Shown here one piece after another: positions 1-64,000 of a stretch of 64,000 bases of DNA. Position numbers and translations under genes: made by a program. A model generated the notes under the pieces. It had not been told where the DNA came from. It saw only the letters and a program-made list of their open reading frames with translations, and did not search any database. The DNA lies in NCBI GenBank assembly GCA_022820665.1, contig JAJEFB010000045.1, positions 94,392-158,391 on the forward strand. The letters run 5' to 3'. Numbering within the stretch: position 1 is the first letter of the stretch; every line of letters starts with the position of its first letter. The DNA is from Anaerolineae bacterium (GTDB lineage Bacteria > Chloroflexota > Anaerolineae > Aggregatilineales > Phototrophicaceae).

Positions 1-1
1 C

Positions 2-289
2 CATGTTTATGTGCGTTTCCCCCGAACGCTCATGAGCGGAGCCTACAATCAACCTGATTTCTATTATCTCGAAGAAGTGCCGTGGACGATGTATTTCGAC
101 GGTGATATTGCCTTGCACGGCGCTTACTGGCACGACGGGTTCGGCTATCGCAAGAGCCACGGTTGTGTAAACATGACGATTACCGACGCGCATTGGTTGT
201 TCCAATGGGCGGAAGATGAATATGACTTCGCGAACGCGGACTATATCGGCCCGGCAGTCTATGTCTACTCGAGCGGCGAGTACGATTGA
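2..289 (+). CDS. L,D-transpeptidase (YkuD) C-terminal part, truncated by window start
   Basis: Frame is open to the window edge; HGAYWHDGFGYRKSHGCVNMTITDAHWLFQW contains the YkuD SHGCVNM active-site motif. Confidence 0.85.
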   Translation, partial: HVYVRFPRTLMSGAYNQPDFYYLEEVPWTMYFDGDIALHGAYWHDGFGYRKSHGCVNMTITDAHWLFQWAEDEYDFANADYIGPAVYVYSSGEYD

Positions 290-307
290 GCGTCAATTCG
301 CAGGGGA

Positions 308-1390
308 TCACTTCGCCATAGCGAATTCCGCCAGGGGCGAACCTTGAATGTATCCCTTCACCGCCAGTAGTTCCGCGTTCAAGATACTGCACCCTGCCGC
401 GCCCCGCACCGTGTTATGCGAAAGCGCCGCGAACTTGTAACCCAGTATGGGACATTCCCGCAGGCGGCCGATACTCGTCACCATGCCCTGGCCGGCGTCG
501 CGGTCGCGCCTGGGCTGCGGGCGGTCAATTTGCTCCAGATACTGTAGCGGACTGCTGGGCGCGCTCGGCAGCGAGGGCACAGGCTCCGGTCCTCGAAAAG
601 CCAACCAGTCCCGGATGATCGTCTCGTAATCCGGCGCGTCTTCAAGCTCGACCGAGATATTCACCAAGTGGCCATCAATCACCGGCACGCGCGTACAAGT
701 AGCGCTGACAACCATTTCCAGATCATCAATCGCGTCGTCGCGCAACTTGCCGAGCATCTTGCGCGATTCGATCTCCATCTTGTTCTCGTCGCCAGGTACA
801 TAGGGGATGATATTGTCCAGGATATCCAACGAAGGCACGCCGGGATAGCCCGCCCCGCTAACGGCTTGCTCACTGACCAGGTGCAGGCGACGAATCCCAT
901 ATTTCAAAAGCGGCTTCAAGGACATGACCACCGGCATCACCGTACAGTTGGAGTTGGCCACAAGCGCTCCGCCAGACCAGCCCCTGCGGTAACGCTGTAC
1001 ATCAATCAAGCCAACATGATCCGCATTGACCTCTGGCAACAATAGAGGGACATCCGGCGCCATCCGGTTTATAGATACATTTGTACAAACAACGTGGCCG
1101 GCTTGGGCCAACTCCACTTCGCGCTCTACCGCCGCTTCCTTGGGTAAAGCCGAAAAGACTAATGGAGAATCCAAGGGGTCGTTCAGCGCTTTCACGGTCA
1201 GTTTAGCCACATTACGCGGCGGATTGCCATCAAGCGCCCAGTGAGCGGCTTCGCCGTACGGTCTGCCCGCGCTGCGGCTCGAACCTATGACTTCGCGAAC
1301 CTGAAACCAGGGATGCCGGTCCAGCAGTTGAATGAACCGCTGCCCGACGGCGCCGGTTGCGCCCAGAACCGCTACATCAATTTTCCCCAT
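308..1390 (-). CDS. asd: Aspartate-semialdehyde dehydrogenase (long archaeal/fungal-like type)
   Basis: MGKIDVAVLGATGAVGQRFIQLL N-terminus, SNCTVMPVVMSLKPLL active-site Cys, SEQAVSGAGYPGVPSLDILDNIIPYVPGDENKMEIESRKMLG; start chosen at ATG 1390. Confidence 0.92.
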   Translation of the reverse strand: MGKIDVAVLGATGAVGQRFIQLLDRHPWFQVREVIGSSRSAGRPYGEAAHWALDGNPPRNVAKLTVKALNDPLDSPLVFSALPKEAAVEREVELAQAGHVVCTNVSINRMAPDVPLLLPEVNADHVGLIDVQRYRRGWSGGALVANSNCTVMPVVMSLKPLLKYGIRRLHLVSEQAVSGAGYPGVPSLDILDNIIPYVPGDENKMEIESRKMLGKLRDDAIDDLEMVVSATCTRVPVIDGHLVNISVELEDAPDYETIIRDWLAFRGPEPVPSLPSAPSSPLQYLEQIDRPQPRRDRDAGQGMVTSIGRLRECPILGYKFAALSHNTVRGAAGCSILNAELLAVKGYIQGSPLAEFAMAK

Positions 1391-1404
1391 CGTCCAAACC
1401 TGCC

Positions 1405-2238
1405 TCACATGCCTACGGTGCCGGATCGCACAGCGGGATAAGAACCCAGCATTTTTACAAATGATGTCAAGTGCAACAATTGCGTCAATACATCCTGGCA
1501 CTTCGAGTCTTGCCAGTGCCCCTCAAAATCGAGATAAAACAAAGGTTCCCAGGGTCTGTTGCGGCGCGGACGGGATTCCAGCTTGGTCAAGTTCAGATCT
1601 CGCTTGGCGAACTCTCCCAGGCATTGATACAGGGCAGCAGGCTGATTGCGCGTGGCGAAAACGATTGAGGTCTTGTTGTAATCCGAGGGTTCTGGATCGC
1701 CGTGGCCCATCAAAAGGAATCGCGTATAGTTATAAGGCTCGTCCTCGATTTCTTTAGCCACTATCTCCAGACCATAAAGCTCCGCCGCCAATTCCGTCGC
1801 GATTACACCCAAGCCCGGCTGTGGATCATGAGAGAGATCATGCGCCGCGCCTGCCGTATCGTACCATCCCACAGGCTCCAGATTGTAGCGTTTCAGAAAT
1901 CTTTCGCATTGCATCAAGGCTTGCGGGTGGGAGCGAACTTGCTTGATATCATGCAAGGTCGTACCGGTATTCCCCAGCAAAGCGTGGTGGACGTGGAGGA
2001 TCACCTCCGCCTGGATACGCACATCGTGATCGAGCAGCATTTCGTAAGCGCCGCTGACCGAGCCGGCCAAAGCGTTCTCTACCGGCAGCAAGCTGTAATC
2101 AGCTTCACCCGACTGCAATGCGTCAAAGAGGTGATTAAAATCCAGGCAAGGCAGACAATCCACATCGGGACCGAAATGCTGACGCACCGCGATTTCTGAA
2201 TTTGCGCCGGGAATCCCTTGATACGCTACCTTTGGCAT
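1405..2238 (-). CDS. pheA: Prephenate dehydratase with C-terminal ACT domain
   Basis: MPKVAYQGIPGANSE, LLPVENALAGSV, SHPQALMQC, C-terminal LTKLESRP regulatory motif. Confidence 0.93.
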   Translation of the reverse strand: MPKVAYQGIPGANSEIAVRQHFGPDVDCLPCLDFNHLFDALQSGEADYSLLPVENALAGSVSGAYEMLLDHDVRIQAEVILHVHHALLGNTGTTLHDIKQVRSHPQALMQCERFLKRYNLEPVGWYDTAGAAHDLSHDPQPGLGVIATELAAELYGLEIVAKEIEDEPYNYTRFLLMGHGDPEPSDYNKTSIVFATRNQPAALYQCLGEFAKRDLNLTKLESRPRRNRPWEPLFYLDFEGHWQDSKCQDVLTQLLHLTSFVKMLGSYPAVRSGTVGM

Positions 2239-2413
2239 AAGGTTTCCGCTTCTAAAATCGAGTGCGCCGAATCATATCCGATGACAGTGATTTATGAAAG
2301 ACTTGAAATCGTTCTATGCCGTGACGTATAAATGGCGAGACGCCTTAGGTCTTGCGACCGATTTTGCCGAAACTCGTATAATATGATGGAAGCCTTTGAT
2401 GCCAGGAGACAAA

Positions 2414-2851
2414 ATGACCGGAGAACAGCGATTCGACCCAATGAAAGAAATACAGAACATTGGCGAGCACATCAGCAAGCAGATTGAAAAAGGTATCCGA
2501 AATGTCACAAGCGGGCCAGAGCAGCTCGCGCTTGATATGTACGAGGCGGAGGATCAACTTGTCATCCGCACGGCGGCCATTGATGGCTTGCTCAAGGAAA
2601 GCATTGAGATCAGCCTCGAAAGCAACGTGCTGACGATCTCGCTGCAAACGGAAGCCGAATCTACGCCAACAACAGCGCGCTATTTCCTGCAGGAGCGACG
2701 CTTTGGCCACGTCAGTCGTTCGGTCGAACTGTCAATACCTGTCAAGGGAAACGAAGCGCGGGCAAAAGTGGAGAACGGCAATCGCCTTGTCGTGACCATG
2801 CCGGTGGATGACAGTCTTTACGGCAATATTACCGTGACCCCGGTTGAATAA
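2414..2851 (+). CDS. Hsp20/alpha-crystallin family small heat shock protein
   Basis: LALDMYEAEDQLVIRTAAIDGLLKESIEISLESNVLTISL ... RSVELSIPV ... NGNRLVVTMP; AGGAG SD before ATG 2414. Confidence 0.85.
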   Translation: MTGEQRFDPMKEIQNIGEHISKQIEKGIRNVTSGPEQLALDMYEAEDQLVIRTAAIDGLLKESIEISLESNVLTISLQTEAESTPTTARYFLQERRFGHVSRSVELSIPVKGNEARAKVENGNRLVVTMPVDDSLYGNITVTPVE

Positions 2852-2900
2852 GCGCGGTCCTCGCGACTAGACTATCTTTGGCCGCGGCATCCATGCGCAT

Positions 2901-3941
2901 TCAATTGTCCAGATGGCTTAGCCTGGCGAACTCTAATTGCTTGTCGAACTTGTCTAGCAAGGTTTTCTTCGGCTCGTCTTCCAGGAATGACAGTTGAATC
3001 GATCTTCGAGCCAGGTCGACGACATCCGTAAGGTCCAACCCGCATTGCTCGACCGCCATAACGTATTCATCCACAAGAGAGCTCCGGTAAAGTCTTGGCA
3101 TGCCCGAGGCCAAAAGCACTTGAACGTTATTGTCCACAAGCGTTCGCAGAGGATAAGCGGAGACATCGTCGACCAAGCCGCGCCGCAGCGCGCGACTTAT
3201 GGAAACAACAATGGGAGTGCCGGAGTCGGCAAGACTGTTGATCATGTTCGGATGACCGTGGATACCCCAGGTTTCGGTAAGCCGGTGCGGTTCAAGCTCC
3301 TCCAATGCTGACGTCAACCCATCGACGCCCATGCTGCTGCCGGCTTGCGCTACGGTAAAGATGCCCTTCTTGCGAGCGGTTGCGAATGCGCGTTTGAACT
3401 GGCCCACCGGTTGCGCGTCCTCTTCCCCAATCAACCCGAGAGCAACCACGTTTCCACTCTTCGCCGTAGCGCCAGTCGCCCAGCGCGCCACGTCATCGCC
3501 GACTCGTGGGTTGTCCCGTGGAATGCAAAGGATCCAGGACATGTCGACGCCCCAACCCCGCAACGCGCGATCTCGACCGTCGTTGAGCGCGTTGATAAAC
3601 ACATCAATGCTCATCGAAGATTGCTGCATGAATTCCGATGGCGTGACAGCTATTTCAGCATAGCTGACCCCGGCCTTGGAAAGCCCGACGCCGATATCAT
3701 ATACGACCCGGGCAATATCCTCTGGATATCTCACCCAACTTCCGGCGACGGCGGCCAGTTCATCGACGCGCTGATAATCGGGATTGACCAGCATATCCGT
3801 CCAGTATGCAAAATCATCACTCTCTGCGGGAACGCCATTTTGGCGCGCGATCATCAGCAAACCTTCGTCAACGAAGGCGCCGGTCAATTGCAAGTTAAGA
3901 TCCACTTTTGGGATTGCGGCAAAGAATTCGCGTAAGCCCAT
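2901..3941 (-). CDS. Adenosine deaminase-fold protein lacking canonical metal and catalytic residues (putative pseudoenzyme)
   Basis: ADA-like layout (PKVDLNLQLTGAF; ALGLIGEE; FTVAQAGSSMG; HPLPRLL-equivalent AYPLRTLVDNNVQVLLASGMPRLYRSSLVDEY) with ligand positions substituted. Confidence 0.75.
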   Translation of the reverse strand: MGLREFFAAIPKVDLNLQLTGAFVDEGLLMIARQNGVPAESDDFAYWTDMLVNPDYQRVDELAAVAGSWVRYPEDIARVVYDIGVGLSKAGVSYAEIAVTPSEFMQQSSMSIDVFINALNDGRDRALRGWGVDMSWILCIPRDNPRVGDDVARWATGATAKSGNVVALGLIGEEDAQPVGQFKRAFATARKKGIFTVAQAGSSMGVDGLTSALEELEPHRLTETWGIHGHPNMINSLADSGTPIVVSISRALRRGLVDDVSAYPLRTLVDNNVQVLLASGMPRLYRSSLVDEYVMAVEQCGLDLTDVVDLARRSIQLSFLEDEPKKTLLDKFDKQLEFARLSHLDN

Positions 3942-4028
3942 ATCACATTCCTCGTAAACGAATTACCAGCCGGACCAAGAATCGACGAAGCCCGAGGCAA
4001 ACAGGGATGCGCCATGCTCCTTGGGGGC

Positions 4029-5687
4029 TCATTCTGCCGATTCCATGCCGGAACGCATCGCGCTCGCCATACTCGCTTTGGCATCGCGAAAGGCTGCGGA
4101 AGCGCCTACGAAAGCCGAAAACAGCGGATGAGGTCGATTTGGCCGACTGAGAAATTCCGGATGGAACTGAGTTCCCAGCATGAATGGATGGTCCTGCAGT
4201 TCAGAGATTTCTACAAGTACGTTATCCGGGCTCAAACCGCTGAAGCTGACGCCGTTCTTGGCAAAAAGATCTCTGTAAGCATTATTGAACTCAAAGCGAT
4301 GACGATGACGTTCCATGACATCCTTGACGCCATAGGCTTGCGCTGCGAGCGAGTTAGGGACCAGTACACAGGGATATTCTCCCAGCCTCATCGTACCGCC
4401 CAAATCGGTGATCGCGCGCTGCTCGAGCATAAGATCAATGATTGGATGTGGCGTGCTCACGTCGAATTCGGAGCTGTTGGCATCTTCCAACCCGAGTACA
4501 TTACGGGCAAACTCTATGCACATGACTTGCATGCCCAGACATAATCCCAGATACGGCACATTGTTCTCCCGCGCGAACTTGGCCGCGACGATTTTGCCCT
4601 CAATGCCCCGATAACCAAAACCGCCGGGGACCACAACGCCGTCGAGGTCCCCCAGCTTGTCCCGATCTTTGCCTTTTTCCAAGTCGCCAGAATGGATCCA
4701 AACGACCTCGACATCCTGATCCTTTTGAATCGCCGCGTGAACGATCGACTCCTTCACCGACATATAGGCGTCATGAAGCTCCACATATTTGCCCACGATT
4801 CCGATGCGCAGCTTGTCTTTTGCCGACCGAAAGCGCCTTACCAGTTGGCGCCATTCCCCCAAATCCGGCGACGAAGCTTCGATCTTGAAACGGTCGAGAA
4901 TGTAATCGGCCAAACCCGTCTCTTCAATCAGCAAAGGTACGGCATAGATGTTGTCCGCGGTTTCCAAGGGAATGACGGCGTCCTCGTCAACATCGCAAAA
5001 AAGGGCAATCTTGTTGACGATATCATGGTTGACCGGGTGATCGGTCCGAGCGATGATCACATCTGGCTGGATACCTATTCCGCGCAGTTCACGAACGCTA
5101 TGTTGAGTTGGTTTGGTCTTTAGTTCATCGGTAGCGCCGATGTGCGGCAAGAACGTGACGTGAACATACAATGCCTCGCTGCGTTTGAGTTCCGTCCGCA
5201 ATTGACGCAGCGCTTCGAGAAAGGGCAAGCCTTCGATGTCGCCGGCCGTCCCGCCCACTTCGACGATGACAACATCGGCGCCGCTGCGCTGGCCCACCAA
5301 TTTCATGCAGCGTTTGATCTCGTTGGTTATATGGGGAACAACCTGTATCGTGCCGCCGAGGTAATCTCCCTTCCGCTCTTTTTCGATTACCGTTAGGTAG
5401 ACTTGCCCAGCCGTGACATTTGACAGCCGGCTGACATTTTCGTCGACGAAGCGCTCATAGTGTCCCAAGTCAAGGTCGGTTTCGGCGCCGTCAGCGGTGA
5501 CAAAAACCTCTCCATGCTGGTAAGGGCTCATTGTCCCCGGGTCAACATTGAGATAAGGATCCAGTTTTTGGATCGTAACTTTCAAGCCGCGCGCCTTTAG
5601 AATGCGGCCAATCGCCGCGACAGTCAGCCCCTTGCCAACTGAACTTACGACACCGCCCGTACAGAATATGTATTTGGGCTTTACCAT
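4029..5687 (-). CDS. pyrG: CTP synthase
   Basis: MVKPKYIFCTGGVVSSVGKGLTVAAIGRILKARG, LDPYLNVDPGTMSPYQHGEVFV, C-terminal GATase PYLGLCLGMQ. Confidence 0.98.
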   Translation of the reverse strand: MVKPKYIFCTGGVVSSVGKGLTVAAIGRILKARGLKVTIQKLDPYLNVDPGTMSPYQHGEVFVTADGAETDLDLGHYERFVDENVSRLSNVTAGQVYLTVIEKERKGDYLGGTIQVVPHITNEIKRCMKLVGQRSGADVVIVEVGGTAGDIEGLPFLEALRQLRTELKRSEALYVHVTFLPHIGATDELKTKPTQHSVRELRGIGIQPDVIIARTDHPVNHDIVNKIALFCDVDEDAVIPLETADNIYAVPLLIEETGLADYILDRFKIEASSPDLGEWRQLVRRFRSAKDKLRIGIVGKYVELHDAYMSVKESIVHAAIQKDQDVEVVWIHSGDLEKGKDRDKLGDLDGVVVPGGFGYRGIEGKIVAAKFARENNVPYLGLCLGMQVMCIEFARNVLGLEDANSSEFDVSTPHPIIDLMLEQRAITDLGGTMRLGEYPCVLVPNSLAAQAYGVKDVMERHRHRFEFNNAYRDLFAKNGVSFSGLSPDNVLVEISELQDHPFMLGTQFHPEFLSRPNRPHPLFSAFVGASAAFRDAKASMASAMRSGMESAE

Positions 5688-5800
5688 CTCGCTTCTCCCC
5701 TTTGACCCCATTCTCTTGTCGCGCATAAGCTCGCCAATGAGCTATCAATTCACGTTTCGCTACCTGCAAACGGTATCCGTCCGACACCGCAACAGGAAAT

Positions 5801-6202
5801 CTAAATGATTTTTGCCAAGTCCGACGCCGCTCGGCGCATATCCAACAGCAGCAGTCCCAATTTGGCTTCGTCGTTAACGACCGATGTCAGCACGGCTTCG
5901 TCGTTGACAGACATCATAAGCACAAACCCGGAATCGCCCTTGATCATGAGATGATCCAGGCTGCCGCGTCCCAACTCCGTCGCGATTCGCTCGCCCAAGC
6001 CCACCATTGCCGCGCTCATCGCGGACAAGCGCTCATCGTTTACATCATTCGGCATAAACGATCCCATAGTGACGCCCTCGACGCTGACAACCGCGATCGC
6101 TTCCAGTTCGGGGTTCATGGCATGCACTTGGCGCAGGCGCGCAAGCAAGGCATCCGCCTGCAATTGCTCCATCACCCCGCTCCCTTCATTCTCAACAGCC
6201 AC
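5801..6202 (-). CDS. Roadblock/LC7 domain protein
   Basis: Approx. 125-aa Roadblock-like fold: LEAIAVVSVEGVTMGS...MVGLGERIATELGRG...VLMMSVNDEAVLTSVVNDEAKLGLLLLDMRR. Confidence 0.8.
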   Translation of the reverse strand: MAVENEGSGVMEQLQADALLARLRQVHAMNPELEAIAVVSVEGVTMGSFMPNDVNDERLSAMSAAMVGLGERIATELGRGSLDHLMIKGDSGFVLMMSVNDEAVLTSVVNDEAKLGLLLLDMRRAASDLAKII

Positions 6203-6321
6203 TCCTCAACGGCTCTCCCAAATGCGAAATAAACGCCGTTTTGTGGCGCCAAGCGCACGATCAACTTTGAAGCGACAAACGTGGAATGGCAGATTTGCCA
6301 TATAGCATATTGCCATGTTTA

Positions 6322-6349
6322 ATTATACTAGACGTGGCGCAAAGGGCAA
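6322..6349 (-). promoter_or_regulatory. Putative sigma70-type promoter upstream of the roadblock gene
   Basis: Minus strand TTGCCC-N16-TATAAT; the -10 context GTCTAGTATAATTAA is identical to that upstream of gyrB. Confidence 0.45.
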
Positions 6350-6454
6350 GCTGGGCGGCTGGCATTTTCCAGTCGTTGGCCACAGTTAGAACGCAATTGT
6401 CAACAGATATCGCAACCTGTAAACGGCTATCGACACGCGAATGGAACGGTATCA

Positions 6455-7453
6455 ATGAGTGAACAGTACGAAGGGACCCGGGTCGCCCGACAGACTACGC
6501 AAACCACGACGCCGGTACAAGAAATTGCCGAACGCATCGCCAGCGCTGTCGGGCAAGTAATCATGGGTAAGGGCAACGAGATCCGGCTCACCATACTCGG
6601 TCTGCTTTGTCGTGGCCATATCTTGCTCGAAGACATCCCCGGCGTGGGCAAAACCATGATGGCGAAGTCCCTCGCTCGCGCGGTCGGTTGTACCTTTAAC
6701 CGTATTCAGTTTACTCCGGATATGCTCCCTTCGGACATTACAGGCGTCTCAATTTTCAACCCGAAATCGCGCGAATTTGAGTTTCGACCCGGACCGATCA
6801 TGGCGCAGATTGTGCTCGCCGACGAGATAAACCGCGCCACGCCGAAAACGCAGTCCGCCCTGTTGGAAGCGATGGAAGAAGGCCAGATGACGGTCGACGG
6901 GGTTACCTATCGACTGAGCAATCCCTTTCTGATAATGGCTACCCAGAACCCGATCGAATACGAAGGCACGTTTCCCCTGCCCGAAGCGCAACTGGATCGC
7001 TTTCTTATTCGCATCCAGATGGGCTATCCGCAGCCGCAAGAAGAACTGAAGATCTTATCCGCGCAACAATACCAGCATCCCATTAACAATCTCCAGCAGG
7101 TGGTCAGCTTGCAAGAGTTGCTTTCTGTCCAGCAATTGATCAAAGATGTTTATGTCGCCAAAGAGGTGAAGCAGTATGTCGTAAACTTGATCACCGCTTC
7201 GCGCCGTCACCCCGATGTCTATCTCGGCAGCAGTCCGCGCGGTTCATTGGCGCTTTTCCGTACCGCTCAGGCTCGCGCCGCCATGACGGGCCGCGAATAC
7301 GTTATCCCGGACGATGTCAAAGCCCTGGCTGAAGTCACGCTGGCGCATCGTATTATCGTTGGTCCGGCCGCGCGCATCAAAAACATCACCTCGCGAACTA
7401 TCGTGCAAGACATCTTGCAGACGACGCCAGTGCCCGGCGCATCCGTGCGCTAA
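6455..7453 (+). CDS. MoxR family AAA+ ATPase
   Basis: [19 protein letters not shown] Walker [31 protein letters not shown]. Confidence 0.95.
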
Positions 7454-7459
7454 GCTCCT

Positions 7460-8713
7460 ATGCCAAACCGACGCAACATTCTCTATATCTTGATGATCAT
7501 CAGCTTGCTGACCGGTTTGTTCACTGGTAGTCCGCAGTTGTTCAATTTGACCTACCTGATCGCAGCGGTGCTCCTGCTATCGCTTGCATGGACCTGGATT
7601 ACCCTGCGCGGGATCGCCCTGCAGCGGACGACGCGCACGCGACGATCCCAGGTGGGCCGAATGTTTCGCGAGTCATTCAGCGTGCGCAAAACCGGAATCT
7701 TGCCGAAACTCTGGCTGGAAATACACGATCATTCCAGCCTGCCCGGTCACCATGCCAGCCACGTTGTGCCTTCCCTCCTTGGGGGCAAAGAATACCGATG
7801 GGACGTCGAGACAATCTGCGCCGTGCGCGGCGAGTTTCAGCTTGGTCCGCTGACCGTGATTAGCAGCGATCCTTTTGGTTTCTTCCGTTCTCCGCGGCGG
7901 GTCAGCGCGACCGAGAAGCTGATCGTCTACCCGATGACCGTCGATCTCAACAAGGTGGTTTTGCCAATAGGCTTTTTATCTGGCGGCGATGCGCAGAGGC
8001 AGCTTACGCACGAGATCACCACCAACGCCAGCAGCATCCGCGACTACGTCCCCGGCGACAGTATGAATCGTATACATTGGCGCTCCACCGCTCGCACCGG
8101 CAATATCATGGTCAAGGAATTTGAACTGGATCCGCTGGTGGACATTTGGCTGTTTAGCGATTTCTCTTCCGACTCTTTGTACGAAGCGCAAGGATTGCGG
8201 CGCGCAGCCCAAGGCGGGCACGTCGTTTCGGATCGATACCGGATTCCGCCATCGACCGAAGAATACGGCGTCGTCATTGCGGCCTCCCTGGCCAAGTATT
8301 TCATCGAGAGCGAGCGCGTTGTGGGATACGCGGCTTACACGCCCTTCCGGCAGGTTTTCCAGCCCGATCGCGGCAACCGTCAATTGACAAGGATCTTTCA
8401 AGCGCTGGCGGTTGCGCGCAGCACGTCGAGCCATACTTTGGGCCAAACGCTTTCGCTGGAGACGCCGCATTTCACGCGTGGCACGACACTCATGATAATC
8501 ACATCATCATTGGACGAGGAGTGGATTGCCGAGGCGCAAATCATGATCAGGCGCGGTGTCCGCCCCATCTGTGTCTTCATGGATCCACAGACATTCGATC
8601 CTCGGCAGGATTCGGGCGAAATTCGTGGGATGCTGCAACTGGCGAAGATTCCTACACTCATTGTCGGCAAGGGCGACGACTTGACAGTTGCCTTGGAACA
8701 ACGTCCAATTTAA
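7460..8713 (+). CDS. DUF58 domain-containing membrane protein
   Basis: Two N-terminal TM segments, YVPGDSMNRIHWRSTARTGNIMVKEFE DUF58 signature; directly follows moxR. Confidence 0.92.
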   Translation: MPNRRNILYILMIISLLTGLFTGSPQLFNLTYLIAAVLLLSLAWTWITLRGIALQRTTRTRRSQVGRMFRESFSVRKTGILPKLWLEIHDHSSLPGHHASHVVPSLLGGKEYRWDVETICAVRGEFQLGPLTVISSDPFGFFRSPRRVSATEKLIVYPMTVDLNKVVLPIGFLSGGDAQRQLTHEITTNASSIRDYVPGDSMNRIHWRSTARTGNIMVKEFELDPLVDIWLFSDFSSDSLYEAQGLRRAAQGGHVVSDRYRIPPSTEEYGVVIAASLAKYFIESERVVGYAAYTPFRQVFQPDRGNRQLTRIFQALAVARSTSSHTLGQTLSLETPHFTRGTTLMIITSSLDEEWIAEAQIMIRRGVRPICVFMDPQTFDPRQDSGEIRGMLQLAKIPTLIVGKGDDLTVALEQRPI

Positions 8714-8813
8714 GAGACTATCAGTGCTCGATCACAGTTCATAATGGAATCGATTCAGACAAAGCGGTTGCGATTGTCATCTAAAAAAGCGAAGGAATGC
8801 GAAAGTTGAGAAT

Positions 8814-9959
8814 ATGAGCGAAAGTTTTGATGTCATTATCATTGGCGCCGGCGCGATGGGCAGCGCGGCCGCCTATTACTTCAGCAAGAGGAAGCAGCGG
8901 GTACTCCTGCTCGAACAATTTGAGCTTGATCATAGGCGAGGCAGTTCTTATGGCTATTCGCGCATCATTCGTTATTCCTATGACTATCCAGAGTACGTCG
9001 AGCTGGCAAAAGATACATTTCCGCTGTGGTTCGCTGTGGAAGACAGCTTGGGCGAGCAACTCTACGTGAAGACGGGCGGTATCGATTTCGGTCCCGCTGA
9101 CGATGAGATGCTCCGAGCAACTATTGAGGCTGTACAGTCGGGTATGATTGAGCATGAACTTTTATCCGTTGAAGAAGCTCACAGGCGCTTTCCGCAGTAT
9201 CGTTTTGGGGAGGGCTTTCGGGTCCTCTACCAACCGGATACCGGTTTCGTCAAAGCCTCAAGCGCCGTGAAGGGACATATTAAGCTCGCCCGGCAGAACG
9301 GCGCAGTGCTCAAAGACAACACTGTCGTCACGGACCTGTCGATTAACCGGGACAGCGTCGAAGTCGCCACCAACGCCGGCGACTATTCGGCAGGAAAGCT
9401 GGTCGTCACGGCAGGTTCCTGGGCGCGATCGCTTCTTTTGGAAACCGGACTCGACCTGCCGCTCACAGTTCTACGCTGCCAATTGAACTTTATGTCGACC
9501 TCACATTCCAGCCTATATGGGTTCGACACGTGCCCGGTCTGGATTGCGCATGTGAGCAACTTGTTTCCCGAAACGCTTTACGGCATACCCTCGCATGCGG
9601 ATTCCGGTTTCAAAGTCGCCTTTCATGGTGGCGCGCCTCATAGTCACCCTTCCGAAATCGATTACAATCCTGATCCGGAAAATGTTGAGGGCGTCCGAGA
9701 GTTCATGCGATCCCATATCCCCGGACTTGCCGAGGCGCCAGTGAGAGAGAGCCGCATCTGCCTTTACACGCAAACGCCGGACGAGCACTTCATTGTGGAC
9801 AGGCATCCGCAACATGCTCATGTCGTGATTGGCGCGGGTTTCAGCGGTCATGGATTCAAATTCAGCACCATCGTCGGAAAAATGCTCAGCGATCTGGCGC
9901 TCGATGGCGCGACGCCTCATAATGATCGGCTCTTCAAAATCAATCGTTTTTCAGCTTAA
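8814..9959 (+). CDS. FAD-dependent N-methyltryptophan/sarcosine oxidase-like protein
   Basis: DVIIIGAGAMGSAAAYYFSKRKQRVLLLEQF; RICLYTQTPDEHFIVDRHP retains the Cys used for covalent flavin in the family. Confidence 0.88.
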   Translation: MSESFDVIIIGAGAMGSAAAYYFSKRKQRVLLLEQFELDHRRGSSYGYSRIIRYSYDYPEYVELAKDTFPLWFAVEDSLGEQLYVKTGGIDFGPADDEMLRATIEAVQSGMIEHELLSVEEAHRRFPQYRFGEGFRVLYQPDTGFVKASSAVKGHIKLARQNGAVLKDNTVVTDLSINRDSVEVATNAGDYSAGKLVVTAGSWARSLLLETGLDLPLTVLRCQLNFMSTSHSSLYGFDTCPVWIAHVSNLFPETLYGIPSHADSGFKVAFHGGAPHSHPSEIDYNPDPENVEGVREFMRSHIPGLAEAPVRESRICLYTQTPDEHFIVDRHPQHAHVVIGAGFSGHGFKFSTIVGKMLSDLALDGATPHNDRLFKINRFSA

Positions 9960-10629
9960 ACGTCCACCAATTGTAAGTTCCGATTGCTTGGAATCCCTTG
10001 TCAGCCAGAAGCTGAACCGGGGCGCGATCACTTTGCGCCACCAGCGCGCCGACCCTTTGCAATTGTTGGGTGGCCGCGACCGACAGCGCCCGCACTATGC
10101 CGGCCCGACTTAAGCGGCCCTCGATCCAGATACCGCTGTAGGCAAGCGTCTCCACCGGCACGAGGTGGGTCCCTTCGATGTCTAAAGGACCATTCCATCC
10201 AGGCTCGGGCGACGTAACATACAGATCATAGCGTCGTTCGGAGATCGCGAATCCGGAGGAGTCGCAGAGGCGGCGCATGACGAGATTCTCGCTTCTGACT
10301 AAGGCGCGTATTATTGACACGTCGAGCTCCCGCGCGAGCAAAAGGCTTTCGGCAATCAGCCGGCGGCCGATGCCCATGCCTTGCGCCTTCGGGTCGACAG
10401 CCAGTAGATCCAACTCAAGGCGTTGGTCTCCCGTCTCTGAGACAGTTATAAAGTTGTCCGCAAAGGCACGGATTTCCTGGGCGTCCAGCGCAACGAACGA
10501 GCAGTCTCGACCCGACTTCAACAGCCCCCCGATTCGATCGCGATCGAAGGGTTCGCCAAAAGTTTTTTCCGCGATAACGGCAATCGCCGAGGCATCCGAG
10601 GGGGACGGTCGACGGACGCTAACGCTCAT
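9940..10629 (-). CDS. GNAT family N-acetyltransferase
   Basis: LDLLAVDPKAQGMGIGRRLIAESLLLARE acetyl-CoA binding motif; overlaps the preceding gene's 3' end by 20 bp. Confidence 0.8.
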   Translation of the reverse strand: MSVSVRRPSPSDASAIAVIAEKTFGEPFDRDRIGGLLKSGRDCSFVALDAQEIRAFADNFITVSETGDQRLELDLLAVDPKAQGMGIGRRLIAESLLLARELDVSIIRALVRSENLVMRRLCDSSGFAISERRYDLYVTSPEPGWNGPLDIEGTHLVPVETLAYSGIWIEGRLSRAGIVRALSVAATQQLQRVGALVAQSDRAPVQLLADKGFQAIGTYNWWTFKLKND

Positions 10630-10692
10630 TGATTTTTCCTGGACCCAAGAACATAATGAAGGCGCATCTGTCTTGGATTCCCGGAAACAGTT

Positions 10693-12378
10693 TTGAGCAT
10701 GTCATCGCCTGGCAAGAGCCGCTCGGCGGCAACGGAAATGCCTGCCGAGCGCGCGCAAATTGACAAACCTGTTCGTCGCATGAGCGGATCAGCTTACCAG
10801 AACAGGTACTTGTACATTATCGCCTTTGTCAGCGGAATGACTACCCTCGCCATTGAATTATCAGCCTCCCGCTTGCTAGGCAACGTTTTTGGCAACAGCA
10901 ATCTGGTCTGGGCAAATGTTATCGGACTGATGTTGCTCTATCTGACTGTCGGGTACTTCGTCGGCGGCCGTCTGGCGGACAGATGGCCTCGCATCGCTGT
11001 CTTGCTGCAGATCATCATCTGGGCAGCCTTCCTCTGCGCCTTGATTCCCATCATTGCCAGACCTGTTGTCACCCAGGCCGCTCAAGCGGTCTTCGGCGCG
11101 GACGCGGCGCTGGCTCTGGGATCTTTCCTCTCGGTGCTCGTTCTTTTTTCGATCCCGGTTACGATGCTGGGCACGGTATCGCCATTCGTGATTCGACTGT
11201 CGGTTCAACGGATCGAAGAGTCCGGCAAAATCGCCGGGCAGATTTATGCCATCAGTACTTTGGGAAGCCTCCTGGGAACCTTCTTCCCGGTACTGTGGAT
11301 CATTCCAGAACTGGGCACGACGCGCACCTTTCTGCTCTTCGCCGGCATCTTGTATTTGGTCGCTTTGCTTGGTCTCTTCGCGGTCAATCGCCGGCCGGCG
11401 CTGGCTTATCTGTCCATGCCGCTCATCATCGCATTGCTGGCGCACTTCCTGCTCCAGGGACCATTACGACCACCCGCCGCTAACGCCGCTCTCAGATACG
11501 AGAAAGAGAGCGCGTACAACTACATCCAGGTGCAAGAAGACAGCGATGGCTATCGCTATCTGTATCTGAACGAAGGTCAAGGCATCCATAGCAAATGGCA
11601 CGAAACCGAAATCCTCTATGGCGGAACCTGGGACTTTTTCTTGGTCGGCTCGTACTTGAATCAACCACCCTTTCGCGCCGATCAGGTGACATCACTGCTG
11701 CTGATTGGCTTGGCTGCGGGTACTATCCCCCGGCAATACACCGCGATCTACGGCGACATACCGATTGACGGCATTGAAATTGATCCGGCTATTGTCGAGG
11801 CTGGCGCGGCGTATTTTGATATGAACGCGGCTTCCCTTCCCAACCTGACCGCATATACAGGCGATGGACGATATCTGCTCAATCAAATGGATCGCAGCTA
11901 CAGCGTTATCGGCATTGACGCCTATCGTCCGCCCTATATTCCCTGGCACCTCACGACGGTTGAATTCTTCCTGGAAGCGAAAGCGCGCCTGTCTCAAAAC
12001 GGCGTTGTCATCATCAATGTGGGCCGCACCGATACGGACCGGCGCCTGGTTGACGCGCTCGCCAATACCATGTCGCTGGTTTTCCCGAGGGTACATGCGC
12101 TGGATGTACCGGCATCTTTCAACACTATCCTCGTCGGGACTGTCGACTCATCCAGCGCCTCCAACTTGCGTCAAAACCTGGGATATCGGATCGACAGTGT
12201 TGATCCGATTTTATACGAAGTGATGGAACTGGCTGCGGCTTCCTTGGTTCCTCTCGGCGAAAGCGACATTGTCTTCACGGATGACCGAGCGCCGGTGGAA
12301 ACGCTGATCGATTCAATCGTCCTTGACTTTCTCTTGTCCGGTCGGGCTGAAGAATTCCGACAAACCGATGAATCATAG
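10693..12378 (+). CDS. Fused MFS-like membrane domain / spermidine synthase-like protein
   Basis: N-terminal multi-TM region, C-terminal DGIEIDPAIVEAGAAYF...YTGDGRYLL...IGIDAYRPPYIPWHLTTVEFF. Confidence 0.85.
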   Translation: MSMSSPGKSRSAATEMPAERAQIDKPVRRMSGSAYQNRYLYIIAFVSGMTTLAIELSASRLLGNVFGNSNLVWANVIGLMLLYLTVGYFVGGRLADRWPRIAVLLQIIIWAAFLCALIPIIARPVVTQAAQAVFGADAALALGSFLSVLVLFSIPVTMLGTVSPFVIRLSVQRIEESGKIAGQIYAISTLGSLLGTFFPVLWIIPELGTTRTFLLFAGILYLVALLGLFAVNRRPALAYLSMPLIIALLAHFLLQGPLRPPAANAALRYEKESAYNYIQVQEDSDGYRYLYLNEGQGIHSKWHETEILYGGTWDFFLVGSYLNQPPFRADQVTSLLLIGLAAGTIPRQYTAIYGDIPIDGIEIDPAIVEAGAAYFDMNAASLPNLTAYTGDGRYLLNQMDRSYSVIGIDAYRPPYIPWHLTTVEFFLEAKARLSQNGVVIINVGRTDTDRRLVDALANTMSLVFPRVHALDVPASFNTILVGTVDSSSASNLRQNLGYRIDSVDPILYEVMELAAASLVPLGESDIVFTDDRAPVETLIDSIVLDFLLSGRAEEFRQTDES

Positions 12379-13081
12379 CGCCAGAATCGCCCGTCTATTG
12401 ATCGTCGGCGCTGCGCTCGCCTTTCCGACACTTCTGTTGCTGGCGGCGCTGCGTCTAGTGCTTTCCCATGAGTTTCTGCGATACGAATACACGCGCCCGG
12501 GATTCCCGGCTGATCCCTACGGTTTGACCACAGAGGATCGTCTTGCCTTGGGCTTCTACGCCATCGACTACCTTCTGAATGGCGAGAAAATCGAATTCCT
12601 GGGCTCATTGACATTGGCTGCTGATCAATGCCTGAGCGGGTACGAAAATGAAGACGCTTGTCCCATGTTTTCCCAAGCTGCGCTTGGCCACATGGAAGAT
12701 GTCAAATATGTCACGAACTTGAGTTTTGCTTTCGGATTGGGCTTAGCCATTGCTGCCTGCGCAGCAGTAATCCTGACCAGGCGCTCCGGGACCTACCGCC
12801 GAGCCATCCTGCGCGGCTTGCATCTGGGCAGCATGCTGACGCTGGCAGCGCTGTCGTCGCTCGCTGTCATAGCCGGGACCGTCTGGGACAGAGCCTTTGA
12901 TGCCTTCCATGAGTTGTTCTTCGCCGCTGGCACCTGGCGATTTCCTTTCTCCGACACCTTGATACGTCTCTATCCTGAACGCCTGTTCGTTGATGCCGCC
13001 ATTGCCATCATCGCGCTTTTGGCTTTGCCTTGCCTGCTTGTGCTGTTTCTGCATGCCCGAACCAGCAACAGGCAGAAATGA
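12368..13081 (+). CDS. DUF1461/TIGR01906-like integral membrane protein (Lit-like)
   Basis: HMEDVKYV and AFHELFFAAGTWRFPFSDTLIRLYPERLF motifs; ATG overlaps the preceding stop region. Confidence 0.65.
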   Translation: MNHSARIARLLIVGAALAFPTLLLLAALRLVLSHEFLRYEYTRPGFPADPYGLTTEDRLALGFYAIDYLLNGEKIEFLGSLTLAADQCLSGYENEDACPMFSQAALGHMEDVKYVTNLSFAFGLGLAIAACAAVILTRRSGTYRRAILRGLHLGSMLTLAALSSLAVIAGTVWDRAFDAFHELFFAAGTWRFPFSDTLIRLYPERLFVDAAIAIIALLALPCLLVLFLHARTSNRQK

Positions 13082-13494
13082 AAGACTTCTCACGCCTTCA
13101 AGGTGTCGCCCTATCACCATGTCTTCGCTTCTCTCGAAGCAGATAGCGCTGTGAATTCAGCACGAGGGCGCATCTGCCAATCATTTTACGTTTCAGGTAT
13201 TGCATCCTTTTCGCTTGAAATACTTTTTACATTTTTCGATATGAAATCCTTAACCCAAAATACGAACTACGTTGGTAGGGGCGACTCGGTGAGTCGCCCG
13301 ATACCTTTAAGTTTCTACTCGTCGAGCGCTCCATCGGATCGCTCCTATCGGCTGTCAGGTGCTCGCCGTGCTTTATTTCAGCCGAATTCGATACACTATC
13401 ACGTTTCAGCATGTCAAAAACAACGAGCATATACTAAGCTATTGCAGTTATGTACGCCGACAATTGATTGCGAAGAATAAAGGGAGAATAGACG

Positions 13495-14502
13495 ATGGCA
13501 GTGCGAGTTGGAATCAATGGATTCGGGCGCATTGGGCGGCAGGTGCTAAAAGCCATGCTGGAACGTTACCCCAATGATATAGACATTGCAGCCTTTAACG
13601 ACCTTGGTGATTTGAACACGATGGCGCACTTGTTTCGCTATGATTCGAATTACGGTGTATACGAAGGGACTGTCGAGGCGGCCGACGACGCGCTCATTGT
13701 CGATGGCAACCGCATCGCCGCCCTTTCCGAACGAGATCCGGCTCAACTGCCCTGGGGCGATCTGGGCGTTGACATCGTAATTGAAAGTACCGGCATTTTC
13801 CGCGACCGAGCCAGCGCCTCCAAACATCTTCAAGCTGGGGCGAAAAAGGTCATCATATCGGCGCCAGCCAAGGGAGAGGACATCACGATCGTCCTTGGCG
13901 TCAACCAGGATCAATACGATCCCGCCCAGCACAGCGTCTTGTCCAACGCCTCCTGCACAACCAATTGCCTGGCGCCCCCCGCCAAAGTCGTCAACGATGT
14001 CTTTGGCATCAGGCAGGGCTTCATGACCACAATTCACAGTTATACTACTGATCAGCGGATCCTCGATTTGCCGCATAGCGACCTGCGCCGCGCCCGGGCA
14101 GCCGCTGTCAATATGATACCGACCAGTACCGGCGCCGCGCAGGCGGTGGCTCTGGTCATACCCGAATTGAAAGGCAAATTCGACGGTATGGCGGTGCGCG
14201 TGCCTACGCCTACCGGATCTTTGGTCGATTTCGTCGCCACAGTTGAGAATACGCCAAGCAAGGAAGCATTGATCGACGCCTTTGAAGAGGCGGCGGCCGG
14301 ACCCATGAATGGCTATCTGGATGTATCGCACGAACCCTTGGTCTCGACGGATTACATCGGCAATCCGCATTCCAGCGTCATCGACGCGCTCTCAACCGAT
14401 GTCGCGGGCGACCTGGTGAAGGTCATCACCTGGTATGACAACGAATGGGGATATTCCTGCCGAACGGCCGATCTGGCAAAATTTGTCGGCGATCGCCTGT
14501 AG
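13495..14502 (+). CDS. gap: Glyceraldehyde-3-phosphate dehydrogenase, type I
   Basis: [41 protein letters not shown]. Confidence 0.98.
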
Positions 14503-14630
14503 AAGTAGTTCCAACTAAGTAATGAGAAATTCGCGCCAGTCTACCCCATCCCTCACCCCCTTCCCGAAGGTCAGTGTCTACGCGACCCGAAGCATCAGGG
14601 AAGGGGAGTTCGCACGACGCGAGCAAGTCT

Positions 14631-14655
14631 CCCCCATTGCTAATGGGGGAGATTT
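14631..14655. terminator. Strong inverted repeat downstream of gap (repeat-associated hairpin)
   Basis: tctcccccatt-gct-aatgggggaga, 11-bp stem followed by ttt. Confidence 0.45.
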
Positions 14656-14749
14656 AGAGGGGGTTAAATTCGCATGGCTAACTTGGTTCTATTGAGAAGG
14701 GCGCGCAGAGCGAGGCGAATCACCTCGCCTTTTTGCATCTTGCGGGAGC

Positions 14750-15943
14750 ATGTCAATGAATAAGATGACAGTCCGAGATCTATCATTTGCCGAAAAACGG
14801 GTCTTGCTGCGGGTTGACTTCAATGTGCCGCTGGAGGGACCGACTGTCGTGGACGATACCCGCATTCGGGCGGCAGTCCCAACGATTGAATTCATTCTCG
14901 AGCAGCAGCCGCGCTCGCTGATCTTGATGTCGCATTTGGGGCGCCCAAAGGGCAGGCGCAAACCGGAACTCTCTTTGGCGCCTGTGGCGCCGGTACTGGA
15001 GAAGTATCTGGACCTGGACGTTGCCTTTTCCGATGATTGCATCGGCGAGGGACCAGAGACCATGATAGAGGCTTTACCGCGCTCCGGCGTCATTCTCTTG
15101 GAAAATACGCGCTTTCACGCGGGCGAAACCAAAAACGATCGGGACTTTGCCCGCCAATTGGCGAGGCATGGCGATATCTTTGTCAACGATGCCTTTGGAA
15201 CCGCGCATCGCGCCCACGCCTCGAACGTTGGACTGTCCGAAACCATGACAGCCGTTGCGGGCTTGCTGCTGGAAAAAGAGATCGATTATCTATCCACAAC
15301 GATTGAAGATCCAAAGCGTCCCTTTGTCGCGATTCTGGGTGGCGCCAAAGTATCCGGGAAGATCGACGTTATCGAAGCGCTCCTGAACAAAGTGGACAAG
15401 CTCTTGGTTGGCGGCGGGATGGCAAATACATTTTTCGCCGCGCAAGGGCGGGATATGGCTGATTCGCTAGTCGAATTCGAGGCGCTTGACATCGCGCGGG
15501 ACTTACTGGCGCAAGCCCGCGACAAGCTGCTGCTGCCGATTGATCAGCGCATCGCCGACGCCTTCGACAACGGAGCAAGACAGCGTATACTGGAGGCTGC
15601 CGCAGACCTGCCTTCGGGCTGGCAGTCGCTCGACATCGGACCAGCCACCATTGACCTCTACGCGCGCGAACTTGGCGGCGCGAGAACGATCGTTTGGAAT
15701 GGACCCATGGGCGTCTTTGAAATGCCCGCCTTCGCCGCGGGCACTTTCGGCATTGCCGAGGCTCTGGCGAAGGAGACCGCAAATGGCGCGACCACGATCG
15801 TGGGCGGTGGCGATTCCGCCGCCGCAGTGGAACAAGCGCGCCTTGCCGATCAGATTTCGCACATATCTACCGGCGGTGGCGCCAGCCTGGAGCTGCTGGA
15901 AGGCAAGACCTTGCCCGGGCTTGCCGCGCTGGCGGATCGCTGA
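14750..15943 (+). CDS. pgk: Phosphoglycerate kinase
   Basis: [60 protein letters not shown]. Confidence 0.98.
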
Positions 15944-16022
15944 GTATTCGGCCGGAATAGGCTCATGATCGGCTAGCGACAGCATTCACATTTGCTACAA
16001 TCGACGATGAAAGGAATTGACG

Positions 16023-16796
16023 ATGACAAGAACGCCAATCGTTGCCGGCAACTGGAAGATGAACAAAACACCCCCCGAATCGCTGCAATTTGTCAGGGAT
16101 TTGCTGCCTAAGATCGAGTCTTTCGGAAACATAGAAAAGGTAGTGGCGCCGACTTATCTTTCCTTGACGGCAGTTGCCGGCGCGCTTCAAGGCAGTTCCG
16201 TAAAGGTGGCTGCGCAGAACGGGCATTGGGAAGCGAGCGGCGCCTATACCTCGGAGGTATCGGCCGCCATGCTCCGCGATTACGTGAGCTACGTCATCGT
16301 GGGCCACTCCGAAACTCGCGCCAATCTGAAGGAAACGGATGCGTCTGTCAACCGGAAAGCGAAAGCGGTTTTAGCTAGCGGCTTGGGCGCGATCATCGCC
16401 GTCGGCGAAAGCCTGGAACAGAACGAGGCCGGACAGACCGAGTCCTTCGTCAGCGGACAAGTGCGAGCGGCATTGGATGCTGTGCCCGCGGCGGACATGG
16501 CGAGGGTTGTCATTGCCTATGAACCGATTTGGGCGATTGGGACCGGCAGAAGCGCCAGCGGCGAGCTCGCCAATGCCATAATCGCATCCGCCGTGCGCGA
16601 CAGCATCAAGGACATGTACGGGGGGGCGGTAGCGGAAGCGACGCGGATCCAATACGGCGGCAGCGTCAAACCGTCGAATATGGCTGAGTTCATGTCGCAA
16701 CCCGATATCGATGGCGCCTTGGTTGGCGGCGCTTCGCTTGACGTGAATGATTTCGCCTCGCTCATCGAAATTGCTTCCAGGGTGAAAGGATCCTAA
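16023..16796 (+). CDS. tpiA: Triosephosphate isomerase
   Basis: TPIVAGNWKMNKT, VGHSETR, IAYEPIWAIGTG, IQYGGSVKPSN. Confidence 0.96.
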   Translation: MTRTPIVAGNWKMNKTPPESLQFVRDLLPKIESFGNIEKVVAPTYLSLTAVAGALQGSSVKVAAQNGHWEASGAYTSEVSAAMLRDYVSYVIVGHSETRANLKETDASVNRKAKAVLASGLGAIIAVGESLEQNEAGQTESFVSGQVRAALDAVPAADMARVVIAYEPIWAIGTGRSASGELANAIIASAVRDSIKDMYGGAVAEATRIQYGGSVKPSNMAEFMSQPDIDGALVGGASLDVNDFASLIEIASRVKGS

Positions 16797-16815
16797 TCTG
16801 GGCGCGCTGGATCTA

Positions 16816-18402
16816 TTGGCGCTCACCTCTCTTCTTCTCCTGCTGTTCGTCATCTTTCGTCGCAGCGAACAGTGGATGCACCAGCATATTTTCAAAGTCG
16901 GCTGGTTGCTGACCCATAATCGCAAGACCACAGTTGTTTTCTATTACGCCGCTTTCCTGCCCGGCATAGCGCTGCATGAACTGTGCCGCTGGCTGACAGC
17001 CGGCGTGTTGAATGTGCGGGCGACTCGCACGGCGCAATTGCCCGAGCATGACGAGATCGGCGAACTGCAACTGAGCCTGGTGCAGATTTCGCCACATGCC
17101 CGGGCGCCCAAGCAAATGATAATTGAGGGAACGCCGGTGATCGTCGCCTTCGCTGCGCTTTGGCTGATCGCGACCGATGTTCTGGATCTAGAGGCTACGC
17201 TGCGCGTCGCGACGGGCGGCGGTGTTGCTGACATAGGCTGGGCAATCGCTAGCTTGGCCGCGCAGCCGGATTTTTGGTTATGGTTTTATTTGATGTTCAC
17301 AATCGCCAACACCATGCTCCCGCCAATTTCGCAGGAATTGCGGAATCGCCGCCGCGTGACATCCATCATCATCTTGACTGGCGCCTTCGTCATCGGGCTG
17401 GGGAGCAACATAGAAGGCATGGCAATCCTCGGCTCTAACGCGCGCAGGCTGTTGAGCAGTCTGTCGTTCGTCCTGTTTGCTACATCAATCATTAATTTCG
17501 TCATGGCGCTTGCCCTGGGCTTGATAGAAGCCATCATTGAAAGGGTCACGGGCCACAGCGCCACATTTGACGGCGGCAAGATGATCACGCGGACTCGTCA
17601 GCAAGCGCTGACAGAACGAGGGGACCGCAAGCGCGAAGTTAGATCACGGCCAACGAGGCGTGGCGCCTCTAAACCAGAAATATCGATCCGCTCGATTTAT
17701 GCGCTGCCATTGCCGATTCCCGGACCCCCGGGAAAAGAACCCGTGAGCAAACCGGTCGCTGCCGTGCTCAATGTATCGCCTGGGGTGGATCCCGATCTGA
17801 CGAGCGCCTCTGATCACAAGCCCGCGGCGGTAGTTGCCCCCGACCTCATGGACAAGAGCCGCGAGTTCAGTCCCCGACCCAAAAAGATGCCTGAGACTGT
17901 AGAGCGATCTGCAATCGACTCGGCGCGGGGAGGCATTCCCGCGTCTCGCCAGCAGCCGGCAGCAGAGCCCGCCGCGGCAGAGTCCTCCTCCCAGACGATG
18001 CCCGAAGACGTCGATTGGCATACAACCGGGCATGCGCCTTTTAGCCGTCCCTTTGTCGCGTCCCCAGATGATATTGAAGACTCTGACGATATCCAAGATA
18101 CCCTGTTGACTGATTCGGGATTCTCGCGTCCTTTCGCGCCCCCGCCGGACTCGCCGCCGACGCGCGAAGCGATAGACTCGGATTCCGACAATGCGCCCCG
18201 GGTATCGGATAAAGAACGTCCAACAAGCGCGCCAAACGCCGCTATCGACCGGCTCAAGCCGAAGACGCGGCCCGTTCCCAAGCCATCACAGCGTTCAAAA
18301 CACGATGACATGGATAGCAAAGACATTGACGACGATTCGGGCGAACTCCGCTATGAGCCGCTGGATGATGTCGACGTCTATGACGACGAGGATTCGTCGT
18401 AG
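16816..18402 (+). CDS. Uncharacterised multi-TM protein with long acidic/Pro-rich disordered C-terminus
   Basis: Continuous 528-aa ORF (TTG start) after tpiA; TM segments in the N-terminal half, C-terminal DDMDSKDIDDDSGELRYEPLDDVDVYDDEDSS. Confidence 0.75.
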   Translation: MALTSLLLLLFVIFRRSEQWMHQHIFKVGWLLTHNRKTTVVFYYAAFLPGIALHELCRWLTAGVLNVRATRTAQLPEHDEIGELQLSLVQISPHARAPKQMIIEGTPVIVAFAALWLIATDVLDLEATLRVATGGGVADIGWAIASLAAQPDFWLWFYLMFTIANTMLPPISQELRNRRRVTSIIILTGAFVIGLGSNIEGMAILGSNARRLLSSLSFVLFATSIINFVMALALGLIEAIIERVTGHSATFDGGKMITRTRQQALTERGDRKREVRSRPTRRGASKPEISIRSIYALPLPIPGPPGKEPVSKPVAAVLNVSPGVDPDLTSASDHKPAAVVAPDLMDKSREFSPRPKKMPETVERSAIDSARGGIPASRQQPAAEPAAAESSSQTMPEDVDWHTTGHAPFSRPFVASPDDIEDSDDIQDTLLTDSGFSRPFAPPPDSPPTREAIDSDSDNAPRVSDKERPTSAPNAAIDRLKPKTRPVPKPSQRSKHDDMDSKDIDDDSGELRYEPLDDVDVYDDEDSS

Positions 18403-19448
18403 TCCGCGCGCGGATTCGCAAAGCGCCCTACCGCGATGAATCCAATCGCGATGCACACCAGCATCGCGGCAATCGCAATGAACTTGAAAAGCTGACTTGT
18501 CGTGACCAGTGTCAGGAATCCCAGGAAGGCGCAGACGGCATAGTATCCGAGCGCGATCTGGCGGGGACTGAGCGCACCTGTATCCAGCAATCTGAAATGC
18601 AAATGCCCGCGATCGCCTTGGAAGGGGTTATTCCCGTGCCGAATGCGGTTCACCACTTGCCATCCCAGGTCCATCAGCGGCAAGCCCATCACCAAGAGAA
18701 TGGTCGCCATCTTGGCGCCGCCTATGATGCTCAGGCAACCCAAGACGTAGCCGAGGAACCAGGCGCTGCCGCCAACATAGATGCGCGCCGGATAAAAGTT
18801 GTGTATGAGAAAGCCGAGGACGGCTCCCGCAAATGCCAGATGCAGCAAGCTCACGCTAGCCTGCGGCGGCTCTTGCCGGAACGCGCTATTGAGAAACAGG
18901 ACAATTGCCGCAATAAAGGCAATGCCACCCGCCAATCCGTCCGATCCATCCAGCAGATTTACGGTATTCATCATCAAAACGAGCCAGAACATCGTCAGCG
19001 CGACAGTCACAACGGGCGACCAGGGATCGGTCTTGATCCCAGTGAGCGGGTTGTTGAAAAACTCGATGAAGATTTGAAAGGCGATGGCGATCACAGCCGT
19101 CGCAATTTGAAAGAAAAAAATCTGGAGGTAATTCAGATCAATGACGTCGTCGATGACGCCGAGGACGAAGATCACCAATCCGCCGCAAGCCAGACCGACC
19201 AGCCGGTTCAGTTCGTTTGGATCGGTGCGCGGCACAGGCAACAGTTGCGCCAGCAAGATCGTGAATGTGAAGCCGATAAAGATCGCCAAACCTCCGAGCT
19301 TTGGCATTGCCACCCGTTCTTGCCGACGGCCGCCCGGAATGGAAGAGACGCCAAAGCGCGTGCTCAAATAACGCGCCAGCGGTATCGTCAACAAAGACAA
19401 AGAAAGCGCGCAGCTGAATACGATGATATAGGCGTATGATTCCAACAT
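18378..19448 (-). CDS. MraY/WecA/TagO family UDP-N-acetylhexosamine-1-phosphate transferase
   Basis: MPKLGGLAIFIGF, VLGVIDDVIDL, MNTVNLLDGSDGLAGG, RGHLHFRLL. Confidence 0.93.
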   Translation of the reverse strand: MLESYAYIIVFSCALSLSLLTIPLARYLSTRFGVSSIPGGRRQERVAMPKLGGLAIFIGFTFTILLAQLLPVPRTDPNELNRLVGLACGGLVIFVLGVIDDVIDLNYLQIFFFQIATAVIAIAFQIFIEFFNNPLTGIKTDPWSPVVTVALTMFWLVLMMNTVNLLDGSDGLAGGIAFIAAIVLFLNSAFRQEPPQASVSLLHLAFAGAVLGFLIHNFYPARIYVGGSAWFLGYVLGCLSIIGGAKMATILLVMGLPLMDLGWQVVNRIRHGNNPFQGDRGHLHFRLLDTGALSPRQIALGYYAVCAFLGFLTLVTTSQLFKFIAIAAMLVCIAIGFIAVGRFANPRADYDESSSS

Positions 19449-20074
19449 CAGGTGCCAAACATGCGATCGCCGGCATCACCCAAGCCCGGCACGATGAATC
19501 CGATATCGTTCAGCCGTTCGTCAAGCTCGGCAACATGAATCGGTACGTCGGGATGGGCAGCCGACAAGGCGGCGACGCCTTCCGGCGCTGCCAGTATGCC
19601 AACATATTTGACGCGCTTCGCCCCCCAGCGTTTGAGAATATCGATCGTAGCGACCGAGGAGCCGCCAGTCGCCAACATGGGATCGAGCACCAGGCAAAGT
19701 TGCACTGTAGGCGCATCCGGCAGCTTGTTGTAATACTGCACCGGACGCAGCGTCTCTTCGTCGCGGTAGAGGCCGATGTGCCAAACCTGGACTGAAGGCA
19801 AGAGTTCCTGAATGCCGTCGACCAGTCCCAGCCCCGCGCGCAAGATCGGTACCAAGCCGATGATTTCGTCAGCCTCCGAACCGGTCGCTTCACCCATCGG
19901 CGTGTTCACGACTTTGGGTCGCAGATGCAAGTCCTGCGTCGCTTCGTAGCACATGAGTAGCGCCAGCTCCCGCACCAATTCGCGGAATCGACGGTGGTCG
20001 GTATCGATATCGCGCAGCCGGGTCAGTTTGTGCTTGACCAAAGGATGGGACGAAACCTGCAACTGATCTGACAT
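19448..20074 (-). CDS. upp: Uracil phosphoribosyltransferase
   Basis: [41 protein letters not shown]. Confidence 0.97.
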
Positions 20075-20187
20075 GAGAGCCCGCTCTCCCCGAAGGAATG
20101 AAATCAACTATAGTGTACGGGGGCAGCCGCACATTGTAAAGCAAGCATTGCAAGCCCCACCCCCTCGGTTATACTCTCCTGTTTATG

Positions 20188-20209
20188 TAAACCGCGTCGC
20201 TCATGCGAC
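20188..20209. repeat. 22-nt repeat R4, copy 1
   Basis: taaaccgcgtcgctcatgcgac exact match to 49370..49391. Confidence 0.7.
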
Positions 20210-20276
20210 AAGCAGACTCACACAGCGTATCATGCCCTCTCCTTGCATGAGGAAGGGCTTTGAACAATAAAGAGAA

Positions 20277-21326
20277 TTGAGGATAAGCAAAGCGATGCCA
20301 GGCGACGAGCGCTTCGTGAGCGGCAGCAAGGGCAAATCCGACCGCGAAAATGTCGCGCTGCGGCCCAAGCGGCTGGCGGATGTGATGGGTCAAGACCGCG
20401 TCCGAGAGAATCTCAGCATCATTATCGACGCCGCGGCGGGTCGCGGCGAGCCGATAGACCACTTGCTGTTTTACGGGCCGCCCGGCTTAGGCAAGACCTC
20501 GCTGGCCTACGTAGTCTCAAACGAAGTCGGCGCCAATATTCGGGTTACGGCGGGTCCCGCGATAGAAAGAGCCGGTGACTTGGCTGCTATCCTGACGCAC
20601 CTGAAAAAGGGCGATATCCTTTTCATAGACGAAGTGCATCGTCTGGGCAAAGCGGTCGAAGAGATCCTCTATCCGGCCATGGAAGACTTCGTACTCGACA
20701 TCGTCATAGGCAAAGGACCTGCCGCCAAGACTTTGCGTCTCAATCTGCCGCGGTTCACAGTGATCGGCGCCACCACGCGCCTGGCGCTCTTGGCCGCGCC
20801 CCTCCGCGACCGCTTCGGCGCGAGCTTTCGTCTCGACTTTTATGATCTGCCAGCCATGGAACAGATCGTAGAACGAGCCGCCGGGCTGCTTGAGGTTGAT
20901 ATCAATCGCGAAGGCACGGTCGAGATCGCCAAACGCGCCCGAGGAACGCCGCGCGTCGGGCTGCGTCTATTGCGGCGCGTGCGCGACTTCGCCGAGGCGC
21001 GTGCCGACGGCAGAATAGACGAAGATGTCACCAAGCGGGCTTTGGAGTTGATGGAAATCGACCACCTGGGTTTGGATGACATTGATCGGCGTATCTTGTA
21101 TACGATCATTGAGAAGTTCAGCGGCGGACCGGTGGGTCTGGAAACGATTGCCGCCGCCATTAGCGAAGACAGCGCGACCATCATGGATGTCTATGAGCCC
21201 TATTTGATACAGCTGGGATTTATTGACCGTACGCCCCGCGGTCGCGCTTGTACGCCGCGCGCCTACAAGCACTTAAATATCGAATTATCCGACGAAGATG
21301 CGCCCGATCAGCAACGCCTTTTATGA
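20277..21326 (+). CDS. ruvB: Holliday junction branch migration helicase RuvB
   Basis: [61 protein letters not shown]. Confidence 0.98.
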
Positions 21327-22390
21327 AAGTCAGCCAATTCGACTACGATCTACCTCCGGAATTTATCGCGCAGGCGCCTGCAAGCCCTCGCGATTCGTCA
21401 AGACTGCTCCACCTCGATCGAGCTACGGGCAACATCGCTCACTTCCGTTTCAATGATATTGTCCGTCTCTTGAACCCGGAAGATGTGCTGGTGATGAACA
21501 ATACGCGCGTAATACCGGCTCGTCTTGCGGCGCGCAAAGCCGCCACAGGCGGCAAGGTCGAGATCCTTCTGCTCCGCCGCTTGACCGCAACCCGCTGGAA
21601 AGCCCTGATCCGCGGCCGCAACATTCGTGAAAGCCAGCGCTTCGAGTTGGACAAAGGATCCATATCCTGCAAAACTATACGAGGGTTGCAACGGGGCCAG
21701 CATGTCATAGAGTTCGATCGCGCAATCGACGATCGCTTGCATGGCTTGGGCGATATCCCTTTGCCCCCCTACATCCAAAGAACGCTTGACGAATCCGAAA
21801 GATACCAGACAGTTTACAGCGCCGTCGATGGCTCTGCCGCCGCGCCCACAGCTGGCTTGCATTTTACGCCCGAGCTGATGGCGAATCTGCGGAATTTCGG
21901 GGTCAAGTTAGCCTATTGCACCTTGCACATCGGTCTTGATACTTTTCAGCCAGTTGCTGTCGACGAGGTCTCGGATCATGTCATCCACAGTGAATTTGCC
22001 AGCTTGGACGCCGAAGCCGCCGGAATAATCAACGGCGCCATCGAGTCCGGGCGCCGCGTCATCGCGGTCGGAACAACCTCCGCACGAACGCTGGAGAGCG
22101 CGGCGCAATCGCGCAATCAAGACGACAGCATCGGTCAAGACCATCATTCATGCGATTCCGGCAAAAGCCTGGTCGCTCCCATCAGCGGTGATACCGATCT
22201 GTTCATAGTGCCGGGTTTCAACTGGCGCGTCGTTGACGCCATGATCACAAATTTCCATTTGCCGCGTTCTACTTTGCTGATGATGCTCAGCGCTTTTGCG
22301 GGCCGCGAGGTCATTTTGAAGGCCTATGAGATCGCAAAAGAAGAAGCTTACCGCTTCTATTCCTTCGGCGACGCCATGTTCGTCACCTGA
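21323..22390 (+). CDS. queA: S-adenosylmethionine:tRNA ribosyltransferase-isomerase
   Basis: [60 protein letters not shown]-like; ATGA overlap with ruvB stop. Confidence 0.97.
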
Positions 22391-22443
22391 CTCCAGCTTC
22401 GCCAGCCCTACAGCGCCTGCGGCATTTCCCGCAAAAATGCGCC

Positions 22444-22473
22444 TTGACCGACCAGGCTGCCAAGGTATATACT
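22444..22473 (+). promoter_or_regulatory. Putative sigma70-type promoter upstream of rplU
   Basis: TTGACC-N18-TATACT. Confidence 0.45.
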
Positions 22474-22591
22474 TCCCTTCGCCCTGCAACCCGGTGTAGG
22501 GCATTTTACTGTTAGCCCAATTTTCCCCGTTTGCGGAGCCGCACAGAGCCTCCGCCGCGGAGAACAGAAGCGAAGGTTGGAGAATCCCATC

Positions 22592-22903
22592 ATGTACGCA
22601 ATTATCCGCAGTGGTGGCAAGCAATATCGCGCGGAAGTCGGCGCGACGATAGACGTAGACCGCCTGCCGAACGACGTTGGCGACTCGATAGAGATCGGCG
22701 ATGTCTTGCTGGTCGCCAATGGCGACGACACAGTTATTGGTCAACCACGGGTCGCGGGCGCTTCGGTATCGGCAACTGTTGTGGACCAGTTCCGCGGCAA
22801 AAAGATCATCGTATACAAATATCGCCAGCGCACAAATTACCGGCGCAAGCAAGGACATCGTCAATACTACACGCGTCTGCGCATTGACGACATTTCGATT
22901 TGA
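22592..22903 (+). CDS. rplU: 50S ribosomal protein L21
   Basis: [17 protein letters not shown] ... [29 protein letters not shown]. Confidence 0.97.
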
Positions 22904-22928
22904 CCGGTCGATCAGGAGAACTTTCACA

Positions 22929-23216
22929 ATGGCACATAAAAAAGGCGGCGGCTCGTCCAGCAACGGCCGCGACAGCAACTCAAAAAGGCTTGGCGTAAAG
23001 AATTACGGGGGACAATTTGTTATACCCGGGAACATCATCGTGCGTCAGCGCGGCACCAAATTCCATCCAGGCGAAGGCGTCGACATTGGCAAAGACCACA
23101 CCATATTCGCTACCCGCGCGGGTTTTGTGACATTCGAAAAAATGCGCGGACGCAAAGGGCAAAAGCGCATCAGCGTTTACGAAACGCACGAGAAGACGGG
23201 CCAGACCCTAAACTAA
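22929..23216 (+). CDS. rpmA: 50S ribosomal protein L27
   Basis: [48 protein letters not shown]. Confidence 0.98.
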
Positions 23217-23277
23217 CCAATTCGCTCAATAAGTCATTCACGCCACTCTGCCGAGCCGTGAATGCGTGGAGGAAGTC

Positions 23278-23736
23278 ATGAAGGAAGCGATTCACCCCGC
23301 CTGGCACGAGGCGCAAGTTCGCTGCATCACCTGTGGTACAACTTGGACGACCGGCGCCACGGTCGAATCCCTGACAGTAGAAATCTGTTCCAATTGTCAC
23401 CCCTTTTACACGGGCGAGCAGCGCATTGTCGATACCGAAGGACGCGTCGACAAGTTCATGAAGCGGCTGAAGCAGCGTGACGAGATCCGTAGCGAGCAAG
23501 AACAGCGGGAGGCGGAACGGGCGCCGCTGGAGTTGCCTGTTCGCGAGCTGGACCTGGGTACGCGCTACACCAACATTCTGGAAGACAATGGCATCACCGT
23601 GGTGGCCGACGTCTTGACTCGCCTGGGTGACGAAGACGATGAGGAAAGCATTCTGGCGATCCAGGGCATCGGGCGCAAGGTATTGAGCGATCTCAAGAAA
23701 ACGCTGCGCGCCAAGGGCTACGAAATCGCCAATTGA
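23278..23736 (+). CDS. rpmE: 50S ribosomal protein L31 (C+ type) with C-terminal RNA polymerase alpha-CTD-like domain
   Basis: L31: [20 protein letters not shown]...[25 protein letters not shown]-term: [31 protein letters not shown]...[28 protein letters not shown]. Confidence 0.9.
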
Positions 23737-23863
23737 CGGCTCACTTGATGTGAAAAGCGAGGCCCCGCTTTCACTTGATTGCCCCGCTCCACAACTTATG
23801 CCACATGCCGGCTCTCGGGCGCGCGGTTTATCCATCTGTCAATAACTGAGGGACGCTTGCTAA

Positions 23864-24457
23864 ATGCAGACGCATTCGGGTCGTATTGAAGTCATTTGCG
23901 GAAGCATGTTCTGTGGCAAGACCGAGGAACTGATAAGGCGCGTCCGGCGCGCCATTATCGCCAAGCAGAAGATCAAAGTATTCAAGCCCAGTCTCGACGA
24001 CCGCTACGGGATTCAAAATATTACCAGTCATACGGGACAGACGGTTGCTGCGGTCCCGGTACTGGATTCCAGCGAGATCCTGCAATTCGCAAACGGGGGT
24101 ACGACTGTCGTCGCGATTGACGAAGCTCAATTCTTTGACGGAGGCATCGTCGGCGTGGTGCAGGAACTCGTCGACAAGTTCAACATCCGCGTGATCATCG
24201 CCGGGCTTGACCTCGACTTCCGAGGCCAGCCCTTCGGCGCGATGCCGCAATTGCTGAGCATCGCCGAAGAAGTTGTCAAGCTACATGCAATCTGTGTTGT
24301 CTGTGGAGAAAACGCCAGCCGAACGCAACGTCTGGTGAACGGCGCGCCCGCCTCGTACCACGATCCCATCATACTGGTAGGCGCCCAAGAATCCTACGAA
24401 GCGCGCTGCCGACTGCATCACGAGGTGCCCGGCAGCCCCGATACACAAGCCCCTTGA
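23864..24457 (+). CDS. tdk: Thymidine kinase
   Basis: [42 protein letters not shown]. Confidence 0.97.
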
Positions 24458-24467
24458 CTGAAGCGCG

Positions 24468-25325
24468 CTAGCTTAGCAATCCAGGAATCTCTTCAGGATT
24501 CGCCGCGACGCGCGCGCCGGCCGCTTCCAGCGCCTGGATCTTTTCCTCGGCAGATCCTTCGCCGCCATCGACGATCGCGCCGGCATGCCCCATGCGCTTG
24601 CCCGGGGGCGCGCTGCGCCCGGCGATGAAGGCGGCAACGGGCTTTGTCATCGCATTCTTGATATATTCGGCCGCGACGATCTCCGCGCTGCCGCCGATCT
24701 CGCCCAGCAAAGCTACTTTTTCCGTTTCCGGATCGTTCTCAAACATTTCGAGAACTTCGACAAAGGTCGTGCCAATGACCGGGTCGCCGCCAATCCCCAC
24801 AATAGTTGAGTTGCCGATGCCGGCGTTTTTCATGGCAAAACCGACTTCGTAGGTCAAGGTCCCGCTCTTGGACACCACCCCTACGTTTCCAGGCACTGCT
24901 ACCATAGCAGGAATGATGCCGACTTTCGCTTGCCCGGGCGTCATCACGCCGGGGCAATTAGGACCGATCAATCGTGTCCCCTTTTGCGCGCAATAGCTGA
25001 CTACCCTCATCATGTCCGAGACCGGGATATGCTCGGTCAGACAAATAACAAGCCGGAGGCCAGCGTCTGCGGCTTCCATCATGGCGTCCGCGGCAAAACG
25101 CGCCGGCACTGTCACCAGGCTGACATCGGCATTGGTTGTTTCGACGGCTTTGCGCATAGTGTCGAAGACCGGCTTGCCCTCAAACCACTCGCCGCCTTTC
25201 CCGGGCGTGACGCCGCCAACAACATCTGTTCCGTACTCCATCATGAGCTTGGCGTGGAAGCCGCCCTGTCGCCCGGTTATGCCCTGTACCAGCACCTTGG
25301 AACTTCGATCAATGAGAATCGACAT
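24468..25325 (-). CDS. sucD: Succinate-CoA ligase alpha subunit
   Basis: [51 protein letters not shown]. Confidence 0.97.
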
Positions 25326-25326
25326 G

Positions 25327-26487
25327 CTAAGCCCCTTCCTTCACAGCGGCGACCGCCATCTTGGCGGCGTCGGTCAAGGTCTGCGCGCTCATGATGTTGG
25401 GGATCTGCGCCTCGCTGATGATGCGGTTTCCAGCGGGGGCGTTGGTGCCTTGCAACCGAATAACCATGGGGACGTCCGGTTTCACCTCGTTGTAAGCCGT
25501 CAAGATGCCGTTGGCTACTTCGTCGCAACGGGTGATTCCGCCAAAAATATTAAAGAGAACGCACTTCACGTTTGAGTCGGAGAGGATGATGCGCAAAGCC
25601 GTGGCAACTTGCTCCGGCGTCGCTCCGCCGCCGATATCCAGGAAGTTCGCCGGACCGATCCCGTTCGCGTCTCCATAGAGCTTGGTCATGTCCATTGTCG
25701 TCATTGCCAAACCAGCGCCGTTGACCATACAGCCGATTTGGCCATCCAGCTTTATATAGGTGATTCCCGCTTCGCGGGCTTGACGCTCCGATTCAAGTTC
25801 GTCGCTGGCGTCGCGTTCGGCTGTTAGCGCCGGCTGGCGGAAGAGCGCATTTTCATCGATGATAACTTTCCCGTCGACCGCCAATAGATCGCCCCCGCCA
25901 GTGATAACCAAGGGGTTGATTTCCGCGAGTTCCGCATCGCTTTCCACATAGCAGCGGTAAAGACCGCGCAAGATTGATCCGAATTGACGCCACAGCGCCC
26001 GAGGCATGCCCATCGCGCTGGCAATGTAAGTCACTTGGAATCCCTGCAATCCCAGGATGGGATCAATGTGCTCACGCGTGATCGCGTCGGGCCGCTCGCG
26101 ATTGAGCTCTTCAATATCCATGCCGCCGTCCATCGACGTCATGATCAATGGACGACCCGCCCCTCTGTCATTGGTGATCGCCAGATAGATCTCGCGCTCA
26201 ATATCGGCGCCGGGATCGACCAGTACTTTATCGACGCGCAGTCCCTTAATGTCCATTCCAAGGATCTGTTCGGCATAAGCTCGGGCTTCTTCGACATTCT
26301 TCGCTACTTTGACGCCGCCGGCTTTCCCGCGACCGCCGACATGCGCCTGCGCCTTTATGACAACAACGCCGCCCAACTCGGCAGCGATTTGCTGGACCTC
26401 GTCGGCTGTCGTCGCAACCTGGCCTTCAGGAATCGGTATCCCGAAATCGCGAAACAAGAACTTGGATTGATATTCATGCAACTTCAA
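25327..26487 (-). CDS. sucC: Succinate-CoA ligase beta subunit
   Basis: [73 protein letters not shown]. Confidence 0.98.
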
Positions 26488-26805
26488 TGCTTGCTTCCTC
26501 CATTAAGTCGCCATGCGCCTGGCAATGCGAAACGCTGTCGGAGTCTTTGCAAGACGCGGTTTCTTTACCTAAGCTTGGCTAATTGTGTCGTAAGTAGGAA
26601 ATCGCTTCGGGCGCTTCCCGTCGACGCAGAATAGGCAGCGTGCCGTTTGGCGGACCTCGCAAGGTTACGCTATACTGGAATTAATCTCAAGTCACAATCG
26701 CGCTTGTTTGACGGCAGATTATCGGTCCGTTCGAGTTGTCCGATAGAGCGGTTTTTTATACGGGAAGTGTGGCGCGGAACGCAGTTCATACGCGGGGGGT
26801 AACCG

Positions 26806-28596
26806 ATGAAACGATTATCGGCGCTTATTTTCATTGTAGTCTTGTGTCTTGCTCTCAATGTCTTTTACGGACATCCTCAAACTGCCGAAAACCTGTTGAC
26901 CAATCCCGGTTTTGAAGGAGATTTCGTCGAGCAAGACGGTGAGGCGTCGCAAAACGTCGCCGCCGGATGGAACGCTTGGCACATACCCCGCAGTGATTCC
27001 AGCCCTGCCTACGCCAATCACGCGCCTTTCTATAATGAAGAGACTGTGCGCACGCGCGGCGATGAACCCGGCAAAGCCCAGGTCTATTTCAACCAATACG
27101 CGACCCACCAGGGCGGCGTTTATCAGCAAGTTGACGATCTGACCGTCGGCACTAACTATCGCTTCAGTATCTACGCCTGGGTATGGTCTTCAATTGGACA
27201 AGATTGGGACATCAGCGAGCAGCCCGGCAACGTCAGCGTTAGAGTCGGTATTGATCCCTCCGGCGGCACAGACGGCGACAGCGAAGATATCGTCTGGTCA
27301 ACAACTGCGGTCTTCCTGTACAACGCCTACTACCAGTATTCGGTGATTGCCGCGGCAGAGAGCGCTACGATTACGGTATTCGTCGAATCTACCGTCGGCG
27401 AGCCAGTCGCCAACAACTATATTTACCTGGAGGATGCGGTACTGGAGGTGGCGACCCAGAACGTCGTCGTTGTGGACAGCACGCCTACGTCAGAGACCAA
27501 TGAAGAACTTGCGGGCGGGGCTGGGGGCGCAACCACGCCCACTCTGGAGCCTACATCAACCGCCACCGCCGCTCAAGATGCGACGGCGACCGAAGCGCCA
27601 ATCGCTACCCAGGAACCGGCAGCCACCGATCAGCCAACGGCGACTGAGATTCCTCCTACCGATACGGCTGAACCAACCGCTACAGAAGAAGCGGCGGCCA
27701 CCGATGTACCAGATGACGCTTCAGTTTCTGATGAGTATCTCGAAACTGTCACTCACACGGTCGTTGAGGACGATACGATCTCAGCCATCGCGCTTCAATA
27801 CGGCAGTACGGAAGAGGCGATTAAAGACGCCAACGGACTTACGAGTTCGTTGATCGTTGTCGGCCAACAACTGATCGTGCCGATCAATCTGCCCGATCCG
27901 ACCGAAACGCCCTTGCCGCCGGACCTGCCAACAGCTACGGAAACGCCTGTCCCGCCTACCGAGACGCCGACGCCAACCGCAACGCCGATACCAACTGCGA
28001 CGCCGGTGGTCTATATCGTACGAACAGGCGATACGCTTCTGGACATCGCCGTGGCACATAGCACAACGGTCGAGGCGCTGGTGCAACTGAACGGCATTCA
28101 GAATCCGGACCGATTGGCTGTCGGCCTGGTCTTGCTGATTCCAACGCCCGATCCAACGCCTTTGCCGACAGCCACTCCTCAGATCCATCTGACGGCGCTT
28201 GCGGAATCAACGATTACCTCCTATACAACGTACACAGTGCAGATCGGCGACACGCTTGACGAAATCGCGACTCAGTTCAACACGACGATCGACGCGATTG
28301 TACGGTTGAACGGCATAACTAACCCCAGCCGTATTGATCCTGGCCAAGTCCTGCAAATCCCGGCCGCCCCGGGAGAAGGAACGCCGACCGGGGATCAGAC
28401 CGCGACGGCTACATTGCTGCCTTCGCCTACGCCAATCCCAACTTCCGCGCCTACGACATATACTGTACAAGCCGGGGACACACTGTTCCAAATTGCGGAG
28501 CGCTTTGGCGTTAGTGTGGTCGAATTGGGCACATACAACAACATCGTCGACTATAACACTGTGTATCCAGGACAGGTGCTGACCATTCCAGGATAA
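26806..28596 (+). CDS. Secreted protein: beta-sandwich/CBM-like N-domain, Thr/Pro/Ala linkers, four LysM domains
   Basis: Signal peptide; ENLLTNPGFEGDF; LysM repeats HTVVEDDTISAIALQYG, YIVRTGDTLLDIAVAHS, YTVQIGDTLDEIATQFN, YTVQAGDTLFQIAERFG. Confidence 0.85.
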   Translation: MKRLSALIFIVVLCLALNVFYGHPQTAENLLTNPGFEGDFVEQDGEASQNVAAGWNAWHIPRSDSSPAYANHAPFYNEETVRTRGDEPGKAQVYFNQYATHQGGVYQQVDDLTVGTNYRFSIYAWVWSSIGQDWDISEQPGNVSVRVGIDPSGGTDGDSEDIVWSTTAVFLYNAYYQYSVIAAAESATITVFVESTVGEPVANNYIYLEDAVLEVATQNVVVVDSTPTSETNEELAGGAGGATTPTLEPTSTATAAQDATATEAPIATQEPAATDQPTATEIPPTDTAEPTATEEAAATDVPDDASVSDEYLETVTHTVVEDDTISAIALQYGSTEEAIKDANGLTSSLIVVGQQLIVPINLPDPTETPLPPDLPTATETPVPPTETPTPTATPIPTATPVVYIVRTGDTLLDIAVAHSTTVEALVQLNGIQNPDRLAVGLVLLIPTPDPTPLPTATPQIHLTALAESTITSYTTYTVQIGDTLDEIATQFNTTIDAIVRLNGITNPSRIDPGQVLQIPAAPGEGTPTGDQTATATLLPSPTPIPTSAPTTYTVQAGDTLFQIAERFGVSVVELGTYNNIVDYNTVYPGQVLTIPG

Positions 28597-28923
28597 GCCA
28601 ATGGTCCCTCGCCGTAAACGCTCGAACCAACATAATTACATTAGCTCGCGCGAAATTCTGCGCGAGCTTCTTCTGTCGGCTGCGAGGGCTGTTATTCGCG
28701 TCTTGCCGAGAACGAAGGCGCTATTTTTGAATTATCGAAATAAAATCCTGTATTCGCCGCTGTACATACAATGGAAATGCGCTTTAGCATAGGCATAATC
28801 TGCTTGGACAAGCGCGGTTTGGCGATCGACAAGCTGTCTGCCAATCCGCGGTCCTTGTTTGATCTGCCCAAATCGCTCGCCGTGCAGGATCGGGGATATG
28901 CTGGTTTTTGACAAGGAGCCACC

Positions 28924-30432
28924 TTGAAGACGCTTGGCGCTCTGAGTTATTTCATCTTGCTTTGCGTGGTCTTGAGTTTCTCGTACTTGCTGTTGGCGCA
29001 AGGGCAAAGCAATTCCGTCCTGACAGTGCACGTGGTGCAGCGTGGCGAAAACCTGTTTCGGATTGCCTTGCAATACAATCTCTTCGCCAATGAGGTGGCA
29101 AAAGCCAACGGTATCACTGACAACGATAGCATCGTCGTCGGCCAGCGCCTGATTATTCCCCTCATACAGGACGTGCCGGATGAACCGCTCGCGCATACCG
29201 CCCTGGCTGGCGAAACCATTCACAGTATCGCGACTGCCTACGGTAAAACCGTAGACGATCTATTGTCTCTAAACGGACTCGCCGAAGATGCGGAAGTCTA
29301 TGTCGGTCAGCGCCTTGTAATTGTCCCGGGAGAGCTCGAGGCAGATCCAACGCCGACCCTGGTCCCGTCCGTCGCTGCGGAATCAACGCCCACATCTTCA
29401 CAGCCGATATCGGCCGGCGTGACTAATCCTGCCAGGCTGATACTGGGTGATCCCAATTTCGCCTTTGTCCATACAGTTGAGGCGGGTGATACCGTATTCG
29501 ACATCGGCATGCGTTTCAACTTGACAGTCAGCGATATCGCCAAGGGAAACAACTTGCAGGACCCAACCAAGATCTTCATCGGTCAGCGACTCGTTATTCC
29601 CGGCATCGAACCTCCTCGGTTGGCGCATGACCTGCCGGATATCGTAGCTTCGTTCACGATAGATCCGCTGATACTTGAAGAAGGGAGAACCGGCCGTTTC
29701 AAAGTCCACACGACAGTTCCAGTCGAAGTCAGCGGCACATTTTTAGGGCAGGAATTGCGTATCATCGCAAGCGAAGACAACATGCGTCACAACGTCATGG
29801 TCGGCATCCCGATGTTCACTGAACAAGGCGTTTACCCGCTGCGGCTCGACCTGGTTGACGAAGGAGCGACATCGGTCTCGATCGCGGCCAATCTGCAAAT
29901 CATAGCCGGAGGATACGGCTATCAGACCATTACAATAGACAATTCTGAATTGTTGTCACCGGCTCTGGAGAGCGAAGAGCGCGCCCTGCTGGTCCGGGCA
30001 ACAACGCCATTCACCCAAGACAAATACTGGGACGCATCGCTAAGCCTGCCCGCCGCGGCAACGATGAACGCGCGTTTTGGCACCCTTCGTTCGTATAATG
30101 GCAGCGCCTATGACCGTTATCATCATGGCGTCGATTTCGCAGGCGGCACGGGAACCCCGGTTTTGGCTGCGGCCGACGGCAAAGTTGTCCTGGCGGATAT
30201 GCTCAACATCCGCGGTCGCACAACCGTCATTGATCATGGCTGGGGGCTGTATACAGCCTACGCGCACCAAAACAGCATTCAAGTGAGCCTGGGCGAGCAA
30301 GTGACTTCCGGTCAAATCATCGGCGCCATTGGTTCAACCGGTAGAAGCACCGGTCCCCACCTGCACTGGGAAGTTTGGCTCAATGGCGTGAATGTTGACC
30401 CGCTGCAGTGGGTTCAGCAAGTCTTCCCGTAG
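28924..30432 (+). CDS. LysM (x3) + M23 metallopeptidase domain protein
   Basis: HVVQRGENLFRIALQYN, HTALAGETIHSIATAYG, HTVEAGDTVFDIGMRFN; M23 RYHHGVDFAGGTGTPVLAAADGKVV...GSTGRSTGPHLHWEVW. Confidence 0.93.
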   Translation: MKTLGALSYFILLCVVLSFSYLLLAQGQSNSVLTVHVVQRGENLFRIALQYNLFANEVAKANGITDNDSIVVGQRLIIPLIQDVPDEPLAHTALAGETIHSIATAYGKTVDDLLSLNGLAEDAEVYVGQRLVIVPGELEADPTPTLVPSVAAESTPTSSQPISAGVTNPARLILGDPNFAFVHTVEAGDTVFDIGMRFNLTVSDIAKGNNLQDPTKIFIGQRLVIPGIEPPRLAHDLPDIVASFTIDPLILEEGRTGRFKVHTTVPVEVSGTFLGQELRIIASEDNMRHNVMVGIPMFTEQGVYPLRLDLVDEGATSVSIAANLQIIAGGYGYQTITIDNSELLSPALESEERALLVRATTPFTQDKYWDASLSLPAAATMNARFGTLRSYNGSAYDRYHHGVDFAGGTGTPVLAAADGKVVLADMLNIRGRTTVIDHGWGLYTAYAHQNSIQVSLGEQVTSGQIIGAIGSTGRSTGPHLHWEVWLNGVNVDPLQWVQQVFP

Positions 30433-30451
30433 CTCCGGCAGGGCTTCAACG

Positions 30452-31603
30452 CTAGGACTCGAAGGCGCCGTCGAGAGCTTCAAAGTCAGTGAACAGAAAA
30501 TGGTCGTGGTAGTAGTGGATCCAAAGGAACGACAGGATTGCCGTATAATATGCGATATCAAAATGACTGTTGCCGTCAATACCCGGTTTGACGATGCCGG
30601 CCAAGCCGTAGACCAGTAAGAAAATGACCCCCGAGCCTAGAAGCAACATTGCGCTGAACGCATAGAGCGCGCGAGCGTCCTTGGTCCGTCGGCTGAACTT
30701 CGCCACAAGCGGCGCGTCGCCCTCCAGATTGCCAATCATTTGCCGAATCTTGATAATGTAAAAGGTTATCGCCAAATACTGGAACGAGTGCCAGGTGTTT
30801 AAGCCTTGGAATGCCGTATCAAGGTTGGGAAGCAGCGGCGTGAAAAACGCCACAGTTACCGTCAAGCCAATGAACACAAACTTGGGAACATTTAGCGTGC
30901 CTTGGCGATATTCTGTGAAGGACTTGTACAAATACGCGACAAGCGCTGTCGCAAATACGATTGTCACAAGAATGAAGAACCACGGATTATGCGGCTGTTG
31001 AAATAGATCCGGGATCGCCTCTCCCAGGTCGTTTTGGCCGATTTCAAATTGCCCTTGACTGATCTTCCACATCGCAATTGGAAACAGACTGGTCAGCACA
31101 ATGGCGTAATCAATGAATCTCGACACTGGACTCAATGCGCTCTTACGCACGAATTTCGCTTCCTTGTGGTTGTAAAGCTCGACGATATAGGTCACTTGAT
31201 GAAGGACATGAAGCGATGCCCAAAAGAAGAAAAACGTGAGCATCAAGTTCAAGTTCAGGAAAGCCAGAGATATGACAATGACGGGAATTATGATCGAGGA
31301 TCGAATCAGCGTTGGATACCGCTCTTTGAAGCCCTCGTCCAAACCTGTGCGCAGGAATGTAGACATCATGTGCGGTCCGCCAATAGCGATTGCGACAAAG
31401 GCGTTGACCAAGTTTCGGCTAAAATCGTCGTCCATGCCCAATTGCACGCCGAGCAGGTACAGGACATAGGGCAAAGGCACCACAACGACGCTCAAAGTGA
31501 TGAAGAAAAGATCCCATCGTTTGTTGCGTAGCCAAAGACCGCCTTTGTCGATCTCCGCCGCGTAGATTTCAGACTCTGCAAGTGTTATGGCGCTCGTTGC
31601 CAA
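30452..31603 (-). CDS. Uncharacterised His-rich multi-TM membrane protein
   Basis: 383-aa ORF with several TM segments and membrane-proximal His motifs GGPHMMSTF, LHVLHQ, WHSFQYL, HYYHDHF. Confidence 0.75.
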   Translation of the reverse strand: MATSAITLAESEIYAAEIDKGGLWLRNKRWDLFFITLSVVVVPLPYVLYLLGVQLGMDDDFSRNLVNAFVAIAIGGPHMMSTFLRTGLDEGFKERYPTLIRSSIIIPVIVISLAFLNLNLMLTFFFFWASLHVLHQVTYIVELYNHKEAKFVRKSALSPVSRFIDYAIVLTSLFPIAMWKISQGQFEIGQNDLGEAIPDLFQQPHNPWFFILVTIVFATALVAYLYKSFTEYRQGTLNVPKFVFIGLTVTVAFFTPLLPNLDTAFQGLNTWHSFQYLAITFYIIKIRQMIGNLEGDAPLVAKFSRRTKDARALYAFSAMLLLGSGVIFLLVYGLAGIVKPGIDGNSHFDIAYYTAILSFLWIHYYHDHFLFTDFEALDGAFES

Positions 31604-31701
31604 GGCTAAACTCCAACGTAAATGGTTACTGTAATTCTACTGCAATTTATTTAGCGATGCAAAGTATATTTTCCTTGATCGCCGTTAGAAATTCAACTGG
31701 A

Positions 31702-32013
31702 TTAGGGGATAAAGCCAAACCAGCGACAGAAGTTAGTTGCGTGCTCGGCGCAACTGGCGGGGGCGTTCAAATACAGGAATACCAGCCCCGAACATCCAAG
31801 CAAACCCGCAACGAGCAGCACACAGCCACACCAGGCTACCGGACCGCCTTGCAGTATCTCCACAACGATCTCAATCAAGCCGACGATCACATCGAAGAAC
31901 CCGCTCACGGCTTGCAAGACGAAGCCGATAACAATCAGTATCAAGCACAGCAGCGCGCAAGCAACGCCAATATATGGCAATAGACTCGGATCAATGTTCT
32001 GAAGTAGTTCCAT
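31702..32013 (-). CDS. Small membrane protein of unknown function
   Basis: MELLQNIDPSLLPYIGVACALLCLILIVIGFVLQAVSGFFDVIVGLIEIV..., multiple hydrophobic segments. Confidence 0.55.
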   Translation of the reverse strand: MELLQNIDPSLLPYIGVACALLCLILIVIGFVLQAVSGFFDVIVGLIEIVVEILQGGPVAWCGCVLLVAGLLGCSGLVFLYLNAPASCAEHATNFCRWFGFIP

Positions 32014-32033
32014 CCTTCCTTCCCCATGCTTGC

Positions 32034-32498
32034 CTATTCCGCCGTCGTGCAGCTCTTTCCGTACGTTCGCTCCCATGCCCAGGCTGATTCAGCGTCTGCC
32101 CGCCCATAGCATTCACAATATGTAACGTCCTGGTTGCCGCCGTGCGATTCCCAAAGTAGGAATCGCACGGTTGTCTCCACACATGTCGACAGGTTATCAG
32201 CGTCTGGATTAAAGACTGACGACGTTTCTATACGTAGTCCGCGATCATCCATCTCACTGATTAAGGAAATCAGCAGACGCGGCTGTGAATAGGGATCAGG
32301 GACGCTGTCCTGCCAGATTCGTATCTCGCCATTGACCGCCAAATAAAATAGCGCGCATGGCATCAGCAAGAGCATAAACCAGAGCGGCAGAAGAAGTCCA
32401 CATCCCACAGTCCTCAAGCGACTGCTCCGCTTGCGACCATCTTCTTGCTGCCTGTCAGCTTCCGCATCTGAAGGCGATGCCGCTGTCGGTTCAGACAT
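32034..32498 (-). CDS. Single-TM protein with Cys-containing extracytoplasmic domain, unknown function
   Basis: Hydrophilic N-term, VGCGLLLPLWFMLLLMPCALFYLAV TM, then a ~100-aa soluble region; same orientation as 31702..32013. Confidence 0.55.
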   Translation of the reverse strand: MSEPTAASPSDAEADRQQEDGRKRSSRLRTVGCGLLLPLWFMLLLMPCALFYLAVNGEIRIWQDSVPDPYSQPRLLISLISEMDDRGLRIETSSVFNPDADNLSTCVETTVRFLLWESHGGNQDVTYCECYGRADAESAWAWERTYGKSCTTAE

Positions 32499-33558
32499 TG
32501 AGCTAATCCTGTTACTCGCAACTCCGTGGCATATTCGCGAACGAACCCATGCTCGCTTTCGTCAAGCGGGACCTGTGAGACCTATTCTAACACCTGATCG
32601 CGCCTGCCTGCTCCCATCCATTGACCGCCAAAGTCGACGCTGTAAGGCTTTTCCGGTACTCAATTTGTGATGAACAGGACGGACGTAAATACCCACCCCA
32701 CAGCAAAAAAACGACACCATTTGGCGACCCAAACTACACAAAAAGACAGGCTATGTAGACCCACGCGCTGCAAAGCAGCGGCTCAGGCAAAAGGCTTTGC
32801 CTGTTTCACACGCGGCTTGGTGCGTCGTGTGCGGTCGGTTTCTCAGCAGGTCCGCGCGGAGAGTATGCTTGACCGCCAGTCCGACCCATGTATCGGAGCG
32901 ATTTCGCGATTTTATGGGCGAGCGCAGTGTTGTTACGCTTGTATCCGGTCCGTTGTTGATATTGCACAGCCCATCCTGTCAAAGGATCCGCTTTTCCAGA
33001 AATCCTCCAGCCCTTCACAGCATTGACAAAACGCTGCTTGGCGGTCTGAGCCGCATGCGTGACGACAATTCTCCGGATGACACAGTCTACCTAAGGAGCT
33101 TGCCGCTTCAGTTTCATCGGTATCTCAAGGAGCGAGAGGCGTTCTCCGCTCCCACCATCAGTCTATTAAAACTCGTAAAATCTCACAAGAAATCTAGTCA
33201 ACTTTGCACAGTCACCCGCATAAACTTAGACTAGAATGTCGCTCTTGGCAAAGAAAACAGGGGCGACCGGCGGTCAGTGCCTACGCGACCTATCAGGTCG
33301 CCCCAAAAAATATTGACTCTGCAGCGACATCCCGTCCGATGAAACCTGTCACGTCCACGGCGCGAGACTTGGGACCGAGGGGGCGCCAGGCTGGGGGCGA
33401 GGCTAATAGAAGCATCTCCGCATTCACATTACTTTCTCTGAACGATTTGAGCTTTCTTCAACGTTTGATGCAATTGCTTCGCTCTCGTTATCAATTCACA
33501 AATTATTGTGCTATGCTTGTCCAATAACGAGCGTCGAGTTCGGAAGGGTCTCCAGATC

Positions 33559-34869
33559 ATGAACACCTCAGCTTTCCGCGTAGTGGGTGGAAAGCCCTTG
33601 CGCGGCACGGTTCAAGTGCAAAGGGCGAAGAACGCGATCCTCGCAATGATTGCGGCTTCTATCGTCGCCGAAGAAGGCGAGACTGTATTGCATGGCGTCC
33701 CCAACATTGAAGACGTACAGCGCGCCTTTGAGCTTTTGCGCTCGGTCGGCGCGGCTGTCGATCACGACCAACTGAACGGGACTGCCCGTATCGACGCCTC
33801 GCGCGTAACTACCGCCATCCTCCCGCAGGAAATCGCTTCCAAGTTTCGTGGCTCTGTGCTTTTTTTGGCGCCGCTGCAGATTCGCCTCGGTTACGTAGAA
33901 TTGCCGGGCAGCGGCGGCTGCGATATCGGCACGCGCAAAATCGACTTTCATCATCGCGGTTTCGCGCGCCTAGGCGCAAGGGTTCAGTACTTCGAGGACG
34001 GTCGCACCGTGATTGATCTCGAGAATCGTCGCTTCACCGGTACGTCGCTCTATCTTGACCTGCCTAGCCACACCGGTACCGAGAATCTGATGCTAGCCGC
34101 GGCGCTGGCTGACGGGCAGACCGTCCTGGAAAACGCATCGGTCGAACCCGAAGTGCTCGACTTTGGCAATTTTTTGATCGGGATGGGCGCCGACATACGC
34201 GGTCTAGGCACGCATACGCTCCTGATCAATGGCGTTGAGAAACTCCGAGCTATCGAATACACCCCGATGCCGGATCGCCTGGTGACGGGAACAGTCATGG
34301 TGGCCACTGCCATCACCGGGGGCGATGTCACCATTCGCGATGTCGAACCCGATCACCTGCGTATTGTCATCGCGAAGCTGGAACAGATGGGCGTTGGGAT
34401 CGAAGTTGACGACAAGGCGATTCGCGTGTTTCGTCCACCGAATCGGGATCTGAATCCCATCAATATTCAGACGGACTTCTACCCTGGTTTCCCGACGGAT
34501 CTGCAGCCCTGCTTTGCGGCTTTATCCAGCGTGGCCAAAGGCACAAGCTATATCCGAGAACGCATATTCGACAGCCGCTACGATTATGTGGACGCGCTGC
34601 TGCAAATGGGGGCGGATATTATCATCAGTCAAAACGATGTCTGCATTATCAAGGGGGTCAACAAGCTTCGCCCGGCGCGCATCAGGGCGGAAAGCATCCG
34701 CGCTGGCGCCACGGTCCTGCTGGCTACACTTGCTGCCGTTGGCGAAAGCGTCATCGAAAACGTCTATCAAATCGACCGCGGATACGAAGATATAGAATAT
34801 CAACTCAACCAGCTCGGCGCTGATATTACTCGAATCGAAACCCAGCCCGCCCCGGCGATCGCCTGGTGA
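33559..34869 (+). CDS. murA: UDP-N-acetylglucosamine 1-carboxyvinyltransferase (divergent MurA)
   Basis: RVVGGKPLRGTVQVQRAKNAILAM, LPGSGGCDIGTRKIDFH, GFPTDLQPCFAAL, RAGATVLLATLAAVG. Confidence 0.88.
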   Translation: MNTSAFRVVGGKPLRGTVQVQRAKNAILAMIAASIVAEEGETVLHGVPNIEDVQRAFELLRSVGAAVDHDQLNGTARIDASRVTTAILPQEIASKFRGSVLFLAPLQIRLGYVELPGSGGCDIGTRKIDFHHRGFARLGARVQYFEDGRTVIDLENRRFTGTSLYLDLPSHTGTENLMLAAALADGQTVLENASVEPEVLDFGNFLIGMGADIRGLGTHTLLINGVEKLRAIEYTPMPDRLVTGTVMVATAITGGDVTIRDVEPDHLRIVIAKLEQMGVGIEVDDKAIRVFRPPNRDLNPINIQTDFYPGFPTDLQPCFAALSSVAKGTSYIRERIFDSRYDYVDALLQMGADIIISQNDVCIIKGVNKLRPARIRAESIRAGATVLLATLAAVGESVIENVYQIDRGYEDIEYQLNQLGADITRIETQPAPAIAW

Positions 34870-34887
34870 GTCCGGGCATGGCGTAAT

Positions 34888-35949
34888 CTACAACTTGGCG
34901 ATTACCGCCGCTGCGAAGTCCTCAGTGGAAATCGCCCCGCCCTCTTCCCCGGCTATATCGGCAGTGCGCAATCCATCAGCCAGCGCGGCATCGATAGCGG
35001 TCTCAATGGACGAGGCTTCCGTTTCCAAGCGCAGGCTGTAACGCAACAGCATGGCCGCGCTCAAGAACATGCCAATGGGATTGGCTTTGCCTTGCCCGGC
35101 GATATCCGGGGCAGACCCGTGTACGGGTTCGTACAAGCCAAATTGGTCCGACCGCAGCGAAGCAGAGGGCAACATCCCCAGGCTGCCAGCCAAAACGGAG
35201 GCTTCATCGCTGAGAATATCACCGAACATATTGCCCGCTACAATAACATCAAAGCTACCCGGACGCGTGAGCAAGTGCATAGTCGCGGCGTCTACCAGCA
35301 GGTGCTCCAATTCTACATCCGCGTAATCTTCAGAAACATCGACAACCGTGCGCCGCCACAGACGCATGGACGCCAAGACATTGGCTTTGTCTATCGAGCA
35401 CAACTTTTTGCGGCGACCTTGCGCGGCGCGAAAGGCGACGTTCGCCACCTGTTCCACTTCAGCGCGCGTGTAACGCATGGTATCGTGAGATTCCTCGCCA
35501 CTCCCCTGTTCTTGCCGGTCGCCAAAATAAATGCCGCTGACCAGTTCACGCACGAAGAGTATGTCTACGTCCTGCAATAAATCGGCGCGCAAAGGCGCAT
35601 GTTCAACCAGAGCCGGATATGTCTTCACCGGACGCAAATTAGCGAAGAGACCAAAGTGCTGGCGCAGCCCCAGCAGGCCGCGTTCCGGCTGTACGCTCGC
35701 CGTCGGATCCGACCATTTGGGTCCCCCAACCGCCCCTAGCAGTATGGCATCGGCGTTTTCGCAGATCTTGATCGTCTCCTCCGGCAGCGGATCGCCAGTT
35801 TCGTCGATAGCGATGCCGCCGATCATCCCTTCCACAAAGGTGAAATCATGACCGTGCTTGTCGGCTATGACCGACAACAATCGAGTTGTATGACCTACGA
35901 CTTCAGGACCGATACCGTCACCCGGCAATACGGCAATCCTTGCCTTCAT
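34888..35949 (-). CDS. leuB: 3-isopropylmalate dehydrogenase
   Basis: ARIAVLPGDGIGPEVV, GAVGGPKW, ERGLLGLRQHFGLFANLRP, FGDILSDEASVLAGSLGMLPSASL, EPVHGSAPDIAGQGKANP. Confidence 0.97.
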   Translation of the reverse strand: MKARIAVLPGDGIGPEVVGHTTRLLSVIADKHGHDFTFVEGMIGGIAIDETGDPLPEETIKICENADAILLGAVGGPKWSDPTASVQPERGLLGLRQHFGLFANLRPVKTYPALVEHAPLRADLLQDVDILFVRELVSGIYFGDRQEQGSGEESHDTMRYTRAEVEQVANVAFRAAQGRRKKLCSIDKANVLASMRLWRRTVVDVSEDYADVELEHLLVDAATMHLLTRPGSFDVIVAGNMFGDILSDEASVLAGSLGMLPSASLRSDQFGLYEPVHGSAPDIAGQGKANPIGMFLSAAMLLRYSLRLETEASSIETAIDAALADGLRTADIAGEEGGAISTEDFAAAVIAKL

Positions 35950-36020
35950 ATCAAATTCGCTCCATTAGGCGCGCTGCGGCGCAATAGCGGATCGCGCAGC
36001 GCAAATGAATAAAGTCTGCC

Positions 36021-37622
36021 CTAGTCACTCATCATCAGGGACGGATGAGCCTTCTTTTCGTCCGCCACCGACAAGCCGTATTCGACGCTATCGACCAGCG
36101 CCAGCCAACTGGCGCAAATGATGTCGGTGCCCGCGCCAACGGTACTCCAGCGCTCGCTGCCATTGTAGGAATCAATCAAAACCCGCGTCATGGCGCCGGT
36201 TGCGTTCTCGCTGTCCAGTATTCGTACTTTGTAATCTACCAACTGTATGTCTCGCAGCGCTGGATACTTCGGCAACAAAGCCTTTCGCAGCGCCAGGTCC
36301 AGCGCGTTCACGGGTCCGTTGCCTTCGGCAGCCGTATGCACGACATCGCCATCCACATCGAGTTTCACCATCGCTTCCGCCAATTGCCCGCGACCGCGCC
36401 GATCCTCAACAATGACTGTGAAGTCGATCAAGTTGAAGAGCGGCAGGTAGTTCGGGCGGGCTCGCCGCAGCCGCACCGCGACCGATGCCTCGGCGCCTTC
36501 AAATACGAAACCGGCGTTCTCCAACTGCTTGATGTCATTGAGGACCTGTACCGCCTCGTCCTTGGACACATCAAGGCCGAGTTCTTCCGCCTTGCTAAGC
36601 AGATTCCCGCGACCTGATAGATCCGACACCAAGACCCGAGTTTCGTTGCCGACCTTCGTTGGTTCGATATGCTGATAGCTGTCCACGTTGCGCCGCATGG
36701 CCGCCACGTGGATGCCGCCTTTATGCGCGAAGGCGCTCTTGCCCACGTAAGGCAAATGTGTGTCCGGCGCCAAATTGGCGATCTCAGCCACCGCCCGCGA
36801 CAGATGCGTCAGCGTAGCCAGATTGCCGTCTTCCGCCAAACAAGGAATGCCCATCTTGAGAATCAGATCCGGTATGATGCTGCAGAGATTGGCGTTGCCG
36901 CAGCGTTCGCCATAGCCATTGATCGTGCCTTGTACATGGATCGCGCCCGCGCGTACCGCCGCCAATGAATTGGCGACCGCAAGTTCGCTGTCATTGTGCG
37001 TATGGATGCCGAAATCCATTTCCGGAAACAACTCGCGCGCCTTGTACATGAATTCCGCCACTTCCCAAGGCGTCGAGCCGCCGTTGGTATCGCAGAGCAC
37101 AACGACATCGGCGCCGCCATCGCAGGCCGCGGCCAAGGTATCGAATCCGTATTCCATGTCCAGCTTGGCGCCGTCAAAGAAATGTTCAGCATCATAAATG
37201 ACTTCTTTGCCCAGACTCTTGAGATAGGCGAGACTGTCGGCGATCATGTTCAGGTTTTCCTCTGCGGTAGTCTGCAAGACATCGGTAACGTGTAACATGG
37301 ACGTTTTGCCAACCACCGTCACCACAGGCGTGTTTGCATCCACCAGAGCGCGAATATTCGCGTCTTCATCGGGCCTCACGCCTTTGCGTCGCGTGGAACC
37401 GAAGGCGGTGATCAGAGAATGCCGCAGGTCCAACTCGCGAACTTGTTCGAAGTAAGCGACATCTTTGGGGTTGGAACCGGGCCAACCTCCTTCGATATAC
37501 TTCACGCCTAATTCGTCGAGCAGCCTCGTGATATGAAGTTTGTCCGCCACCGAAAAGGAAATGCCTTCCCGCTGGCTGCCATCGCGCAAGGTCGTATCGT
37601 AGATTGTCACACTCTGCTTCAA
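36021..37622 (-). CDS. cimA: Citramalate synthase
   Basis: YDTTLRDGSQREGISFSVADKLHITRLLDELGVKYIEGGWPGSNPKD; AEHFFDGAK; HTHNDSELAVANSLAAVRAGA; TINGYGERCGNANL. Confidence 0.95.
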   Translation of the reverse strand: MKQSVTIYDTTLRDGSQREGISFSVADKLHITRLLDELGVKYIEGGWPGSNPKDVAYFEQVRELDLRHSLITAFGSTRRKGVRPDEDANIRALVDANTPVVTVVGKTSMLHVTDVLQTTAEENLNMIADSLAYLKSLGKEVIYDAEHFFDGAKLDMEYGFDTLAAACDGGADVVVLCDTNGGSTPWEVAEFMYKARELFPEMDFGIHTHNDSELAVANSLAAVRAGAIHVQGTINGYGERCGNANLCSIIPDLILKMGIPCLAEDGNLATLTHLSRAVAEIANLAPDTHLPYVGKSAFAHKGGIHVAAMRRNVDSYQHIEPTKVGNETRVLVSDLSGRGNLLSKAEELGLDVSKDEAVQVLNDIKQLENAGFVFEGAEASVAVRLRRARPNYLPLFNLIDFTVIVEDRRGRGQLAEAMVKLDVDGDVVHTAAEGNGPVNALDLALRKALLPKYPALRDIQLVDYKVRILDSENATGAMTRVLIDSYNGSERWSTVGAGTDIICASWLALVDSVEYGLSVADEKKAHPSLMMSD

Positions 37623-37665
37623 TTCAAACCTCCCCTACCCGCAGGACCTCCCGTCACAAATTCGA

Positions 37666-38277
37666 TCAGGCAGTTGTCTCAACTCGCTGCGGATTGCGCG
37701 CTTCAAAACCGCGCACTTCATCATCCAGGTTGAGCAAGTATCCCAGTTGATCCACCCCATTCAGTAGGCAGTACTTGGAGAATCCATCCAGGGGAAATTC
37801 GATCTGACGGCCATCCGGCAGTGTCAAGCGCTGCGCTTCTACATCAACGCTGACCGATGTCGTGGGATCTTCATCAGCCAGGCTGAATAACTGCCGTTGT
37901 GTTTCTTCATCAACAATGATCGGGAGCAAGCCATTCTTGAGCGCGTTGTTCCGGAAGATATCAGCGAACTCGGTGCTGATGACTGCCTGGAAACCTGCGC
38001 CGATCAGCGCCCAGGGCGCGTGCTCGCGGGAGCTGCCGCAGCCAAAGTTGTTGCCGGCTATCAAGACTGACGCGCCGGCATAGGCTGGATTGTTCAAAAT
38101 GAAGTCTGGATTTGGCGTCGTGCCGTCTTCCAGATAGCGCCAGTCGCAGAAAGCCGCTTTGCCCAAGCCATCCTTGTCCGTCACTTTGAGGAAGCGCGCG
38201 GGAATGATCTGGTCTGTATCAATGTCGTTGACCGGGATGGCGACGACAGTCCCTTGGATATGTTTCAGTTTTTCCAT
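37666..38277 (-). CDS. leuD: 3-isopropylmalate dehydratase small subunit
   Basis: GTVVAIPVNDIDTDQIIPARFLK, GNNFGCGSSREHAPWAL. Confidence 0.97.
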   Translation of the reverse strand: MEKLKHIQGTVVAIPVNDIDTDQIIPARFLKVTDKDGLGKAAFCDWRYLEDGTTPNPDFILNNPAYAGASVLIAGNNFGCGSSREHAPWALIGAGFQAVISTEFADIFRNNALKNGLLPIIVDEETQRQLFSLADEDPTTSVSVDVEAQRLTLPDGRQIEFPLDGFSKYCLLNGVDQLGYLLNLDDEVRGFEARNPQRVETTA

Positions 38278-38302
38278 TCTTTTCTCCCTGGCGGCTCTTT
38301 GA

Positions 38303-39733
38303 CTAAAGCATGGCGCGCGGATCGCTGACGACGCCGGCAACGGCGGAAGCGGCCGCGGTCAAAGGACTAGCCAGGAAGGTTCGCCCGCCTTTGCCCTGAC
38401 GCCCTTCGAAATTGCGGTTGCTGGTCGAAACCGCGTATTGACCAGGCTCCAGTTGATCGCCGTTCATCGCGATGCACATCGAACAGCCCGCTTCCCGCCA
38501 TTCCGCGCCTGCCGAGCGGAACACCTCGTCGAGCCCTTCGGATTCAGCCTGTCTCTTGACCTGCTGAGAGCCCGGCACAACCATCATCCGAACGCTTTCA
38601 GCCACTTGGCGTCCTTCAATGAATTTGGCAGCCTGCCGCAAATCGCTTATCCGCGAATTCGTACAGCTGCCGATGAAGACCACGTCGATCGGCTTTCCCA
38701 GCAACTGCTGTCCAGGTTGCAGGTCCATGTAGGCCAGCGCTTTGTCGAGAGCAGTTTTCTTGTTGTAGTCTCTTTCGTCGTCGGGGGCGGGAACTGCGGC
38801 GGTGATAGGCATACCCATGCCGGGATTGGTTCCGTAAGTAATCATCGGGATCAATTCCTCAGCCCGCAGCGTGATTTCCTGGTCGTATGCCGCGCCATCG
38901 TCAGTCGGCAGTTGGCGCCATTTGGCGAGCGCGGCATCCCATTCAGCGCCCGACGGCGCATGTTGGCGCCCGCTGATGTACTCAAAAGTGCTATCGTCGG
39001 GGGCGACCATGCCAGCGCGAGCGCCACCCTCAATCGACATATTGCAAACGGTCATCCGACCCTCCATGCCCAGATCCCGAATGGCTTCTCCGCGGTATTC
39101 AAAGACATGTCCCGTTCCCCCTCCGATGCCAATGCGGGCGATTATCGCCAGGATAATGTCCTTAGCCGTGACCCCCTCTTCCAGCTTGCCTTCGACGTTG
39201 ACAGCCATGGTCTTGGGCTTGTTCTGCAACAGCGTCTGCGTAGCCAGGACATGACCGACCTCACTGGTGCCGATGCCAAAAGCCAATGCCCCGAAGGCGC
39301 CATGCGTGCTGGTGTGGCTGTCGCCGCAGACAATGGTCATGCCAGGTTGCGTTAAGCCTTTTTCCGGACCAATGACGTGGACAATGCCTTGGTGTTCGTC
39401 TCCCAAGGCGTACATGGGAATGCCGAAATCGTCACAATTCCGCGTGAAGGTATCAAGTTGCTTTGCCGCCATCGCATCCGCAACCGGTATGATGCCCAAC
39501 TCGTTTCGGGGCGTGGTCGGTGTGCTGTGATCCATGGTGCCAATTGTTAGATCGGGACGTCTTACCTTGAGTCCGCGTTCGCGCAGCATCGAAAAGGCTT
39601 GCGGAGACGTCACTTCGTGAACCAGGTGCAAGTCAATATAGAGCACAGCGGGGCTGTCTTCGCTCTCATCTCTAACTGTATGCGCATCCCATACCTTCTC
39701 GAAAAGGGTGCGGGGCTTCCCGTTATTTGTCAT
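38303..39733 (-). CDS. leuC: 3-isopropylmalate dehydratase large subunit
   Basis: [55 protein letters not shown]. Confidence 0.97.
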
Positions 39734-39780
39734 CTTATGTTCCTCTTGCAAATCATAGGCTGAATACGGTAATTGGCGCT

Positions 39781-41394
39781 TTAGGAAGTGGATGTCAATC
39801 CCACCGTCGCCGCTTCGCCTTCCGGCGCAACGTCCCCGATGCCCAGGCTGGATATCATTCGGTTCAAAGCCGCGACATAGGCTTTAACGCTGGAAACGAT
39901 AATATCGCTATCAGCGCCATAGCCGCCAAAGGTCCGATTGCTGTTTTCCGGCGAGATGCGCACGGTCACTTCTCCAAGCGCGTCGATGCCTTCGGTCACG
40001 CTGTGCACGTTGAATTCCAGTAAGACATTAGGCGCCTGTATGATCTCGTCGATGGCGCGGTAAGACGCGTCCACAGGTCCGGTGCCAACCGACGCCACGA
40101 CGAATTCCTCGCCATCCTGATTGACCATCTTGACCGTCGCTGTCGGCAGACCCATCGTGCCGCAAGCGACCTGGATATCGACCAGGCGAAAATGATCTTC
40201 CGGTTTTTGGGCGGCTTCATCCGCGACCAGGGCTTCCAGATCGGCATCCGTAACGGTTTTTTTGACGTCTGCCAGATCTTTGAAGCGCTTAAAGATCTCG
40301 ACAAGGTCCTCGCCTTCAATCTCGTATCCCAGCTCGCGCAGGCGCACGCGCAGCGCGTGCCTGCCGCTCAGCTTGCCTAATACCAGCTTGCTCTGGGTCA
40401 AGCCGACATCTTCCGGCATCATGATCTCGAAGGTTTCGGCGTTTTTGAGCACGCCGTCTTGATGGATTCCGGATTCATGCGCGAAGGCGTTGGCGCCGAC
40501 GATTGCCTTGTTGGCTTGCACCGGCATACCCATATAGTTGCGCACCATGCGGCTCGTCTTCATAATCTGAGTCGAGTCGATATTGGTTCGCAAGCCGTAA
40601 TAAGCCTTGCGCGTCTGGATAGACATCACAACTTCTTCCAGGCTGGTATTGCCCGCGCGCTCGCCAATCCCGTTGATAGTCACCTCGACCTGGCGCACGC
40701 CTTTCTTCAAGCCAGCCAAAGTATTGGCTGTCGCCAGCCCCAAATCGTTATGGCAATGCACAGACCAGATCACCCCGCTGCCGGGTCCGGCGCCGGGCGT
40801 CTCGTTGATCAGCATCTCCAGCGTTTCCGCCCATTCTGTGGGCATCACATAGCCGACTGTATCGGGGATGTTCAAGGTGGTGGCGCCGGCTTCGACAGCG
40901 ACGGCGCAGGCGCGAATCAAGTATTCCGTGTCGGTCCGCCCAGCGTCCATCGGACTGAATTCGACATCATCGCAGAGGCTTTTGGCTAGGGTGACCGCCT
41001 CGCGAATGCGTTGCAAGCCCTCGTCTTTGTCAATGCGCAGCATCGCCAAATGGCTCGGTGATGTGCCAAGGAAGGTATGAATACGCGGTTTGGCAGCCTC
41101 GCGCACGCCTTCCCAGGCGGCCAAAATATCGCCTTCAAGCGCCCGCGACAGCCCCGCAATCGTCGGCCCATCGGGCGTGCCAACTTCGCGGGCAATCCGC
41201 TGCACAGCTTTCAGATCGTCGGGAGACGCGGCGGGGAATCCGGCTTCTATCACATCGACGCCGAGGCGCGACAATTGCCGGGCAATTTCCAGCTTTTCGG
41301 CGCTGGACAAGGTCGCGCCCGGGCTTTGCTCCCCGTCGCGCAGCGTCGTGTCAAAGACGATGACAGTGTTTTCGTCGTAAGTTCGCTTTACCAT
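39781..41394 (-). CDS. leuA: 2-isopropylmalate synthase
   Basis: [58 protein letters not shown]-terminal LeuA dimer domain. Confidence 0.97.
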
Positions 41395-41479
41395 TGAGAG
41401 GTGTTCCTTTCGTCATTCGAATCCGGTCAAGTACATACATCAATCGTCGTCTAAGATCAACGAGACCATCTTCTGACAT
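41351..41479 (-). CDS. Putative 42-aa small ORF overlapping the leuA start out of frame
   Basis: Strong SD aaaGGAGGTgttgac-ATG; [42 protein letters not shown]; stop lies 44 nt inside leuA. Confidence 0.5.
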
Positions 41480-41534
41480 GTCAACACCTCCTTTCCCTCC
41501 GTATGTCTGTGAAACAACGGCTTTTGCTATCCCG

Positions 41535-42545
41535 CTAGTCGCTTTGCTTGATATTCTTGGCATCGAGGAAGGGCATCATCTGGCGCAGATCCGCCCCGAC
41601 TTTCTCGATTAGCAGATCATGTTCGCGTTGGCGGCGGGCATTGAAATTGGGACGGCCCTGGCGGTTTTCATCAATCCAGTCACGCGCGAATTCGCCGTTT
41701 TGGATCCGCTGCAAGACCCCCGCCATTTCTTCCTTGACCGTATCTTCAAATTGGTCGCCGATGACATATCCGCCATGTTCCGCCGTATTGCTGACGCTGT
41801 ACCACATATAGCTCAGACCGCCTTCATAGAGCAGATCCACAATTAGCTTCAATTCGTGCAGGCATTCAAAATACGCCACCTCCGGCTGATAACCGGCTTT
41901 GACCAGGGTCTCGAAGCTGGCGCGGATCAAGGCGGTTACGCCACCGCACAAGACAACTTGCTCGCCAAAAAGATCTGTCTCGGTTTCTTCTTTGAAAGTC
42001 GTCTCGATAACGCCCGCGCGCGTACAGCCAATGGCTTTCGCGTATGCCAGCGCCAGCGCCGTCGCATTGCCGCTGGCATCCTGTTCAATCGCGACCAGCC
42101 CGGGCGTCCCCGCGCCCTCGGTGAATACTTCCCTGACGCGATGTCCCGGCGCCTTGGGCGCGACCATCGCCACGTCAACGCTTTCGGGGGGAACGATCTC
42201 CTTGAAGTGTATATTGAAGCCGTGCGCGAACATCAACATGGCGCCGTCTTTCAAATTGGGCGCGATATGTTCGTCGTACACAGCCGCCTGCCTGGTGTCG
42301 GGAATCAAGATCATGACCACATCGGCGCGTTTTGCCGCTTCCGCAACCGTGAAAACTTGCAGCCCGTCAGCCTCGGCTTTTGCTTTGCTCTGGCTGCCCG
42401 CGTGCAGGCCGACAATCACATCCTGGCCGTTGTCCCGCGCGTTCAAGGCATGCGCGTGCCCTTGGCTGCCGTATCCGATCACCGCGATGGTCTTGCCATC
42501 AAGCAGGTTCAGATCCGCGTCCTGATCGTAGTAGAGTTTCGCCAT
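41535..42545 (-). CDS. ilvC: Ketol-acid reductoisomerase
   Basis: [49 protein letters not shown]. Confidence 0.98.
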
Positions 42546-42622
42546 CGATGGATATTCTCCCTTTTCAAAAGATCGCTATGCAAGATGCCGCGGCTCCGAG
42601 CGAACAGCCGCAAATAAACATG

Positions 42623-43207
42623 TCAAATCACATTGCCATTGCCGCCGGCCGAGAGTTCATCCTGAATCTTGGCAAGATCGCGGCGAGTGAAATTGGTGTC
42701 GTGAATCCGGGTGCCGCGCCCCATCGACACCACGCCCGTCCGAATCATTTCGACGATGCCGGTAGGCCGTACTTCATCAATGAACTCTTCCAGTATTTCT
42801 TCCGTGCCTACCATCTCAATGATGGCGACCTTGGGACCGATATCGACGATGCGCGCCGGGTAACGGTCGCAGATCTCGGTTATGGTATTGCGAGAGTTGG
42901 CATCATCGTTACGCACTTTGATCAGCGCCAGGTCGCGCTCGACATGCGGTTCGTTGTCCAGTACGCGCACGTCGATGACATTCACGAGCTTCTGCAAGTT
43001 GGTCGCGATCTTCCTGGCGTATTCGGGACCCGCGACGACGCGAATGGTCATGCGCGAGATATGCGGCTTGTGCGTGCGCCCGACAGTCAAGCTGTCTATA
43101 TTGAAGGCCCGCCGCCGGAAGAGACTGGCAATCCGGTTCAAGACGCCAGGTTCATTCTCCACCAGAGCGACAACGGTTACCTTGTTGATGTCTACTTGGC
43201 TGGTCAT
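42623..43207 (-). CDS. ilvN: Acetolactate synthase small subunit
   Basis: VVALVENEPGVLNRIASLFRRRAFNIDSLTVGRT ACT domain. Confidence 0.97.
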   Translation of the reverse strand: MTSQVDINKVTVVALVENEPGVLNRIASLFRRRAFNIDSLTVGRTHKPHISRMTIRVVAGPEYARKIATNLQKLVNVIDVRVLDNEPHVERDLALIKVRNDDANSRNTITEICDRYPARIVDIGPKVAIIEMVGTEEILEEFIDEVRPTGIVEMIRTGVVSMGRGTRIHDTNFTRRDLAKIQDELSAGGNGNVI

Positions 43208-44910
43208 AATCCCTCCCCTGGCTTGGGACGGCGTTTCATGTCATGCAAGTCCGCGCCGGCCGGTACCATCGGATAAACCATCTCTTCTTTTTCAACTACA
43301 AATTCAATCAACGTGGGACCATCAATATCGCGGGCGAACTGAACGGCATCTGCAATTTCTTCTCGTCGTGTCACCCGGCGATTGGGGATTCTATAAGCAT
43401 CCGCCAGCTTGCAAAAGTCCGGATTAAACAGTGGAGTCGCTTCGTAGCGTTTTTCATAGAATAATTCTTGCCACTGCCGCACCATGCCCAGAAAGAAGTT
43501 GTTGATGATCGCGATATTGACATTGACGTTTTCCTGCGCGGCTGTTGCCATCTCACAGAGCGTCATCTGGAAACCGCCGTCGCCGACGATCGCCCAGACC
43601 TCTTCGTCAGGCTTCCCAAACTTGGCGCCGATCGCCGCCGGGAAGCCGAAGCCCATCGTCCCAAGCCCGCCGCTGGTCAGCAAAGTCGCTGGTCGTTGAT
43701 GCGGATAATACTGCGCTTCCAGCATCTGGTGCTGCCCTACATCGGTCACAGTGATGGCTTCGCCCTGGGTCTGCTTCCAAATATCGTTGATGACTTGCGC
43801 CGTCAAAAGCCGGTCCGGCGTTTCGTAGTTGAGAATGTCGCGTTCACTGGAGTCTTCCAGCCAGTCGCGGATTCTTCCGATCCACTCCGGATGAGACTTC
43901 TGCTTGAGTTTGGGCAGCATCTGTGTGAGTACGGTCTTCAAGTCGCCCGCGATGCCGACGTCAGCTTTCACATTCTTGTTGATTTCCGAGCGATCGATGT
44001 CGATATGGATTTTGCGCGCGTTCAAGGCATAGGTCTTGAGGTTGCCGGTAACGCGATCATCGAAACGCATACCCAGGGCGATGAGCAGATCGGCTTCCTG
44101 AATGGCCAGGTTCGCGGATGCTTCGCCGTGCATGCCCATCATGCCGATCACCAGCGGGTGATCTTCCGGCATTCCCCCCTTGCCCAGCAAGGTCAGCGTC
44201 ACCGGAATCTGCGCCCGCTCGGACAGTTCCCGCAGTTCGCGCATGGCGCCGGACATCATGATGCCGTGCCCGGCAAGGATAATCGGGCGCTCCGCCTCTT
44301 CGATCAGGCGCAAGGCAGCGCTGACCTCGGATTCGTCCGCGGACGAGGGCGGATGATAGCCCGGCAGCACGATCTCGCCTTCCGGATACTCGAATTCGGT
44401 CTGAGCCAACTGCACATCTTTGGGGACGTCTACCAGCACCGGTCCCGGTCTTCCCGTACGCGCGATATGAAAGGCTTCTTTCATTGTGTAGGCGAGGTCC
44501 CGTACATCGGTAACCAGATAATTGTGCTTGGTAATCGGCAGCGTCACACCTGTGACATCCGTCTCCTGAAAGGCGTCGGATCCAATGGCTGGAATTGGCA
44601 CCTGGCCCGTTATCGCCAAAATCGGAGAAGAGTCCATCATTGCCGTTGCCAAGCCCGTAACCAGGTTGGTTGCGCCTGGTCCGCTAGTGGCGATGCACAC
44701 GCCGACCTCGCCGGTAGCGCGCGCATAACCGTCCGCCATATGCGATGCGCCCTGCTCGTGCCGCACCAAGACATGATGGAGTCGGTCCTCATACTTGGTC
44801 ATGGCGTCGTAGGTTGGCAATATCGCGCCGCCAGGATAGCCGAACATGACGTGAACGCCTTCTTGCAGCAGGCATTCCATGATGATTTCCGAACCTGTAA
44901 GTTTCATCAT
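43204..44910 (-). CDS. ilvB: Acetolactate synthase large subunit
   Basis: TGSEIIMECLLQEGVHVMFGYPGGAILPTYDAM, EQGASHMADGYARATGEVGVCIATSGPGATNLVTGLATAMMDS, GDGGFQMTLCEMATA. Confidence 0.98.
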   Translation of the reverse strand: MMKLTGSEIIMECLLQEGVHVMFGYPGGAILPTYDAMTKYEDRLHHVLVRHEQGASHMADGYARATGEVGVCIATSGPGATNLVTGLATAMMDSSPILAITGQVPIPAIGSDAFQETDVTGVTLPITKHNYLVTDVRDLAYTMKEAFHIARTGRPGPVLVDVPKDVQLAQTEFEYPEGEIVLPGYHPPSSADESEVSAALRLIEEAERPIILAGHGIMMSGAMRELRELSERAQIPVTLTLLGKGGMPEDHPLVIGMMGMHGEASANLAIQEADLLIALGMRFDDRVTGNLKTYALNARKIHIDIDRSEINKNVKADVGIAGDLKTVLTQMLPKLKQKSHPEWIGRIRDWLEDSSERDILNYETPDRLLTAQVINDIWKQTQGEAITVTDVGQHQMLEAQYYPHQRPATLLTSGGLGTMGFGFPAAIGAKFGKPDEEVWAIVGDGGFQMTLCEMATAAQENVNVNIAIINNFFLGMVRQWQELFYEKRYEATPLFNPDFCKLADAYRIPNRRVTRREEIADAVQFARDIDGPTLIEFVVEKEEMVYPMVPAGADLHDMKRRPKPGEGL

Positions 44911-44952
44911 CGCCTCCTTAACGCGCTTGACTCGCCCAAAACAGCGGTCGCA

Positions 44953-45873
44953 TCATTCCTTGACGAATGTCAGCCAGTTATATTTGTCCGGCATCTCCCC
45001 GGATGTAATAGCGAAAAACTCATTCTGAACCGCTTCTGTGACCGGACCTCGCCTGCCACAGCCAATCTGGATTCTGTCAACCGACTTCACCGGCGTAACC
45101 TCGGCAGCCGTCCCCGTGAAGAATATCTCGTCAGCCATATAGAGCATCTCGCGGGCTACCGGTTGGAAGCGAATCTCAACGCCCTGCGATTGCAGAATGC
45201 GCAAAGCGCTGTCGCGCGTAATGCCCATCAATATCGACGACCAGGCGCCGGGCGTGTAAACGACGCCATTCAAGATGACGAAGATATTCTCTCCGGCGCC
45301 CTCGCTGACGTAGCCGTTGACGTCCAGGGCGATCCCTTCCTCGAAGCCATTATCATGCGCTTCCATGCTGACAAATTGGCTGTTGACATAGTTGCCGCCG
45401 GCTTTGACCAGCGCCATATGCGTATCCGGCGCCATGCGGCGGAATGAACTGATCTGTACGTCAACCCCTTGTTCAATGGCTTCCGCCCCCAAATATCGGC
45501 CCATCTCCACGGTGAAGATGATCGTTTCCGTCGCGGTGCGGCCCCGCCCTTCCAAACCAAGCGAACCGCTGCCGCGGAAGATTATGGGACGTATATAGCA
45601 AGACGCGTGACCATTCTTGCGTATTGTTTCCACAATGGCTCTGTCCAGGGAATCGGGATCGTACTCGTGCTCGATGCGCATGACGCGAGCGCCTTGCATC
45701 AGCCGCTCGGTGTGCTCGCGCAGGCGAAAGACTGCCGGACCCTTGGGCGTGTCATAAGCGCGGATGCCTTCAAAGACGCTGGAACCATAATGCAAGGCAT
45801 GAGCGCTAACATGTACTGTCGCATCATCCCATTTTACAAATTCGCCGTTGCGCCAAACCCATTCAGCAGTCAT
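44953..45873 (-). CDS. ilvE: Branched-chain amino acid aminotransferase
   Basis: HALHYGSSVFEGIRAYDTPKGPAVFRLREHTERL, YIRPIIFRG, FFTGTAAEVTPVKSVD. Confidence 0.97.
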   Translation of the reverse strand: MTAEWVWRNGEFVKWDDATVHVSAHALHYGSSVFEGIRAYDTPKGPAVFRLREHTERLMQGARVMRIEHEYDPDSLDRAIVETIRKNGHASCYIRPIIFRGSGSLGLEGRGRTATETIIFTVEMGRYLGAEAIEQGVDVQISSFRRMAPDTHMALVKAGGNYVNSQFVSMEAHDNGFEEGIALDVNGYVSEGAGENIFVILNGVVYTPGAWSSILMGITRDSALRILQSQGVEIRFQPVAREMLYMADEIFFTGTAAEVTPVKSVDRIQIGCGRRGPVTEAVQNEFFAITSGEMPDKYNWLTFVKE

Positions 45874-46080
45874 CTACTTTCCCCTTGGTAGCCATTAAAT
45901 GAAAACACGCCCGCCTCAGATCAACTCAGTTGACAGGAGAGGGGCGCGCTGCCACAAAACCATAGTTTCGGATTGCCGTAGCGACAATTCGCAAATCGCC
46001 GCGCATCGCTTGACCTTGTGTAGCGCCGCTTTCCTTGTCTCATGTCAGCCTGTGTCCGCTTGCCTTTCACCTTGTGAACT

Positions 46081-46107
46081 AAAAAGCCTCCCGTGGCTTG
46101 GGAGGCT
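46081..46107 (-). terminator. Rho-independent attenuator terminator in the ilv leader
   Basis: Minus strand AGCCTCCC-AAGCCAC-GGGAGGCT then TTTT; 8-bp perfect stem, located 40 nt after the leader stop and ~208 nt before ilvE. Confidence 0.85.
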
Positions 46108-46146
46108 GTTGTCTGCTGCTTGCTGTCGCGCTTCCTGCCCAAGCCC

Positions 46147-46224
46147 TTAAAGTCCACTGATAATCACGAGGACAATGACAAGAATGAGCAGGCTAAGTAC
46201 AGTGTGCGCGGAACTGCTATGCAT
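46147..46224 (-). CDS. ilv leader peptide, 25 aa: MHSSSAHTVLSLLILVIVLVIISGL
   Basis: ATG at 46224, TAA 46149-46147; 14 of 25 residues are Leu/Ile/Val (13 of residues 9-22); sits between a promoter and a terminator upstream of ilvE. Confidence 0.85.
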   Translation of the reverse strand: MHSSSAHTVLSLLILVIVLVIISGL

Positions 46225-46259
46225 TTCTTTCGCGGTCTCCCTAGCAAGGAATACGCGTT

Positions 46260-46288
46260 ACAATAACGAACTTTCTCGCATCTGTCAA
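46260..46288 (-). promoter_or_regulatory. Putative sigma70-type promoter of the ilv-leu cluster
   Basis: Minus strand TTGACA-N17-TATTGT. Confidence 0.75.
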
Positions 46289-46367
46289 GCAATTTGGCGG
46301 ATTGCCTCCCCTAAAGGACTAGGTGTTTCATAAACATTTACAGGGATACCCTGTGCATACTACCCAA

Positions 46368-47738
46368 CTAGCTCGTCAATCGCGTCTTTGCCAAGGCGAT
46401 CTGCTTTCTAACTTCATCGGGCGCGGTCCCTCCGTAGGTCTTGCGTTGCGCCACCGACTGGGCGAAATTAAATACCTCCGCGACATCATCGCCGAATTGC
46501 GGAGAAATGGCTTGCAAGCAGGGAAGCGGCAGAGCCGACATGTCCGCCTGGCTTTCGCTTGCGAGGCGCACAACTTCGCCGACGAGTTGATGCGCCTGGC
46601 GGAAAGGCACGCCCTTGCGCGCCAGGTAATCGGCCAAATCTGTCGCGAGAAGTTCCTCTGTCAAGGATGCCATCATTTCTTCGGGGTTCACCTGGAGGCT
46701 GGCGACAATCGCTGTCATCACCGGCAACAACTGATGCATGGTGTCGCAAGAATCAAATAGCGATTCTTTGTCCTCTTGCAAGTCCTTGTTGTAGCCGCTG
46801 GGCAATCCCTTTAGGGTAGTCAAGAAGCCAGCCAGATTGCCCACGAGACGACCTGCCTTGCCGCGCATCAACTCCATGGGATCGGCATTGCGCTTTTGCG
46901 GCATCAAACTGGAACCGGTGCTATAGCGATCATCCAGGGTGATGAAGCCAAAGGAAGGATTGGAGTAAACGAGTATGTCCTCGGCCAATCGACTCAGGTG
47001 ACTCGCGCACAAAGCAATCGCGTATAACAGATCAGCGACGAAATCCCTGTCGCTGACGGCGTCCAGGCTATTCTGGCTCGCCGCGTCAAAACCCAGGTCA
47101 GCGGCGATTTGCTGGCGATCCAGACAAAACGGATTGCCGGCCAGCGCCCCCGACCCCAGCGGGCAAATCGACATGCGCTGCCGGGCTGATCCCAAGCGAT
47201 CCTGGTCACGCTCCAGCATCCAGAAAAAGCTCATCAACCAGTGAGCGACCGTGATCGGCTGCGCTGGCTGCAAATGCGTGTAACCCGGCATCAGTGTCTC
47301 TGTCTGGCTTTCGCTTGTCTCGACGATCGCCGCTTGCAGGTCCCGCAATTCGCTTGCCAGGCGTTCGGCTGCGCGCATGCTCCACAGCCGAAAATCCGTC
47401 GCCACCTGATCATTGCGGCTGCGACCCGTGTGCAGCTTGCCGCCGACATCGCCAATGATTTCGATCAGACGTCGTTCGACGGCGGTATGCACATCTTCAT
47501 CGGCTTCCTGCAGCTCGAAGTCACCGGTCTCGAATTCCTGCAAGACTTCGCGCAATCCCGCAACGATCGCCCGCGCTTCGTCAAGCGTAATGACTTCGGC
47601 ATCCGCAAGCGCCAGAGCATAGACGATGCTGCCTTCAATGTCTTCGCGGTAAAAGCGAATGTCAAAGCCTATGCTGTCGTTGAGCGCCCGCAAGTCTTGA
47701 TCGCTTGGTTGGGAGAACCGTCCGCCCCAAAGGCTCAT
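46368..47738 (-). CDS. argH: Argininosuccinate lyase
   Basis: SLWGGRFSQPSDQDLRALNDSIGFD, GSSLMPQKRNADPMELMRGKAGRL. Confidence 0.97.
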   Translation of the reverse strand: MSLWGGRFSQPSDQDLRALNDSIGFDIRFYREDIEGSIVYALALADAEVITLDEARAIVAGLREVLQEFETGDFELQEADEDVHTAVERRLIEIIGDVGGKLHTGRSRNDQVATDFRLWSMRAAERLASELRDLQAAIVETSESQTETLMPGYTHLQPAQPITVAHWLMSFFWMLERDQDRLGSARQRMSICPLGSGALAGNPFCLDRQQIAADLGFDAASQNSLDAVSDRDFVADLLYAIALCASHLSRLAEDILVYSNPSFGFITLDDRYSTGSSLMPQKRNADPMELMRGKAGRLVGNLAGFLTTLKGLPSGYNKDLQEDKESLFDSCDTMHQLLPVMTAIVASLQVNPEEMMASLTEELLATDLADYLARKGVPFRQAHQLVGEVVRLASESQADMSALPLPCLQAISPQFGDDVAEVFNFAQSVAQRKTYGGTAPDEVRKQIALAKTRLTS

Positions 47739-47764
47739 ACCTTTATCCTTGCGCAATACATGAG

Positions 47765-49027
<1,263 letters not shown>

Positions 49028-49217
49028 CGACCAACTCCATCTGAACGTCATCGAATGTCGCCAAGTGTAATCAATCTTGCGGCATTTGGAAGAGGTCGCT
49101 AGCCGACCTTGACACGGTTCCCCCTCGCCCCGCTGCGACTCGGCGGATTCTGTTGAATTTCTCAGTTTCTCCTCTGTGCCCTCAGTAGAACCAAGTAAGT
49201 CATGCGAAAAAATCTCA

Positions 49218-49336
49218 TTTGTAGCGAAAGTTCTGCATGTAATCCAAATCCCGCCAAATGCGCTCCCCCTCTCCATTGCAATGGGGAGAGGGGGCCGGGG
49301 GGTGGGGTTGAATAAAGGCATTCTCGCATTCTCATT
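49218..49336. repeat. Dispersed intergenic repeat R1, copy 1
   Basis: tttgtagcgaaagttctgcatgtaatccaaatcccgccaaatgcgctccccct...ggggccggggggtggggttgaataaaggcattctcgcattctcatt. Confidence 0.85.
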
Positions 49337-49369
49337 TCACTCTCTGTGCCCTCTGCGCCTCTTTTTTAA

Positions 49370-49391
49370 TAAACCGCGTCGCTCATGCGAC
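49370..49391. repeat. 22-nt repeat R4, copy 2 (inside aataaacc...ggtttatt hairpin)
   Basis: taaaccgcgtcgctcatgcgac; flanked by 8-bp inverted arms 49368-49375 / 49397-49404. Confidence 0.7.
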
Positions 49392-49449
49392 GAGAAGGTT
49401 TATTATTTTGTGTGAGCGCGGCAGACCTTTTCGCTGCCGCCGAGCGGCT

Positions 49450-49509
49450 GTGGTGAATCCCCCGTATTGAACTCGCATAGGCGATATCCACGACTTTCAC
49501 CGTTTCCCT
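49450..49509. repeat. Dispersed repeat R3, copy 1
   Basis: gtggtgaatcccccgtattgaactcgcatag...ctttcaccgtttccc. Confidence 0.75.
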
Positions 49510-49592
49510 GCGACAAACCATGCTTGCCTTGAACTGCTCGCGCGGCTAGAATATGTGGCGAGTTTTGCCGTCTTCTTGAATCGGAGTGCCAG

Positions 49593-49901
49593 ATGACGAC
49601 TGTGGACGACCTGCGGAAAATGCGCGATGAAAAAGCCTTGCCTCACCTGGAACAGTACGCGCCGGTTTGGATCATCAGCGAGGAATTATTTGAATCTGAC
49701 GAAGCGATCCAGTTTCATGTGCTTTTTCAACATAACTTGCATGGCTGGGTGAACCGCCGTTATCGTTATGACGGCTTCAACAATACGCTTTATCACAAGG
49801 GACAAACCTTGCTGACCGAAGACGCTGCGCTGGAGCACATGGACGAGGACCCCTATATCGAGGCTGCCGTCGCCGACATCCCCAACGCTTACGGGGGCTA
49901 G
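49593..49901 (+). CDS. Conserved-looking hypothetical protein, 102 aa
   Basis: Isolated ORF: MTTVDDLRKMRDEKALPHLEQYAPVWIISEELFESDEAIQFHVLFQHNLHGWVNRRYRYDGFNNTLYHKGQTLLTE. Confidence 0.6.
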   Translation: MTTVDDLRKMRDEKALPHLEQYAPVWIISEELFESDEAIQFHVLFQHNLHGWVNRRYRYDGFNNTLYHKGQTLLTEDAALEHMDEDPYIEAAVADIPNAYGG

Positions 49902-51157
49902 GTCTTGGGCAGTTTCTGACAGGCCACCGTTTCGAATACCTCGATTAAGCGCCCGGCGATGACCGACCAGGCATATTCCTGCGCCGCCCGCGCCGCGCTT
50001 GCGCCCATAGACGCGGATTTCGCAGGATCGCTCACCAATGCGATGATGGCTTCCGTAAGGGATATCGGTTCCCGCGCCGGCACGTGAAAACCCGTCTCTC
50101 TATCCCGTACCAGGAATTGCAGCCCCCCAACTTGTGATGCGATGACCGGCGTCCCGCAAGCCATTGCTTCCAGCGCGACCATGCCAAACGATTCATAATC
50201 CGACGGCACAATGACAGCCGTCGCGGCCGAGTAATATACGGGCAAATGCGCTTGTTCTTTCGCGCCCACAAAGCTCACGATCTGGTTGATTCCCAACTTG
50301 CGGCTGAGATCTTGCAGGCGCTGTAGTTCCAGATCGCGCCGAGATTCCGGATCGCCGCCTACGATCATGAAATGAAGCCGCTTGAGCAGGGACGGCTGTC
50401 GCTCCCGCAAGACATGTAGCGCCTCAAGAATAGTGTCAACCGCTTTCAGTGGCTCGATGCGCCCGACAAAAAGCAAAACGTGGCTTTCGGGATCAATACC
50501 GAGCTGTTCGCGCGCCTCTGCCGCCGTCAAGTTGCCGTTAAAGCGCTCGACATTGACGCCGGGCGGGATCACAACCAGTTGCTTGCGCCTGGCGCGATAC
50601 AGCCAGCGCAACTGCGCCAGTTCGGCAGGCGTCGCCGCGATCACCCGGTCCGCCCAGTTTAGAACATGGGCTTCGGTCAAGATCCGTCGATCGGGCTGGT
50701 AGAATTCATTCGCGCGAATGCGCTTCTTCATGTGGCCCAGCGTATGGAACATATGCGCAAAACAGATGCCCCAAGCCTCCTTCAGTTTGGCGGCGACCCA
50801 CCCGCTAAGCCAGTAATGACTGTAAACAATATCGTAGTGCAGATTGTGTAAGGTGGCGAAAGCCATCAGGTTGGCGGTAAATTCGGAAAGATGCGGGTAC
50901 TGTTCGTCCGGAGGCAGCGGCGTCGCTGGACCTGCCTGGAGATAGATCACGCGTGCCTTGGGACCTATGGAATGGTCCACTTCCGGTTCAAAGGGCGAAG
51001 ATCTTCGTGTAAAAATGTCGATATGGTATTCATCTTTGCCCAATTCTTGCGCCAGCTCGCGGATGTAGACGTTCATCCCGCCCGTCTTCATCCCGCCCAT
51101 TGGCGCCAGCGGGCTCGTGTGAACGCTCAACAGGGCAATGCGTTGAATTGACATCAA
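49898..51157 (-). CDS. Glycosyltransferase family 4 (sucrose synthase/MshA-like)
   Basis: GGMNVYIRELAQELGKDEYHIDIFTR, VVIPPGVNVERF, FVGRIEPLKAVDTILEA, PSDYESFGMVALEAMACGTPVIASQVGGL. Confidence 0.93.
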   Translation of the reverse strand: MMSIQRIALLSVHTSPLAPMGGMKTGGMNVYIRELAQELGKDEYHIDIFTRRSSPFEPEVDHSIGPKARVIYLQAGPATPLPPDEQYPHLSEFTANLMAFATLHNLHYDIVYSHYWLSGWVAAKLKEAWGICFAHMFHTLGHMKKRIRANEFYQPDRRILTEAHVLNWADRVIAATPAELAQLRWLYRARRKQLVVIPPGVNVERFNGNLTAAEAREQLGIDPESHVLLFVGRIEPLKAVDTILEALHVLRERQPSLLKRLHFMIVGGDPESRRDLELQRLQDLSRKLGINQIVSFVGAKEQAHLPVYYSAATAVIVPSDYESFGMVALEAMACGTPVIASQVGGLQFLVRDRETGFHVPAREPISLTEAIIALVSDPAKSASMGASAARAAQEYAWSVIAGRLIEVFETVACQKLPKT

Positions 51158-51170
51158 ATGACTCGCGCGG

Positions 51171-52175
51171 TCAAGTCGCGTGGATATTCAGAACAGCGGT
51201 ATCCCGCCCGCCCATGCGGTACTTGTAGCTCTCGTCGCCTCGTAGAAAATCGTAAAACTTGTAGCCGCTTTTAATGGCATGTTGGATGTTATACGCCAGC
51301 AGCACGATGCCGGGACTCAACTGGCTATAACGCTGATGATCATGCCCTGAATTATAGACCATCACCCGGTCCCCATAGACAAAGTTCATATACGCGGCGA
51401 CGCGCTCTTCGTCAATGGTCAGGAAACTCAACTGCAGCCAACCCTTGTCTTGCGCCAAGGGCACGATCCTTTTGAAAAAGCGCATATTGCCTTCATCCAG
51501 CAAGAATCGCTCTTTTTCCGGGTCGCTCGCCGCCATCAAGCGCGCGAAATGACTGATTTCTTGATCCAGGTTGTCCTCGCCGTTCACAATGTACCAATCG
51601 ATCGCGCTTTCCGAACCGTGAATGCGGCGCATCTTGCGCCGTACTTCGTGACGCTGTTTCTTGTCCAGCTGCAGCATATACCCGCCCCAGTCGCTGGGAA
51701 GATCAATCACCGGACAGACCTCCTGCGGTTCTACCACAGTTGTGAATCCCCGTTCTCGTAACAATTCAGGAAGAATCTCGCGGGTCGGCGACGCTTGAGG
51801 GATATTGCATAGGTCGAAGCAATCGATGCTGGCGCGCTCTTTTGCGAAGTAATCGGCAAAGGCTTCAAAGACCGGCTGCAAATGGTCCGCGTCCACAATG
51901 AAATCAAGATAATCCGTTACGTCCACGCAGCCGATTATCTGGGCTGTGCGCCCGCGCTCGGATTCGCTTACGAAAAGCGGCGCTATTCCGACAAGCCTTT
52001 CCCGATCCCGACAAGTCAAAATCAACAGCTCGCCGGGCTGGTAGGCATGCCACCAGGTCGAATGCCATTCCCATGTGTAAAATATGCAGTCGGATTGCGC
52101 GCGCGCCAGCAGATCATTCCATTCCGCCTGCAAGGTGTCAAATACCGTCGCTTCACGGTATACGTTTAGTTCCAC
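51171..52175 (-). CDS. BcsL/CelD-like GNAT-fold acetyltransferase
   Basis: EWNDLLARAQSDCIFYTWEWHSTWWHAYQPGELLILTCRDRERLVGIAPLF and YKFYDFLRGDESYKYRMG. Confidence 0.82.
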   Translation of the reverse strand: MELNVYREATVFDTLQAEWNDLLARAQSDCIFYTWEWHSTWWHAYQPGELLILTCRDRERLVGIAPLFVSESERGRTAQIIGCVDVTDYLDFIVDADHLQPVFEAFADYFAKERASIDCFDLCNIPQASPTREILPELLRERGFTTVVEPQEVCPVIDLPSDWGGYMLQLDKKQRHEVRRKMRRIHGSESAIDWYIVNGEDNLDQEISHFARLMAASDPEKERFLLDEGNMRFFKRIVPLAQDKGWLQLSFLTIDEERVAAYMNFVYGDRVMVYNSGHDHQRYSQLSPGIVLLAYNIQHAIKSGYKFYDFLRGDESYKYRMGGRDTAVLNIHAT

Positions 52176-52285
52176 TATTGCCTCTGCCCTTCGTTGGACT
52201 TCGGGTTTCGCTTAGGGGCTGAACTCATTACCTGTGACAATGCTAAGCTATCCATTCTTACGAAGCGCGTCCCGCATTGCCTCGC

Positions 52286-53140
52286 TTAACCAGCCGGAAC
52301 TTTTGGCGTCGACGGATCGTTGCCCCACTCTTTCCATGAGCCGTCGTAAACGCGCAAATTTGTCGCCCCCGCCGCCTCGAGCGCGGCCAGCGCAAAGCTG
52401 GCGGAAACGCCCGAGTTGCAGTAAATGACCGTATCCTCCGCATGCAGGTTGATGCCCAACTCTGAAAACCGAGCTTGCAGATCGGGGACCGGTTTCATTG
52501 TCAGGTCATCGGCGACCATAGCATTTCTTGGCAAGTTGATCGCCGTCGGGATATGCCCCGCGAATTGGGCGCGCGACGTCTCCCCCGCAAACTCGGCGGG
52601 CGAGCGCGTGTCCAGTAACTGAATGGTTCCGGCGTCGATGCCGCTCAGAATATCCTCCGCCTTCGCTTTCAATCGGGATTTTCTTGCCGCGACGAAGGTC
52701 CCCGGTCGCGCTGCGGGCAGAGCGTCTTCCGTCGGCCGCCCCTCGGCTGTCCACTTCCGCCAGCCGCCATCGAGGATCCAAACATTATTGTGACCATAGT
52801 ATAGCAGGCACCAGCGCATGCGCGCGGCAAACATGCTTGCGGCATCGTCATAAACGACGACGAGATCCCCATTGCTGATGCCCAGCCGCCTCATCAAGTC
52901 GCTAAAGCGGCCCGGTGCGGCAATATCGTTGGACGGCGAACCCGGCTCGACGATATCAACCTGCCAATCGACGAAAACCGCGCCGGGAATATGCGCGGCT
53001 TCGTATGCGGCTCGATCGCTAATATAATGCGGGGGCGGCGCCGTCGGCGGCAGCACCGCCCCGCGCATGTCGATAATGCGCAGATCACTGTCACTCAGAT
53101 GTTCTTCCAGCCAAGCACTGTTTACCAATGGCGAACCCAT
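52286..53140 (-). CDS. Two-domain rhodanese-like sulfurtransferase
   Basis: SDLRIIDMRG..., HIPGAVFVDWQVDIVEPG, VIYCNSGVSASFALAALEAAGATNLRVYDGSWKEWGND. Confidence 0.9.
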   Translation of the reverse strand: MGSPLVNSAWLEEHLSDSDLRIIDMRGAVLPPTAPPPHYISDRAAYEAAHIPGAVFVDWQVDIVEPGSPSNDIAAPGRFSDLMRRLGISNGDLVVVYDDAASMFAARMRWCLLYYGHNNVWILDGGWRKWTAEGRPTEDALPAARPGTFVAARKSRLKAKAEDILSGIDAGTIQLLDTRSPAEFAGETSRAQFAGHIPTAINLPRNAMVADDLTMKPVPDLQARFSELGINLHAEDTVIYCNSGVSASFALAALEAAGATNLRVYDGSWKEWGNDPSTPKVPAG

Positions 53141-53303
53141 GAGCGCCTCCAGTACGCAACATACATCAGACCAATACCGTCATCGTTCAATACCGCCTCC
53201 AGCCGGAAGTGGTGAACTGTTTATGCAAACTGCGTGTATCGCAATATTTCACCATAAAGACAGAAAGTCACTCCTTAAAAATCCTCTGTGCTCTCTGTGC
53301 CTC

Positions 53304-53366
53304 GGTGGTGAATCCCCCTGTATTGAACTCGCATAAGGGGGATTCCGCGATTTTCACCGCTTCCCC
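53304..53366. repeat. Dispersed repeat R3, copy 2, with intact 10-bp hairpin
   Basis: ggtggtGAATCCCCCTgtattgaactcgcataAGGGGGATTCcgcgattttcaccgcttcccc. Confidence 0.75.
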
Positions 53367-53434
53367 ATTAGCCAGATATTTTTTCAAGACGCGTCTCTCC
53401 GATATAATATATCCAAAGTTGACTGAGTTTGCCG

Positions 53435-55930
53435 ATGAAAAAGCGCATCCGTGGATTAAAACGGGCTACCTTCCAGTTGGATTTCGATCTGTATCGGGTC
53501 AAGGTGCCAATACCCGGCTATGACGGTTCCCATCTCAGCGTCATTGATCTGTCCCCGCAAGACATCGACCAGACAATCGTTTTCCAGCATGGATTCGCCG
53601 GCGTCGCCGAATCCTGGGAATACCAGCTCACGCATTTTGCCCATCAGTTTCGCGTTATAGCGCCGGAACTGCGCGGGCATGGACAGAGCGACGCCCCGCA
53701 CAGCGAGTATGACATGCGGGAGCTCGTTGAAGATTTGCACACTGTCGTTACTTCGCTGAATGTCCCGCAGAAATTTGTCCTGATCGGCCACTCCTTTGGC
53801 GGCGCGATCTGTGTTGAATACGCCAATGCCTATCCGGAGCGCATCGCCAAACTCGTGCTGGTTGCCACAGCCGGGGAATATCCCCTGCCCAGGGCGGCGT
53901 CCTTGCTCTTTCACATTCCCATTAAAATCGCCGTTCCCTTTTGGCGCTATCGCCGCAAATGGGACGCGGAATATCATGTGCTGAAGAAGATGTACCTCAA
54001 CGCGCTTCATCAGTGGCAGGGCTGGTCGCTTCTGCGCAATATCACAGCGCAGTCGCTTGTTATCACCGGCGAACGAGATACCTATTTCCCGCGATACATA
54101 TATAACGATGTCGCCAAGATGATGCCGGAGGCCGAGGTCTATGACATAGGATCGGCAAAACATAAAGTTCAGTTAGAGCGGCACGAAGCGGTCAACCGCG
54201 CCATTGAACGCTTCATTTTGGCCGCCCAGCACAGCAGTTGGCGCAGCGAATCCGCGCTCGATAAACTCAATCGCGGCAAACCTTGGTTGAGCCACTATCA
54301 CCTCGACACGCCACACACGATTCCTATTCCCAATCAGCCGCTCTTTCGTTTTCTGGAGAGCGCCGCCGACTGGCGACCCAAAGGAATCGCCACCGTGTTT
54401 TATGGCAAGACCATGACCTACCGTGACCTTGAGGCGCGAGTCAATCAGTTCGCGCGCGGCTTGAGCAAGATTGGGGTCGGACCCGGCGATCGCGTGATGA
54501 TCGTCTTGCCCAACACGCCGCAATTCATCATCGCCTATTACGCGATTCTCAAACTTAATGCCGTGGTCGTGCTTTCCAACCCCGACGCCAACGAGCAATT
54601 GATCGCTTCCCAGGCGCAAGACACCGGAGCCAAAGTTCTCGTCACGCTTAGCGCCTTTAGCGAACTGGCGGACTTGATTCAGCGGACCACAACAGCCCAA
54701 ACCGTTATCTTCACCCGGATTGGCAAGCACGTCACGACCAGCCAGAGCAAGGCTTTTGGCCGGCATAAGCACCCAACGCAATCGGACGAAGCAATCGCCC
54801 AACGCATCGGCAAATTCATGTCTGATGTCATGAATGATGAGCTGCCGACACCTCCTCAAGTTGATGTGAATCCAAGAGATCTCGCGGTGATCTCTTTTAC
54901 CAGCGGCACCACCAGCAAACCCCGAGGCGTCTGTCTGTCGCACAGAAACCTGGTCGCCAATGCCTTGCAAACGAGGCACTGGATGCCCGAAATCGAATAT
55001 GGCGAGGAAACCGTCATGGCGGTCGTGCCCTTCGAACACAGCTATGGCATGACCGCGGCCATGAATCTGCCGATTTTGATCGCAGCCAAAATCGTGATCG
55101 TTTCAGTCTTTGAATTGAAGCAGGTGCTTGAGCAGATTAAGCGGCACAAGCCGACGCTCTTCCCGGGCGTGCCCTCTATGTTCACCTTGATCAACCAGGC
55201 GCCCAACGTCAGAAGCTACGGACTCTCCTCCATAAAAGCCTGTATCAGCGGCGCGGCCCCCTTGCCGGTGGAAGTGCAGGAGGCTTTTGAAAAACTCACC
55301 CGGGGCCGTCTTGTCGAGGGATACGGGCTCACCGAAGCGGCGCCCGTCACGCATTCCAATCCACTGTATGGACTGCGAAAGATCGGATCAATTGGCGTGC
55401 CGCTCCCCAATACAGATGCCAAAATCGTCGACCTGGTTGACGGTAACGAGGTGCCCGCGGGAGAGATCGGCGAACTGATCGTCCGGGGTCCGCAAATTAT
55501 GCAAGGATATTGGCGCTCTCCCGAAGAGAATGAGTCCATCCTGCGCGACGATTGGTTGCATACCGGCGACGTCGCGATTATGGACGACGAAGGCTACTTC
55601 AAGATCATCAGCCGCAAACGCGACACCATCTTCACGGGAGATTTCAGTGTCTACCCGCGAGATGTTGAAGAAGTTCTCTACGAGAACAATAAGGTTCTGG
55701 AAGCTGCCGTCGTCGGCGTCGGCAGAGAATCCGGCAAGCAAAAGATCAAGGCTTTTGTTGTGCCCAGGCCCAACGCCACCTTGTCCAAGGAGGAGCTGGT
55801 CGCCTTGTGCAGGAGGCGCCTGGAAGAATATGCGGTGCCCTGGGAGATTGAGTTTCGGCAAGAGTTGCCGCGATCATTTATCGGCAAAGTGCTGCGGCGC
55901 ATGCTTTTTGAAGAGGAGATGGGAAAATAG
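53435..55930 (+). CDS. Alpha/beta-hydrolase fused to AMP-binding acyl-CoA synthetase-like ligase
   Basis: N-term GHSFGGAICVEYANAYPERI nucleophile elbow; C-term FTSGTTSKPRGVCLSHRNLVAN, GYGLTEAAPVTHSNPL, DDWLHTGDVAIMDDEGYFKIISRKRDTI. Confidence 0.88.
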   Translation: MKKRIRGLKRATFQLDFDLYRVKVPIPGYDGSHLSVIDLSPQDIDQTIVFQHGFAGVAESWEYQLTHFAHQFRVIAPELRGHGQSDAPHSEYDMRELVEDLHTVVTSLNVPQKFVLIGHSFGGAICVEYANAYPERIAKLVLVATAGEYPLPRAASLLFHIPIKIAVPFWRYRRKWDAEYHVLKKMYLNALHQWQGWSLLRNITAQSLVITGERDTYFPRYIYNDVAKMMPEAEVYDIGSAKHKVQLERHEAVNRAIERFILAAQHSSWRSESALDKLNRGKPWLSHYHLDTPHTIPIPNQPLFRFLESAADWRPKGIATVFYGKTMTYRDLEARVNQFARGLSKIGVGPGDRVMIVLPNTPQFIIAYYAILKLNAVVVLSNPDANEQLIASQAQDTGAKVLVTLSAFSELADLIQRTTTAQTVIFTRIGKHVTTSQSKAFGRHKHPTQSDEAIAQRIGKFMSDVMNDELPTPPQVDVNPRDLAVISFTSGTTSKPRGVCLSHRNLVANALQTRHWMPEIEYGEETVMAVVPFEHSYGMTAAMNLPILIAAKIVIVSVFELKQVLEQIKRHKPTLFPGVPSMFTLINQAPNVRSYGLSSIKACISGAAPLPVEVQEAFEKLTRGRLVEGYGLTEAAPVTHSNPLYGLRKIGSIGVPLPNTDAKIVDLVDGNEVPAGEIGELIVRGPQIMQGYWRSPEENESILRDDWLHTGDVAIMDDEGYFKIISRKRDTIFTGDFSVYPRDVEEVLYENNKVLEAAVVGVGRESGKQKIKAFVVPRPNATLSKEELVALCRRRLEEYAVPWEIEFRQELPRSFIGKVLRRMLFEEEMGK

Positions 55931-55939
55931 TTTCTCGTT

Positions 55940-56596
55940 ATGCATGATCTGCCGCTGTTTCCGCTGAACACTGTTTTGTTCCCCGGCATGCAACTCAAAC
56001 TGCATATCTTTGAAGAACGTTACAAGTTGATGATCCGTCGCTGTATTCATGACGAAGCGCCATTTGGCGTGATCTTGATCAAGAGCGGTCGCGAAGCGCT
56101 GGGACCGGTCGCAATTACCCACGACGTCGGCTGCGCGGCGAAAATTATCGAGGTGCAGAAACTCCCCTTTGATCGCATGAATATCGTCGCCGTGGGACAA
56201 CGACGCTTTCGCCTTCGCGGGCTGGATCACAGCAAGCCCTATCTGGTTGGCGATGTCGAGTACTTTGTGCCACGAGAAGACGACAAAGCAGCCATGCGCC
56301 AATTCGGCAGAAGACTGCGCCCGCTCATCATTCGCTACCTGGAAATCCTCGCCTCAGCGGAAGAAGTGGACTTCGATCCGGAGCAAATCCCCCATTCCCC
56401 CAAGTCCCTTGCCCAAATCGCCGCTATACTTTTGCAGGCTGACAATACGCAGAAACAAGAATTGCTCCGCCAGGATAAAATGGCGCGTCTTTTGAACTTG
56501 CTGGTCGAGATCTATCGCTTGGAGACAATGCTGCTGGGCATGCGCTTGAACCCGCCCGATGATGACTTCAACATTGGACCCTTTTCCAGCAACTAA
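55940..56596 (+). CDS. LON peptidase substrate-binding (N-terminal) domain protein
   Basis: DLPLFPLNTVLFPGMQLKLHIFEERYKLMIRRCI ... VGQRRFRLRGL. Confidence 0.9.
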   Translation: MHDLPLFPLNTVLFPGMQLKLHIFEERYKLMIRRCIHDEAPFGVILIKSGREALGPVAITHDVGCAAKIIEVQKLPFDRMNIVAVGQRRFRLRGLDHSKPYLVGDVEYFVPREDDKAAMRQFGRRLRPLIIRYLEILASAEEVDFDPEQIPHSPKSLAQIAAILLQADNTQKQELLRQDKMARLLNLLVEIYRLETMLLGMRLNPPDDDFNIGPFSSN

Positions 56597-56684
56597 TCTG
56601 GCATGCCAAGGCAATCGCTGAAATTTGTTTTTTCACCACAAAGACACGAAAGTAATTCCAAGGAAATAATGAGAAATAACCAGG

Positions 56685-56800
56685 TTTGTAGCGAAAGTTC
56701 TGCATGTAATCCCAATCCCGCCAAATGCGCTCCCCCGCCCTGATGCTTCGGGGAGGGGGCCGGGGGTGGGGTTGAATAAATGCATTTTCGCATTCTCATT
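56685..56800. repeat. Dispersed intergenic repeat R1, copy 2
   Basis: tttgtagcgaaagttctgcatgtaatcccaatcccgccaaatgcgctccccc...ggggccgggggtggggttgaataaatgcattttcgcattctcatt. Confidence 0.85.
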
Positions 56801-56828
56801 ACTTACTTGCACTTACTTCAGTGATTCC

Positions 56829-56967
56829 AAGTAAGGAATGCAAAAAAATAAGGAGCCTGTACGGGCGAGCCGGCGGCTCGCCCTTAAAATGAACATAAGC
56901 GGAACGATAGCAATGGGTCAGCCACCGGCTGACCCGTACAGATTTCGACGCGGATGTGGATAGGGAT
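56829..56967. repeat. Dispersed double-hairpin repeat R2, copy 1
   Basis: aagtaaggaatgc..aataaggagcctgtacGGGCGAGCCggcGGCTCGCCC...acataagcggaacgatagcaatGGGTCAGCCaccGGCTGACCCgtacagatttcgac. Confidence 0.9.
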
Positions 56968-57157
56968 TTGGGCTGATATTTTGCATGACTTACTTGCACT
57001 TACTTCTGTCCCCGGTGCCGTCGGTGATAAAGAAAGAGTTTTGAAGCGACTGCCCGGTGTGGAATACTACAATCCATCAGACATGGTAGAATCGTGCCGC
57101 GGATAATCGCTTGAAGTCCGCCGCCGATCAGCATAAGCGGAGTTTAGAGGTAGGCTA

Positions 57158-58345
57158 TTGACAAGCGTCCTCAAATACTTGTTGCGGCTATCCCTTGTAC
57201 TCTCCGCTACCGCCATCCTGCTTGAGATTGCGTTTCAACTTGCCTTTCCCAGCTTGCCGGGGGAACTGATAGGGCGTATGCCGCAATACCGCGAGCGATC
57301 TGGATTTGCTTTAGTTACGGAACACGGCGCGAGAGAATCTCCCGCCGGCGAAGTTGCCGCGATACATGTCGACCAGTATTCTGGCGACCTCTTCCGATTA
57401 ACCTGCCTCTCGGCGGATCACGCGCAATTCTTTGAGCCTTATAGCGTGAGATTTACCCGCGACCAACACGGATTCCGAAACGAAGAACCATGGAACGAAG
57501 ACCTTGATTTGGTCGTCCTTGGAGATTCCTTCACCGCCGCGGAAGCGATACAAAATCCCTTCTGGACCGGGCTTTCCGATTCGCTGCTTTCATTGGCTTT
57601 TCCCGGCAGCGGCACAATCGAACAAAGTCTCTTGCTGGGGGCTTACGGACTGCCGCTTCAGCCGGATACGGTCGTCCTGGCTTACTTCGCGGGCAACGAT
57701 CTCTCCGACAATCAAGTCTTCCAGGAAATGCGGCGTCAAGGCAAGTCGATTGCCGACCGAGTACACCAGAATCGCTCCCCATTCGAGTATCTGGTGACCG
57801 TTCATATAGCATTGTATCTCCGCGATATGATCCATAAAGCCAACATAAGCGACTGTCATTATCCACAAGTCGCAGCTACAGATCCAGCGATGCCGGTTGC
57901 CTTTTTTGACGACATGCTGCCGATCCTCGCCCTGGACGCCGACGCCTTGCGCGCCAGCGACATGTTCCAAGCCACCCTGACCTCCATAGTACAGATGGCG
58001 CAAGATCTAAGCGCGCGCGGAATCCGCTTTGTCATGATGTATATCCCACAGAAGGCTGAACTGGTCTGGCCATACCTGAACGCGGAGAGCAAACGCGCGA
58101 TCGCGTCCTACCTTGCAGAGAACCTTTCGCCGATTGCGCCGGAGATGATTGACAAGAATATCTCCGCCCAGCGCGATCTCTGGTTGTCAGTCGCGCTGGA
58201 ACAACGGATCGAGTTCCTGGATATGACGCCGGCTCTGCAAGCAGCCATAGAAAACGGAAACTCGCCCTACTTCTTTGCCGATACGCACTGGAATCAATTG
58301 GGACACGATCTCGCCCGTCAGGAACTGCAGAAATTCCTGAATTAG
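57158..58345 (+). CDS. SGNH/GDSL-type hydrolase-like protein
   Basis: LDLVVLGDSFTAAE, YFAGNDLSDN, FADTHWNQLGHDL; TTG start with GAGG upstream. Confidence 0.78.
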   Translation: MTSVLKYLLRLSLVLSATAILLEIAFQLAFPSLPGELIGRMPQYRERSGFALVTEHGARESPAGEVAAIHVDQYSGDLFRLTCLSADHAQFFEPYSVRFTRDQHGFRNEEPWNEDLDLVVLGDSFTAAEAIQNPFWTGLSDSLLSLAFPGSGTIEQSLLLGAYGLPLQPDTVVLAYFAGNDLSDNQVFQEMRRQGKSIADRVHQNRSPFEYLVTVHIALYLRDMIHKANISDCHYPQVAATDPAMPVAFFDDMLPILALDADALRASDMFQATLTSIVQMAQDLSARGIRFVMMYIPQKAELVWPYLNAESKRAIASYLAENLSPIAPEMIDKNISAQRDLWLSVALEQRIEFLDMTPALQAAIENGNSPYFFADTHWNQLGHDLARQELQKFLN

Positions 58346-58895
58346 TGTAGGCTTGATGTTGTTTGCAATCTGTGAGGAATCAATGATTCTCTCATTGAAT
58401 AAACCTGCCAAACTTCCTATCTACAGTCATATCGAAATCTGTAAGGCTTGTCAGGTACTGAAAGTCTTACGCATAGGCAACTGTAACAATACCGAAACGG
58501 TACAAAAAAGAGGGTCAATCCTTGCGTAAGGCAACAGATTACTGCGGAATCCGCTAAGTTTAGCTCCCCTTCCCTGATGCTTCGGGATACTTCCCCCGTG
58601 AGGCGGGGGACCGAGGGGGCGCTGGGCCGGGGGATGGGGTAGAAAAACGCGGTTGCATGACCCAGTACCGGACAAGCCTTGTAGACCCTCGCGCTGCACA
58701 GCAGCCGCCCACGCAAAATAACTTGCGTCCGGCGGTGTTTAGCTCCCCCTCTCGTAGTGCGGTGTCTACGCGCACCCCTTGTGGGATTTCCGCCCCCCGT
58801 TTGGCGGGGGGACTGAGGGGGGAACAGGGTCGGGGGTGAGGGCTTAAATTCGCAGGACTAACTTGGAACGACTAGCGAAGGGGAGAAATATTCAC

Positions 58896-59126
58896 TTGAA
58901 AAAACTCTGGAAGATCGCCTGGGAGCGCTTCAGTCTCAATTCCAGCATTGTGGCTGACGGCAATGGCCGATTCATCGCCACGCTATTCTATTTCACGATT
59001 TTCTTGCCCTTTGGACTTTTGTCCGCGCTCTTCATGGATCCCTTGCGCACCCGCAAGACGCAAGTATCCTGGCAGTCGCGCGAACCGGTCCCTTCTGATC
59101 TTGACTCGGCGCGAGAGCAGGGTTGA
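58896..59126 (+). CDS. Small single-TM protein, unknown function, next to the carbamoyltransferase gene
   Basis: GGGGAG SD and TTG start; KKLWKIAWERFSLNSSIVADGNGRFIATLFYFTIFLPFGLLSALFMDPLR; stop is 3 nt before the next ATG. Confidence 0.65.
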   Translation: MKKLWKIAWERFSLNSSIVADGNGRFIATLFYFTIFLPFGLLSALFMDPLRTRKTQVSWQSREPVPSDLDSAREQG

Positions 59127-59128
59127 GC

Positions 59129-60919
59129 ATGTATATTCTGGGCATATCAGCCTTTTATCACGATTCCGCCGCCGCCTTAATCAAGAATGGCGAGTTGGTA
59201 GCCGCCGCCATGGAAGAACGCTTCACGCGGGTCAAACACGACAATGGCTTTCCCCAGCTTGCCGCGGAATTCTGCCTCGAACAAGCGCGGATTACCCCTG
59301 ATGAACTTGATTACGTGGTCTTTTACGAAAAGCCGCTGCTGAAGTTTGAACGCATATTGCAAACAGCCTTGAACACCTTTCCTCGCTCATCCGGCCTCTG
59401 GCGAGAGTCCATGCTCACATGGTTGACGGACAAACTCTGGGTGCGCAGCCACCTGGCTCGCGGTATCGGCGTTCCCAACGACAAAATACTCTTTTGCGAT
59501 CACCATATGAGCCACGCCGCCAGCGCATTTTTCGCCTGTCCCTACAAGGAAGCCGCGATTCTGACCGTGGATGGCGTTGGCGAATGGACGACCACCACCT
59601 TGGGCGTCGGCAAAAGCTCGCTCGGCGAGGCTGATGCCATGACGCCGAGCATCGACCTCTTCGAAGAGCAGCGTTTCCCGCATTCTTTAGGTCTGCTCTA
59701 TTCGACATTTACTGCCTGGCTCGGCTTCCGCGTCAATAACGGCGAATACAAAGTCATGGGTATGAGCCCTTACGGCGAAGCGCGATATCTGGACAAAGTT
59801 TACAAAGTCGTCGCCGGTGACCGAACCACAGGATCATTTCGCCTCGATATGTCCTATTTCGACTTTCATCGTTCCACATCGCGCAGTTACAGCGATAAGT
59901 TTCTTGATCTGTTTGGGGATAAGCGCGACCCCGACAGTGAATTCTTCACCGCCAGCACACAGCCTCATCGCAAGGACGAAAAACTGGCGATGGAAACGAA
60001 TCAGTATTATGCCGATGTCGCAGCCAGCGTGCAGCAAGTCACCGAAGATACCCTCATTAACATCGCCACCTACCTGCACGGCAAGACCGGCATGAAAAAG
60101 CTGGTGATGGCTGGCGGCGTCGCCCTCAATACCAAAGCCAACTGGCGCATCCTCAATGAAACTCCTTTTGAAGAACTCTGGATCCAGCCGGCGGCCGGCG
60201 ACGATGGCGGTGCCTTGGGCGCGGCGCTTTGGGCATGGCATATCGTCCTGGGCAAACCGCGCGGATGGGTGCAGTCGCACGCCTATTTCGGCAAGGGTTA
60301 CGACGACGCCCATTGCAGGTCATTCCTCGACGCCGCCGGCTTGCGCTATGAATCCTTTGACGACGAATGCAAATTGACGGAAACCATCGTCGACGCGCTG
60401 ACCCGGCAGCAGGTTATTGGATTTCACCAGGGGCGATTCGAGTGGGGTCCGCGCGCTCTGGGCAATCGCAGCATTCTGGCTGATCCCCGCGGCGAAGAAA
60501 TGAAAGAAATCGTGAATACAAAGATCAAGTTTCGCGAACCCTTTCGGCCCTTCGCTCCTGTTATTCTCCGCGAGCGCTCGCCGGAATATTTTGACTATCC
60601 GCAAGTCGCCAAGCACGATACGCCTCGCTATATGTTGATGGTCGCCCCGATCAAATCGGAGAAACAGTCGGAAATCCATGCCGTCAACCACGAAGGCACG
60701 GGACGGCTTCAATCCATTGACCGAGATACCAACCCGCGCTACTATGATGTCGTCAAGCAGTTTGGCGACGCCACTGGCGTGCCCGTTGTCCTCAATACGT
60801 CGTTTAACCTGCGGGGCGAGCCAATTGTCAACACGCCCCAAGAGGCTTTTAACACCTTCCGCAATAGCGATATCGATATGCTCGTCCTTGGTTCACACGT
60901 GGTAAGGAAACCCCTCTAA
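59129..60919 (+). CDS. NodU/CmcH-type carbamoyltransferase
   Basis: YILGISAFYHDSAAALIKNGELVAAAMEERFTRVKHD, CDHHMSHAASAFFACP, MAGGVALN, LNTSFNLRGEPIVNTPQEAFNTF. Confidence 0.95.
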   Translation: MYILGISAFYHDSAAALIKNGELVAAAMEERFTRVKHDNGFPQLAAEFCLEQARITPDELDYVVFYEKPLLKFERILQTALNTFPRSSGLWRESMLTWLTDKLWVRSHLARGIGVPNDKILFCDHHMSHAASAFFACPYKEAAILTVDGVGEWTTTTLGVGKSSLGEADAMTPSIDLFEEQRFPHSLGLLYSTFTAWLGFRVNNGEYKVMGMSPYGEARYLDKVYKVVAGDRTTGSFRLDMSYFDFHRSTSRSYSDKFLDLFGDKRDPDSEFFTASTQPHRKDEKLAMETNQYYADVAASVQQVTEDTLINIATYLHGKTGMKKLVMAGGVALNTKANWRILNETPFEELWIQPAAGDDGGALGAALWAWHIVLGKPRGWVQSHAYFGKGYDDAHCRSFLDAAGLRYESFDDECKLTETIVDALTRQQVIGFHQGRFEWGPRALGNRSILADPRGEEMKEIVNTKIKFREPFRPFAPVILRERSPEYFDYPQVAKHDTPRYMLMVAPIKSEKQSEIHAVNHEGTGRLQSIDRDTNPRYYDVVKQFGDATGVPVVLNTSFNLRGEPIVNTPQEAFNTFRNSDIDMLVLGSHVVRKPL

Positions 60920-60946
60920 TCGGCAAGCACTTTGCGAGGAGACAGA

Positions 60947-61159
60947 ATGACTTCCAAAGCAAAAACAGGCAAGAACACGCCGAGCGCGCTTCAAGATTTC
61001 TTCATGCGCCTGGGAGTGCTCGGCGAGCTGCTCGCCTTTTTGTGGAAACGCAAATTGTATTGGATGTTGCCGCTGGTGATCACGCTCCTGGTCTTCGCCC
61101 TCGTGATCATGTTTGGCAGCGCCAGCCCCGCCGGCGTCTTCATCTATTCGCTATTCTAG
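60947..61159 (+). CDS. DUF5989-like small membrane protein
   Basis: GELLAFLWKRKLYWMLPLVITLLVFALVIMFGSASPAGVFIYSLF. Confidence 0.75.
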   Translation: MTSKAKTGKNTPSALQDFFMRLGVLGELLAFLWKRKLYWMLPLVITLLVFALVIMFGSASPAGVFIYSLF

Positions 61160-61196
61160 GGCGGTTCGCTATGCCGTCCGGCAGTAAGGGGCAGCC

Positions 61197-61586
61197 GTGG
61201 ATCTAAAGACGATCGTACTGATTGCGCTGCTGGCGCTGATCGCCTGGCTTGGTTGGCAAGTCCACCGGCGCTCAGCCAGACAGCAAGCGATTTATGGCGG
61301 CGCCCCGGCCGCTATCTTCAACTTCCTTTCCGGACTATGCTTCGCGGCCATCCTGCCCGCGGTCTGCGCGTCGGTCTTGGTCTTGCATCCGGATATGCTG
61401 CAAGTCGCCGGCATCACCCTCAGCCCCATCATCGTTATCCTCGTCGGTCTGGCGCTGCTGAGCCTGCTCTTCTCGATCCTCTTCGCCCTCTTCGAGCGCC
61501 GCCCCCTGGAGCGCGCGCAGCAAAAAACAGCCCTGCGCGACGCGCAAGGCTGGACAGAACAAGATGCCAAGACTTCGGGGCTGTAA
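61197..61586 (+). CDS. Small multi-TM membrane protein, unknown
   Basis: MDLKTIVLIALLALIAWLGWQVHRRSA...; same strand, closely spaced after the DUF5989-like gene. Confidence 0.6.
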   Translation: MDLKTIVLIALLALIAWLGWQVHRRSARQQAIYGGAPAAIFNFLSGLCFAAILPAVCASVLVLHPDMLQVAGITLSPIIVILVGLALLSLLFSILFALFERRPLERAQQKTALRDAQGWTEQDAKTSGL

Positions 61587-61606
61587 CTACGAACCTGACT
61601 GATGAT

Positions 61607-63592
61607 CTAAATATCCAAATTGCGCACCTGCCGGGCATGCGTCTGTATGAATCGCCGCCGCGGCGGCACGCTGGCGCCCATCAGCATATCGAATACCTTG
61701 TCCGCGTCGGCCGCGTCTTCAATCGTCACCTGCAACAGCGTCCGCTTATCGGGATCCATGGTGGTCTCCCATAGCTGATCCGGATTCATTTCCCCCAGAC
61801 CCTTGTAGCGCTGAATGCTGACCTTGTCCCTATTTTTGAAGACTTTGATCGATCGCTCCAACAGTTGCGCGTCGTCCAGCCCGGCTTCAGGATAAACGTA
61901 CTCCGCCTTTCTGCCGTTTCTCAATAGATAAATCGGCGGCTGCGCAATATACAGGTGCCCCTGCTGAATAATCTGCGGCATATGTCGAAAGAAGAAGGTC
62001 AAGAGCAAGGTGCGAATGTGGCTGCCATCGACATCGGCGTCTGTCATGATTATCACGCGACCATAACGCAGCTTTTCGATCGTCATCTCGTCGTGGATGC
62101 CCGTGCCCAAAGCAGATATCAGGGACTTGATCTCGTTGTTGTCAAGTATCTTGTCAATGCGCGCCCGTTCCGTATTGAGTATCTTGCCGCGCAGCGGCAA
62201 TATCGCTTGAAAATGGCGATCCCTGCCCTGCTTGGCGCTGCCGCCGGCCGAATCCCCCTCGACCAGGTAAATCTCGGCGTCGTCGCCGCGCTGCGAACAA
62301 TCAGCCAGTTTGCCCGGCAAGGTGCTGCTCTCCAGCAGGCTGGGACCGCTGCGCACCAAATCGCGCGCTTTCTTGGCCGCCTCGCGAGCGCGTTTGCTGG
62401 TCATACACTTGTCAACGATGCGCCGCGCATCCCGGCTGTTCGTTTCCATGAATTCGTTCAGCGACTCGGTTACCACTTGCGAAACCGCGCCCTGCACCTC
62501 CGGATTCAGCAGCTTGACCTTTGTCTGGCTTTCGAATTGCGGATCCGGATGCTTGACGCTGACTATCGCCGTTAGCCCTTCCAGCGTGTCATTGCCGGAA
62601 AAATTGCCCTCTTTTTCTTTCAGCAAACCCGCTTTCCTGGCGTAGCGGTTGATCACGCCCGTCACCGCCGAGCGCAGGCCCGTGACATGTGTGCCCCCGT
62701 CCGGCGTATTGATGGTGTTGGTGAAAGCGAGCTCTGTTGTGATCGCTACGTCCGAGTATTGCATCGCTACTTCGACGCCGACCTTGTAGGGCGCTTCATT
62801 GCGATCCACGAATACAATGTCCCGCTCCGCATGTATGATATTGTGGATGGCGCGGCGGCTGCGATTCAAATAACGCGCGAAAGAGCGCAAGCCGCCGTCA
62901 AAATAGAAAGTGACCTCGCGCGGAATCGGCTTGGCGCGTTCGTCGCGTAGCTTGATCGTCACCTGCCGAGTCACAAAAGCCATTTCCCGAAAGCGCGTCA
63001 TCAAGGTATTGAAGTTGAACGCGTTCTCTTCCATGACGCTGAAGTCCGGCACAAACGAAATTTCCGTACCAGTTTCCTCTCCGTCGCGCAGCTTTCGCAG
63101 CTTTTTGACGCCGCTTGTGGTCAAGCCTTCAGCATAGGTCTGCCGCCAGACATGGCCATCGCGATATATGGTGGCGGTCAATTCAGCCGACAAGGCGTTC
63201 ACAGCGGATACGCCGACGCCATGCAAACCGCCGCTGACTGTGTAAACCTCGTTGTCGAACTTTCCCCCCGCGCCTATCACTGTCATGACGACCTCGAGCG
63301 CGGGCTTGCCGCTCTCGTGCATATCGACCGGAATGCCGACCCCGTTATCCAGGATCGTCGCGCCGCCGTTCTCGTGCAACGTCACTTCGATTCGGTCGCA
63401 GCGCCCGGCCAGGGCTTCGTCAATTGAGTTGTCAACGACCTCATAGATCAAGTGATGCAGCGCGCTCGCATCGGTGCCCCCAACGTACATGCCTGGGCGC
63501 CTGCGAACATGCTCTCGCGGACTCAGCTGCTGGATGTTCTTCGCGGTATAGCCATTCTGCTGCTGTTCCACAACTTCCTTGTCTTTCGCCAT
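61607..63592 (-). CDS. gyrB: DNA gyrase subunit B
   Basis: IQQLSPREHVRRRPGMYVGG, LHHLIYEVVDNSIDEALAG, EIYLVEGDSAGGSAKQGRDRHFQAILPLRGKILN, MTDADVDGSHIRTLLLTFF. Confidence 0.97.
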   Translation of the reverse strand: MAKDKEVVEQQQNGYTAKNIQQLSPREHVRRRPGMYVGGTDASALHHLIYEVVDNSIDEALAGRCDRIEVTLHENGGATILDNGVGIPVDMHESGKPALEVVMTVIGAGGKFDNEVYTVSGGLHGVGVSAVNALSAELTATIYRDGHVWRQTYAEGLTTSGVKKLRKLRDGEETGTEISFVPDFSVMEENAFNFNTLMTRFREMAFVTRQVTIKLRDERAKPIPREVTFYFDGGLRSFARYLNRSRRAIHNIIHAERDIVFVDRNEAPYKVGVEVAMQYSDVAITTELAFTNTINTPDGGTHVTGLRSAVTGVINRYARKAGLLKEKEGNFSGNDTLEGLTAIVSVKHPDPQFESQTKVKLLNPEVQGAVSQVVTESLNEFMETNSRDARRIVDKCMTSKRAREAAKKARDLVRSGPSLLESSTLPGKLADCSQRGDDAEIYLVEGDSAGGSAKQGRDRHFQAILPLRGKILNTERARIDKILDNNEIKSLISALGTGIHDEMTIEKLRYGRVIIMTDADVDGSHIRTLLLTFFFRHMPQIIQQGHLYIAQPPIYLLRNGRKAEYVYPEAGLDDAQLLERSIKVFKNRDKVSIQRYKGLGEMNPDQLWETTMDPDKRTLLQVTIEDAADADKVFDMLMGASVPPRRRFIQTHARQVRNLDI

Positions 63593-63714
63593 GGTCCCTC
63601 CTGCCAGCCAAACAATAACCGACGAAGCTATCCGCAAGCCCCGGCTCTCGTCGAAAAAATACCAACAAAACTATTGACAGTTTTCCGAATGAAGGGCGAT
63701 CATTCTCTTCATTA

Positions 63715-63743
63715 ATTATACTAGACTGTAGAAGAAGGGACAA
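63715..63743 (-). promoter_or_regulatory. Putative promoter of gyrB
   Basis: Minus strand TTGTCC-N17-TATAAT. Confidence 0.5.
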
Positions 63744-63861
63744 CGGGCGGGGCTGGCAATTCAGGGCAATCGCTTCAAATTAACTTTATAACCTGTCACT
63801 CAATCTGATTTACAACAACAAAGAAGTCTGTATTCTTAATATTTTCTCTCTCAGTAAGCGC

Positions 63862-64000
63862 AAGTAAGTAATGCAACGAAATAAGGAGCCTGTACGGGCG
63901 AGCCGGTGGCTCGCCCTCATAATAAACATAAGCGGAACGATAGCAATGGGTCAGCCGCCGGCTGACCCGTACAGATTTCGACCTTGGATGTGGATGGGAG
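63862..64000. repeat. Dispersed double-hairpin repeat R2, copy 2 (runs to window edge)
   Basis: Same order and arms: GGGCGAGCCggtGGCTCGCCC...GGGTCAGCCgccGGCTGACCC; most differences are in loops and flanks. Confidence 0.9.

Follow-up and report, generated by a model that had tools for sequence, protein, structure and literature searches.

An adenosine deaminase homologue without its metal site, conserved downstream of pyrG in a family of Anaerolineae

The pseudo-dihydroorotase (pDHO) of Pseudomonas lacks the zinc ligands of its relatives and yet is required for the activity of ATCase (PMC7053772). A literature search found no paper on a pseudoenzyme of comparable kind derived from adenosine deaminase (ADA). 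Here we describe a gene from an Anaerolineae bacterium of the family Phototrophicaceae whose product is almost certainly such a pseudoenzyme, as judged from its sequence and from those of its orthologues. The gene lies in a window of 64,000 nucleotides, which is the whole stretch of DNA that was analysed. Enzymes of the ADA family, numbered here as in mouse ADA, bind their metal through His15, His17, His214 and Asp295, and their catalytic residues are Glu217, His238 and Asp296.

The window protein matches the Pfam family A_deaminase (PF00962) over residues 11-334 with an E-value of 1.1e-43 (150 bits, cut-off 27). The score against the NCBIfam equivalog model for ADA, TIGR01430, was 145.7 bits, which is below the cut-off of 216.55, and the match to AMP deaminase (PF19326; 10.1 bits, E = 0.25) was likewise under its cut-off of 27. 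Among solved structures, phmmer matched ADAs, the best being 6n91 from V. cholerae (E = 3.6e-19). In the alignment, the four metal ligands correspond to N16, Q18, Q199 and G280, in the order given above, and the three catalytic residues to S202, E223 and M281.

A preliminary description of this DNA had recognised an ADA layout with replaced motifs, and PKVDLNLQLTG, QAGSS and ASGMP do align to the HxH, HAGE and (T/S)DDP motifs of canonical ADAs. The codons that it gave for N16 (3896-3894) and Q18 (3890-3888) were correct on re-reading, and so were the intact frame of 346 codons, which has an ATG start, and the two flanking genes with their orientations (Table 1). Its equation of RIGHG with WGIHGHP was wrong by a few residues: RIGHG aligns to R220-LTET (RLTET), which places E223 at the position of His238. 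WGIHGHP is the loop that follows, and relatives do not conserve its His residues. The synteny, the tree and the selection analysis presented below give good support to the central claim of a pseudoenzyme with the ADA fold and no metal site.

Table 1. Coordinates of the genes, motifs and sites at the locus, in window positions
Feature	Position	Strand	Remarks
Predicted ADA-derived pseudoenzyme gene, 346 aa	2901..3941	(-)	Open frame, ATG and ribosome-binding motif; PF00962 match
GAGGA, ribosome-binding-like	3949..3953	(-)	7 nt 5' of the pseudoenzyme ATG; read from sequence
pyrG (CTP synthase)	4029..5726	(-)	ORF as listed; 87 nt upstream of the pseudoenzyme gene, co-oriented
Roadblock/LC7-like ORF	5801..6202	(-)	First gene of probable operon; conserved order
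hsp20-like small heat-shock gene	2396..2851	(+)	Convergent neighbour of the pseudoenzyme gene
HxH metal motif, replaced by N16-L17-Q18	3888..3896	(-)	Alignment
Q199-A-G-S202 in place of HAGE; no metal His214 and no catalytic Glu217	3336..3347	(-)	Alignment
E223 in place of the His238 equivalent; most relatives have Asp	3273..3275	(-)	Alignment
Asp295-Asp296, replaced by G280-M281	3099..3104	(-)	Alignment
Newly fixed basic/aromatic positions, residues 89-192	3366..3677	(-)	Mostly three consecutive outer helices

From their arrangement, the gene for the pseudoenzyme probably forms an operon with pyrG and with the ORF preceding pyrG, which we take to be Roadblock/LC7-like from a look at its sequence. 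Using consensus matches only, we found a promoter-like site 5' of the roadblock ORF (6349-6322, (-) strand) and no terminator-like site in the gap between pyrG and the pseudoenzyme gene. The latter is probably the last gene of the operon, since its 3' neighbour is usually convergent across the orthologous loci. The start of pyrG is probably at 5687 (MVKPKY) and not at the end of the listed ORF. The roadblock ORF usually precedes pyrG at the orthologous loci, and its position directly before pyrG is conserved across the order. At one locus (L040), the pseudoenzyme gene is followed on the opposite strand by a small GTPase that resembles Ras/MglA, named by a look at its sequence.

Orthologues were present in 29 of the 34 genomes of the window's genus and in 84 of the 98 genomes of its family; one of them, L009, is 60% identical to the window protein. 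The 83 family copies that could be aligned have all suffered losses and keep between 0 and 5 of the seven catalytic residues, never more, whereas all 56 canonical ADAs from this order that are complete have 7/7, which excludes chance. The full set is present both in the 42 unlinked ADA copies and in 14/14 copies found at the same place in the sister families f3 and f8 (HHHEHDD). Wherever the contig was long enough, pyrG was located directly upstream in the same orientation, at distances of 10-150 nt and in one case 279 nt. The linkage to pyrG is older than the loss of catalysis, because f3 and f8 carry a canonical ADA at the same locus, and among the genomes sampled it is confined to this order, since the nearest ADAs from other orders of the class are of the canonical type, with no pyrG nearby. 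The pseudoenzyme is normally the sole PF00962 member in genomes of the window's genus (exceptions G033 and G021), and is thus not a helper of an active ADA there. The GTDB isolate names of some relatives (COS2_bin_19, APA_bin_42, RHO3_bin_49) presumably denote sponge hosts.

No copy of the gene was found in 14 of the 98 family genomes. In five of the 14, pyrG was not found either (E <= 1e-100), and the contig is therefore probably missing. The remaining nine contain pyrG and lack the pseudoenzyme gene, and its function is therefore dispensable in some lineages. Five of the nine belong to the window's genus and represent clean gene losses that leave pyrG about 49 bp from hsp20 (L146-L150, corresponding to genomes G003, G007, G030, G027 and G014), while in the four others, from the same family, the gene is absent from the pyrG locus. 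The five same-genus genomes are 3.2-3.7 Mb in size, which is at the small end for the genus.

We inferred trees from an alignment stripped of the seven catalytic columns. All degenerate copies fell into a single clade with maximal support, both in a quick tree (SH-aLRT 100) and in a more careful one (UFBoot/SH-aLRT 100/100), and the transition from intact to degenerate required a single change of state. The equivalents of His238 and Asp296 are kept in 0/83 copies, with one change each, as opposed to 10-11 changes within the clade for each of His15, His17, His214, Glu217 and Asp295. Four members (L042, L044, L049 and L106) keep all four metal ligands without the equivalents of His238 and Asp296 and are candidate metal-binding intermediates. 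Parsimony thus suggests that His238 and Asp296 were lost first and the metal site later, many times, although many of the inner branches are weak.

The ancestor of the family and of f3 and f8 already carried a gene for an active, zinc-type ADA after pyrG. On the family stem, His238 was replaced, mostly by Asp, and Asp296, mostly by Met. In the order suggested by parsimony, the metal ligands were then lost separately in many genera, until none was left in the window's species, with the frame, the gene position and the overall constraint retained throughout. By the sequence comparisons, this is an ancient, lineage-specific and lineage-wide pseudoenzyme derived from ADA. At two places in the pocket region basic residues have appeared: the Ser-Asn of the canonical PTSN motif is Arg-Ala in most of the clade (R250-A251, window positions 3189-3194 (-); R250 in 60/83 copies), and the position of His214 (residue 199) is Arg in 17 copies. 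The positive charge of such a residue may substitute for that of the missing zinc. An alternative metal site in the window protein was considered and rejected because no His is conserved within the degenerate clade; the mean number of His residues is 12.1 in the pyrG-linked canonical ADAs and 3.4 in the window's genus.

Overall conservation in the clade is similar to that of canonical ADAs from the same order, with 78 versus 74 positions conserved at >=75% and similar mean entropies. Few of the 346 columns are as relaxed as the catalytic ones (median 2.06 bits versus 0.01, P = 1e-5), and relaxation is greatest where each of the eight barrel strands ends, all around the mouth of the barrel (16/18, 100, 139, 171, 199/202, 222-224, 245-249 and 276-281). 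Conversely, 23 positions are fixed in the clade and not in canonical ADAs, 17 of which are in residues 80-192 (P = 6e-5). Lys or Arg occupies 8 of these 23, as compared with 5 of the remaining 55 conserved sites (P = 0.009). The newly fixed residues at 89-192 are K89, D121, R125, R128, W130, R146, D149, R153, Q177, Q181, R184, K191 and K192, and those at 146, 153 and 184 represent changes from Asp/Glu to Arg. Their spacing is helical (121/125/128, 146/149/153 and 177/181/184/191), they fall within three successive predicted helices or at their margins, and the net charges of the three helix segments have increased by about 1, 2 and 2-4 units. W69 and W130 are invariant.

From this pattern we infer that conservation has moved from the pocket to a basic and aromatic face over the helices at 89-192, the basic residues of which would form a contact face; the new charged residues could alternatively form an internal salt-bridge network. 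A structure prediction for the window protein and five close relatives was poor (pLDDT 48.7, pTM 0.44), and the proposed face therefore rests on sequence periodicity and secondary structure and not on a three-dimensional model. The best PDB matches of this weak model were all chains of the ADA family (E = 1e-11).

Given the new face, the position of the gene and the analogy with pDHO, the explanation that we rank best, and regard as somewhat better than an even bet, is that of a scaffold or regulatory subunit devoid of catalysis, which would use the new face to contact a partner. The protein would act by binding its partner via the basic and aromatic surface, much as pDHO holds the Pseudomonas ATCase together. 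The repurposed scaffold of the preliminary description agrees with this in so far as it was pictured as a structural or regulatory subunit; its other version, a nucleoside-binding sensor, is less supported because the ring of pocket residues is relaxed and the newly conserved residues are on the outer helices.

Such a sensor, in which the old pocket binds a nucleoside, nucleotide or other small molecule without turnover and passes a signal on, either to a partner or to CTP synthesis, ranks second and is in our judgement possible at roughly one chance in a few. Nearly all of the 83 copies retain G172 and E174 in the GxxGxE loop, and 49 of the 53 copies outside the window's genus retain E20, which corresponds to Asp19 of mouse ADA, a residue in contact with the ribose. 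However, E20 is replaced by Thr in the window's genus, neither of the adenine contacts, Glu217 and Asp296, is left, and the pocket positions at the strand ends show the greatest relaxation. Within the genus, N16, T20, W225, R250 and A251 are nearly fixed, and a new pocket could thus exist there.

Less probable by a wide step is a neofunctionalised, metal-independent enzyme with new pocket residues. The preference across the clade for Asp at the His238 position and for Met at the Asp296 position would fit this, and the clade may have begun with an altered metalloenzyme, since the four candidate intermediates keep all metal ligands. No acid, His or Cys of the old pocket is however fixed clade-wide, and it is in the pocket that conservation has dropped furthest relative to canonical ADAs.

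To quantify the selection on the gene, we calculated dN/dS values (Nei-Gojobori) for six close species whose copies retain 0/7 residues. The mean for the pseudoenzyme was 0.155, which falls between the values of pyrG (0.077) and of the roadblock ORF (0.200). The frame is open in all of the orthologues listed, from about 80 species, with mean identities of 42-62% within groups. The repeated erosion of the motifs and the absences described above are what a slowly decaying remnant with a frame open by chance would lead one to expect, but this reading is largely refuted by the dN/dS value, the frames and the newly fixed residues, and we consider it very improbable. The preliminary statement that this is not a decaying pseudogene thus holds, with a conservation on par with that of active relatives. 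Least credible of all is a still active ADA with a metal site supplied by other residues, as the full-length Pfam match is offset by the lack of a conserved His in the clade, the drop in mean His number and the TIGR01430 score under the cut-off.

Returning to the scaffold or regulatory subunit, PyrG is the obvious candidate for its partner because of the probable co-transcription, yet we hold it doubtful that PyrG is the specific one. Equally tentative is the idea of an accessory subunit, evolved from ADA, that would serve CTP synthase or some other enzyme of its pathway. A scan of PyrG sequences, which is a weak test, revealed no substitutions that track the loss of the pseudoenzyme, only family-wide ones that persist after the loss. 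The family-specific residues, several of them acidic, are D171, E374, E422 and R424 (alignment positions), in genomes both with and without the pseudoenzyme. The nucleotide-linked role suggested earlier from the proximity to pyrG is thus borne out as to the linkage, which is real and conserved, but weakened in that the linkage predates the loss of catalysis and PyrG is unchanged where the gene is lost.

Annotation based on Pfam would call this gene an ADA and credit its host with a step in purine salvage, which would be wrong in nearly every genome of the genus that carries it. The locus also offers a natural series from enzyme to binding protein at one fixed position, with active-type positional orthologues in the sister families, forms with the metal site kept and forms that are fully stripped, and suggests that the His238/Asp296 pair was lost before the metal site. 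If the accessory role is true, this would be a second, independent zinc-less amidohydrolase barrel that regulates pyrimidine synthesis, after pDHO and ATCase, and one for which living relatives preserve the steps from an active enzyme, via loss of His238 and Asp296 with the metal kept, to loss of the metal.

Compared with bacterial ADAs (PF00962; PDB 6n91 of V. cholerae), the window protein is alike in length, in full-length alignment and, by sequence and by the weak model, in fold, and retains GxxGxE, YAE, R220 and P282, whereas it lacks all four metal ligands as well as Glu217, His238 and Asp296. Its closest non-degenerate relatives are the pyrG-linked canonical ADAs of f3 and f8 (L056, L058-L063 and L137-L143; 28-33% identity), which share its locus and gene order but have all seven catalytic residues and are acidic at 146, 153 and 184, where the pseudoenzyme is basic. 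The best structural-search matches of its weak model were a COG1816 amidohydrolase and an adenine deaminase (PDB 4gxw and 3rys); these are zinc enzymes, and the 3rys chain has DLHLH-type, HAGE and SDDP motifs intact in most of the seven positions. With pDHO (pyrX) of the Pseudomonas aeruginosa ATCase (PMC7053772), it shares an amidohydrolase-superfamily fold stripped of zinc ligands, a pyrimidine-pathway context and retention as a protein. The two differ in that pDHO is derived from dihydroorotase and has a proven partner in ATCase, whereas the window protein is derived from ADA and has in PyrG a candidate partner. The ADA-derived pseudoenzyme joins the already known amidohydrolase pseudoenzymes.

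Follow-up and report, generated by a model that had tools for sequence, protein, structure and literature searches.

A putative ribosome-mediated attenuator of simplified architecture upstream of the ilv-leu cluster in Chloroflexota

Introduction

The enterobacterial ilvGMEDA, ilvBN, leuABCD and trp operons have leader attenuators, a model of which is treated in PMC1183508. Attenuation by leader peptides has been described in Proteobacteria, Actinobacteria and Firmicutes. A uORF rich in branched-chain amino acids (BCAA), with a terminator and an antiterminator before the ilv operon, was found at ilvBNC of Corynebacterium (the ilvB-II motif) and has been described as transcription attenuation (PMC10272879, PMC11857589). 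Actinobacterial ilvB leader candidates have been reported as well (PMC1262725). The ilvB-OMG and Leptospira ilvB motifs are rare RNA motifs before ilvB, for which BCAA-rich uORFs, described as also Thr-rich, have been proposed (PMC10272879). The his and hisS attenuators of Firmicutes, found by comparison, are examples of leader-peptide attenuation outside Proteobacteria and Actinobacteria (PMC2965389, PMC9413887). A survey of Rfam motifs in 24 bacterial groups, including Chloroflexi, led its authors to propose a possible origin of the amino-acid attenuators in gamma-proteobacteria (PMC3766115). Our full-text literature searches returned no description of leader-peptide attenuation in Chloroflexi, Chloroflexota or Chloroflexus; these searches did not cover the broad attenuation survey of Lopatovskaya et al. 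2010 (PubMed 20198868), and a prior mention is possible.

Here we analyse a leader found in a 64 kb stretch of DNA (hereafter the window, meaning the whole stretch) from a 4.56 Mb draft genome of an uncultured member of the Anaerolineae (Chloroflexota). It has in common with the enterobacterial attenuators a short leader peptide rich in the end products, a mutually exclusive antiterminator and terminator, and biased control codons. Unlike them, it has no conserved 1:2 protector or pause stem, its segment 2 starts directly behind the leader end (in the family) or inside it (in other families), its terminator loop joins the antiterminator, and it shows no sequence similarity to them (no Rfam match). 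The Corynebacterium ilvB-II motif shares the general layout but belongs to a different phylum and differs in sequence (PMC10272879). C. glutamicum has a leaderless peptide of 15 residues and three hairpins with an anti-antiterminator, whereas the leaders described here are 22–29 residues long, have an ordinary 5′ UTR and can form either of two hairpins, both conserved. As to the ilvB-OMG and Leptospira ilvB motifs, no Rfam family matches the window or the related loci, and the Firmicutes attenuators, unlike the present one, are His-specific.

Results

Anatomy of the leader and of the downstream operon

All features lie on the minus strand. Our analysis showed a sigma-70-type promoter, TTGACA-N17-TATTGT, at 46288–46260, followed by a leader ORF of 25 codons, MHSSSAHTVLSLLILVIVLVIISGL, which starts with ATG at 46224 and ends with TAA at 46149–46147. 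Residues 9–22, the putative control-codon run, comprise 13 Ile, Leu or Val (ILV) residues and one Ser. Segment 2, the 5′ arm of the antiterminator (GGCTTGGGCAGG, 46145–46134), can be read as GGCTTGGG(C)AGG and is complementary, with one C bulged, to segment 3 (CCTCCCAAGCC, 46105–46095). Segment 3 is also the 5′ arm and loop of an intrinsic terminator, AGCCTCCC-aagccac-GGGAGGCT-TTTT, at 46107–46081. A first-pass annotation, made from the sequence alone, had proposed the promoter, the BCAA-rich ORF with its 13 ILV residues out of 14, the terminator and the alternative 2:3 complementarity with its bulged C. When checked against the sequence, each was found as described and all coordinates were correct.

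Stretches with at least 12 ILV codons per 14 occur only four times in the six frames of the 64 kb, and these four overlap and all fall within the leader ORF. The Shine-Dalgarno signal of the leaders is weak (mean −4.1 versus −3.6 kcal/mol in shuffles). The minimum-energy fold of the whole leader is unremarkable (z −0.72), and we rejected this score as uninformative. Since the plain fold energy is not unusual, the case rests on comparison.

The first downstream gene, ilvE (44953–45873), scored above the cut-off of NCBIfam TIGR01122/NF005146. Reading of the translations identified ilvB (acetolactate synthase large subunit, 43204–44910), whose homologues lie 3′ of other attenuators, ilvN (acetolactate synthase small subunit, 42623–43207), ilvC (ketol-acid reductoisomerase, 41535–42545), leuA (2-isopropylmalate synthase, 39781–41394), and leuC and leuD (large and small subunits of isopropylmalate dehydratase, 38303–39751 and 37666–38340, both with approximate start codons). 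The last gene of the cluster is cimA, citramalate synthase (36021–37622; TIGR00977, E 2e-207). The genes from ilvE to cimA share one strand and are separated by short gaps, and no credible intrinsic terminator was found on the minus strand between these two genes. The cluster (36021–45873), ilvE-ilvBN-ilvC-leuA-leuCD-cimA, has no ilvD, whereas many related families have ilvD directly under the attenuator's lead. From terminator to ilvE, the leader of the window measures about 207 nt (46080–45874), versus about 25–40 nt in some relatives. The relatives whose ilvE is 84–95% identical are uncultured Chloroflexi/Anaerolineae MAGs.

Conservation in the family

We compared the DNA upstream of ilvE in 70 loci: 34 from genomes of the window's genus, counting its own genome, and 36 from genomes of other genera in the family. 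A leader ORF of 22–29 codons with an I/L/V run was found in 70/70 of these regions. Nearly all of the leaders are preceded by a TTGACA promoter, exact or near-exact, with the 17-nt spacer, typically 30–50 nt 5′ of the leader start; a promoter score of at least 10 was reached by 26% of orthologous leaders versus 2% of shuffles. The −35 element and the spacer of the window are thus kept in nearly all orthologues. A terminator hairpin was detected by script 3′ of the leader in 68 of the 70 loci. The leader ORF and the 2:3 and 3:4 stems are conserved in close relatives; a lack of such conservation was one of the two outcomes that the first-pass annotation had named as speaking against its proposal.

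Codon differences within the run between close relatives comprised 46 synonymous, 16 ILV-to-ILV and 13 other changes, where 23.5, 13.1 and 38.4 were expected. This excess of synonymous changes and I/L/V exchanges indicates that the codon content of the leader is under selection. As would be expected of an attenuator, the ORF is short, carries a run of codons for the amino acids of its operon and is constrained at the protein level.

The antiterminator/terminator switch

Segment 2 (GGCTTGGGnGG) pairs with segment 3, that is, with the 5′ arm and loop of the terminator. The first-pass annotation had named an alignment of orthologous ilvE upstream regions as a check on its stems, and the 2:3 helix was found to covary strongly. 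In a plain alignment of 66 family loci, 18 cells had changed on both sides, versus 3.5 in shuffles (0/500). When other families were added, the count was 59 versus 15.4 expected (0/500 shuffles), with compensatory changes in 8 of 10 pairs; this alignment (A3) was fitted to the model and leans towards structure, and the plain MAFFT alignment (A1) gave the same answer. A3 was used for counting because MAFFT misplaces the terminator loop in A2. Helix-slid controls failed the covariation test. Compensatory arm pairs include GGCTTGGG/CCCAAGCC, CGTTTGGG/CCCAAACG, CGGTTGGG/CCCAACCG, GGCGTTGGG/CCCAACGCC and GTTTAGGA/TCCTAAAC.

Folding before the 3′ arm of the terminator exists gave the antiterminator in 66/66 loci, and folding with the 9 nt after the stop masked gave the terminator, again in 66/66. 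With the full leader at equilibrium and segment 2 free, the antiterminator was predicted in 22 and the terminator in 44 of the 66 loci. Because equilibrium favours the terminator in these 44, readthrough would need kinetic, co-transcriptional capture of segment 3, and the near balance of the two full-leader states is, in these folding models, what a kinetic switch would need. A mutually exclusive antiterminator and T-tract terminator, as attenuators have, thus lies between the leader and the first gene.

The proposed 1:2 stem

The first-pass annotation had also proposed a segment 1, CCTGCTC (46192–46186), which pairs with GGGCAGG of segment 2. This pairing is present in the window but differs from relative to relative and is not conserved, and segment 1 has no support as a functional element. 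Its strength compared with permuted synonymous codons had a mean z of −0.26 (66 leaders), and compared with codons resampled from genome usage −0.34 (34 leaders), while the 2:3 helix had a mean z of −3.2. Being no better than these controls, the 1:2 stem was rejected as a conserved element. No conserved 1:2 stem or pause hairpin that would synchronise polymerase and ribosome was found in the family leaders, so the protector or pause hairpin of the enterobacterial four-segment (trp/ilv) type is not demonstrable here. We therefore describe the element as a two-hairpin attenuator. As for the likeness to enterobacterial ilv and trp attenuators that had been drawn, the leader peptide and the choice between 2:3 and 3:4 stand, but the 1:2 protector stem does not. 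By our reasoning, a two-hairpin leader should read through when it is not translated, unlike the classical four-segment type.

Geometry and codon choice

In 66 of the 70 family loci, the spacing between the end of the BCAA run and the TTGGG core of segment 2 is 13, 16 or 19 nt (in the window, 16 nt from the last run codon). In 63 of the 70, the stop codon has its first base 7 nt from the start of the core. Outside the family, run-to-core spacing is mostly 16–22 nt, and the position of the stop relative to the core ranges from −9 (before it) to +30 nt (behind it), which means that the leader ORF often extends into segment 2. Two family loci (L037 and L050) have an ORF that runs past the usual stop position, yet their spacing stays at 19 nt. 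Since the spacing is nearly constant while the stop moves, selection acts on how far the control codons lie from segment 2.

Counted from the first base of the A-site codon, the footprint of a bacterial ribosome reaches about 12 nt. Modelled with such a footprint, a ribosome stalled on the last Ile would leave segment 2 free, and one at the stop would cover most of it. The last run position is often a Leu codon, and a stall there would already cover segment 2. The geometry is of the kind that, in an attenuator, makes hairpin choice depend on where a ribosome stands along the control codons. The first-pass proposal fits the conserved family geometry, once the 1:2 stem is left out of it: a stall in the run would free segment 2, and translation as far as the stop would mask it. 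Outside the family, the stop often falls inside or beyond segment 2, so masking from the stop codon is just one variant of this logic.

Leu codons of the leaders are CTC or CTT in 109/126 cases (87%), versus 98/480 (20%) in ilvE of the same loci (p 2e-43). Leader Leu codons, in the window (46149–46204) and its orthologues, are almost only CTC/CTT, though the genes use CTG/TTG. Leaders of other genera have the Val codon GTA rather than GTG. Elf and Ehrenberg have treated why attenuators choose particular synonymous codons (PMC1183508), and a change of CUA to CUG in the Salmonella leu leader lowered its sensitivity (cited in PMC1183508). By analogy, the CTC/CTT bias is the same kind of signature as the choice of control codons in the enteric leu leader.

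Distribution in Chloroflexota and other amino acids

Our covariance models contain no leader sequence, and the model R1 was built from the downstream switch only. With R1, almost every family genome gave a single match, 5′ of ilvE. R2, with E limited to 0.01, matched 121/154 genomes of the order and 53/399 genomes sampled across the phylum, the weakest matches including false ones. Copies of the switch before ilvD or ilvB were found in at least ten other Chloroflexota families, and most of the inspected matches outside the family precede these two genes, with BCAA-run ORFs. The source genome gave just two other matches and neither was credible: one (E 0.1) is an ordinary terminator between cytochrome-like genes, and the other has an E of 4.7. 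Several weak matches elsewhere (L246, L249, L250, L263, L264 and G137:C375) were judged false, being of low complexity or without a leader run, and so were L277, L280, L282, L283 and L286.

One genome (G148) has four copies (L265–L268), before ilvD, leuS, cimA and serA, with the leader runs LIVLVLVSLLL (BCAA), YLLCASLLLA (Leu), IIIIAIPLII (Ile) and TTTTSSTT (Thr/Ser), respectively. Leaders with Tyr runs precede the same switch in two other genomes: YYYYYYF in G327 (L241, 1501–2838; leader KYYYYYYFGRIKVRLGESL), where DAHP synthase is the next gene, and YYYYYF in G555 (L260; leader NYYYYYFRRLKMRLGAVA), where the contig ends before the gene. G314 (L237) has a Met-rich leader, MSRESTPMMAMVNAVAMRHGGLMLGRTL, and the switch before metG, methionyl-tRNA synthetase; a search of 18 other family genomes gave no credible match, only one weak, low-complexity match (L264). 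The identities of the downstream genes pass NCBIfam cut-offs. The agreement between codon run and gene product is independent support, because it was not used in the search.

A switch-like element was also seen before a branched-chain-type ABC transporter substrate-binding protein in G317 and G496 (L242 and L243; leader of L242, MTTSFGYMVIIIIMWVLYYFYYGKAPVFGWDNNGKR). A model match in G398 (L240) precedes threonine synthase (thrC), and the ORF upstream of it has no clear Thr run.

Discussion

We are highly confident that this leader is a ribosome-mediated transcription attenuator which senses the charging of Leu, Ile and Val tRNAs and controls the ilvE-ilvBN-ilvC-leuA-leuCD-cimA operon. From the observed anatomy, conservation, 2:3 covariation, spacing, protein-level constraint and codon bias we infer how translation, stalling, termination and regulation would proceed in the cell. 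RNA polymerase would start from the promoter at 46288–46260, followed by a ribosome that translates the leader. Under a shortage of BCAA-tRNAs, this ribosome would stall in the 14-codon BCAA run, and segment 2, left free, would pair with segment 3 before the 3′ arm of the terminator is made, giving readthrough. When they are plentiful, the ribosome would reach the stop and cover segment 2, and segment 3 would form the terminator.

The leader might instead encode a sequence-specific arrest peptide, whose nascent hydrophobic chain stalls the ribosome on some signal that is not starvation. The C-terminal VLVIISGL is indeed well kept within the genus, but across the family and the phylum only the I/L/V composition is kept: these residues freely replace one another, and their order varies. 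The leaders that have Tyr, Thr/Ser or Met instead, with the same switch before other genes, also argue against arrest, and a peptide-only mechanism does not need the strong synonymous codon bias. We consider this reading very improbable.

Slightly less probable still is a small membrane protein as the product of the ORF, with the switch controlled otherwise, for example by an RNA-binding protein or a small molecule. Given its strong hydrophobicity, the I/L/V run could cross a membrane. However, it differs from membrane helices in having almost no Phe, Ala, Met or Gly, its distance to segment 2 varies by no more than a few nt, and other members swap the hydrophobic run for Tyr or Thr/Ser codons. 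For another controller, a search with 4227 Rfam models gave no match in the window at the gathering score and none at E up to 1 for 45900–46400, whether riboswitch, T-box or protein-binding leader, and no family match was found in 14 related loci. A known RNA family (Rfam amino-acid leader, T-box or ilvB-type) was likewise rejected, as no covariance model matched. Control at the level of translation, in which leader translation affects ilvE through reinitiation or start access and the hairpin does not function in termination, is just as improbable: the hairpin is close to ilvE in some relatives, but its T tract is conserved, and its distance to ilvE, about 207 nt in the window, is very variable elsewhere, so that neither reinitiation nor start-site masking fits.

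With transcription attenuation by the ribosome as the preferred reading, the sequence comparisons make it very likely that the element is a known kind of mechanism, real and conserved, new across the Chloroflexota lineage and of simplified architecture. The same attenuator is probably reused as a module for several amino acids, to judge from its leader runs and downstream genes. A broader proposal, for which we see the case as about evenly balanced, is that Chloroflexota carry an old modular platform. It would consist of one antiterminator/terminator cassette, with segment 2 close to CGnTTGGGnGG and segment 3 CCTCCCAA, with specificity set by a codon run that is swapped at a fixed upstream distance, with no protector stem and with a stop that is free to move. 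The runs would then be Ile for cimA, Leu for leuS, Thr/Ser for serA, Tyr for DAHP synthase, Met for metG and mixed BCAA for ilvD, ilvB and ilvE.

The attenuator offers a simpler, two-hairpin design for study, and its covariance model could help to annotate how amino-acid genes are regulated in a large number of uncultured genomes. A stalled ribosome apparently reports amino-acid shortage in a phylum for which the searched literature and Rfam hold no such device. A covarying, precisely spaced attenuator in several Chloroflexota families, apparently reused, would imply tight coupling of transcription and translation far from the model organisms.
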